This document shows positions 1-35,155 of a DNA stretch of 35,155 nt, one piece after another (within the stretch, counting starts at the first letter, position 1; every line of letters starts with the position of its first letter). The position numbers and the translations under genes are program-made. Source of the stretch: Acidimicrobiia bacterium. GTDB lineage: Bacteria > Actinomycetota > Acidimicrobiia > IMCC26256 > PALSA-555. A model generated the notes under the pieces. The model was not told the DNA's origin and searched no databases. It was given only the letters and a program-made list of their open reading frames with translations. The stretch spans positions 1 through 35,155 of the forward strand of contig DASZJD010000127.1 in NCBI GenBank assembly GCA_035948415.1. The letters are read 5' to 3'.

Positions 1-48
1 GGCACCGGGGATCGGCTCGGTCGGCTCGCCGCCCCAGCGTTCTGCCAT
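1..48 (-). CDS. 5' end of an unidentified gene running off the window start
   Basis: An ATG on the minus strand at 48-46 opens a reading frame that stays open for all 16 codons to the window edge, beginning MAERWGGEPTEPIPGA. A TAGCAT hexamer (58-63, minus strand) ends nine bases before the ATG, the same leaderless promoter layout seen at many genes in this window. This promoter match is the main reason for calling so short a fragment a gene. The residues visible are too few and too low in complexity to assign a family. The fragment would be divergent from the STAS gene that follows. Confidence 0.5.
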   Translation of the reverse strand, partial: MAERWGGEPTEPIPGA

Positions 49-57
49 CGCGCGGTG

Positions 58-63
58 ATGCTA
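58..63 (-). promoter_or_regulatory. -10 hexamer TAGCAT, leaderless promoter of the partial gene at 1-48
   Basis: TAGCAT on the minus strand is followed by nine bases and then ATG. It fits TANNNT. No -35 box is recognisable. Confidence 0.45.
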
Positions 64-175
64 CGACGGCCGCGATCGGCTCCCGGCGGTGTGGACTCGG
101 CCTCGGCCGGGCCCGCCGGTGACTCCGACGCCGTGGCGTCGTCGTATCAGGGTGCGGCGAGGGGACACCGAGGCC

Positions 176-475
176 ATGGTGGTGCTGGTCCGTCGAGGCA
201 CCGAGCTGGCCCGCTGGCCGCTGTCAGGGTGGGACGATGACGGGCTCGCCGCCGTGGACCGGCTGGCGCGGCTGCAGCTCGCGGCCCGACGGTTGGGGTG
301 GTCGATCGAGCTGCGGGGCGCCGGTGCGGAGCTGTTGGAGCTGCTCGACCTGGCGGGCCTTGCGGAGGTCGTCCCGGAGGGCTGCGGGCTAGGGGTCGAG
401 CCGGGCGGGGAGGCCGAAGGACGCGAACAGGTCCGGGTCGACGAAGTTGTGATGCCCGACGATCCGGTCGCCTGA
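176..475 (+). CDS. STAS-domain-like protein
   Basis: About 99 residues, starting MVVLVRRGTELARWPLSG at an ATG. The core runs through DDDGLAAVDRLARLQLAARR, then a strand-helix ending ELLELLDLAGLAEVV. This is the shortened STAS (anti-sigma-factor-antagonist-like) fold seen in actinobacterial proteins found near SigJ-type sigma factors. The usual phosphorylatable Ser of SpoIIAA is not visible. The frame is open further upstream to at least position 90 (GTG), so the start is uncertain. The last roughly 29 codons (389-475) are antisense to the C-terminal coding region of the convergent sigma factor and carry no domain of their own, so the protein tail is set by the sigma gene on the other strand. 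Function is inferred from fold only. Confidence 0.6.
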   Translation: MVVLVRRGTELARWPLSGWDDDGLAAVDRLARLQLAARRLGWSIELRGAGAELLELLDLAGLAEVVPEGCGLGVEPGGEAEGREQVRVDEVVMPDDPVA

Positions 476-1372
476 GACCTCGATGACCTGGATCGCGAAC
501 GGCTGGTGGCCACCGTGCCCGTCGGACCGGTAGGAGCCGAAGGCGGCGCAGCCGTTGGCCGAGGTCGCGACGAGCCGGGAGCCCTGGCAGCCGCTGCCCG
601 GGCCGAGGAACCAGCGGCCCATCTCGGCCGCGCCGCGCAGCCAGAAGTCGTACGGCGGCATCGACATGACGGCGTCCTCGTGGAGGAGCGACACCAGCGC
701 GGCGATGTCGTAGCGCTCGAAGGCGTCCACGTAGCGGACGAGGAGGGCCTGCTGGTCGGGGTCCGCCGGGGCTTGCGGCGCGGCGTCGAGATCGAGCGCG
801 GCCAGGGTCGCACGAGCCCGCTGGAGCGCGCTGTTGACCGACGCCACGGTGGTGTCGAGGAGCTCGGCCACTTCGACCGAGTGCCATCGCAGCACCTCGC
901 GCAGGATCAGGACCGCTCGTTGCCGGGCCGGGAGGTGCTGGAGGGCGGTGATGAATGCCAACCGGACGCCCTCTCGCGACGTCGCCACCTCGGCGGGGTC
1001 GGCGACGTCGGACCCGAGCCGGGCGTCCAGGATCGGCGTCACCCAGGCGTGGGCCGGGAGGGTCGCGCCGCGGAACGAGTCCACGGTCGAGGCCGGGCCC
1101 AGGTCCATCGGCTGGGCCCGGCGCTGGCGGCCCCGGAGCATGTCGAGGCACACGTTCGTAGCGATCCGGTAGAGCCACGACCGCACGGTCGACCGGCCCT
1201 CGAAGCTGTCGATGCCGCGCCAGGCCCGCACCATCGTCTCCTGCACGGCGTCATCGGCCTCGAAGGCGGAGCCGAGCATCCGGTAGCAGTAGCCGGTCAG
1301 CGCTCGTCGGTGCGGCTCGAAGTCGTCGGCCCGGACCTCGGTGCTGTGGACGGCCTCGGAGTGGACGCGCAC
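389..1372 (-). CDS. ECF RNA polymerase sigma factor with C-terminal SnoaL-like domain (SigJ type)
   Basis: This sigma-70 family factor of about 327 residues directs RNA polymerase to a stress or signal regulon. Region 2 is clear (GYCYRMLGSAFEADDAVQ, then VRAWRGIDSFEGRSTVRSWL), as is region 4 with its helix-turn-helix (LPARQRAVLILREVL ... VAELLDTTVASVNSALQRAR). After this comes a SnoaL-like/NTF2-fold extension of roughly 110 residues (YVDAFERYDIAALVSLLHED ... GHHNFVDPDLFASFGLP), which marks the SigJ/ECF41-like groups, where the extension modulates activity in place of an anti-sigma factor. I prefer the GTG at 1372 because TAGGAT (1381-1386) ends eight bases before it. An in-frame ATG at 1399 is the alternative and adds nine residues. 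The 3' end overlaps the convergent STAS gene by 87 bases. Confidence 0.9.
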   Translation of the reverse strand: MRVHSEAVHSTEVRADDFEPHRRALTGYCYRMLGSAFEADDAVQETMVRAWRGIDSFEGRSTVRSWLYRIATNVCLDMLRGRQRRAQPMDLGPASTVDSFRGATLPAHAWVTPILDARLGSDVADPAEVATSREGVRLAFITALQHLPARQRAVLILREVLRWHSVEVAELLDTTVASVNSALQRARATLAALDLDAAPQAPADPDQQALLVRYVDAFERYDIAALVSLLHEDAVMSMPPYDFWLRGAAEMGRWFLGPGSGCQGSRLVATSANGCAAFGSYRSDGHGGHQPFAIQVIEVSGDRIVGHHNFVDPDLFASFGLPARLDP

Positions 1373-1380
1373 AGGACCGG

Positions 1381-1386
1381 ATCCTA
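1381..1386 (-). promoter_or_regulatory. -10 hexamer TAGGAT, leaderless promoter of the sigma factor
   Basis: TAGGAT on the minus strand ends eight bases before the GTG at 1372, which decides the start chosen for the sigma factor. The hexamer lies inside the coding sequence if the ATG at 1399 is used instead. Confidence 0.5.
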
Positions 1387-1599
1387 CGGCGGTCCTCATC
1401 GACTGCCTGCATCTGAGGATGCGCCCAGGCGGTCGGTCCGGACGCACTCGGTGTCGACGTCGGGTGTCGGCACGATCGCTCTCCTCCGTGGTCGGGCCGC
1501 CGGGCCCGTGGCGCTCCCGACGTACGACGCCGCCGGGGCCGAGGACTCATCGCGCCGTTGGCCCATTTGGGGGCGATGGGGAGCACGGTGTCGGCCGCG

Positions 1600-1617
1600 A
1601 CGACCCGGGCGGGTCGT
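1600..1617 (-). terminator. Hairpin downstream of the GH43 gene
   Basis: A perfect 7-bp stem (ACGACCC / GGGTCGT) with a 4-base loop lies 40 bases beyond the stop codon of the minus-strand GH43 gene. There is no T tract, which is normal for hairpin terminators in high-GC actinobacteria, so its function as a terminator is inferred. Confidence 0.35.
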
Positions 1618-1656
1618 ACCGTCGGGACCCCGGGGGCCGGGCGTCGAGCGCCGGGC

Positions 1657-2916
1657 CTAGAAGGCGGCGAGGTACGGCCCGGACGGCTTGAAGGCGATGT
1701 GGACGAGGGCGACCGGCCGCTCGGTGTCGGTCCGGTAGCGGACGGCCCACGGCCCGTAGACCATCCAGAGACCTCGGGCGTCGCTGAACAGCGACGATTC
1801 TCCCGGCCCGGCTCCCTGGGCGTTCGAGCCGAGGAAGGGACCCGGCGAGGGCTTCGAGCACGGCCCGGCCGGTCCGGCGCACTCGGCCACGCCGATGGCG
1901 TACGCGGGCTGGTTGAACCAGTTGCCGGAGTAGAAGAGCCAGTAGCGGTGGTTCGCCAGGACCATCTGGGGGGCCTCGACGATCCGTCCTTCCCAGGGCT
2001 GATCGGCGGCCAGGATCATCGTCGCGTTGCCCACGAGGTGGAGCCCGTCGCGGCTCAGGCGTTGGGCGTAGAGGCCCGTGTGGCTGGTGCCGCCGACGTC
2101 GGCGTTGTCGTCGGACTTCCAGTGCAGCCAGAGGGATCCGTTCGTGTCGACGAAGCTTCGGGGGTCGATCGAGCCCAGGTGGTCGGTCTGGCAGACGAGC
2201 ATCTGCTGGCTCGGCGTGAACGGCCCGGCGGGCGTGGCCGCGGTCGCGGTGCCGATGCACTGCGTGGCCGGGGTGCGATCCTTGACGCGCGCGGTGAAGT
2301 ACATGACGTACCGGTTGCCGATGAGCCGGACGTCGGGTGCCCACGTGAAGCCCCAGCTCGCCCAGGTGGGCAGCGTCGGCAGCGCCTCGGTTGCCGCGCT
2401 CCAGTGCTGGAGGTCCGTGGACACGCGGAGCGGAAGCTCGGGCGACGGATGTCGGAAGTCGAGCGAGTAGTTGGCCGTCTCGCTGGAGTAGAGGTAGTAC
2501 ACGCCCCCGACGACCAGGACGAACGGGTTGGGCAGGTCCCAGAACGGGGTGACGATCTTGGCCGGTGTCGCCGGGTCGGCGGCCGGCGGGAGGCCCGGGG
2601 TCGGGGAGGCCGGGAGACCTGGGGTCGGGGCGGCCGGGGGAGTGGCGACCGCGCCGCCGCTTCGGACGTGTGGCGCCGCCCCGGCGCTCGGCGAGTGCCG
2701 GTTGGGGAGGACCGCGACGGCGGACAGGATGACCGCGCCCACGAGCATGATCGTCAGGTTCGTCACCGCGCCCGCGCCACGATGGCTTGGACGGGCGGGC
2801 TCCGGCGCCCGAGTCGGGCTCTGGGTCGGGTGCGCCGGATGCGTCGAGCCCCGGTATCTGGGACCCCGCGTGGTCTCGGGCCGCAGACGCGGCCGGGTCC
2901 GGGGCGCCCAGGTCAT
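1657..2916 (-). CDS. Secreted or membrane-anchored glycoside hydrolase family 43 protein
   Basis: A five-bladed-propeller glycosidase of the GH43 clan (arabinanase/xylosidase-like) of up to 419 residues, acting outside the cell on arabinose- or xylose-containing glycans. The three GH43 acidic residues are recognisable: D127 in WDLPNPF (general base), D251 in GSIDPRSF (pKa modulator) and E314 in RIVEAPQMV (general acid). Residues 52-70 form one hydrophobic segment, preceded by about 50 Pro/Arg-rich residues and followed by a Pro-Thr linker with a repeated PTPGLP unit (98-110), so the enzyme is probably tethered or exported. The true start may be a later GTG (near residue 51) giving a normal signal peptide, since no ribosome site supports 2916. 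It stands alone, with the sigma factor downstream and in the same direction. Exact substrate cannot be read from sequence. Confidence 0.82.
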   Translation of the reverse strand: MTWAPRTRPRLRPETTRGPRYRGSTHPAHPTQSPTRAPEPARPSHRGAGAVTNLTIMLVGAVILSAVAVLPNRHSPSAGAAPHVRSGGAVATPPAAPTPGLPASPTPGLPPAADPATPAKIVTPFWDLPNPFVLVVGGVYYLYSSETANYSLDFRHPSPELPLRVSTDLQHWSAATEALPTLPTWASWGFTWAPDVRLIGNRYVMYFTARVKDRTPATQCIGTATAATPAGPFTPSQQMLVCQTDHLGSIDPRSFVDTNGSLWLHWKSDDNADVGGTSHTGLYAQRLSRDGLHLVGNATMILAADQPWEGRIVEAPQMVLANHRYWLFYSGNWFNQPAYAIGVAECAGPAGPCSKPSPGPFLGSNAQGAGPGESSLFSDARGLWMVYGPWAVRYRTDTERPVALVHIAFKPSGPYLAAF

Positions 2917-3065
2917 ATCGGGCTCACTGCGGCACCGCCGTGCGCGCGCGACCGCCGAGGGGCGCGAGAGACTCGGTTTCCCGGCGCGTTCCGGCGATGG
3001 TCAGACCCGCGCGACCGCAATGCAGCCCCCAAGAGCCAGCCCATTCGGTGCGCCCGCATGGTAGC

Positions 3066-3084
3066 GAGGCGCCCAAAGCGCCTC
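3066..3084 (-). terminator. Hairpin downstream of the LLM oxidoreductase gene
   Basis: A perfect 7-bp stem GAGGCGC / GCGCCTC with loop CCAAA lies in the 281-base space (2917-3197) between the LLM and GH43 genes. It sits about 115 bases beyond the LLM stop codon on the minus strand. I see no gene in this space. Confidence 0.3.
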
Positions 3085-3197
3085 CAAGCGGGGCCACGAA
3101 CAGGCTCCTGCGGGCCCGCACACGCAGTCCCCGCCTGGTGGCGCACGTGGTCGGGCGTCCGGCCGCCCGCCGCCTGCCCGCGCCGCGGACGGACGAT

Positions 3198-4007
3198 CTA
3201 CGAGCGCGGCGGGCCCGCGGTGACGATCTGACGCACCTCGGCCAGCGGCTGGTCGGGGGCGAAGGACTGGGCGAACCAGGTCGCGCCCGCGGCCGCGAGC
3301 TCGCCCACCTGGTCGCGTCGGCCCGGCACGCACACGTCGAGTGGCTCGTCACGCACTCGGTGCCGCTCGACCTCGACGCGCAGGGCCCGCACGTCCGCCG
3401 GCGTGACGGGTCCGTCGGGGCGAAACGGCATGACGCCGTCGCAGCGGGCGACACGCCGCGCCGGTCCGGCGCGGAGGGGCCAGAGCGCCGCCGACCACAG
3501 CGGGATGCGCGGAGCCTGCAGCGGCCGGGGCAAGAACCGAACGTCGTCGACCGACAGCCGCGTCCCGCGGTACGTCACGGGGTCGCCCGACCAGAGCCGA
3601 GTCAGGATCTCGAGACCGTCGTCGAGCAGCGCCGCGCGCGTGGTGTCGTCACCGGCCTCGCCCCCGAAGGCCTCGAACTCGCGCCACACGTCGACGCCGA
3701 GCCCGACGCCGAGGACCAGGCGACCCCCGCTGAGGTGATCGAGCGTGACCGCCTCCCGAGCGACCTTCCACGGCCGCCGCCGGGGAAGGGGCGTGACGAG
3801 CGGGCCCAGCCTGATGCGCGTCGTCGTGACGGCCACGGCCGCGAGCGTGATCCAGGGATCGACGAACGGGACGTCGACGCCGTGGAGCAGGTGGTCCCAG
3901 AGGAAGAAGCCGTCCCAGCCGGCCTGCTCCGCGTCTCGGGCCAACGCCACCACCTGCGAGACGTCGCCGAAGGTCCCGAACGGCGGGAGGTGGAGCGCGT
4001 ATCGCAC
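3198..4007 (-). CDS. LLM-class flavin-dependent oxidoreductase
   Basis: This 269-residue luciferase-like monooxygenase family member (TIM barrel, F420- or FMN-dependent) opens MRYALHLPPFGTFGDVSQVV. Typical family segments follow in order: ARDAEQAGWDGFFLWDH, TTRIRLGPLVTPLPRRRPWK, VTLDHLSGGRLVLGVGLG and LDDGLEILTRLWSGDPVTY. The C-terminal third is short for the family, so it probably forms a compact barrel. The GTG start at 4007 is supported by TACTGT ending seven bases before it. It is divergent from the quinone oxidoreductase at 4223, separated by 215 bases with no other gene, and may share control with it. The substrate is unknown. Actinobacterial members often use F420, but no residue seen here settles the cofactor. 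Confidence 0.88.
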   Translation of the reverse strand: MRYALHLPPFGTFGDVSQVVALARDAEQAGWDGFFLWDHLLHGVDVPFVDPWITLAAVAVTTTRIRLGPLVTPLPRRRPWKVAREAVTLDHLSGGRLVLGVGLGVDVWREFEAFGGEAGDDTTRAALLDDGLEILTRLWSGDPVTYRGTRLSVDDVRFLPRPLQAPRIPLWSAALWPLRAGPARRVARCDGVMPFRPDGPVTPADVRALRVEVERHRVRDEPLDVCVPGRRDQVGELAAAGATWFAQSFAPDQPLAEVRQIVTAGPPRS

Positions 4008-4014
4008 GCCGGGG

Positions 4015-4020
4015 ACAGTA
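4015..4020 (-). promoter_or_regulatory. -10 hexamer TACTGT, leaderless promoter of the LLM gene
   Basis: TACTGT on the minus strand ends seven bases before the GTG start at 4007, so transcription would begin at or next to the start codon. Confidence 0.55.
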
Positions 4021-4208
4021 AGCCAGGTCCGGCAGCACGGTCGTGGCGTGAGCCCGTGTCACGTCCGCGAACGGGCGCCCGCTCGTGTTCCGTCCGGTGC
4101 GGGGGTGCCCGCCGCGCCGATCGGGCGCGGCCCGAGGAACGAGACCCGACGCGCTCCGGCGTGACCGCCACGATCGCGAGCTCCCCTGCGCGCACCCGGG
4201 CGCCTGAG

Positions 4209-4214
4209 TAGGTT
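4209..4214 (+). promoter_or_regulatory. -10 hexamer TAGGTT, leaderless promoter of the quinone oxidoreductase
   Basis: TAGGTT ends eight bases before the ATG at 4223. The identical hexamer with the identical spacing precedes the DinG-like gene at 19727. Confidence 0.6.
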
Positions 4215-4222
4215 CGTATCCG

Positions 4223-5182
4223 ATGAAGGCCGCCGTGTACCACCAGACCGGCCCGCCCGACGTCCTCGTCTACGAGGACGTCGAGGATCCGACGTGCGGT
4301 CCCGGTGACGTGCTCGTCGAGGTCCAGGCGGTCAGCATCGAGGGCGGCGACACGCTGAACCGAGCCGGTGGCGAGATGGCCACGCGCCCGCACGTCGTCG
4401 GGTACCAGTGCGCGGGCACGATCCGCGCGGTCGGGGCCCAGGTCGAGGACCGCAAGGTCGGCCAGCGGGTCGTGTGCACGATGCTGTGGGGCTCGCACGC
4501 CGAGCTCGTCGCCGTCCCCGAGATCCTCACGTGGCTCGTGCCCGACGACCTCGACATCGCCGACGCCGCCTGCGTGCCGGTCGCGTTCGGGACCGCCGAC
4601 GACTGCCTCTTCGAGTTCGGCGGGCTCCGGGCGGGAGAGACCGTGCTCGTCCAAGCCGGCGCCAGCGGCGTCGGGCTCGCGGCGATCCAGCTGGCCAAGC
4701 AGGCGGGCGCGACGGTGCTCGCGACCGCGTCGAGCGACGAGCGACTGGAACGGCTGCGCGAGTTCGGCCTCGATCACGGGATCAACTACCGCGCCGTCGA
4801 CTTCGCGGACGCCGCGCGTGCCCTGACCGACGGCCGCGGGGTCGACCTCGTCGTCGACTCGGTGGGCTCCACCCTGTCCGGCAGCATCCGCGCGCTGGCC
4901 TACCGGGGCCGCTGCACGCTGGTGGGTCAGGCCGGTCGCGATCCGCAGCCGTTCGACGCCTCCATGCTGATGATGGGGAACCAGACCCTCATCGGCGTGT
5001 TCTTCGGCGCCGAGGTGACGACCGACCGCGTCCAGGCGATGGTCGCCCGGCATCTCCAAGCCATCGCCGACGGCCGGCTCCGGGTCGTGGTCGACCGCAG
5101 GTACCCGCTCGCCGAGGCCGCCGCTGCGCACGCCTTCGTCGAGAGCCGCCATGCCGTCGGCCGGGTCGTCCTGGTCCCGTAG
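4223..5182 (+). CDS. NAD(P)H:quinone oxidoreductase, zinc-independent MDR family
   Basis: This 319-residue medium-chain dehydrogenase/reductase is of the quinone reductase (zeta-crystallin) type, a soluble enzyme passing electrons from NADPH to quinones or activated double bonds. The N-terminal GroES-like domain (1-115) includes PGDVLVEVQAVSIEGGDTLNR and lacks the structural-zinc cysteine cluster. The Rossmann domain has GASGVG at 146-151 within VLVQAGASGVGLAAIQLAKQ, and DLVVDSVGSTLS further on. The C-terminus (PLAEAAAAHAFVESRHAVGR) is typical. The ATG at 4223 is preceded by TAGGTT at eight bases, so the message is probably leaderless. It is divergent from the LLM oxidoreductase; both are redox enzymes, but a shared pathway is only a guess. 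Confidence 0.92.
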   Translation: MKAAVYHQTGPPDVLVYEDVEDPTCGPGDVLVEVQAVSIEGGDTLNRAGGEMATRPHVVGYQCAGTIRAVGAQVEDRKVGQRVVCTMLWGSHAELVAVPEILTWLVPDDLDIADAACVPVAFGTADDCLFEFGGLRAGETVLVQAGASGVGLAAIQLAKQAGATVLATASSDERLERLREFGLDHGINYRAVDFADAARALTDGRGVDLVVDSVGSTLSGSIRALAYRGRCTLVGQAGRDPQPFDASMLMMGNQTLIGVFFGAEVTTDRVQAMVARHLQAIADGRLRVVVDRRYPLAEAAAAHAFVESRHAVGRVVLVP

Positions 5183-5235
5183 CGGACCGCCCCCGTCGGC
5201 GGCGGCGCGACCCACGCCCCCCCGGTCCGGAGCGA

Positions 5236-5251
5236 CGACCCGCTCGGGTCG
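5236..5251 (+). terminator. Hairpin downstream of the quinone oxidoreductase
   Basis: CGACCC-GCTC-GGGTCG forms a 6-bp stem with a 4-base loop 54 bases after the stop codon. Its stem closely matches the core of the hairpin at 1600-1617. The 239-base space to the next gene holds nothing else recognisable. Confidence 0.35.
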
Positions 5252-5421
5252 CGGCTCCTCGGGCGTCGCGAGACCCGGTCGACGAGGTCGGCGCCGGTCG
5301 CCGGACCGAGACCGTCGTCCCGTGCCCGACGCGGTCCGATTTCGGTCGACCGTCACCGATCGGCCACTCTCAGCGGCAGCGCTTGGACCGTGCCGCCGGT
5401 GCCGAGTCCGAGGGAGTCCGA

Positions 5422-6396
5422 ATGGCGAACTTCTGTGCGAACTGCGGCGCCGGGCTCGGCGCCTCGACGTCCTCGTGCCCGCAGTGCGGCGCGCCGGCCT
5501 CGGATGGCGCCGCCGTGCTCGACGCCCGTGAGCTGGCGGACGCCACGAGCGAGCACCCGCTCGACCCCGGACCGGCGGCGGGCCCCCCCACCGAGGACCC
5601 GACGCCGCCCGGTGGGGTGGTGGCCGACGGAGGGCCCAGGCCGCCGCTGCGCCCGGATCCCGCCGCCAGCGCGCCGTCCGCCGACGACCCCGACCGGACC
5701 CTCCCCGGTCGCAGCCGCCGCGTCGACCTCGAGGCCTGGTGGTCCGCGCCCCGGCATCGCACGTTCGTCGCCGTCGCCGCGTGCGGGCTGCTCCTCGGCG
5801 TTGCCGTCGGCCTGGCCTTCGCGGCGGGCGGACGGCCGTCGGAGACGACCGGCCCCAAGGCTGCGGCCCCGCCGAGGTCGCGGCCGCGGCCGGCTCGGGC
5901 CGCGCCGCCGGCCGGCGTCCAGCAGCGCGAACGCACCTACGTCGCCCGGCTCGAGGCGGTCCTGCAGGAGTCGGCGGCGGGCCGGAACCAGCTCGTGGCC
6001 GCGCTCCGCAGCGCCCAGGGGGCGTGCGCGATCACGCCGCTCGCCGCGTCCCAGCAGATCCACGCCGTGGTCGGCAACCGTGTGGCGATCCTCAACGAGC
6101 TCGCCGCCCTGCCGCCCGCCCCGAACGCCGAGGCCCAGCAGCTCGAGCAGCGGCTGCAGGCGGCGGTGCGCGCGTCGGCGCAGGCCGACGCCGAGTACGA
6201 GGCGTGGATGCGGGACCTGGGCCAGTCGGGGGTCGACCCCTGCGCGGACGCCGGCGTGTCGACGAGCCAGAGCTTCCGGGACGCGGCGCGGGCCGCCGAC
6301 GCGAACGCGACGGCGCTGAAGACCCAGTTCGTGACGTCGTTCGACGCGGTCGCGGCCCGCTACGGGCTGCCGACGTGGACCGAAGCCGGCTTCTAG
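5422..6396 (+). CDS. Zinc-ribbon, single-pass membrane protein of unknown function
   Basis: This 324-residue protein has three parts. An N-terminal zinc ribbon has CxxC pairs at C5/C8 and C19/C22 (CANCGAG ... CPQCG). A disordered Pro/Asp-rich linker covers about 25-105. One transmembrane helix spans about 114-135, followed by a predicted extracellular helical domain with two Cys (ACAIT, DPCADAG). A coiled-coil-like stretch, EAQQLEQRLQAAVRASAQAD, lies in the outer domain. The ATG at 5422 has AGGGAG five bases upstream, and the zinc ribbon begins immediately after it, so the start is well supported. The architecture (cytoplasmic zinc ribbon, one helix, outer helical sensor) suggests a membrane sensor or assembly factor, but no family with a known role is recognised. 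Confidence 0.85.
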   Translation: MANFCANCGAGLGASTSSCPQCGAPASDGAAVLDARELADATSEHPLDPGPAAGPPTEDPTPPGGVVADGGPRPPLRPDPAASAPSADDPDRTLPGRSRRVDLEAWWSAPRHRTFVAVAACGLLLGVAVGLAFAAGGRPSETTGPKAAAPPRSRPRPARAAPPAGVQQRERTYVARLEAVLQESAAGRNQLVAALRSAQGACAITPLAASQQIHAVVGNRVAILNELAALPPAPNAEAQQLEQRLQAAVRASAQADAEYEAWMRDLGQSGVDPCADAGVSTSQSFRDAARAADANATALKTQFVTSFDAVAARYGLPTWTEAGF

Positions 6397-6447
6397 CTCG
6401 AAGCCCCGCCCGCCCGGGCTCGACCGGGCCCAGTCCCGAGTGGAGGG

Positions 6448-8270
<1,823 letters not shown>

Positions 8271-8285
8271 GCCGCCCGGGCCGCT

Positions 8286-8906
8286 TCAGCGAGGTGTGAC
8301 CAGCGCGAACAGGTGCTCGCCGTGCCCCATCGGGTCGGGGACCAGCCGGTCGACGAGGACGTCGAAGCCGGCCTCCCGCAGCAGCGCGAGGTTCGTCGCG
8401 GCGTCGAAGTGGCTCCAGTACATGGGCGCGCCGAGCCAGCTGTCGGGATCGTGGTCCTCGGCGAGGTCGCGCGCGCCGAGGCAGAGCAGGGCGGCGCCGC
8501 CCGGTCGGAGGACGCGCCGCACCTCCCGGAACACCCCGGGATGCTCCGAGCGCGGGACGTGGATCACGGCGTAGAAGGACGCCAGCCCGTCGAAGCTGGC
8601 GGCGGGGAACGGCAACGCGGCGAGGTCGCCCTGGGCGACGGTGACGTGCGGGACGAGGTCGCGGGCGAGCGCGAGCTGCTCGGCGGCGACGTCGAGGCCC
8701 ACCACCTCGAAGCCGTGGTCCCGGAGCCGCGCCGTGACCGGCACCCCGGCGCCGCACCCGCCGTCGAGGACCCGGCCGCCCGGCCGGACCCGGGCCGCGA
8801 GCTCCGCCAGCAGCGTCACGTCGGCGCCGTGGAGGGGACGGGCGGCGAGGTAGGCGGCCGCGATCCGCCCGTAGCTGGCCCGGACCACATCACGCGGATC
8901 CCCCAC
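8286..8906 (-). CDS. Class I SAM-dependent methyltransferase
   Basis: A 206-residue Rossmann-fold methyltransferase with the full set of class I motifs: VLDGGCGAGVPVTARL (motif I, SAM glycine loop), VVGLDVAAEQLALAR (post I acidic residue), VAQGDLAALPFPAASFDG (motif II) and VRRVLRPGGAALLC (motif III). This is the Methyltransf_11/25 small-molecule type. The C-terminal part has WLGAPMYWSHFDAATNLALL, typical of members acting on small metabolites, but the substrate is unknown. The GTG at 8906 is chosen because GAGACT, a degenerate -10, ends seven bases upstream and the first helix follows directly. The gene is divergent from the GNAT at 9008. Confidence 0.87.
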   Translation of the reverse strand: MGDPRDVVRASYGRIAAAYLAARPLHGADVTLLAELAARVRPGGRVLDGGCGAGVPVTARLRDHGFEVVGLDVAAEQLALARDLVPHVTVAQGDLAALPFPAASFDGLASFYAVIHVPRSEHPGVFREVRRVLRPGGAALLCLGARDLAEDHDPDSWLGAPMYWSHFDAATNLALLREAGFDVLVDRLVPDPMGHGEHLFALVTPR

Positions 8907-9007
8907 GGGCGCCAGTCTCCCGAAAGGCCCGGCGGCGCGGGGCGCGAATTGTCCACGATGGGGCGCTCGACCACCGAGCGGCCGGACGTCGACGGGAGGA
9001 CCACCGG

Positions 9008-9508
9008 GTGCCAGAGCTCGCGGTTCGGGCAGGGACGGCGACCGACCTGCCGGCGATCAACGACATCTACAACCACTACGTGCTGCACACCGCCATCACC
9101 TTCGAGGTGGAGCCGGTGACGATGACGGCGCGGCGGCGGTGGTTCGAGCAGTACGCCCCACACGGCCGGCACCGCCTCCTCGTCGCCGCCGACGGCGACC
9201 ACCCGCTCGGGTACGCGACGAGCAGCCGCTACCAGCCCCGGGCGGCCTACGAGACCTCCGTCGAGGTGAGCGTGTACGTGGACCCGGACGCGGTGGGGCG
9301 TGGGCTCGGGACGATGCTCTACGCCGCGCTCCTCGCGGCCCTCGAGCCCGAGGACGTCCACCGGGCCTACGGAGGCATCGCCCTGCCCAACGCCGCCTCC
9401 GTCGCGCTCCACGAGTGCTTCGGCTTCCGGCGGGTCGGCTACTTCACCGAGCAGGGCCGGAAGTTCGGCCGGTACTGGGACGTGGCCGTGTACGAGCGGA
9501 GCCTGTAG
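9008..9508 (+). CDS. GNAT N-acetyltransferase, phosphinothricin acetyltransferase-like
   Basis: This 166-residue acetyl-CoA-dependent N-acetyltransferase resembles the PAT/YncA group, which acetylate small amino-acid-like amines such as phosphinothricin or methionine sulfoximine. Characteristic parts are the start RAGTATDLPAINDIYNHYVL, the segment AITFEVEPVTMTARRRWF, the acetyl-CoA loop VDPDAVGRGLGTMLYAALL (Q/RxxGxG/A-type) and the C-terminal GGIALPNAASVALHECFGF. The GTG at 9008 has GGGAGGA (8994-9000) seven bases upstream, one of the few strong ribosome sites in the window. It converges on the phosphoesterase gene at 9528. A detoxifying or resistance role is possible but not demonstrated. 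Confidence 0.88.
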   Translation: MPELAVRAGTATDLPAINDIYNHYVLHTAITFEVEPVTMTARRRWFEQYAPHGRHRLLVAADGDHPLGYATSSRYQPRAAYETSVEVSVYVDPDAVGRGLGTMLYAALLAALEPEDVHRAYGGIALPNAASVALHECFGFRRVGYFTEQGRKFGRYWDVAVYERSL

Positions 9509-9527
9509 CCGGCTGCGCCGATGCTCG

Positions 9528-11006
9528 CTACCCCTCGACGTCGGCGGCGGTCGCGGCCCGAGGGAGCCGTCTCGGGCTCGGGGTGCCGGTGAGCGTCGTC
9601 ACCGGGTGCACCGGCAGCAGCGCCGGCGACCGTGGGGTTTGGTTGAAGTTGAACTCGCTCGCCAGGTCGCCGAGGACCTTCACGTTCTCGCGCACGGTCG
9701 GGCGGGGATCGGGCCGGCCGTCGGTGGCCGGGCTCAGCCGCTGCCCGCCGAGGAAGTCGTCCTCGATGAACTTCACGTAGGCGTCGAACGAGAGCGTCTG
9801 GTGGTCGACGTAGCCCCGCTTGGCGTAAGGGCTGATCACGAGGCCCGGCACCCGGAGGCCGTAGCCGTTGACGTCGACGGTCGGCGGCACGACGTGGTCG
9901 TAGAAGCCCCCCCAGTCGTCCCAGGCGACGAAGATCGCGGTCGAGTTCCAGTCCGGTCCGTGCATCACCGCGTTGACGAGGCTCGTGACGTACGACTGGC
10001 CGTAGCTGACCGGCGCGGGCGGGTGCTCGCTGACCGCGCCGGAGGGCACGACCCACGAGACCGCCGGCAGCTGGCCGCGCGCCGCCGAGCTGTAGAAGTT
10101 GGCGACCGACTGGATGTTGCCGAGCTGACCGTCGTTGCGGACGGTGTCGAAGAACGGCAGCGGGTTCCAGATGCCGGGGGTCTTGGCGCTCTGGCGGATG
10201 GCCCCGCAGGACAGGGCGGCGTCGTTCCGGCAGTCGGGCTCCGTGCCCGCGACCACGTAGTAGCCCCAGGAGACGCTGTGCTTGTGGAGCAGGTAGGTGA
10301 GGTCGGTCCAGGCGTAGATCGGCGGCGGACGGGTGCCGCCCTGGAAGTCGGCGGGGAGGCCGGGGGCCTGGAGGGCGTTCTGGCAGCTCGACGGCTGGTT
10401 GTGCTGGGTGCAGAACGCCGACCACTCGGAGACCTGGAACAGGTGCTCCGGCAGGCTCCACGAGGCGTTTGGCTCGAACATGTGGTCCTGCAGCACGTAG
10501 TTGTTGGCGTAGGCCCAGTAGTTCGGGATGTCGCTCTGGGTGTGGTAGCCCATGACGTCCGGCGTCGCCGAGTTCGTGCACGCCGGGTTCGTGGTGTTCC
10601 GGCACCCGCGCCGGCCCTGGCCGGCCTGGTTGACGAACCCGTCCATGCGCCCGCCGTTGATGTCGGCGGTGGCGTTGACCTGCCCGTGCGGGCCGCCGCC
10701 GTTCACGTCGGCGTGGTCGGCGAACGGCCGCATGCACTGGCCGGTCCGGGCGTCGGGCACGCACACGCTCGGCGTGCCGCCCTGGGTCGGCAGCCCGTCG
10801 GCGCCCGGATAGGTGCCGAAGTAGCTGTCGAACGAGCGGTTCTCCTGCATGATCACCACGACGTGGCGGATCTTGTGGATCCCCGACGCGGCCTGCGACC
10901 CCGTCGTGGCCTGCGCGCTCCCGCCGCCCGAGCAGGCGGCGACGCCCAGGGTGGCGGCGGCGAGCGTCGCCACCCCGAGCCTGGCTCCGCGGAATTGTCG
11001 TGGCAC
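9528..11006 (-). CDS. Lipoprotein phosphoesterase of the phospholipase C / acid phosphatase family
   Basis: A 492-residue exported hydrolase of the Phosphoesterase family (phospholipase C/AcpA type, alkaline phosphatase superfamily) that releases phosphate from phospholipids or phosphomonoesters. Hallmarks are VVVIMQENRSFDSYFGTYPG (metal site and nucleophile region), SLPEHLFQVSEWSA, IFVAWDDWGGFYDHVVPP and VPGLVISPYAKRGYVDHQTL. The N-terminus is a lipoprotein signal peptide ending LGVAAC, with lipidated Cys at residue 25 of the chosen start. I chose the GTG at 11006 because GAGGAG lies seven bases upstream and gives a normal signal length; a GTG at 11042 would add 12 residues. An 11-base direct repeat upstream suggests phosphate control. 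Confidence 0.9.
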   Translation of the reverse strand: MPRQFRGARLGVATLAAATLGVAACSGGGSAQATTGSQAASGIHKIRHVVVIMQENRSFDSYFGTYPGADGLPTQGGTPSVCVPDARTGQCMRPFADHADVNGGGPHGQVNATADINGGRMDGFVNQAGQGRRGCRNTTNPACTNSATPDVMGYHTQSDIPNYWAYANNYVLQDHMFEPNASWSLPEHLFQVSEWSAFCTQHNQPSSCQNALQAPGLPADFQGGTRPPPIYAWTDLTYLLHKHSVSWGYYVVAGTEPDCRNDAALSCGAIRQSAKTPGIWNPLPFFDTVRNDGQLGNIQSVANFYSSAARGQLPAVSWVVPSGAVSEHPPAPVSYGQSYVTSLVNAVMHGPDWNSTAIFVAWDDWGGFYDHVVPPTVDVNGYGLRVPGLVISPYAKRGYVDHQTLSFDAYVKFIEDDFLGGQRLSPATDGRPDPRPTVRENVKVLGDLASEFNFNQTPRSPALLPVHPVTTLTGTPSPRRLPRAATAADVEG

Positions 11007-11076
11007 CCCGGTGCTCCTCGTCCGTGCCGTCGACGGGGACACTGTGCCCTCGACGCGTCCGGACGACGCGGATCCT

Positions 11077-11095
11077 GTTAGGCCTCGGTTAGGCC
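11077..11095. promoter_or_regulatory. Direct repeat GTTAGGCC with 11-base period, PHO-box-like
   Basis: GTTAGGCC occurs at 11077-11084 and again at 11088-11095, separated by three bases, so the period is 11. Pairs of 11-base direct repeats are the usual target of PhoP/PhoB response regulators. It lies about 70-90 bases upstream of the phosphoesterase start. Sequence match to known PHO boxes is partial, so this is inference from spacing and context. Confidence 0.4.
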
Positions 11096-11136
11096 GGCTC
11101 CGGCCGACTGGGGGCGGCCGAGGGGTCGGGACGCAG

Positions 11137-12780
11137 TCACGTCTTCCGGCGGCAACCCGCGGACGCGGCCTTCGTCACCGCGTACAGCGAGACGTGGTCC
11201 ACGGTCGTCAGGCGGCGAAGCCCGGGACCGCGGAGGGCGCGGGCGCTGATCAACCCGGTGGCGCGGCCGCGGTCGACGGCGAGCCGCGCCGCCGCGCAGG
11301 CCGCGTCGGCCGGCGTCACGGCGCGCATCCCGGCCGCCTGGCGGTCATCGTGGACGAAGAAGGGCGTCCAGGCCCGCCGCGCCGCCGAGTAGGTGCTGCG
11401 GTCGAGGTAGGCGCCGACGCCGGTGGCGACGAAGTCCTCGTCGGAGACGAGGGCGCCCGAGAGCTGGTGGGCTCGCGCCGCCTCGGCGAGGGCGCGATCG
11501 GGTGAGAAGGGATGGATCGTCGCGCTCGGGTACACCGCCAGCGTCGCGACGACCTGCGCCGTCACGACCGCACCGAGGGCGACCGATGCCCACGCCCCGG
11601 CGCGGCGCGGCCGGGTCCACCCCAGCGGCGTCCCGGCCGGCTCGAGCCCGCCGCCCGGCGCCCGGGCGAGCCAGGCCACGGCCAGGAAGAGCACGAACAC
11701 GGTGCCGGCGTACCGGGCCTGGTCCGGGAGCACCACCACCGCGAAGAAGAGCTCGCAGCCGATCACGCCGAGGCACCACAGCCGCCGGGCCAGCGGCGAG
11801 CGCAGCCCGACCAGCACCACGACGAACACGGCGAGCGACAGCGCCGCCTCGACGAGCCGGCCGGCCGGGAGGCGGTCGAGCAGCTGCGAGTTCCACGCCC
11901 CGACGCGCGCCGGGATCGGGAACAACCCGCGCCAGATCCCGGTGGCGGCGTGCGCCACCCGCGTCGTCCCGGTCGTGGCCAGGTTGCCGAGGCCGGGCGT
12001 GAACTCGTGGAAGTCCCGGGGCGGGAGGCAGGTCAGCGCGGCGCCGACGGCGGCGAGGAGCGCGCCGAGCACGAAGCGCCGTCGCGCTCGCCGCTCTGTC
12101 CCGGCGGGCGGCGGAGACCCGCGACGATCGAGCGCGACCGCAGCCGCGAGCGCGACGGTGAGCACCGCGCCGGCGAGGCTCGTCCAGGCCAGGAGCGCCG
12201 CGGCCGCCAGCGCCGCGCCCCAGGCCGGGCGGGGCCGGCCGAGCGCCACGAGCACGACGACGAGGGCGAGCAGCCCGAGCGAGTACGAGCGGCTGATGAC
12301 GCCGTACTCGAAGGCGACCGAGTACCCGGCGAGCATCGCCACCCGGACCGGCAGCGTGAACGGGGATCGGAACAGGACCAGGGCCGCGGTCGCGGTGACG
12401 ACGACCAGCTCCACGAGCTGAAGGGCGCGGGGGTCGCCGGTGAACCGGGTGACGCCATACAAGACGAGATACCAGGCCAGCGGGTGGCCCTCGTACCGGA
12501 GGTTGCGGTAGAGGCCGCCGAGGGAGTGGCTGGCGCGGGCGATGTTCCAGGCCTGGAGCTCGTCGAACCACATGACGTGCTGCCAGAGCCCGACCGCGGT
12601 GAGGACGCTGAACACGAGGAGGAGGGTGAGGCAGAGCCGGGGAGACCCCGACCGCCGACGCGGGGCCGGGCTCGGGATCGCGGCCGGCGCCGCGTCGGGG
12701 CCGGGCGGGGCGGGTCCGACGTCGGGCGGGGCGCCGGCCGGGGCCGCCGACGGGCCGACCCGCGCTAGCGCCCGGGCCAT
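11137..12780 (-). CDS. Polytopic membrane glycosyltransferase-like protein (GT-C fold)
   Basis: 547 residues with about ten or more hydrophobic segments from residue 49 onward. After the first membrane helix comes VMWFDELQAWNIARASHSLG, with D73/E74 in the first outer loop, then RYEGHPLAWYLVLYGV. This DE-containing loop after helix 1 is the catalytic signature of GT-C glycosyltransferases (ArnT/PMT/GT39-like) that use polyprenyl-phosphate sugars outside the membrane. The C-terminal soluble part (about 430-547) is short and has two Cys. The N-terminal 45 residues are a Pro/Ala-rich cytoplasmic tail. No ribosome site or leaderless hexamer is visible at 12780, so the start could be later. Sugar donor and acceptor are unknown; cell-wall or lipoglycan glycosylation is a reasonable inference. 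Confidence 0.72.
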   Translation of the reverse strand: MARALARVGPSAAPAGAPPDVGPAPPGPDAAPAAIPSPAPRRRSGSPRLCLTLLLVFSVLTAVGLWQHVMWFDELQAWNIARASHSLGGLYRNLRYEGHPLAWYLVLYGVTRFTGDPRALQLVELVVVTATAALVLFRSPFTLPVRVAMLAGYSVAFEYGVISRSYSLGLLALVVVLVALGRPRPAWGAALAAAALLAWTSLAGAVLTVALAAAVALDRRGSPPPAGTERRARRRFVLGALLAAVGAALTCLPPRDFHEFTPGLGNLATTGTTRVAHAATGIWRGLFPIPARVGAWNSQLLDRLPAGRLVEAALSLAVFVVVLVGLRSPLARRLWCLGVIGCELFFAVVVLPDQARYAGTVFVLFLAVAWLARAPGGGLEPAGTPLGWTRPRRAGAWASVALGAVVTAQVVATLAVYPSATIHPFSPDRALAEAARAHQLSGALVSDEDFVATGVGAYLDRSTYSAARRAWTPFFVHDDRQAAGMRAVTPADAACAAARLAVDRGRATGLISARALRGPGLRRLTTVDHVSLYAVTKAASAGCRRKT

Positions 12781-13011
12781 CGCGGGCTCGGCCGCGGCTC
12801 AGCCCGGGCGTGGTCGACGCGCGGCCCGGCTGCGGTTCGCGGGTCGGGCGAGCTCACCCTGCGGGGATCGACCGGCGGGCGCCGAGGCTGAAGGCCCGGC
12901 CGGCGGCCTCAAGTTCCGTCCGGGTGCGGCCGATACCTGAGCCTGCGGTGCGGGGTTCCGGGAGGTCGTGGGGTACTGGACACGAACCGGACGGAAGGAC
13001 GGGGCAAGCTG

Positions 13012-13203
13012 ATGAATCTCTTCGTACTGCGAAGCTGGCTCCAGGCCAGGCTCGGCCGCGACGAGCGGGGAGCCAACCTGGTTGAGTACATCCTGCTCGT
13101 GGCTCTCATCGCGCTCGCGGTGATCGCGGCGGTGGTGTTCCTGCGTGGTCAGGTGAACAGCCAGTTCAGCAACGCTGGCAGCCACTTGAGCACCGGCTCG
13201 TAA
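13012..13203 (+). CDS. Flp-type (type IVb) pilin precursor
   Basis: 63 residues with a canonical class III prepilin structure. A charged leader ends RDERG. The predicted prepilin-peptidase cut lies between G20 and A21, followed by ANLVEYILLVALIALAVIAA with Glu at mature position 5 and Tyr at 6, and one hydrophobic helix with a short hydrophilic tail. It is the structural subunit of Flp/Tad pili used for adhesion. No tad, cpa or rcp assembly genes are in the window, so this is an orphan pilin locus here. Two hairpins directly after the stop suggest a separate, stable, abundant transcript. The 231 bases upstream contain no gene; GGAAGGA lies about 15 bases before the ATG, too far for an ideal ribosome site. 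Confidence 0.93.
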   Translation: MNLFVLRSWLQARLGRDERGANLVEYILLVALIALAVIAAVVFLRGQVNSQFSNAGSHLSTGS

Positions 13204-13221
13204 GACCACAGCCAACCCGTC

Positions 13222-13243
13222 GGGCCCGCCACCGGCGGGGCCC
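13222..13243 (+). terminator. First hairpin after the Flp pilin
   Basis: GGGCCCGCC pairs with the reverse complement at 13234-13243 across an ACC loop, with one bulged G. It lies 18 bases past the pilin stop codon. Confidence 0.45.
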
Positions 13244-13259
13244 GGCTGCAAGCCCAGAC

Positions 13260-13285
13260 GCTGGCCGCCCTTCGGGGCGGCCAGC
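13260..13285 (+). terminator. Second hairpin after the Flp pilin, 11-bp stem with TTCG loop
   Basis: A perfect 11-bp GC-rich stem (13260-13270 with 13275-13285) is closed by the very stable C(TTCG)G tetraloop. No T tract follows. It probably terminates the pilin transcript or protects its 3' end. Confidence 0.6.
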
Positions 13286-13352
13286 TCGCGGCTGCCCCCT
13301 TGCGCGTCGCGACGCGGATCACGGTGACCGCCGGTCGGGGTCTCCGATCGAC

Positions 13353-14048
13353 GTGGCTCCCCTCGCGGTCGTCTCCGCCCGATCGGTGGCGTGGCGCGCC
13401 GCTCGCGCCGCGTCGGGCCCGGCGGGGATCCGGCCCGACTCGCGGGCGGCCTTGCGGTGGGTGGCGGAGCAGCACGCCGTCCGCCTCGACGTCTTGCGCC
13501 ACGTCCTCGACCGCCGGCGGCCGGTGTCGGCCGCCCGCACCGCGAGCGTCGTGGACCGCTGGCGGGCCCAGGGCCTCGTCGACCGGGGGCGCGTCCTGGC
13601 CCGGACCACCGCCGCGGTGTGGCCCACCGCCGCGGGCCTGCGCGCCGTCGGCCTCCGGGGCCGTCCGGCGCCGCCGCCGCTCGGCCTGCTGCCGCACCTC
13701 CACGCCGTCTCGCTGGTCCGAGTCGCGGTCGAGCGGGCGGGCGGCGCGTGGACGAGCGAGCGGCAGCTCCGCCGGGAGCGGACGAGCCCCACCGCCCACG
13801 TCGCCGACGGGCGGTTCCGCGCCGCCGACGGCGTGGACACCGCGGTGGAGGTCGAGCTGACCCCGAAGGGCGCGTCCCGACTCCGTGACATCGTCGAGGA
13901 GCTCCTCGACGACCACGACGCCGTGCTCTACGTCGTCGAAGGGACGCGCGTGCGGACCGTGGTCCAGCGGGCCGTCGACGCGCTCGATGCGGGCCGGCGG
14001 GTCGCCGTCTGCGACCTGGACTGGTTCCGGCTGCACCCCGACCGGTGA
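13353..14048 (+). CDS. Replication-relaxation family protein
   Basis: 231 residues resembling the plasmid replication-relaxation family (winged-helix DNA-binding proteins found with mobilisation genes). The N-terminal half forms a helix-turn-helix (LRHVLDRRRPVSAARTASVV, then DRWRAQGLVDRGRV). A middle part has PHLHAVSLVRVAVERAGGAW and the C-terminal part has TAVEVELTPKGASRLRDIVE, then LLDDHDAVLYVV, the nuclease-like beta-alpha-beta core with acidic and Lys residues seen in this family. The stop overlaps the GTG of the coupling ATPase by four bases (GTGA), so the two are translationally coupled. The GTG at 13353 is a best guess with no clear ribosome site. The pair suggests DNA processing for transfer. 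Confidence 0.7.
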   Translation: MAPLAVVSARSVAWRAARAASGPAGIRPDSRAALRWVAEQHAVRLDVLRHVLDRRRPVSAARTASVVDRWRAQGLVDRGRVLARTTAAVWPTAAGLRAVGLRGRPAPPPLGLLPHLHAVSLVRVAVERAGGAWTSERQLRRERTSPTAHVADGRFRAADGVDTAVEVELTPKGASRLRDIVEELLDDHDAVLYVVEGTRVRTVVQRAVDALDAGRRVAVCDLDWFRLHPDR

Positions 14049-15691
14049 GCGGGCCCGAGTCAGCCGGCGACGCCCGCGATCCCGTCGGCGCCGCCGCCGG
14101 CGTCGTGGCGCTCGGCGCGCTCGTGGCCCTCGCCGCGCCCGTGCTCGCGGTCGCGGGCCCGCTCGCGCTCCTCATCGACCGGCGGGGCTGGCGGCGGTGG
14201 CCCGCGGCGACGACCGGCGTCCTGCTCACCGCCGTCGCGGTCGTCGCCGGCGGCGCGCACGCGTACGCACGCGTCGTCGCGGGCGCGGCGCGCGGGGTCC
14301 CGCCCGGCCGTGCCGACCTGCTCGGCGCGGTCCTGCTCGGCCTCGCCGCGGGCGTGGCCGCCGGGCCGGCGCTGCCCGCCCTTGTCCACCATCACGACGA
14401 GCACGAGGCGACGCGACACGCACGGGAGCTCAGCCGGCGTCGACGCGCCGCCGCGCAAGCGGATCGGCGGCTGCGCCGAGCCCGCTGGCCGGCGCCCCCG
14501 GGGCACACCGTGCTCGGCGTCGTGCTCGGCGGTTCGCACGCGCCCGCGTCCGCCGCGCCGCGGATCGCCACGCTCCCGAGCCCGACCTGGCTCCGCCAGG
14601 CCCTCGTGGTCGGGGAGACCGGCAGCGGCAAGACGATGACCGCGCTCACGGTCGCCAGCGAGGCGATGCGCGGCGGCTGGGACGTCTACTGGATCGACGG
14701 CAAGGCCGACCCGGAGATCGCGGACCGGTTCCTCGGCCTCGCGCGGCGGTGGGGCGTGGCCGCTCGCGACGGGACTCGCGACCCGATCGACGGGTGGCGC
14801 GGCGGCCCCGACAGCGTCGTGAACCGGCTGCTCGCCACGCAGGCGTTCACCGAGCCGTACTACGCCGGCATCGCCCGGAACGTGCTGCGATGGGCGGTGG
14901 CCGCCGACCCGCCCGCCAGCTTCGCCGAGCTCCTGGCCCGGATGGACCGGCGGAGCCTCCGGCGCCGCTGGCGTCACGACCCCGACGAGGCCGAGAAGAT
15001 CCGCCGTCTCCCCGAGCCCGAGTTCCTCGGGGCTCGGTACCGCTACGAGGGCGTGGCGTGGGCGGTCGGGACCACCCTCGACGGCGACTGGTCCTACGAG
15101 GACGTGGCCGCGGCGTACGTGCCCGTCGGCCGGCCCGAGCACCGGAACCAGGCCGCCGAGGTCGGGGCCTTCATCCTCGAGGACCTCCTCCACTGGGCCA
15201 TGGCCCGCAAGCGGGCCGACCGGGACGCGCTCGTGGTCATCGACGAGTTCTCGAAGCTGGCCGCTCGACCCGACGCCGCCGTGGACCTCGTCGAGCGGGT
15301 GCGCTCGTTCGGGGTCGGGGTGGTGCTGATCGGCCAGACCTGGGCCAGCCTCGGCGGCACCGAGACGGTCCGCGAGCGCCTGGCCGGCACCGTCGGGACC
15401 GTCATCGTCCACCAGCTCAAGGCCCCGGAGCGCCTCGTCGCCCTCGCCGGCACCGAGTGGACGCTCGAGCGCACCGAGCAGACGGCCGGGCTCGCGCCCA
15501 CCGGGCGCGCGTCCCAGCGGGCGGGGCGGCGGTTCGTGGTCGGCCCCGACGACGTGCGCGCGCTCGGCTGCGGGGAGGCCTTCCTCCTCACGCGCGGGCG
15601 GGCGGTCCGGCTCCGCGTCCGCCCCCCGGAGCCGCCCGTCGGCGGCGCGCCCGCGGGCCCGCTGAACGCCGTGCCTCGGATCCCCGGGTAG
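14045..15691 (+). CDS. TraD/FtsK-like type IV coupling ATPase
   Basis: A 548-residue membrane-anchored DNA-pumping or coupling ATPase. The N-terminal 115 residues hold two to three hydrophobic segments (about 15-43, 55-78, 91-115). The motor domain has Walker A GETGSGKT at 190-197, Walker B LVVIDEFSK at 396-404, a sensor-like Gln at 431 (VVLIGQTWASL) and a C-terminal part with CGEAFLLTRGRAVRLRV. This order is that of VirD4/TraD/TraG coupling proteins and chromosomal relatives. It overlaps the replication-relaxation gene by four bases. No relaxase, VirB4 or other secretion gene is present in the window, so either the element is decayed or this pair works alone. Codon use does not differ obviously from its neighbours. 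Confidence 0.82.
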   Translation: MSGPESAGDARDPVGAAAGVVALGALVALAAPVLAVAGPLALLIDRRGWRRWPAATTGVLLTAVAVVAGGAHAYARVVAGAARGVPPGRADLLGAVLLGLAAGVAAGPALPALVHHHDEHEATRHARELSRRRRAAAQADRRLRRARWPAPPGHTVLGVVLGGSHAPASAAPRIATLPSPTWLRQALVVGETGSGKTMTALTVASEAMRGGWDVYWIDGKADPEIADRFLGLARRWGVAARDGTRDPIDGWRGGPDSVVNRLLATQAFTEPYYAGIARNVLRWAVAADPPASFAELLARMDRRSLRRRWRHDPDEAEKIRRLPEPEFLGARYRYEGVAWAVGTTLDGDWSYEDVAAAYVPVGRPEHRNQAAEVGAFILEDLLHWAMARKRADRDALVVIDEFSKLAARPDAAVDLVERVRSFGVGVVLIGQTWASLGGTETVRERLAGTVGTVIVHQLKAPERLVALAGTEWTLERTEQTAGLAPTGRASQRAGRRFVVGPDDVRALGCGEAFLLTRGRAVRLRVRPPEPPVGGAPAGPLNAVPRIPG

Positions 15692-15694
15692 CGT
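15689..15694 (+). promoter_or_regulatory. -10 hexamer TAGCGT formed by the coupling ATPase stop codon
   Basis: The TAG stop codon (15689-15691) continues into CGT to give TAGCGT. A transcript starting near 15701 would have a leader of about 60 bases before the small Cys-rich gene. Confidence 0.35.
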
Positions 15695-15761
15695 CGACGG
15701 AGACGCCGGCTCGCCGGCGGCCAGCGGCCCACGGCCCACGAGTCTCCGGGGGGTGTGCGCG

Positions 15762-16139
15762 ATGCCCATGCGAGAGGACTGCCGGCACTTCGAGAGCCGG
15801 ACCTACGACAACGGGGAGGTCGCCCGGTACTGCGTCCTCGGGCTGGCCCCCGAGCAGCCCTGGCGCTGCCCCGAGCACTGCCCCCGCTACGAGCCGTCGC
15901 TGATCGAGGGCGGGTTCGTGCAGGGGTCGCTGGCCCGCCCCGCCGTCGAGGACGAGCCCGAGGAGGACCCGGGCGAGGCGGCGTCGGTGCTGGAGGACGC
16001 CGAGGCGATCGTCGAGGCCGCGGAGCACGACGTCGTGGTCGACCTCCAGCGGGCCGAGGGCGGCGGGTCGCGCCGGTGGTGGCAGGTCTGGAAGCGGCGC
16101 CCGCCCGACGACGGGGACTTCCACCTCAGCAACCGCTGA
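15762..16139 (+). CDS. Small Cys-rich acidic protein, unknown function
   Basis: About 125 residues starting MPMREDCRHFESRTY. The N-terminal 45 residues contain C7, C24, C36 and C40 with nearby His (CRH, WRCPEHC), a spacing suited to binding one zinc ion or an iron-sulfur cluster. A Tyr/Pro-rich stretch follows, then an acidic helix (about 62-90, EDEPEEDPGEAASVLEDAEA) and a basic, Trp-containing tail (RRWWQVWKRRPP). A second in-frame ATG lies two codons later, and GGGGGG occurs about ten bases upstream. It is 70 bases downstream of the coupling ATPase in the same direction and may belong to the same module. No family with known function is recognised. Confidence 0.72.
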   Translation: MPMREDCRHFESRTYDNGEVARYCVLGLAPEQPWRCPEHCPRYEPSLIEGGFVQGSLARPAVEDEPEEDPGEAASVLEDAEAIVEAAEHDVVVDLQRAEGGGSRRWWQVWKRRPPDDGDFHLSNR

Positions 16140-16193
16140 CGGCGGCGCGCGGCGCTGCGGCCTCGTCGCTCCGTCCCCTCGGCCGCGTCGCGC

Positions 16194-16730
16194 GTGGCCT
16201 TCCGGCCGTTGCGCCGCGCCGACCTCGACCAGCTGCGGCGCTGGCTGAACGAGCCCCACGTCGCGGCGTGGTGGGAACTGGGGGAGGGGCCGCGGGCGCC
16301 CGACGGTGAGCCGGTGACGGCGGAGCAGGTGGAGGCGGAGTACGGCGACGCGCTCGACGACGTCGGCCCGACCCACGTGTTCGTCATCCTCGTCGACGGG
16401 GGGCCGGTCGGTCTCATCCAGTGGTATCGGCTCCCCGACTTCCCCGACTACGCGGCGGCCGTCGGCGAACCGGCCGGTGCCGGGCTCGACCTCTTCGTCG
16501 GCGACCCCGGCCACGTCGGGCGCGGGCTCGGGGCCCTCGCGATCGACCGGTTCGTCACGTCGGTGGTGTTCGCGGCGCGCGACGTCGACCGGTGCGTGGC
16601 CGGGCCCGACGTCCGCAACGAGCGATCCATCCGAGCCTTCGCGAGCGCCGGGTTCCGGTGGGCCCGCGACGCGACCGTGCCCGGCGAGCCGGCGCCCGAG
16701 CGCGTGATGGTCCGGGACCGTGAGCGGTGA
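16194..16730 (+). CDS. GNAT acetyltransferase, aminoglycoside 6'-N-acetyltransferase-like
   Basis: 178 residues of the Acetyltransf_8/AAC(6')-like GNAT group. It begins FRPLRRADLDQLRRWLNEPH, then VAAWWELG, YGDALDDVGPTHVFVILVDG and GPVGLIQWYRLPDFPDYA. The acetyl-CoA site is LFVGDPGHVGRGLGALAI, followed by AGPDVRNERSIRAFASAGFR. Members of this group acetylate aminoglycosides or, in other bacteria, hydroxamate siderophore precursors and peptides; resistance cannot be concluded. The GTG at 16194 is used because the domain starts at residue 3, but no ribosome site or -10 is visible. It converges on the secreted protein gene at 16782 across a hairpin. Confidence 0.85.
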   Translation: MAFRPLRRADLDQLRRWLNEPHVAAWWELGEGPRAPDGEPVTAEQVEAEYGDALDDVGPTHVFVILVDGGPVGLIQWYRLPDFPDYAAAVGEPAGAGLDLFVGDPGHVGRGLGALAIDRFVTSVVFAARDVDRCVAGPDVRNERSIRAFASAGFRWARDATVPGEPAPERVMVRDRER

Positions 16731-16742
16731 CGACCCGCACGG

Positions 16743-16759
16743 GCGCGGCGAGGCCGCGT
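16743..16759. terminator. Hairpin between convergent genes
   Basis: CGCGGC-GAG-GCCGCG gives a 6-bp stem with one extra G-T pair, in the 51-base gap between the convergent GNAT (stop 16730) and the secreted protein gene (stop 16782). It could serve both. Confidence 0.35.
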
Positions 16760-16781
16760 GCCCGCGCCGCGTGTCCCCGGC

Positions 16782-17456
16782 TCAGGCGGCGGCGACCCGC
16801 TGGACGACCGCGGCGATGACCGGCCGCGCCTGCCCCAGCGGTCCGCCTTGGTTGCTGAAGTCGAAGCCGACGAAGGCGCGTCCGACCCGGACCGCGACGA
16901 CGTCGAACACCACGGTGACCGGGTTGCCCGCCCGGTCGGTGGCCTGCAGCGTGGCCTCCCAGCCGGCGTTGTCGTCACCGACGCCCTGGAGGTTGGCGAC
17001 CGGCGCCGCGGTCACCTGGACCGCGGCGCGCCCGACCGCCTTCTTCGTGGCGTTCGTGAGGCACGTCTGCGCGTCCGTGGCCTTGTAGACGCTCAAGAAG
17101 CGGTCGGCGGCGGCGACGTCCTTGAACGCGTAGACGGTGTCCTCGGCCGACGTCAGCTGGTTCGGGGAGCGCAGGTCGGTGAACGTCGGGGACAGTCGCC
17201 GAGGGACGCGCTTGCGCGCCGCGCTGGACGCGGCTCGGATCTGCTTGCAGGCGGCGATGCCCGCGAAGCTCTTGTCGCTGGTGTCGTGCTGCTTGCTCGC
17301 GGTCCACGTCGAGGCGACGTCGGCGCTCGTCAGCGTGCCGGCGCCGAGGAGGGCCCGGTCGGTGGCGGCGACGTGGGCGCGGGCGACGGCGGGACCGGCG
17401 AGCGCGGCGACGAGCGCCACCCCGACCACGGGGGTCATCCAGCGCGCAGTGGGCAT
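16782..17456 (-). CDS. Secreted protein of unknown function
   Basis: 224 residues with a signal peptide (MPTARWMTPVVGVALVAALA, cut after AVARA). The mature part has two Cys (AACKQI, QTCLTN) that may pair, and an alternating helix and strand layout: LTSADVASTWTASKQHD, then TFTDLRSPNQLTSAEDTVYA, then FKDVAAADRFLSVYKATD, and a C-terminal beta-rich part ending GFDFSNQGGPLGQARPVI and a final helix. This resembles the general shape of PknH-type extracellular sensor domains, but the match is weak. The ATG at 17456 has GGAAGGA nine bases upstream, and TAGGTT at 17522-17527 probably drives a leader of roughly 60 bases. It lies 109 bases downstream of the PQQ-propeller gene, with which it shares direction and export. 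Confidence 0.75.
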   Translation of the reverse strand: MPTARWMTPVVGVALVAALAGPAVARAHVAATDRALLGAGTLTSADVASTWTASKQHDTSDKSFAGIAACKQIRAASSAARKRVPRRLSPTFTDLRSPNQLTSAEDTVYAFKDVAAADRFLSVYKATDAQTCLTNATKKAVGRAAVQVTAAPVANLQGVGDDNAGWEATLQATDRAGNPVTVVFDVVAVRVGRAFVGFDFSNQGGPLGQARPVIAAVVQRVAAA

Positions 17457-17521
17457 GCGGTTCGATCCTTCCGTCGGCGGCGAGCCCAGGGGTCCTCGAG
17501 CGGAGGGGGACGGGCCGCGCC

Positions 17522-17527
17522 AACCTA
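17522..17527 (-). promoter_or_regulatory. -10 hexamer TAGGTT for the secreted protein gene
   Basis: TAGGTT on the minus strand lies 65 bases before the ATG at 17456, giving a leadered transcript with a GGAAGGA ribosome site. It uses the same hexamer as the leaderless promoters at 4209 and 19713. Confidence 0.45.
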
Positions 17528-17565
17528 ACCAGCGCGTCGGCGCGCCCCGGTGCGCCCTTGCGCCG

Positions 17566-18963
17566 TCACCGCTTCCGGCGACGGGCGGGGGCCTTCGGGA
17601 GGCTGATCCGGAAGGCGGCGACACGGTCCGCGCTCTCGACGAGCACCCAGCCGGCGCCGACCGCGGGCGTTGGGAAGTGCTGGCTGGCGTCGAGGCTCAC
17701 CGGGTGCTGGGCGACGACTCGACCGTTCGCGGGGTCGAGCCCGTAGAGCACGTGATCGGAGGTGTCGACCGACCAGACCAGGCCGGCGCCCACCGTGACC
17801 GGGCCGTCGGCGCTGACCGGAGCGGTCCAGCCGTGCCGGAGCCGGGGCGGCGTGGTGGCGCGGTCGATGACGACCTGCTGGACCCCGCCCTGACAGGCGA
17901 CGTACACCGACGCGCCGATCGCCCCGTTCCCGCCGAGGGCGCTGCACACGTCGAGTGACGCCAGCGGGGTGTGCCCGTCGGTCCCACCGAGGTTGGCGCC
18001 GTCGAGGAGGAAGGCGTGGTGCTGCTTGCCGACCTCGAAGACCTGTCCGGCGCCGACGAGCACCGGCGCGGTGGAGCCCAGGTCGAGGTCGGTCGCGTTG
18101 TCGCTCTGCCAGCTCGTGGGCTGGAACTCGCTGGCCACCGTGCCGAGCCCCGGTGGCAGGCGCACGACCGCGTCGCTGTGATCCGTCGCCGGCGGCGCGG
18201 GCGAGCTCTTCCCGTTGCCGGTGGCGACGTAGACGTTGCCGGTGGCGTCGATCGCCGGCGCCGCCGTGGACCACACACCCGCGGCCCGGTTCCCCGCGCC
18301 GGCGTCGGCGAACTCGACCGCGCCGGCGATGCCCCCGCCGTCCTCGCGCGCCGCCACCACGAACCCGTGGTAGTCGCCGCAGTCCCCGTAGAGCCCGCCG
18401 AAGCCGATGTACACCTTGCCGTTGGCCACGGTGAGCCCGGCGCGCTGCTGCTGGACCTCGGGGTTCGTCATGCCGGGCGGGTCCACGGGGGTGGGTCCGA
18501 CCACGAGCTGACCGGTCGGGGCCTCGACCCCGACGAGCTCGTGCACGGGCGTGCGGGTCGTCGGCGGCTGCACCTCGGCCACGGCGAAGACCCGGGGCGG
18601 GTTGGTCGTCACGTCGACGGCGAGGGAGCTGGTGATGCCGAGCGGGTCGATGTTCCCGCACCCGGTCGCCGACGGGGAGACCTCGGCGATGACCGCGTGC
18701 GTGACCGGGTCACCGATGTGGCGCGGCCCCCAGAGGATGTGGCCGTCGCGCAGCGACAGCCCGTACAGCGAGTCGTTCTCGGTCGCGACGACGGCGACGG
18801 TGCCGACCACGGCGGGAGCGCCCTGGATGACGCCGTCCAGGGGCGCCGACTTCCACGACGTCACCGTGCCGGTGGCGGCACCCGCCGAGGTCGTCATGGT
18901 CGGGGCGAGCAGCGCGGCGGCGAGCACGGCGACGCCGGCCCGGGCCCGCCGACGGCTACGCAC
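17566..18963 (-). CDS. Secreted PQQ-like beta-propeller protein
   Basis: 465 residues with a signal peptide (RRRARAGVAVLAAALLAPTM, cut near SAGAA) and a WD/PQQ-type propeller. Repeated blades show the pattern VVGTVAVVATENDSLYGLSL, DGHILWG, NVYVATGNG, VLVGAGQVFEVGKQHHAFLL and GLVWSVDTSDHVLYGLDPAN. The last blade ends GWVLVESADRVAAFRIS, with a basic tail. The pattern (a value per blade followed by a trigger such as LYGLD) is that of PQQ_2/quinoprotein-like propellers; whether PQQ is bound cannot be told, and a BamB-like scaffold role is equally possible. The GTG at 18963 has TAGCCT six bases upstream and no ribosome site, so translation is probably leaderless. It is divergent from the GNAT at 19114. 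Confidence 0.82.
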   Translation of the reverse strand: MRSRRRARAGVAVLAAALLAPTMTTSAGAATGTVTSWKSAPLDGVIQGAPAVVGTVAVVATENDSLYGLSLRDGHILWGPRHIGDPVTHAVIAEVSPSATGCGNIDPLGITSSLAVDVTTNPPRVFAVAEVQPPTTRTPVHELVGVEAPTGQLVVGPTPVDPPGMTNPEVQQQRAGLTVANGKVYIGFGGLYGDCGDYHGFVVAAREDGGGIAGAVEFADAGAGNRAAGVWSTAAPAIDATGNVYVATGNGKSSPAPPATDHSDAVVRLPPGLGTVASEFQPTSWQSDNATDLDLGSTAPVLVGAGQVFEVGKQHHAFLLDGANLGGTDGHTPLASLDVCSALGGNGAIGASVYVACQGGVQQVVIDRATTPPRLRHGWTAPVSADGPVTVGAGLVWSVDTSDHVLYGLDPANGRVVAQHPVSLDASQHFPTPAVGAGWVLVESADRVAAFRISLPKAPARRRKR

Positions 18964-18969
18964 CGGGCG

Positions 18970-18975
18970 AGGCTA
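18970..18975 (-). promoter_or_regulatory. -10 hexamer TAGCCT, leaderless promoter of the propeller gene
   Basis: TAGCCT on the minus strand ends six bases before the GTG at 18963. Confidence 0.5.
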
Positions 18976-19098
18976 CGGCGTCCCGAACGGGGGCGGGCGT
19001 CGGTCGCGCCCCGATCCGCGGGCGCGTCGTCGTCGCGGCCCGCCCGACGCGCCCGCGCCGATCCGCGAGCCGCGCTCGGAGCCGTCGGCCGCGACCGC

Positions 19099-19104
19099 TA
19101 CCGT
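19099..19104 (+). promoter_or_regulatory. -10 hexamer TACCGT, leaderless promoter of the GNAT gene
   Basis: TACCGT ends nine bases before the GTG at 19114 and is the main support for that start. Confidence 0.45.
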
Positions 19105-19113
19105 CGCCGGCTC

Positions 19114-19659
19114 GTGGTCCCCGAGCTGCGCACCGACCGCCTCCTCCTCCGCGCGTGGCGCCCCGAGGACCGGGCGCCGTTCGCGGCGCTGAACTCCGAC
19201 CCCGCCGTCGTCGAGTTCCTCCCCGGGGCGCTCGACCGCGACGCGAGCGACGCGCTCGCGACCCGCTGCGAGGATCACTGGGCGGAGGAGGGCTTCGGGC
19301 TCTGGGCCGTGGAGGTTCCCGGGGTGGCGCCGTTCGTCGGCTTCGTCGGCTTGAACTGGGCGCGCTTCGACGCCCCGTTCACGCCCGCGGTCGAGGTCGG
19401 GTGGCGGCTCGCCCGCGCCGCGTGGGGCCACGGCTACGCCACCGAGGGCGGCCGAGCCTCGCTCGCGTTCGGCTTCGAGGACCGCGGCCTCGACGAGATC
19501 GTGTCGTTCACGACTCGGGACAACGTCCGGTCGCGTCGGGTGATGGAGCGCCTCCGGATGCGCCACGACCCCGCCGACGACTTCGAGCACCCCGTGGTCG
19601 CCGTCGGCAGCCCGCTGCGGCCCCACGTCCTCTACCGGCGGCGGCGCGCCGGCGGGTGA
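19114..19659 (+). CDS. GNAT acetyltransferase, RimJ/RimL-like
   Basis: 181 residues of the Acetyltransf_3 type (ribosomal-protein or small-molecule N-acetyltransferase). It opens VVPELRTDRLLLRAWRPEDR, the family's standard first strand, then FAALNSDPAVVEFLPGAL. The core has EVGWRLARAAWGHGYATEGG, whose AWGHGYATEG is the acetyl-CoA loop, and IVSFTTRDNVRSRRVMERLR, with the NxxSxxVMExxGM-type motif in which the usual GM is RM. The frame stays open far upstream, so the GTG at 19114 was chosen because the domain begins there and TACCGT sits nine bases before it. It lies 67 bases upstream of the DinG-like gene in the same direction. Confidence 0.88.
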   Translation: MVPELRTDRLLLRAWRPEDRAPFAALNSDPAVVEFLPGALDRDASDALATRCEDHWAEEGFGLWAVEVPGVAPFVGFVGLNWARFDAPFTPAVEVGWRLARAAWGHGYATEGGRASLAFGFEDRGLDEIVSFTTRDNVRSRRVMERLRMRHDPADDFEHPVVAVGSPLRPHVLYRRRRAGG

Positions 19660-19712
19660 CCGTCGACGCGTCGCGCTCGTCGCGGTTCCACGCCGGGTCG
19701 CCGTCCCGACGG

Positions 19713-19718
19713 TAGGTT
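19713..19718 (+). promoter_or_regulatory. -10 hexamer TAGGTT, leaderless promoter of the DinG-like gene
   Basis: TAGGTT ends eight bases before the ATG at 19727, identical in sequence and spacing to the promoter at 4209. Confidence 0.6.
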
Positions 19719-19726
19719 CGGCCGGC

Positions 19727-21667
19727 ATGGCCGCCGGCGAGGCCCTCGCGATCCTCGAGCGCTGCGTGCGCGGCCTCGACGGCGAGGACCGGCCGGGGCA
19801 GCGGGCCCTCACAGAGGCGGTCGCGGCCGCGCTCGACGAGCCGCACCACCTCGTGGCCGAGGCCCCCACGGGGTCCGGGAAGAGCCTGGCCTACCTCGCG
19901 GCGGTGGTGGCGTCCGGGCGGGTCACGGTCGTCGCCACCGCCACGCTGGCGCTGCAGGACCAGCTGTGGGGCCACGACCTCCCGGTCGTCCGCGAGCACG
20001 GCGGCGTGCCCTTCGACGCCGCGGTGTTGAAGGGCCGGGGTCAGTACCTGTGCCTGGCCCGGCTGCGCGCGGCCGCGGGCGGCGACGCCCTGTTCGACGA
20101 GCGGCCGGGGCCCGACTTCGCGGCGCAGCTGCAGGTCCTCGAGCGGTACGCGGCGCGCAGCGAGACCGGCGACGCCGCGGGGCTGGACGGGGTGACCCCG
20201 GCCGCCTGGCGGGCCGTGAGCTGCGGGCCGAGCGAGTGCCCGGGCGCGGCCCGCTGCCCCGCCGGCGGCGAGTGCTTCGCCGAGCGGGCCCGCGCGGTCG
20301 CCGAGGGCGCCGACATCCTCGTGGTGAACCACGCCCTCTACCTCGCGCACGTCGCCGCCGGGGGCGGGGTGCTGCCGCACCACGACCTCGTCGTCTTCGA
20401 CGAGGCCCACGCGCTGCCGGACGTCGCGACGCGGGCGCTCGGGAGCGAGGTCGCGCCCGGCGGGCTCCGGCATCTCGGGGCCCGGCTTCGGGTCGCGGGC
20501 GGCGACGACGGTGCGGCCGCGGTCTTCGAGGCCGCCGACCGGCTCGAGGACTGCCTCGGCGAGCTCGACGGGCGCGTCGACCCGACGGCCGAGCCGCTCG
20601 CCGGCGTGCTCGCCGCCGCCGCCGAGCGGGTGGCGACCGCGGCCACCGGGCTCGGCGCCGACGCCGCCCCGCGGGTGGCCCAGACCGCCCGGCTGGCGGC
20701 CAGTCGCCTGGACGCGCTCCGGCAGCTGCAAGCGCCGCCGGCCGGCGAGGTGGCGTGGGTCGAGGGTGGGGACCGGCCGGTGCTCCGGCTGGCGCCCGTC
20801 GACGTGGGCCCCCGCCTGGCGGCGCGGCTGTTCTCGGCCCACCCGTGCGTGCTCACCTCCGCGACGCTCGGGCCCGGCCCGCGGTTCGAACCCCTCGCCC
20901 GCCGGCTCGGGCTCGACCCCGACGCGGCGACGCCGTCGGGGCGCGGCTACGCGGCGGCGCGCCTCGACTCGCCGTTCGACGTGCGCGCCCAGGCGTTGCT
21001 CTACGTGCCTCGCTCCCTGCCGGACCCGCGCCGTCCGGGGTGGGCCGAGGCCGCAGCCGACGAGCTGACGGCGCTCGTGGCCGCCGCCGGCGGTCGGGCC
21101 CTCGTCCTCTGCACGTCGCGTCGGGCGGTCGAGCACTTCGCCGCCGCGCTGCGGGCCGGCACCGGCCACCCCGTCCTCGCCCAGGGCGACGCCGGGAACG
21201 CGGTGCTCCTCGACCGGTTCCTCGCCGAGGAGGCCTCCTGCCTGGTCGCCACGCGCGCGTTCTGGCAGGGCGTCGACGTGCCGGGGCCGTCGTGCGTGCT
21301 CGTCGTCATCGACCGGCTGCCGTTCACGAGGCCGGACGACCCGCTCGAGCAGGCGCGCCGCGAGGCGGTGGAGGCCGCCGGCGGCTCGGCGTTCGGCGAC
21401 GTGGACCTGCCCGCGGCCGCGCTCGTGCTCGCCCAGGGTGCCGGCCGGCTGCTGCGTCGGTCCACCGACCGCGGCGTCGTCGCCGTGCTCGACCCCCGAT
21501 TGGCCACCGCCGGGTATCGCCGCGTGCTCCTCGACGCGCTGCCACCAATGCGTCGCAGCGTCGACCGCGACGAGGCAATCCGCGTCCTCGACGCCGCCGG
21601 CCCGGCCTCGGCGGCGCCCCCCGGGGGCCGGCCCGCGGCCGCCGCTACTACGCTGACGTCGTCGTGA
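19727..21667 (+). CDS. DinG-like (XPD family) ATP-dependent DNA helicase
   Basis: A 646-residue superfamily 2 helicase with an iron-sulfur cluster, unwinding DNA 5' to 3' during repair or R-loop removal. Motif I is EAPTGSGKS at 45-53, motif Ia VTVVATATLALQDQL, and the DEAH box is at 225-228 (VVFDEAH). Between motifs Ia and II lie C109 (GQYLC), C166, C171, C177 and C183, four of which would bind the 4Fe-4S cluster. Later motifs include LTSATLG, ALVLCTSRRAVEHFAAAL, LVATRAFWQGVDVPG and LAQGAGRLLRRSTDRG (motif VI). Its length is normal for DinG of the YoaA type without an exonuclease domain. The stop overlaps the next gene's GTG by four bases. Confidence 0.92.
   Translation: MAAGEALAILERCVRGLDGEDRPGQRALTEAVAAALDEPHHLVAEAPTGSGKSLAYLAAVVASGRVTVVATATLALQDQLWGHDLPVVREHGGVPFDAAVLKGRGQYLCLARLRAAAGGDALFDERPGPDFAAQLQVLERYAARSETGDAAGLDGVTPAAWRAVSCGPSECPGAARCPAGGECFAERARAVAEGADILVVNHALYLAHVAAGGGVLPHHDLVVFDEAHALPDVATRALGSEVAPGGLRHLGARLRVAGGDDGAAAVFEAADRLEDCLGELDGRVDPTAEPLAGVLAAAAERVATAATGLGADAAPRVAQTARLAASRLDALRQLQAPPAGEVAWVEGGDRPVLRLAPVDVGPRLAARLFSAHPCVLTSATLGPGPRFEPLARRLGLDPDAATPSGRGYAAARLDSPFDVRAQALLYVPRSLPDPRRPGWAEAAADELTALVAAAGGRALVLCTSRRAVEHFAAALRAGTGHPVLAQGDAGNAVLLDRFLAEEASCLVATRAFWQGVDVPGPSCVLVVIDRLPFTRPDDPLEQARREAVEAAGGSAFGDVDLPAAALVLAQGAGRLLRRSTDRGVVAVLDPRLATAGYRRVLLDALPPMRRSVDRDEAIRVLDAAGPASAAPPGGRPAAAATTLTSS
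21649..21654 (+). promoter_or_regulatory. -10 hexamer TACGCT inside the end of the DinG-like gene
   Basis: TACGCT ends nine bases before the GTG at 21664, so the hydroxylase-domain gene may have its own leaderless promoter besides being coupled to the helicase gene. Confidence 0.45.
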
Positions 21668-22437
21668 CGCCCGACGCCACCCCGCGGACGCTCCGAGCGC
21701 GCGCCGTCGACGTCGCCAACCGGTCGGGGGAGCGCGTGCTCCGCTGGCTCGACCGCTACTTCGGCCGCCACTCGCTGGTCGGGGACCGGACCTTCTTCGA
21801 CCCGGCCGACTTCCCCTGGGTGGCCCGCGTCGAGGCCGGGTACGAGCAGATCCGCGCCGAGCTCGACGAGGTCCTGCGCTTCCACGCCGACCTCCCGAAC
21901 TTCCAGGACATCTCGACCGACCAGTACCAGCTCACCGCCGACGACCGGTGGAAGACCTTCTTCTTCTACGGCTACGGGTTCAAGGCGGGCAAGAACGTCG
22001 AGCGCTGCCCGGAGACGGCCCGGCTGCTCGGCGAGATCCCGGGCATGACGACGGCGATGTTCTCGATCCTGTCGCCGCACAAGAAGATCCCGCCCCACGG
22101 TGGGCCGTACAAGGGGGTGCTGCGCTACCACCTCGGCCTCGTGGTCCCCGAGCCGGCCGAGGCGTGCGGCATCCGGGTCGGCCCGGACGTCCGCCACTGG
22201 GCCGAGGGGCGGAGCCTCGTCTTCGACGACACCTTCGAGCACGAGGCCTGGAACGACACCGACGCGCTGCGGGTCGTGCTCTTCGTCGACGTGAAGCGGC
22301 CGCTGCGCCGCCCGGCCCGGTGGCTGAACGAGGCCGTCCTGAAGGTGATCGGGTTCTCGCCGTTCATCCAGGACGCCAAGGCCCGCCACAACGCGTGGGA
22401 GCAGCGGTTCGAGCAGCTCCGGAGCCGCGGGACCTGA
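21664..22437 (+). CDS. Aspartyl/asparaginyl beta-hydroxylase-domain protein
   Basis: A 257-residue Fe(II)/2-oxoglutarate-dependent dioxygenase domain of the AspH/LpxO type. The double-stranded beta-helix core has HGGPYKGVLRYHLGLVVP, with H156 aligned to the first iron ligand, and DDTFEHEAWNDTDALRVVLF, with H193 as the second. The known family binds iron with only these two His. Preceding it is an N-terminal helical region (about 1-90) with FHADLPNFQDISTDQYQL and FFFYGYGFKAGKN. No signal peptide is seen. Substrates of relatives are protein Asp/Asn residues or the lipid A acyl chain (LpxO); the true one here is unknown. The GTG overlaps the helicase stop (GTGA), and the gene converges on the oxoamine synthase with 12 bases between. 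Confidence 0.87.
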   Translation: MTPDATPRTLRARAVDVANRSGERVLRWLDRYFGRHSLVGDRTFFDPADFPWVARVEAGYEQIRAELDEVLRFHADLPNFQDISTDQYQLTADDRWKTFFFYGYGFKAGKNVERCPETARLLGEIPGMTTAMFSILSPHKKIPPHGGPYKGVLRYHLGLVVPEPAEACGIRVGPDVRHWAEGRSLVFDDTFEHEAWNDTDALRVVLFVDVKRPLRRPARWLNEAVLKVIGFSPFIQDAKARHNAWEQRFEQLRSRGT

Positions 22438-22449
22438 CCGCGGCGGCCC

Positions 22450-23652
22450 CTACAGCTGGTCGTGGTCGGCGATGACCTTGTAGAGGAGCTCGGCCGCCTC
22501 CTCGAGCATCGCCGCGTCGTGGTCGACCATGAGGCTCAGCCGGATCAGGCCGGCCTCGCCCGCGACCGCGGGCGGGATGACCGGGTTCACGAACACGCCC
22601 GCCTCGAACAGGTCCCGGAACACCGCCGCCACCGACACCTCGTCGGCGCGCCGCAGCGGGATGGTCACGATGGCGCTGTCGGCCGGGTTGGTGGGGACGC
22701 CCCGCTCGGCGAGCAGCCCGAGGAAGAGGGCGACCTTCGCCCGCAGCCGGGCCGGCAGCTCGGGCTCCTCCCGGAGGACCCGCAGGGCCTCGAGCGCGGC
22801 CGCCACCGAGCCGGGCGTGTTCGAGGCCGTGAAGATGAACGGGTCGGAGGTGAGCGTCAGCAGCTCGATGGCGTCGGTGGGGCCGAGCAGCGCGCCGCCG
22901 CAGCTGCCGAGCGTCTTCGAGAACGTCACCGTGACGAGGTCGAGGTCGTGGAGCACGCCCTGGTCCTCGAGCGCGCCGCGGCCCCGCTCGCCGAGGACGC
23001 CGAGGCCGTGCGCCTCGTCGTCGAGCAGGAACGTGTTCGGGTGGCGGCGGCACGCCTCGACCAGGCCGGGGAGCGGCGCGGTGTCGCCGCCCATCGAGTA
23101 GACGCCGTCGACGAGCACCCCCTTCGCGGCCTCGGGCGGCGCCGCCGCCAGCAGCTGGTCGAGGTGCTCGACGTCGTTGTGGCGGAACCGGCGCATCGTC
23201 GCCCCCGACAGGCGCACGCCGGCGAGCAGTGAGTTGTGCGCCTCCTTGTCGATCACGGCCACGTCGTGGCGGCCGAGGAACCCGGCGATGGCGCTGGCGT
23301 TCGCGACGTAGCCGGTGGAGAACACGAGGCAGGCGGGCGCGTCGTAGAAGTCGGCGAGCTCCTCCTCGAGCGTCCGGTGGAGGGTCAGCGTGCCGTTCAG
23401 CAGCCGGGAGCCGGTGACCCCGGTGCCGAAGCGGCGGGTGGCGGCGAGGGCGGCCTCGATGACCCGCGGGTGGTACGAGAGGCTCAGGTAGTTGTTCGAC
23501 CCGAAGTTGATGACGTCGCGGCCCTCGACCGTTAGCCGCGGCCGCGAGGCGCTCTCGACCGAGCGGTAGTACGGGTAGATGCCGGTCTCGACCCCGAGCT
23601 GGTAGAGGTCGTAGCGCGGGAAGGCGTGCAGCCGGTCGGCGAAGAACGTCAT
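22450..23652 (-). CDS. Alpha-oxoamine synthase family PLP enzyme (serine palmitoyltransferase / KBL / BioF type)
   Basis: A 400-residue fold-type I PLP enzyme that condenses an amino acid with an acyl thioester and releases CO2. INFGSNNYLSLSYHPRVIEA and FGTGVTGSRLLNGTL begin the domain, followed by VIDKEAHNSLLAG (H139 stacking on PLP), FLLDDEAHGLGVLG (D212, H215) and TVTFSKTLGSCGGALLG with the PLP lysine K246. The N-terminal FPRYDLYQLGVETGIYPYYR is more like bacterial serine palmitoyltransferase relatives than BioF, but this does not decide the substrate. No biotin genes are adjacent. TAGGCT ends 13 bases before the ATG and begins with the stop codon of the upstream E2-like gene 16 bases away. 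The two probably act together. Confidence 0.88.
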   Translation of the reverse strand: MTFFADRLHAFPRYDLYQLGVETGIYPYYRSVESASRPRLTVEGRDVINFGSNNYLSLSYHPRVIEAALAATRRFGTGVTGSRLLNGTLTLHRTLEEELADFYDAPACLVFSTGYVANASAIAGFLGRHDVAVIDKEAHNSLLAGVRLSGATMRRFRHNDVEHLDQLLAAAPPEAAKGVLVDGVYSMGGDTAPLPGLVEACRRHPNTFLLDDEAHGLGVLGERGRGALEDQGVLHDLDLVTVTFSKTLGSCGGALLGPTDAIELLTLTSDPFIFTASNTPGSVAAALEALRVLREEPELPARLRAKVALFLGLLAERGVPTNPADSAIVTIPLRRADEVSVAAVFRDLFEAGVFVNPVIPPAVAGEAGLIRLSLMVDHDAAMLEEAAELLYKVIADHDQL

Positions 23653-23665
23653 GCTCTCGACGCCC

Positions 23666-23671
23666 AGCCTA
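23666..23671 (-). promoter_or_regulatory. -10 hexamer TAGGCT formed by the E2-like gene's stop codon
   Basis: The minus-strand TAG stop codon at 23669-23671 continues as GCT to give TAGGCT. It ends 13 bases before the ATG at 23652, which would give a leader of only a few bases. Confidence 0.4.
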
Positions 23672-24565
23672 GGAGCGGGCGACGTCGTCGAGCGTCTCTC
23701 CGACCGGGCGGGTGGCGTCGGGGGCGACGGTCTCGACCGCCAGCCCGCAGCCCGTCGGGTCCTCCATGACCTGGCGGAACCGACGCACCGCGAACCAGGC
23801 CGTGAGCCCGTCCTCGGCCCGCTCGTCGAAGGTCCACCGGACCTGCATGCTGCGGCGCCGGTCGGGTCCGCTCGTCGGGCCGTCCGGGTCGGTGACGGGG
23901 CGGCCGAGCGAGCCGAAGACGCTGGCGGTCCCGTAGTCGTAGAGGTGGTGGTACACGGGCGGCATCCCGAGGCTGGCCATGTTGGCGATGACGACGCTGG
24001 CGTACATCGGGTCGTTCTCGATGTAGGAGCGGGGCAGCAGCCCGAGCCGGTCGGCGGCGTCGATCAGCCGCATGATGATCCGCCGCATGAACCCCGGGAA
24101 GGCCATCAACGCGCCGAGCTCCCGCTCCACTCGCGCCGCCTCGCCGCGCCGGTAGGCGACCTCGACCTCGCGCATGCCGGTGACCATCGCCGCGAACGAC
24201 TCGTCGAGGTCGAACCGGCGCTTCACGACCAGCATGGGCGCGCCGGTCTCGAGCTTGGCCTTGATCGCGTACGAGTACCAGAGGCCGTGCCGGTCGTAGA
24301 GCCGGCCGCCGGCGACGAAGCGGTTCGTGGTCGGGTGTCGCGTCATCGTGTCGCGCAGCGCCCACATCGCGACATGGAACACGTCGATGCGCAGCCCCGG
24401 GTTGGCCTGGTTCCACTCCCGGATGAAGTGGTCCGTGTGCCGCAGCGTCACGTCGTGCTCGAGGTAGACCGCGGCCTCGTTGCGCGTGCGCATGATGTAC
24501 GGCATGACGCGCCGCGCGCGCTGCAGTCCCCGGACAAGGTCGCCGTCGACGCGGTGTCGCCACAC
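23669..24565 (-). CDS. E2-like (CAT-fold) acyltransferase-family protein lacking the catalytic His
   Basis: 298 residues matching only the catalytic domain of 2-oxoacid dehydrogenase E2 acyltransferases; there is no lipoyl or peripheral-subunit-binding domain. Matching segments are LQRARRVMPYIMRTRNEAAV, FHVAMWALRDTMTRHPTTNR, YSYAIKAKLETGAPMLVVKR and NDPMYASVVIANMASLG. The site that is DHRxxDG in E2 enzymes reads DERAEDG here (TFDERAEDG, E248 in place of the catalytic His, D252 and G253 kept). Canonical acyl transfer is therefore doubtful; it may bind acyl thioesters or use another mechanism. The GTG at 24565 has TAGGCT eight bases upstream. It is followed by the oxoamine synthase in the same direction. 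Confidence 0.75.
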   Translation of the reverse strand: MWRHRVDGDLVRGLQRARRVMPYIMRTRNEAAVYLEHDVTLRHTDHFIREWNQANPGLRIDVFHVAMWALRDTMTRHPTTNRFVAGGRLYDRHGLWYSYAIKAKLETGAPMLVVKRRFDLDESFAAMVTGMREVEVAYRRGEAARVERELGALMAFPGFMRRIIMRLIDAADRLGLLPRSYIENDPMYASVVIANMASLGMPPVYHHLYDYGTASVFGSLGRPVTDPDGPTSGPDRRRSMQVRWTFDERAEDGLTAWFAVRRFRQVMEDPTGCGLAVETVAPDATRPVGETLDDVARS

Positions 24566-24573
24566 GGGCGCTC

Positions 24574-24579
24574 AGCCTA
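24574..24579 (-). promoter_or_regulatory. -10 hexamer TAGGCT formed by the lytic transglycosylase stop codon
   Basis: The minus-strand TAG stop at 24577-24579 extends to TAGGCT, which ends eight bases before the GTG at 24565. This is a leaderless promoter fused to a stop codon. Confidence 0.5.
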
Positions 24580-25452
24580 CCCGGCCTGTCGCACGGCGGG
24601 CTGTTGCGGATAGCCCACGGGGAGCACGTACGTGCCGGCTGACGTCTCGTACACGACCGGCCATTGGTAGTAGCCGTCGAACGCGGCCGCGTTGGCGGCG
24701 AGCACGGTCTCGTAGTCCTCGACCGCGCGCACGTACCGACTGTCGTTGTTGTAGGCGAGCAGCGCGCGGCCGATGTTCGCGGGACCGCCACGGGCGGCGA
24801 GCAGCCGTCCCGCGGCGAGGATCGCGTCGTGGTCGTCGTCGATGTTCGTGCCGCGCCCGTACTCGGCCCACGTGGCCGGCTCGAACTGCATCGGGCCCTG
24901 GGCCCCCGCGCTGCTCGGGCCCATGATGCGGCCGAGGCGCGACTCGATCAGGTGGATGCCGGCGAGGTAACCCCACGGGACGCCGGTCGCCTGCTCGGCC
25001 TCGTGGTAGTCGGCCAGCAGCGTCGGCTCGGGCAGGGGGGCGCGGACGGTCCACGGCGGGAACGTCGCCGCCTTCGGCCCCGCGGTGGTCAGCGAGTCGA
25101 GCGACACCGAGGCGTCGAGGTTCGCGCTCACCGCCGGCTGCACGTCGGCGGGCACGGCGGCGAGGACGCCGGCGCGCCACTCCGGGTGCGACACGAGCGT
25201 GCCGTAGGCCCGCACCTGGACCAGACCGAGCCGGGCCGCGTCGGGGTCGCCGGGCGCGCGCAGCCCCCGCTCGATCGTGGTCAGGGTCGCGGCCAGCGCC
25301 GCCGGGCCGTCGAGCGGCAGCGGGGTCGTGGTCACCGTGGTCGTGGCGGGCGCGTGGGCCCGGGCCGACGGCCGGGCGCCGGTGGACGAGCCGCCCGTGC
25401 AGCCCACGAGCAGGACGACCACGACCACCGCGACCGCCCCGTGCCGACCCAC
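24577..25452 (-). CDS. Lipoprotein lytic murein transglycosylase (SLT-like)
   Basis: A 291-residue exported peptidoglycan lyase. The signal peptide ends in a lipobox (VVVVVLLVGC), so the protein is anchored to the outer face of the membrane. A Thr/Pro-rich linker (TTTVTTTPLPL) and a helical region follow. The goose-lysozyme/Slt-type domain has GVPWGYLAGIHLIESRLGRI (catalytic Glu in LIESRLG), SSAGAQGPMQFEPATWAEYG and IGRALLAYNND. The C-terminus is a short Tyr-rich tail. The GTG at 25452 gives a proper signal length and has GATCCT, a poor -10, six bases upstream. It is divergent from the poly-gamma-glutamate hydrolase with only 39 bases between the starts, so their promoters overlap. Confidence 0.85.
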   Translation of the reverse strand: MGRHGAVAVVVVVLLVGCTGGSSTGARPSARAHAPATTTVTTTPLPLDGPAALAATLTTIERGLRAPGDPDAARLGLVQVRAYGTLVSHPEWRAGVLAAVPADVQPAVSANLDASVSLDSLTTAGPKAATFPPWTVRAPLPEPTLLADYHEAEQATGVPWGYLAGIHLIESRLGRIMGPSSAGAQGPMQFEPATWAEYGRGTNIDDDHDAILAAGRLLAARGGPANIGRALLAYNNDSRYVRAVEDYETVLAANAAAFDGYYQWPVVYETSAGTYVLPVGYPQQPAVRQAG

Positions 25453-25476
25453 CGGGGGAGGATCGCGCGTGCCGGG

Positions 25477-25482
25477 TAGCCT
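25477..25482 (+). promoter_or_regulatory. -10 hexamer TAGCCT, leaderless promoter of the PGA hydrolase operon
   Basis: TAGCCT ends nine bases before the GTG at 25492, in a 39-base divergent space shared with the transglycosylase gene. Confidence 0.55.
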
Positions 25483-25491
25483 CCGCTCGCA

Positions 25492-26070
25492 GTGTTCGCC
25501 GACCTGCTCGCCCACCCCGGGGTGGAGGAGCGCGTGGTCCTGGGCTCCCGGGTCGGGTTCCTCGCCCTCCACGGCGGCCTCGAGCCCGGCACCGCCGAGC
25601 TGGCGCGCGACGCGGCGGCGGCCAGCGGGGCGTCGCTCTACGCCGTGGTCCAGCCCGACGAGCTCAAGTGGCACGTCCCCGCCCACCAGATCGCGCCGGG
25701 CGACGCCCCGAGCCTCGCCGCCTTCCTCGGCCACGTCGACGTCGTGGTCTCGCTCCACGGGTACCGCCGACCGGACCTCCGGACCTCGGTGCTCGTCGGC
25801 GGGGCCGACCGGGTCCGGGCCGGGCGGCTGAGCCGGCGGCTCCGCCGGGCCCTGCCCGACTACGAGGTCGTCGACGACCTGGCGCGGATCCCGCCCGACC
25901 TGCGAGGCCTGCACCCACGCAACCCGGTGAACCTGGCCCGGGGCGGCGGCGTCCAGCTCGAGCTCCCGCACCGCGTCCGCTCGATCGGCCCGTTCCGCGA
26001 CGCGTCGTACCGGGCGCACACCGCCGCGCTCCTGGACGCGCTCGCCCGCTACGCCGCGTCGGCGGCGTAG
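25492..26070 (+). CDS. Poly-gamma-glutamate hydrolase family protein
   Basis: 192 residues of the zinc-dependent PGA hydrolase family (carboxypeptidase-like fold, first known from phages that cut poly-gamma-glutamate capsules). Conserved parts are FLALHGGLEPGTAELARDAA (zinc-binding His and acidic residue), WHVPAHQI, VVSLHGYRR and LHPRNPVNLARGGGVQLELP, which carries the Asn/Arg/Glu set near the active site. There is no signal peptide, so it acts in the cytoplasm or is released by lysis. It is the first gene of a three-gene operon: the next GTG begins two bases after its stop. Why it precedes two nucleoside genes is unclear. The true substrate may be a gamma-glutamyl amide rather than a capsule. 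Confidence 0.82.
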   Translation: MFADLLAHPGVEERVVLGSRVGFLALHGGLEPGTAELARDAAAASGASLYAVVQPDELKWHVPAHQIAPGDAPSLAAFLGHVDVVVSLHGYRRPDLRTSVLVGGADRVRAGRLSRRLRRALPDYEVVDDLARIPPDLRGLHPRNPVNLARGGGVQLELPHRVRSIGPFRDASYRAHTAALLDALARYAASAA

Positions 26071-26072
26071 CG

Positions 26073-26765
26073 GTGGGCCGGCTCGCGGTCGTCGGCAAGC
26101 ACCAGACCCTCGGCGCCCCCGCGCCCGACGTGTCGCGGCCCGACCTCGGCTCGCTCGGCGTGCTCGACCACGGCACCCACGTGAGCCTGTACCGCCACGG
26201 TCTCGGCACCCCCGTCCCGCCCCACGAGATCGACCACGCCGCTCACCTGCGGGCGCTCGCCGAGCTCGGCTGCGACCGAGTCCTGGCCCTCAGCTCGGTC
26301 GGGTCGCTGCACCGGGCGCTGCCCGTCGGCTCGTTCGTCGTCCCCGACGACTTCATCGCCCTCGACCAGCGCCCGGTGATGGTCGAGCGCGCCCACGCGC
26401 ACGTCGTCCCCGGGTTCACCCCCGCGTGGCGGTCGCGGCTCTTGGCGACGTGGCCGCAGGTGACGGGGGAGCCGGTCGTCGCCGGCGGCGTGTACTGGCA
26501 GGCGAACGGCCCCCGCTTCGAGACCCCGGCCGAGGTGCGGCTCATCGCCGCCTCGGCCGACCTCGTGGGCATGACCGTCCCGTCGGAGTGCGTCGCCGCC
26601 AACCAGGCCGGCCTCGCCTACGCGGCGGTGTGCGTCGTCGACAACCTCGCCAACGGCGTCGGCGACCGCCCGCTCACGATCGACGAGTTCGAGCGCGGCG
26701 CGGCCGCGAACGCGGTGCGGCTGGCGTCGATTCTCGAGCGCCTCCTGCCGGAGCTGGCCCGATGA
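26073..26765 (+). CDS. Purine nucleoside / methylthioadenosine phosphorylase family protein
   Basis: 230 residues of the PNP/MTAP family, which split nucleosides with phosphate. YRHGLGTPVPPHEIDHAAHL matches the phosphate/nucleoside segment RHG...PPHxI, ALSSVGSLHRALPVGSFVVP the AVGSL..x..PG motif, and GGVYWQANGPRFETPAEVRL plus VGMTVPSECVAANQAGLAYA the base-binding region, in which Met/Thr/Glu are normal. The glycine-rich GGSG motif usual near the N-terminus is changed to VVGKHQTLG. The base-specifying segment VCVVDNLANG does not have the DxD pair of MTAP, which argues against adenine and for a 6-oxopurine such as methylthioinosine. It overlaps the deaminase gene by four bases (ATGA). Confidence 0.82.
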   Translation: MGRLAVVGKHQTLGAPAPDVSRPDLGSLGVLDHGTHVSLYRHGLGTPVPPHEIDHAAHLRALAELGCDRVLALSSVGSLHRALPVGSFVVPDDFIALDQRPVMVERAHAHVVPGFTPAWRSRLLATWPQVTGEPVVAGGVYWQANGPRFETPAEVRLIAASADLVGMTVPSECVAANQAGLAYAAVCVVDNLANGVGDRPLTIDEFERGAAANAVRLASILERLLPELAR

Positions 26766-28018
26766 GCCTCGCTGTGACCGGCGCCACCACCGTGGACGGC
26801 GAGCCGGTGGGGCTGCGGGTGGAGGACGGCCGGATCGCGGCCGTCGGCCCCGGCGTCGACGCCGAGGCGGGCGACGAGGGGCTCGACGGCGCCGGCCGGG
26901 TGCTGCTGCCGGGCCTCGTGAACGGGCACACGCACGCCGCGATGACCCTGTTCCGCGGCTTCGCCGGCGACCTCGCTCTCATGGACTGGCTCGAGCACCA
27001 CATCTGGCCCGCCGAGGCCCGCCTCGACGCCGACGACGTGTACTGGGGCACCCGCCTGGCCTGCCTCGAGATGATCCGCACCGGGACGGTGCGGTTCTGG
27101 GACATGTACTGGCAGCCGGCGGCGGTGGCGCGCGCCGTCACCGACGCCGGCTTGCGGGCCACCGTCGGCCTGCCGCTCATCGACGGCCTCGACCCGGCGC
27201 GGGGCCGGCGGCTGCGCGACGACGCCCTGCGGTCCCTCGACGAGCTCGCCGACGCCGACCCCCGGGTCACCCCCTGCCTGACGCCGCACGGCATCTACAC
27301 CGTGAGCGCGGAGTCGCTGGCCTGGGTGGCCGAGACCGCCGCCGCCCGCGACCTGTTCGTCCACCTCCACTTCCTCGAGATCGAGGACGAGGTGCGCGGC
27401 TGCCTCGAGCGGGCCGGCGAGCGCCCCGGCCCGTTCCTCGATCGGCTCGGGCTGCTCACCCCCCGCACGGTCCTGGCCCACGGCGTGTGGATGGAGGACG
27501 CCGAGCTGGAGCTCGTCGCGGCCCGCGGCGCCACCGTGGTGACGAACCCGGTCTCGAACCTCAAGCTGGCGGTCGGGCGGGTGTTCCCGTACGCGCGCGT
27601 CCGCGAGGCCTCGATCCCGGTCGGCATCGGCACCGACGGCGCGTCGTCGAACAACGGCCTCGACCTGCTCCAGGACGTCAAGGTGCTCTCGCTGGTGCAG
27701 AAGCACGAGCAGCGCGACCCCCGGGCGCTGCCGGCCGCCGAGGCCTGGCGCGTCGTGACCGGGGGCCTCGCGCCCGCGCTCGGCGGCGCGCCCGACCTGG
27801 TTCCCGGCGCGCCCGCCGACTTCATCCTCGTGCGCGCGGACGCGCCGGAGCTCGCCCCTGGGCACCTCGTCGCAAACCTCGTCTACGCCGCGGCCGGGAC
27901 GGTCGTCGACGCCACCGTCGTCGCGGGGCGGGTGCTGATGCGCGAGGGTCGGATCGAGGAGGAGGCCGCGGTCCGGGCCAAGGCGCGCGAGCGAGCGGCG
28001 CGCCTCGACGTGCTCTGA
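26762..28018 (+). CDS. MTA/SAH deaminase-type amidohydrolase
   Basis: A 418-residue zinc amidohydrolase of the MtaD/TrzN-AtzA group, deaminating 5'-methylthioadenosine or S-adenosylhomocysteine to the inosyl form. LPGLVNGHTHAAMTLFRGFA carries H56 and H58; LFVHLHFLEIEDEVRGC has H203 and E206; VLAHGVWM has H240; and VGIGTDGASSNNGLDLLQDV carries D292. The N-terminal beta-barrel residues (LRVEDGRIAAVGPGV) and the C-terminal PADFILVRAD are normal. It overlaps the phosphorylase gene by ATGA, so the two are translationally coupled. Together they match the MTA to methylthioinosine to hypoxanthine route known from Pseudomonas aeruginosa. It converges on the HD-domain gene one base after its stop. Confidence 0.88.
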   Translation: MSLAVTGATTVDGEPVGLRVEDGRIAAVGPGVDAEAGDEGLDGAGRVLLPGLVNGHTHAAMTLFRGFAGDLALMDWLEHHIWPAEARLDADDVYWGTRLACLEMIRTGTVRFWDMYWQPAAVARAVTDAGLRATVGLPLIDGLDPARGRRLRDDALRSLDELADADPRVTPCLTPHGIYTVSAESLAWVAETAAARDLFVHLHFLEIEDEVRGCLERAGERPGPFLDRLGLLTPRTVLAHGVWMEDAELELVAARGATVVTNPVSNLKLAVGRVFPYARVREASIPVGIGTDGASSNNGLDLLQDVKVLSLVQKHEQRDPRALPAAEAWRVVTGGLAPALGGAPDLVPGAPADFILVRADAPELAPGHLVANLVYAAAGTVVDATVVAGRVLMREGRIEEEAAVRAKARERAARLDVL

Positions 28019-28019
28019 G

Positions 28020-28583
28020 CTACATCGAGTGCGGGTGCGCGAACACGTCGCGCAGTCGGGCCTCGAAGTGCTCGAGGGGCAGCGTGTCGTAGGCGGGGTC
28101 GAAGGCGACCTGGTCCCAGTCGTCGGCGAACTGCTCCGCGAGCGCGAACCACGACGCGCCGCGGTACTGCTCGCGAGCGTCCGGGTCGGCGCCGAAGTGC
28201 TCGTAGTAGTGCCGGCCCTGGAAGTCCTGGTGGGCCTTGATCATCTGGTACACGTCGTCGCGCACGTAGCACTTCAGGATCTCGGCCGCGATCACGGGGT
28301 GGTTCGGGACGCTCACGGCCTTCCCGACGTCGTGACACAGCGACGCCACGACCAGCTCGTCGTCGGCGCCGGCGCGCTCGGCTCGGGTGGCGGTCTGCAG
28401 GGAGTGCGTCAGCTGGTCCACGGCGAACCCGTCGGTGATGTCGGCGAGGGACCGGAGCATCCCGAGCACCCGGTCGGCCACCCGGCCCTGGTGCTCGAAG
28501 GTCTCCCGGCCGATCACCGCCCACTGCTCGGCCGTCGATTCGTCCATCCGCGTGAAGGAGGTCGGCGCATCGGTGGTGGTCAT
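28020..28583 (-). CDS. HD-domain protein (PhnZ / phosphohydrolase-like)
   Basis: 187 residues of the HD superfamily. Metal-binding residues follow the family order: H in VDQLTHSLQTATRAERAGAD, then HD in VVASLCHDVGKAVSVPNHPV with a third His, then KAHQDFQGRHYYEHFG. HSLQ followed by a CHDVGK core resembles the PhnZ-type di-iron HD oxygenases as well as ordinary HD phosphohydrolases, and the sequence alone does not choose. The C-terminus has DDWDQVAFDPAYDTLPLEHF. The ATG at 28583 has GAGACT, a degenerate -10, six bases upstream. It is divergent from the selenoprotein gene with 47 bases between the starts, which may mean shared control. Confidence 0.85.
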   Translation of the reverse strand: MTTTDAPTSFTRMDESTAEQWAVIGRETFEHQGRVADRVLGMLRSLADITDGFAVDQLTHSLQTATRAERAGADDELVVASLCHDVGKAVSVPNHPVIAAEILKCYVRDDVYQMIKAHQDFQGRHYYEHFGADPDAREQYRGASWFALAEQFADDWDQVAFDPAYDTLPLEHFEARLRDVFAHPHSM

Positions 28584-28616
28584 GGACCCAGTCTCCCACG
28601 GCGACCGGGCCCCGAG

Positions 28617-28622
28617 TACGGT
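28617..28622 (+). promoter_or_regulatory. -10 hexamer TACGGT, leaderless promoter of the selenoprotein
   Basis: TACGGT ends eight bases before the GTG at 28631. It independently supports translation beginning upstream of the in-frame TGA. Confidence 0.55.
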
Positions 28623-28630
28623 CGGACGCC

Positions 28631-29164
28631 GTGGACCTCGAGGCCCTGGCCGACGTGCGGCTCGCCGACGCCGACGGCGTCCGGTACCGCCTGGGCGACA
28701 CGTGGGCCGAGCGGCCCGTCGTCCTCGTCTTCCTCCGGCACTTCGGCTGACTGCTCTGCCGGGAGCACGCCGCGCAGTTGCGCGGCCGCTACGCCGAGAT
28801 CCGGGGGCGTGACGCCGAGGTCGTCGCGGTCGGGACCGGCGATCGCCGCTACGCCGCCGCCTTCGTCGCCGACGAGGAGATCCCGTTCCCGGTGCTCGTC
28901 GACGACGACGGGGTCGCCGCTCGCGCCGCCTCGGTGCGAAAGGTCGGGATGCTGCGGCTGCTCGCCGACCGGCGGTCGTGGGCGGGCACCCGGCGGGCCT
29001 GGTCGGCCGGGCACCGCATCCACCGGGCCGGCACCCGGGTGACCCAGCTGGGCGGCACGTTCGTGGTCGGCCCCGGCGCCGAGGTCCGCTACGCGCACGT
29101 GGACGCGCACTCGGCCGACCACGCGCCGCTCGACGCCGTCCTCGCCGCGCTCTCGCGCCCGTAG
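28631..29164 (+). CDS. Selenoprotein: peroxiredoxin-like thioredoxin-fold protein (AhpC-TSA_2 / PRXL2-like) with UxxC site
   Basis: 177 residues when the TGA at 28748-28750 is read as selenocysteine (U40). The gene begins at GTG 28631, which has TACGGT eight bases upstream, and runs in one frame to the TAG at 29162-29164. Before the TGA: VRYRLGDTWAERPVVLVFLR, the first strand of the fold. Around it: FLRHFGULLCREHAAQLR, which is the FLRHFGCxxCRE active site of this family with the first Cys replaced by U. After it: VVAVGTGDRRYAAAFVAD, then IPFPVLVDDDG, and GGTFVVGPGAEVRYAHVD with a final helix, the normal ending of the fold. A hairpin 25 bases after the TGA fits a bacterial SECIS. Family members reduce peroxides or thiols; the substrate is unknown. 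A decayed Cys gene is the alternative. Confidence 0.85.
28769..28786 (+). promoter_or_regulatory. Bacterial SECIS-like hairpin within the selenoprotein gene
   Basis: GCCGCGC-AGTT-GCGCGGC is a perfect 7-bp stem with a 4-base loop. The loop starts 25 bases after the TGA, inside the 16-37 base range reported for bacterial SECIS elements, and has G at its second position followed by T, as the SelB-binding loop requires. It is read as codons for AAQLRG, so coding and RNA structure coincide. A bulged base as in E. coli fdhF is not seen, and hairpins are frequent in GC-rich DNA. Confidence 0.6.
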
Positions 29165-29200
29165 CGCGCAATCGAGGCTCTCGGCGCCGGGCCGCACGCA

Positions 29201-29206
29201 TAACGT
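29201..29206 (+). promoter_or_regulatory. -10 hexamer TAACGT, leaderless promoter of the penicillin acylase-family gene
   Basis: TAACGT ends seven bases before the ATG at 29214 and argues for this start over the in-frame GTG at 29205. Confidence 0.5.
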
Positions 29207-29213
29207 GCAGCCG

Positions 29214-31454
29214 ATGCCGCCGTCCGTCGTCGTCGTGCCGGGCCTGGACGGGGAGGTGGTCATCGAGCGCGACGGCTGGGGCATCCCGCACGCCGTCGCC
29301 GCCAGCGGGCACGACGCCTTCTTCGCCCAGGGCTTCGTGCAGGCCGAGGACCGCCTCGGCCAGCTCGAGTTCGATCGCCGCCGGGCGCTCGGCCGGTGGG
29401 CCGAGGTGGCCGGCCGGTCCGCGGTCGAGTTCGACGGCTTCGCGAGGCGGGCGGACCTGCCCGGGGTGGCCCGCCGCGAGTACGAGCGGCTCGACCCCGA
29501 CAGCCGGGCGCCGCTCGACGCGTACGCCGCGGGCGTGAACGCCTGGCTGGGCCTCGGCCGCGACCCGCCGACCGACCTCGCCCTCGCCGGCGTCACGCCC
29601 GAGCCCTGGGAGCCGTGGCACGCCTGCGCGGTGTTCCTCGTCCGGCACGTCGTCTTCGCCACGTGGCAGCGCAAGCTCTGGCGCGGCCGGCTGGTCGCCG
29701 AGCTGGGCCCGTCGACGGTCGCCCGCCTCGAGCGGCGGCCCCCGATCGACGTGCCGCTCATCGTGCCCCCCGGCCTCGTCGGGCCGGCGGCGGCCATCGA
29801 CCCCGACGGGCTCGCGGTGGTGGCCGAGGCCATGGGCGCGGCGGGTGGCTCGGGCTCGAACGCGTGGGCGGTGGCGGGGACGCGCGCGCGGTCCGGGCTC
29901 CCGCTCGTCGCCGGTGACCCGCACCGGCTCGTCGAGGTTCCGAACGTCTACTACCAGTGCCACCTGGCCTGCCCCGACTTCGACGCCATCGGGCTGGCCT
30001 TCGTCGGGGTGCCGGGGTTCCCGCACTTCGGGCACACCGAGCGCGTGGCCTGGTGCGTGACGAACGCCAACGGCGACTACCAGGACCTCTACGTCGACCG
30101 GGTCGACGCCGCGGCGCCGTCGCGGCGGGAGGTGATCGCGGTTCGCGACGCCGACCCGGTCACGGTCGAGTGCCGCGCCACCGCGCACGGCCCGCTGCTC
30201 TTCGGCGACCCGGAGTCCGGCACCGCGGTCGCCCTCCGGGCCACCGCGCTGGCGCGCCCGAGCCGGGGCCTGTCGGTGCTGCTGCCGATGCTGCGCGCCC
30301 GCACCGTCGACGAGCTCGACGACGTCATGCGGGCGTGGGTCGACCCGGTGAACAACCTCGTCTCGGCCGACGTGGACGGCCACCTCCGCTACCGCACCGT
30401 GGGCGAGATCCCGGTCCGCTCGACCGCGAACGCGTGGGGTCCGGTGCCAGGCTGGACCGCCGACCACGAGTGGGTCGGCACGGTGCCGTACGACGAGCTG
30501 CCGTCGAGCCGCGACCCGGAGCGGGGCTGGATCGTCACCGCCAACCAGGCGATCGTCGGGCCCGACTACCCGCACTACCTCGGGCTCGACTACGCCCGTC
30601 CCGACCGGGCCGCCCGCATCGTCGCCCGCCTCGAGGCCCTCGGCCCGGCGACGGTCGAGGACATGGCCGCGATCCACCAGGACCGCCGCGCCCTGGCCGC
30701 CGACCTCTGGGTCGAGCGGCTGGTCCGCCTCGACGGGCGCAACGACCACGAGCGGGCCGCGCTCGAGCGGCTGCGGCGCTGGGACCGGGTGATGGACGCG
30801 GCGTCGGTCGGCGCCGCCGTCTACATGACCGCCCGCGACGCCGCCGGCCGGGCCGTCGCCGCCCACCCCGCGCTGGACCCGCTGCGGGCGCCGTTCCCGG
30901 GGGAGCCGCGCGCCGTGTTCGTGCCGCTCGAGCTGCGGCTCTGGCCGCTGCTGCCCCGGCTCCTCGCGGCCGACGACGTGACGCTGCTCCCGTCCGGCCG
31001 GACCTGGACCGACGTGCTGGCGGCGGCGCTGACCGACGCCGTGGCCCTCCTCCGGCGGGAGCTCGGCGACGACGTCGACGACTGGCGGTGGGGCGCCCTG
31101 CACCGCTGCGCGCCCCGGCACCCGCTGTCGACGACGGACCCGTCGTGGGCGGCCGCGCTCGACCCTCCCGCGGTCGAGATGGGCGGCGAGTGGGACACGG
31201 TCTGGTCGGCGGCGCATCCGGCCGGGTACGGCTTCGGGGTCACCACCGCGTCGGTGGCCCGCTACGTGTTCGACCTCGCCGACTGGGACCGGTCGGCCTG
31301 GGTGGTCCCCCTCGGCGTGTCCGGCGAGCCGACGAGCCCGCACTTCGCCGACCAGCAGGAGGCCTGGGCGACGGGCGCGCTCGTCCCGATGCCGTACTCG
31401 CGGGCCCGCGTCCGCGAGAGCGCCGCCTCGACCACGACGCTGCGGCCGGCCTGA
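29214..31454 (+). CDS. Penicillin acylase-family N-terminal nucleophile amidohydrolase
   Basis: A 746-residue Ntn hydrolase that cleaves amides such as acyl-homoserine lactones, beta-lactam side chains or acylated amino acids. The alpha part includes IERDGWGIPHAVAASGHDAF and GFVQAEDRLGQLEFDRRRAL. The self-cleavage site is GGSGSNAWAVAG, with the nucleophile S215 that becomes the beta-chain N-terminus. The beta part has GDPHRLVEVPNVYYQCHL, WCVTNANGDYQDLYVDRV and GWIVTANQAIVGPDYPHYLG with the oxyanion Asn. No signal peptide is visible, which is unusual because many relatives are periplasmic or exported; this one may be cytoplasmic. It follows the selenoprotein by 49 bases and has its own -10. 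The substrate is not known. Confidence 0.9.
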   Translation: MPPSVVVVPGLDGEVVIERDGWGIPHAVAASGHDAFFAQGFVQAEDRLGQLEFDRRRALGRWAEVAGRSAVEFDGFARRADLPGVARREYERLDPDSRAPLDAYAAGVNAWLGLGRDPPTDLALAGVTPEPWEPWHACAVFLVRHVVFATWQRKLWRGRLVAELGPSTVARLERRPPIDVPLIVPPGLVGPAAAIDPDGLAVVAEAMGAAGGSGSNAWAVAGTRARSGLPLVAGDPHRLVEVPNVYYQCHLACPDFDAIGLAFVGVPGFPHFGHTERVAWCVTNANGDYQDLYVDRVDAAAPSRREVIAVRDADPVTVECRATAHGPLLFGDPESGTAVALRATALARPSRGLSVLLPMLRARTVDELDDVMRAWVDPVNNLVSADVDGHLRYRTVGEIPVRSTANAWGPVPGWTADHEWVGTVPYDELPSSRDPERGWIVTANQAIVGPDYPHYLGLDYARPDRAARIVARLEALGPATVEDMAAIHQDRRALAADLWVERLVRLDGRNDHERAALERLRRWDRVMDAASVGAAVYMTARDAAGRAVAAHPALDPLRAPFPGEPRAVFVPLELRLWPLLPRLLAADDVTLLPSGRTWTDVLAAALTDAVALLRRELGDDVDDWRWGALHRCAPRHPLSTTDPSWAAALDPPAVEMGGEWDTVWSAAHPAGYGFGVTTASVARYVFDLADWDRSAWVVPLGVSGEPTSPHFADQQEAWATGALVPMPYSRARVRESAASTTTLRPA

Positions 31455-31530
31455 TCCCACCCGTCGCTCAGCCGCGGGCGAGCGTCGTCACCCCGCGGCG
31501 GAGGAACGGCAGCGCGGCGCCACGCGGGTC

Positions 31531-31550
31531 GGGGGCGTCGGACGTCCCCC
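31531..31550. terminator. Imperfect hairpin between convergent genes
   Basis: GGGGGCG pairs with CG(T)CCCCC, a 7-bp stem with one bulged T and a 5-base loop. It lies in the 129-base space between the penicillin acylase-family gene and the convergent alpha/beta hydrolase. CGCGGGTCGG-like sequence flanks it on both sides. No other feature is visible in the space. Confidence 0.3.
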
Positions 31551-31583
31551 GCGGGTCGGTCACCGCCGGGGGTGGCGCCGCGG

Positions 31584-32495
31584 TCACACGTCGAGGAAGC
31601 CCTCGAGGAGCCGGGCCAGCTCGACCGGCCGGTCGCCCTGCACGCTGTGCCCGGCCCCGTCGACGACCTCGACCCGCGCGTCGGGCTGGCGTCGCCGCAG
31701 CTCGGCCACGTCGTCGTCGTCCACGACCGAGCCCGGAGCACCGCCCCGGACCAGGAGGAGCGGCACGGCGATCCGGGAGACGTCGTCCCAGAGCGTCGCG
31801 AAGTCGGCGGGGATCTCGAGGGTGTCGCGCTCGAGGATCCGCGGCCGCTGGTAGCGCCACACCCATCGCCCGTCGTCGCGCGCGACGGCGTTGTGCAGGA
31901 CGCCGCGGCGTAGCGACGACTCGGACCGGGTCGGGTTGAACTCGATCGTGCGGGCCAGGATCTCGTCGAAGCTCGCGAAGCTCTCGGGGCCGGCGATGAA
32001 CTGCGCGATCGGCGCCGCCTTCTCGCGGTCGACACCCGGGGTGACGTCGACGAGGGCCAGGCGGCGGACGAGGTCGGGGGCCTCGCTCGTCAGCGCGATG
32101 GCGGTCAGCCCGCCGAGCGACATCCCGACCACCAGGCGCGCCTGCGGGGCCAGCGCCCGCACCGCCACGGCGACGTCGGCGGCGTTCAGCCGGGGACCGA
32201 ACGGGCCCTCCTCGCGGTGGTCGGAGTGGCCGTGGCCGGGCAGGTCGACGGCCACGAGCGGCCGCTGCAGGGCGAGCGCGACCGTGTCCCAGGTGTGCGC
32301 GTTCTGGGCGCCGCCGTGGAGCAGCACCAGCTCGGGCGCGGCGTCGCCCCACACGAGCGCGCTGAGGCGACGGCCGTCGGCGGTGACCGGCACCGACTCG
32401 CGACGGACCGTCGGCGGTCCCGCCCAGGGGATCCCGTACTCCTCGGCGTTCTCGTGGAACAGCCCGAACTCGTCGTAGCGCGCCGGCTCCGTCAT
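31584..32495 (-). CDS. Alpha/beta-hydrolase fold protein
   Basis: 303 residues of the alpha/beta hydrolase superfamily (esterase, lactonase or C-C hydrolase type). The oxyanion region is LVLLHGGAQNAHTWDTVALA; DLPGHGHSD follows; the nucleophile elbow is VVGMSLGGLTAIAL (Ser in GMSLGG); the acid is probably in LLLVRGGAPGSVVDDDDVAE; and the catalytic His is in VVDGAGHSVQGDRPVELARL. The cap domain spans about 160-230 (APIAQFIAGPESFASFDEIL). There is no signal peptide. The ATG at 32495 has TAGCGT nine bases upstream. It is divergent from ctaA and convergent with the penicillin acylase-family gene. The substrate is unknown. Confidence 0.9.
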   Translation of the reverse strand: MTEPARYDEFGLFHENAEEYGIPWAGPPTVRRESVPVTADGRRLSALVWGDAAPELVLLHGGAQNAHTWDTVALALQRPLVAVDLPGHGHSDHREEGPFGPRLNAADVAVAVRALAPQARLVVGMSLGGLTAIALTSEAPDLVRRLALVDVTPGVDREKAAPIAQFIAGPESFASFDEILARTIEFNPTRSESSLRRGVLHNAVARDDGRWVWRYQRPRILERDTLEIPADFATLWDDVSRIAVPLLLVRGGAPGSVVDDDDVAELRRRQPDARVEVVDGAGHSVQGDRPVELARLLEGFLDV

Positions 32496-32504
32496 CGGCG
32501 CCGG

Positions 32505-32510
32505 ACGCTA
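32505..32510 (-). promoter_or_regulatory. -10 hexamer TAGCGT, leaderless promoter of the alpha/beta hydrolase
   Basis: TAGCGT on the minus strand ends nine bases before the ATG at 32495. Confidence 0.5.
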
Positions 32511-32567
32511 ACGGCTCCGCCCCGCGGGGTCGACCGGCCCGACGGGGGTGTCGCCGCCGCCCCGACC

Positions 32568-32573
32568 TACGAT
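32568..32573 (+). promoter_or_regulatory. -10 hexamer TACGAT, leaderless promoter of ctaA
   Basis: TACGAT ends nine bases before GTG 32583. It is 12 bases before the adjoining ATG at 32586, so the GTG fits the leaderless spacing better. Confidence 0.5.
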
Positions 32574-32582
32574 CCGGACGCC

Positions 32583-33530
32583 GTGATGAGCGTGCTGCGC
32601 AGGCTTCCCCGCGTCTCCCCGGCCGCGTACCGGCGGATCACCTTCGCGGCCGCGCTCCTGCTGGCCGTGATCATCGTCACCGGCGGCGCCGTGCGCCTCA
32701 CCGGCTCCGGCCTCGGCTGCCCGGACTGGCCGAACTGCGACCCCGGGCACCTCACCCCGCGCAGCGCCGCCGACGTCAACGCCATGGTCGAGTTCCTGAA
32801 CCGGGTGTTCACCGCCCTCGTCTCGGTCGCCGTCGGCCTCGCCGTCGTGGGGGCGCTGCTCCGCCGCCCCCGCCGCGCCGACCTCGTCTGGCTGTCCCTC
32901 GGTCTCGTCGCCGGCTTCGTGGCTCAAGCCGTCCTCGGCGGCCTCGTCGTCCTCTTCGAGCTCCAGCCGCAGTTCGTGATGGCGCACTTCCTGCTGTCGC
33001 TCGTGCTGCTGGCGAACGGGATCCTGCTGCACCGGCGAGCCGGGGAGCCCCGCGGGCCGGCCCGGCCGCGGGTCGCGCCGGTCGTCCGCCGCGCCGGCGC
33101 GGCGCTGCTCGTCGCGATCAGCGTCGTCGCGGTGACCGGCACCGTCGTGACCGCCAGCGGACCCCACGGCGGCGACGCCAAGGCCAAGCGGTTCTCGTAC
33201 AGCATCCCGCAGGTCGCCCGGGTCCACGGCAGCGCGGTCGTCGTGTTCCTCGCCCTCACGCTGGTGACGTTCGCGCTGCTGCGTCGCACGCGCGCGTCGG
33301 CCGACGACCAGCGTCGACTCGGGATCGTCCTGCTCGTCGCGGTGGCCCAGGCCGCGATCGGGTACATCCAGTACTTCAACGGCATCCCGGCGCTGCTCGT
33401 CGGGATCCACATCGCTGGCGCCACCGCGGTGTTTGCGGCGGTGTTCCACTTCTGGCTCCACCTCACCGACCACGAGCCGGCCGCGCCGCCGCCGGTGGAC
33501 GTCGTCGAGCCGGCGCTGGCGTCGGCCTGA
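32583..33530 (+). CDS. ctaA: Heme A synthase (CtaA/Cox15 family)
   Basis: A 315-residue membrane enzyme with about eight helices, oxidising the methyl group of heme O to make heme A for aa3-type cytochrome oxidase. ITFAAALLLAVIIVTGGAVR is helix 1, then LTGSGLGCPDWPNC with the Cys pair typical of the CtaA loop, then EFLNRVFTALVSVAVG, which carries a conserved Glu near the catalytic site. FVMAHFLLSLVLLANG has a heme-ligand-like His; VTGTVVTASGPHGGDAKAKR is the second-half loop; VARVHGSAVVVFLALTL has another His; and LLVGIHIAGATAVFAAVFHF the last ones. A GTG and an ATG adjoin at the start. No ctaB or cox genes are in the window. The next gene follows by 11 bases. Confidence 0.92.
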   Translation: MMSVLRRLPRVSPAAYRRITFAAALLLAVIIVTGGAVRLTGSGLGCPDWPNCDPGHLTPRSAADVNAMVEFLNRVFTALVSVAVGLAVVGALLRRPRRADLVWLSLGLVAGFVAQAVLGGLVVLFELQPQFVMAHFLLSLVLLANGILLHRRAGEPRGPARPRVAPVVRRAGAALLVAISVVAVTGTVVTASGPHGGDAKAKRFSYSIPQVARVHGSAVVVFLALTLVTFALLRRTRASADDQRRLGIVLLVAVAQAAIGYIQYFNGIPALLVGIHIAGATAVFAAVFHFWLHLTDHEPAAPPPVDVVEPALASA

Positions 33531-33541
33531 GCGCTCGCGGC

Positions 33542-34225
33542 GTGCGGCTCGGCGGGGACCCGTGGCCGCCGGTGGCGCGCCGCGCCGCCCGCGCCCTGGC
33601 GTGCGTGGCCGTGATCGGCGCGGTCGTCGGCGGCCCGGCGCGGCCGGCCCGGGCGGTCTCGCCGTCACCGAGCGAGCGCCTCCGAGCCGCGGCGCACGGC
33701 ACGCTGCGGGGCCGGTTCGGCACCCTGCAGTTCCAGCGCGACGGCGCCGTGCGGTTCGTCGTCCTCGAGTGCGGATACCTGCCCACCACGGCCGGCTACG
33801 TGCGCAGCTTCACCGACTGCCCACCCGACACGACGACGGGCCGGCTCGACGTCGGCGCCACCGGCTACGACGTGACGCGACCCGACGGGACCACGGTGCA
33901 CTTCGCGGCCTACGTGGATCCGACCGGGGGCCTGCACCTGGGGTTCGGCGCCGTGGGGCAGCTCGCCGCCGACCGGACCGGCACGATCGTGGTGGCACCG
34001 ACCGAGCAGCTCGTGGTCGGCCGCACCGGCTGCGTCGACGTCCAAACCGGCCAGGGACGCGTCGTCCCGTGCCGCTTCCTGCGCAACCGGGGGCGGACCG
34101 TCCTCGTCTACCCGACCACCGACATCGCCACCCCGAGCGGCACCCGGCAGGCCGCGCTCGTGCTCGTCGGCGCCCGCCTGCTCGTGAGCCCCGAGCTCGT
34201 CGACCGGGTCTACGCGCGGCGGTAG
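33542..34225 (+). CDS. Secreted protein of unknown function
   Basis: 227 residues with a signal peptide of about 39 residues (RRAARALACVAVIGAVVGGP, cut after ARPARA). The mature part is beta-rich and has four Cys (LECGY, TDCPP, TGCVD, VPCRF) that could form two disulfides. Repeated Asp/Thr-Gly turns are frequent (GATGYDVTRPDGTTVHFAAY, GFGAVGQLAADRTGTIVVAP). No family is recognised. The GTG at 33542 lies 11 bases after the ctaA stop, so it may be cotranscribed with ctaA, but the sequence does not point to cytochrome oxidase assembly. It converges on the lipase maturation factor gene with five bases between the stops. Confidence 0.75.
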   Translation: MRLGGDPWPPVARRAARALACVAVIGAVVGGPARPARAVSPSPSERLRAAAHGTLRGRFGTLQFQRDGAVRFVVLECGYLPTTAGYVRSFTDCPPDTTTGRLDVGATGYDVTRPDGTTVHFAAYVDPTGGLHLGFGAVGQLAADRTGTIVVAPTEQLVVGRTGCVDVQTGQGRVVPCRFLRNRGRTVLVYPTTDIATPSGTRQAALVLVGARLLVSPELVDRVYARR

Positions 34226-34230
34226 GCGGC

Positions 34231-35155
34231 TCAGAACCCGGCCGCGATCGCCAGCTCGCCCGAGGGGGTCCGCTCGAGCGGCGGGAGGTACTCGCCGACC
34301 GGGGTGCGGGACCACCACGCGCCGGTCGCCCGCCGCTCCGCCGGGGTCGTGAACCGGTAGCGGAAGAGGCGGGCCCGGACGTACGTCGGCGCCCGGTCGG
34401 GGAACGGGTTGCGCCGCAGGAGCTTCACGGTCGGGCCGTCGTTCTCGAGGAGCCGCCCGACGAGCGGGAGCATCCAGGGCTGGCGCGCCGGCGGGCCCAT
34501 CGCCGCGAACCACATCAGCCAGTCGAGCCGCAGGTGGTAGGGGGCGACCTGCGGCGGCAGGCGGCGCGGGTCGCCCGGCTTGCCCTTGAACTCGTACTCG
34601 GTCCAGGCGGTGGCGGGGGACAGCGCCGCGTCCTGGGTGCCCTCGAGGACGACCTCGTAGCGCTCCTTCGTGATGTGCCCGAAGGCGCCGTAGGTGCCCA
34701 CGAAGTGGAACCGGTTGAAGCTGAAGTTCATGAGCTGGCGGCGCGAGAGCAGGTTGCGGACGGGCCAGAAGCTCAAGCCGGCCACGAGCGCGGTGAGCCC
34801 GACGACGAGCCCCTCGTACCACGCCGGCGCGCCGACGAGCGCCGGGTGGTGGAACGGGAACACGGGCTCGAGCCACGAGCCGCTGAGGGCGAAGATCGCC
34901 AGCGTCACGGTGATGAAGTTCAGCCAGGAGAAGTTGCCGGACAGGATCAGCCAGCCCTGGGTCGCGATGATGATGAGCCCGGCGACGCCCGCGACCGGCT
35001 GCGGGGTGAAGAGGAGGAACGGCACCGCGAGCTGGGCGACGTGGTTGGCGAGGACCTCGACCCGGTGCGCCGGCCGGGGCAGGTGGTGGAACCACCAGCT
35101 CAGCGGGTTCGGCATCGGCTGGGTCTCGTGGTGGTAGTAGAGGCAGGTCAGGTCG
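34231..35155 (-). CDS. Lipase maturation factor family protein, 5' end outside the window
   Basis: A partial membrane protein. From the window edge it reads DLTCLYYHHETQPMPNPLSW in frame, and this LYYHHETQPxPNPLSWxFHxLP segment is a family hallmark, so the ATG at 35115 is not the start. Helices follow (LANHVAQLAVPFLLFTPQPV, VAGLIIIATQGWLILSGNFS), then NFITVTLAIFALSGSWLEPV. The C-terminal soluble half has SFNRFHFVGTYGAFGHITKE, WTEYEFKGKPGDPRRLPPQV and HLRLDWLMWFAAMGP, the LMF1 C-terminal domain. In animals LMF1 helps lipases fold in the endoplasmic reticulum; the bacterial role is unknown. The gene continues beyond 35155. Confidence 0.88.
   Translation of the reverse strand, partial: DLTCLYYHHETQPMPNPLSWWFHHLPRPAHRVEVLANHVAQLAVPFLLFTPQPVAGVAGLIIIATQGWLILSGNFSWLNFITVTLAIFALSGSWLEPVFPFHHPALVGAPAWYEGLVVGLTALVAGLSFWPVRNLLSRRQLMNFSFNRFHFVGTYGAFGHITKERYEVVLEGTQDAALSPATAWTEYEFKGKPGDPRRLPPQVAPYHLRLDWLMWFAAMGPPARQPWMLPLVGRLLENDGPTVKLLRRNPFPDRAPTYVRARLFRYRFTTPAERRATGAWWSRTPVGEYLPPLERTPSGELAIAAGF

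Follow-up and report, generated by a model that had tools for sequence, protein, structure and literature searches.

An almost certain selenocysteine codon within the active-site motif of a SelL-related, PRXL2-like redox gene from the Acidimicrobiia

Does the TGA that interrupts a reading frame in this actinobacterial contig end a damaged gene, or does it encode selenocysteine (Sec)? The window, that is, the whole 35,155-nucleotide stretch of DNA analyzed here, carries this gene on its plus strand, with the associated features listed in Table 1. Between the GTG at 28631 and the TAG that ends at 29164 there is only one in-frame TGA, and it falls at the first Cys of the FLRHFG[U/C]xxC active site, exactly as a sequence-only reading had described; once it is read through, the active-site stretch becomes FLRHFGULLCREH. 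The mechanical list of open reading frames contains a single plus-strand piece for this gene, 28778-29164 (128 aa), which lies 3' of the TGA. Because that list covers just the post-TGA part, a standard gene caller would miss the active site, an outcome the earlier reading had anticipated. The GTG start is supported by conservation of a TANNNT hexamer: 17 of 22 genes in the window's clade have one 6-8 nt 5' of the start, and the promoter hexamer that had been pointed out in the window is of this kind. The spacing between hexamer and start suggests that the selenoprotein mRNA is leaderless.

Table 1. Coordinates of the selenoprotein gene, its elements and its neighbors in the window
Feature	Position	Strand	Description
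Divergent HD-domain gene, conserved neighbor	28023..28583	-	HD domain match
-10-like hexamer TACGGT	28617..28622	+	8 nt before GTG; probable leaderless promoter
Selenoprotein gene	28631..29164	+	GTG start, TAG stop at 29162-29164, 177 residues with Sec40; SelL-related/PRXL2-like thioredoxin-fold
TGA, almost certainly read as Sec, residue 40 of U-L-L-C	28748..28750	+	TGA in 36/39, TGC/TGT in 3/39 orthologous copies
TGC, Cys43, presumed resolving cysteine of UxxC	28757..28759	+	In every class-level copy; nearly invariant
Bacterial SECIS upper stem-loop	28769..28786	+	7-bp stem, loop AGUU, 25 nt after UGA
Penicillin-acylase family gene, downstream	29205..31454	+	PF01804 1.1e-178

Almost certainly the TGA encodes Sec at the active site of a small redox protein with a thioredoxin fold, since the genome encodes the full Sec machinery and since relatives keep both the TGA and a recoding hairpin. 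The host assembly (3.4 Mb in 133 contigs, 98% complete) contains a tRNA-Sec at C17:64832-64921, scoring 66.7 bits and above the Rfam cut-off, and ARAGORN also calls a tRNA-SeC with anticodon tca in this genome. SelA (470 bits, C17:45101-46399) adjoins SelB, which is likewise above its cut-off (C17:44031-45074), and SelD is encoded on contig C85. A genome search for selA, selB, selD and tRNA-Sec had been proposed as a check on the selenoprotein reading, and all four are present.

Conservation of the codon can be followed through 296 genomes sampled across the class; 38 of them hold the gene, in 39 orthologous copies. Residue 40 is encoded by TGA in 36 copies, by TGC in two and by TGT in one, and the residues around it are nearly invariant (RHFGUxxCR); alignment of homologs, another check that had been called for, thus finds TGA or Cys at this position and nothing else. 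Further TGA-bearing relatives occur in several other families of the phylum sample. All 80 distant homologs, drawn from many phyla, have Cys at residue 40, an all-Cys state that is biased because one search pattern, VFLRHFGC, included the Cys, and that shows only which residue is homologous. Both 5' and 3' of the TGA the ratio pN/pS stays below 1; the nine pairs calculated give 0.08-0.42 for the downstream part. (A second in-frame "TGA" in one relative, G006, was rejected as a Sec codon; it lies 136 codons past the Sec at the very end of the gene and is an ordinary terminator.) These data bear directly on the proposal that a Cys gene has acquired its TGA through nonsense mutation or sequencing error, which would make the locus a pseudogene or assembly artifact. 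TGA is one base away from TGC and TGT, and the window does come from a draft assembly, but the identical TGA recurs across many genera in 36 copies that come from 35 different genomes, the part of the gene 3' of the TGA is under protein-level constraint, and the SECIS hairpin described below is conserved and has decayed only where the codon is Cys. So many independent genomes rule out the sequencing error that the earlier reading had named as a possible refutation, and the proposal as a whole is extremely improbable.

The decisive feature, absent from the sequence-only account, is the SECIS element. Its stem pairs 28769-28775 (GCCGCGC) with 28780-28786 (GCGCGGC) around an apical AGUU loop at 28776-28779. 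The published bSECIS model specifies a loop of 3-9 nt, an upper stem of 4-16 bp, a G at the first or second loop position, a distance of 16-37 nt from the UGA and a minimum free energy of -7.5 kcal/mol or lower (PMC13188914). The window hairpin agrees with the model on every point, having a 4-nt loop, 7 bp, G at position 2, a distance of 25 nt and a core energy of -15.3 kcal/mol. The strongest evidence for the element is the freezing of synonymous sites. In the window's clade, here the order-level genomes together with G163, all 19 Sec copies read GCG, CAG and TTG at codons +8, +9 and +10; TTG makes up 8% of the Leu codons in these genes, and other conserved amino acids mostly show mixed codons. 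At codon +10 the three copies with Cys carry CTG, CTG and CTT instead, so that the synonymous constraint persists alongside Sec and is gone where the residue is Cys. In a second clade, all 17 copies have a different hairpin frozen at codons +7 to +10, GGGCC-GGUCA-GGUCC, and the two clade-specific loops, AGUU and GGUCA, offer a compact test of what SelB recognition requires. Compensatory changes within each clade are few because stem bases hardly vary inside a clade. Codon shuffles performed on one sequence at a time give 29/2000 for the window copy and up to 100/2000 for relatives; measured this way the hairpin is moderately unusual, and its strength lies in conservation. Across the 3.4-Mb genome there are two occurrences of the 12-mer GCGCAGTTGCGC, each 3' of an in-frame TGA at a redox site: one in the window gene and one in a paralog on contig C80, another predicted selenoprotein.

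The hairpin also helps to judge whether TGA might specify some other amino acid, as in a Trp or Gly code, or be subject to general readthrough, either of which would account for frames that stay open across it. SECIS constraint, however, has no role in general recoding. Many of these genes terminate at TGA, the homologous residue is always Cys and never Trp or Gly (in a distant search partly keyed on Cys), and the genome holds a specific tRNA-Sec together with SelA, SelB and SelD, all of which leaves a reassigned or leaky TGA with a negligible chance of being correct.

With the TGA read as Sec, Pfam matches to the protein are AhpC-TSA (5.7e-15), AhpC-TSA_2 (1.5e-12) and Redoxin (1.1e-10), and the AhpC-TSA match, residues 6-154, runs across the TGA. 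The PF00578 score is 55.8 bits against a cut-off of 26, with ULLC as the UxxC motif, and the PF13911 (AhpC-TSA_2) score is 48.4 bits, above the gathering cut-off of 27. The NCBI model NF040769, SelL-related redox protein, matches at full length (residues 6-173, E 7.6e-33) with its active site in the same place, but the score of 113.6 bits falls just under the curated cut-off of 120. These plus-strand matches weigh on a further explanation, in which the real gene is a long minus-strand ORF in the mechanical list, 28580-29833 (417 aa), and the plus frame is a by-product of high G+C content. A by-product would hardly match AhpC-TSA at 5.7e-15, have 39 orthologous copies or show a pN/pS under 1 both before and after the TGA, and we consider it most unlikely that the real gene lies on the minus strand. 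The antisense ORF is typical of high G+C DNA and could mislead a gene caller.

The AlphaFold2 model of the protein (pLDDT 89.7, pTM 0.86) predicts with confidence a thioredoxin fold in which residue 40 comes after strand 30-34 and immediately before helix 41-52, placing UxxC at the start of helix 1 as expected of a PRXL2-like protein. Foldseek against the PDB ranks human prostamide/PGF synthase (PRXL2B) best (9usa and 9us9, query-normalized TM 0.72-0.75), followed by PrxQ and then ResA and AhpE. A sequence match to 9us9 (residues 16-174, E 0.003) joins the fold match in favor of the PRXL2-like assignment made from the sequence. The classical peroxiredoxin motif, TxxC/TxxU, is absent from the window protein, which has RHFGULLC, and the protein falls in the SelL-related/PRXL2-like part of the AhpC-TSA group. 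It shares fold and PF13911 with human PRXL2B at about 20% identity, but the human protein uses Cys; the title of 9usa, a C44S/C47S mutant, indicates a CxxC pair. Eukaryotic SelU is grouped with the PRXL2/AhpC-TSA_2 family, and eukaryotic SelL carries UxxU, in contrast to the UxxC of the window protein.

Selenoproteins of this general kind have been described. Prx-like thiol:disulfide oxidoreductase selenoproteins have PF00578 and UxxC or UxxU, with Sec first (PMC13188914 Table 1), and a Prx-like 1 selenoprotein with UxxC was listed earlier (PMC2398784); compared by description only, the window protein has in common with them the Pfam domain, UxxC and Sec in first position. A peroxiredoxin-like AhpC/TSA selenoprotein (cd02970/PF13911) has UxxS (PMC9312934, PMC13188914) and shares the AhpC-TSA_2 domain with the window protein, which differs in having UxxC. 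Since UxxC Prx-like selenoproteins are already catalogued, the window gene adds to a known bacterial kind, and it is securely identified as a selenoprotein of an already known type. The earlier description of the selenoprotein as unrecognised therefore holds in part: UxxC Prx-like and AhpC/TSA selenoproteins stand in the catalogs (PMC13188914, PMC2398784), and for the family NF040769 covers the neighborhood. A search of the open-access literature for selenoprotein with Acidimicrobi* returned no relevant paper. Selenium use by this group is easily missed, because a normal gene caller drops the active site here and in dozens of relatives.

We are highly confident that the gene specifies a 177-residue thioredoxin-fold redox protein with a catalytic Sec, its UGA recoded via SelB and the AGUU hairpin. 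Support for this reading is computational and comes from the pathway genes, the conserved UGA, the hairpin with its constraint, and the fold. When a ribosome arrives at the UGA at 28748-28750, SelB carrying Sec-tRNA-Sec would bind the AGUU-capped hairpin 25 nt downstream and deliver Sec at the UGA in place of termination. Judging from relatives, the Sec40 selenolate at the start of helix 1 would attack a peroxide or disulfide substrate, Cys43 would resolve Sec40 into a selenenyl-sulfide, and a thioredoxin-type system would reduce the selenenyl-sulfide. By analogy the protein would act in the PRXL2/Prx-like manner, as a peroxide reductase or as a thiol-disulfide oxidoreductase; sequence cannot tell peroxidase from disulfide-reductase activity. 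A true selenoprotein whose main role is thiol-disulfide exchange or repair, in the manner of ResA or thioredoxin, and not peroxide reduction, is a serious contender at somewhat under even odds: its UxxC spacing is that of disulfide oxidoreductases and ResA structures are among the matches, but PRXL2B and PrxQ structures outrank them.

The Sec or Cys state of the gene can be compared with the presence of Sec machinery in its genomes. SelA is found in 201 of the 296 class-level genomes and in 34 of the 35 genomes with TGA copies; the exception, G187 (assembly 79% complete), has a tRNA-Sec above cut-off. The three genomes with Cys copies (G008, G111 and G200) show none of SelA, SelB and tRNA-Sec at the thresholds used, in assemblies 64-88% complete, and assembly gaps by themselves would hardly account for these nine absences. 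Co-occurrence of the Sec codon with SelA gives a Fisher p of 0.0005, calculated for SelA alone; SelB by itself was left out of the correlation because it is below cut-off in G006 and the threshold applied yielded none in G187. Mapped onto a tree inferred after masking the Sec/Cys site, the Sec/Cys label requires three changes, most simply one gain and two losses of Sec, on a root made uncertain by long outgroup branches. The Cys copies in G008, G111 and G200 (L019, L121 and L120) fall inside groups of Sec copies from their own relatives, and their use of TGT in one case and TGC in the others fits two separate events. It would appear that Sec reverted to Cys twice, linked to loss of the Sec machinery, and this is the less expected part of the finding. 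A 2026 review describes Sec-to-Cys changes as rare in prokaryotes and found mainly in FdhA and SelD (PMC13188914). The broader proposal, to which we give an even chance, is that the SelL-related/PRXL2-like proteins include a Sec-dominant subfamily with UxxC, which extends through the class and the phylum, is absent as such from published selenoproteome lists and has undergone at least two Sec-to-Cys switches with loss of the Sec machinery; if true, it concerns a direction of change reported as rare outside those two families (PMC13188914). Sister genomes with Sec or Cys copies, with or without the machinery, and with the hairpin intact or decayed, provide a natural test of why Sec is retained and how it is lost. 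Separately, in the class-level genomes f22/g36, which are about 1 Mb in size, SelA is retained without any match to this selenoprotein gene, so Sec presumably serves something else there.

The HD-domain gene, 75-81% identical, adjoins the selenoprotein gene in G005-G010 and G104, and the penicillin-acylase gene also lies downstream in G005-G010. Together these neighbors give no clear functional clue, and a functional link to the penicillin-acylase gene is at most a candidate. Elsewhere in the phylum, one genome carries two TGA-bearing copies in tandem (L148, G319:C130:56116-57215). The host genome itself has a second SelL-related paralog on contig C107 (L027, G000:C107:1587-2072; NF040769 138.2 bits, above cut-off), with an in-frame TGA at the redox site, IFHRHLAULPCHEH, and a downstream hairpin unlike the AGUU type. 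A third TGA-bearing thioredoxin-fold gene (L028, G000:C80:35207-35428) reads AFLRGYAUPFCRRH and is followed by a CGCGC-AGUU-GCGCG hairpin, the same as that of the window gene.
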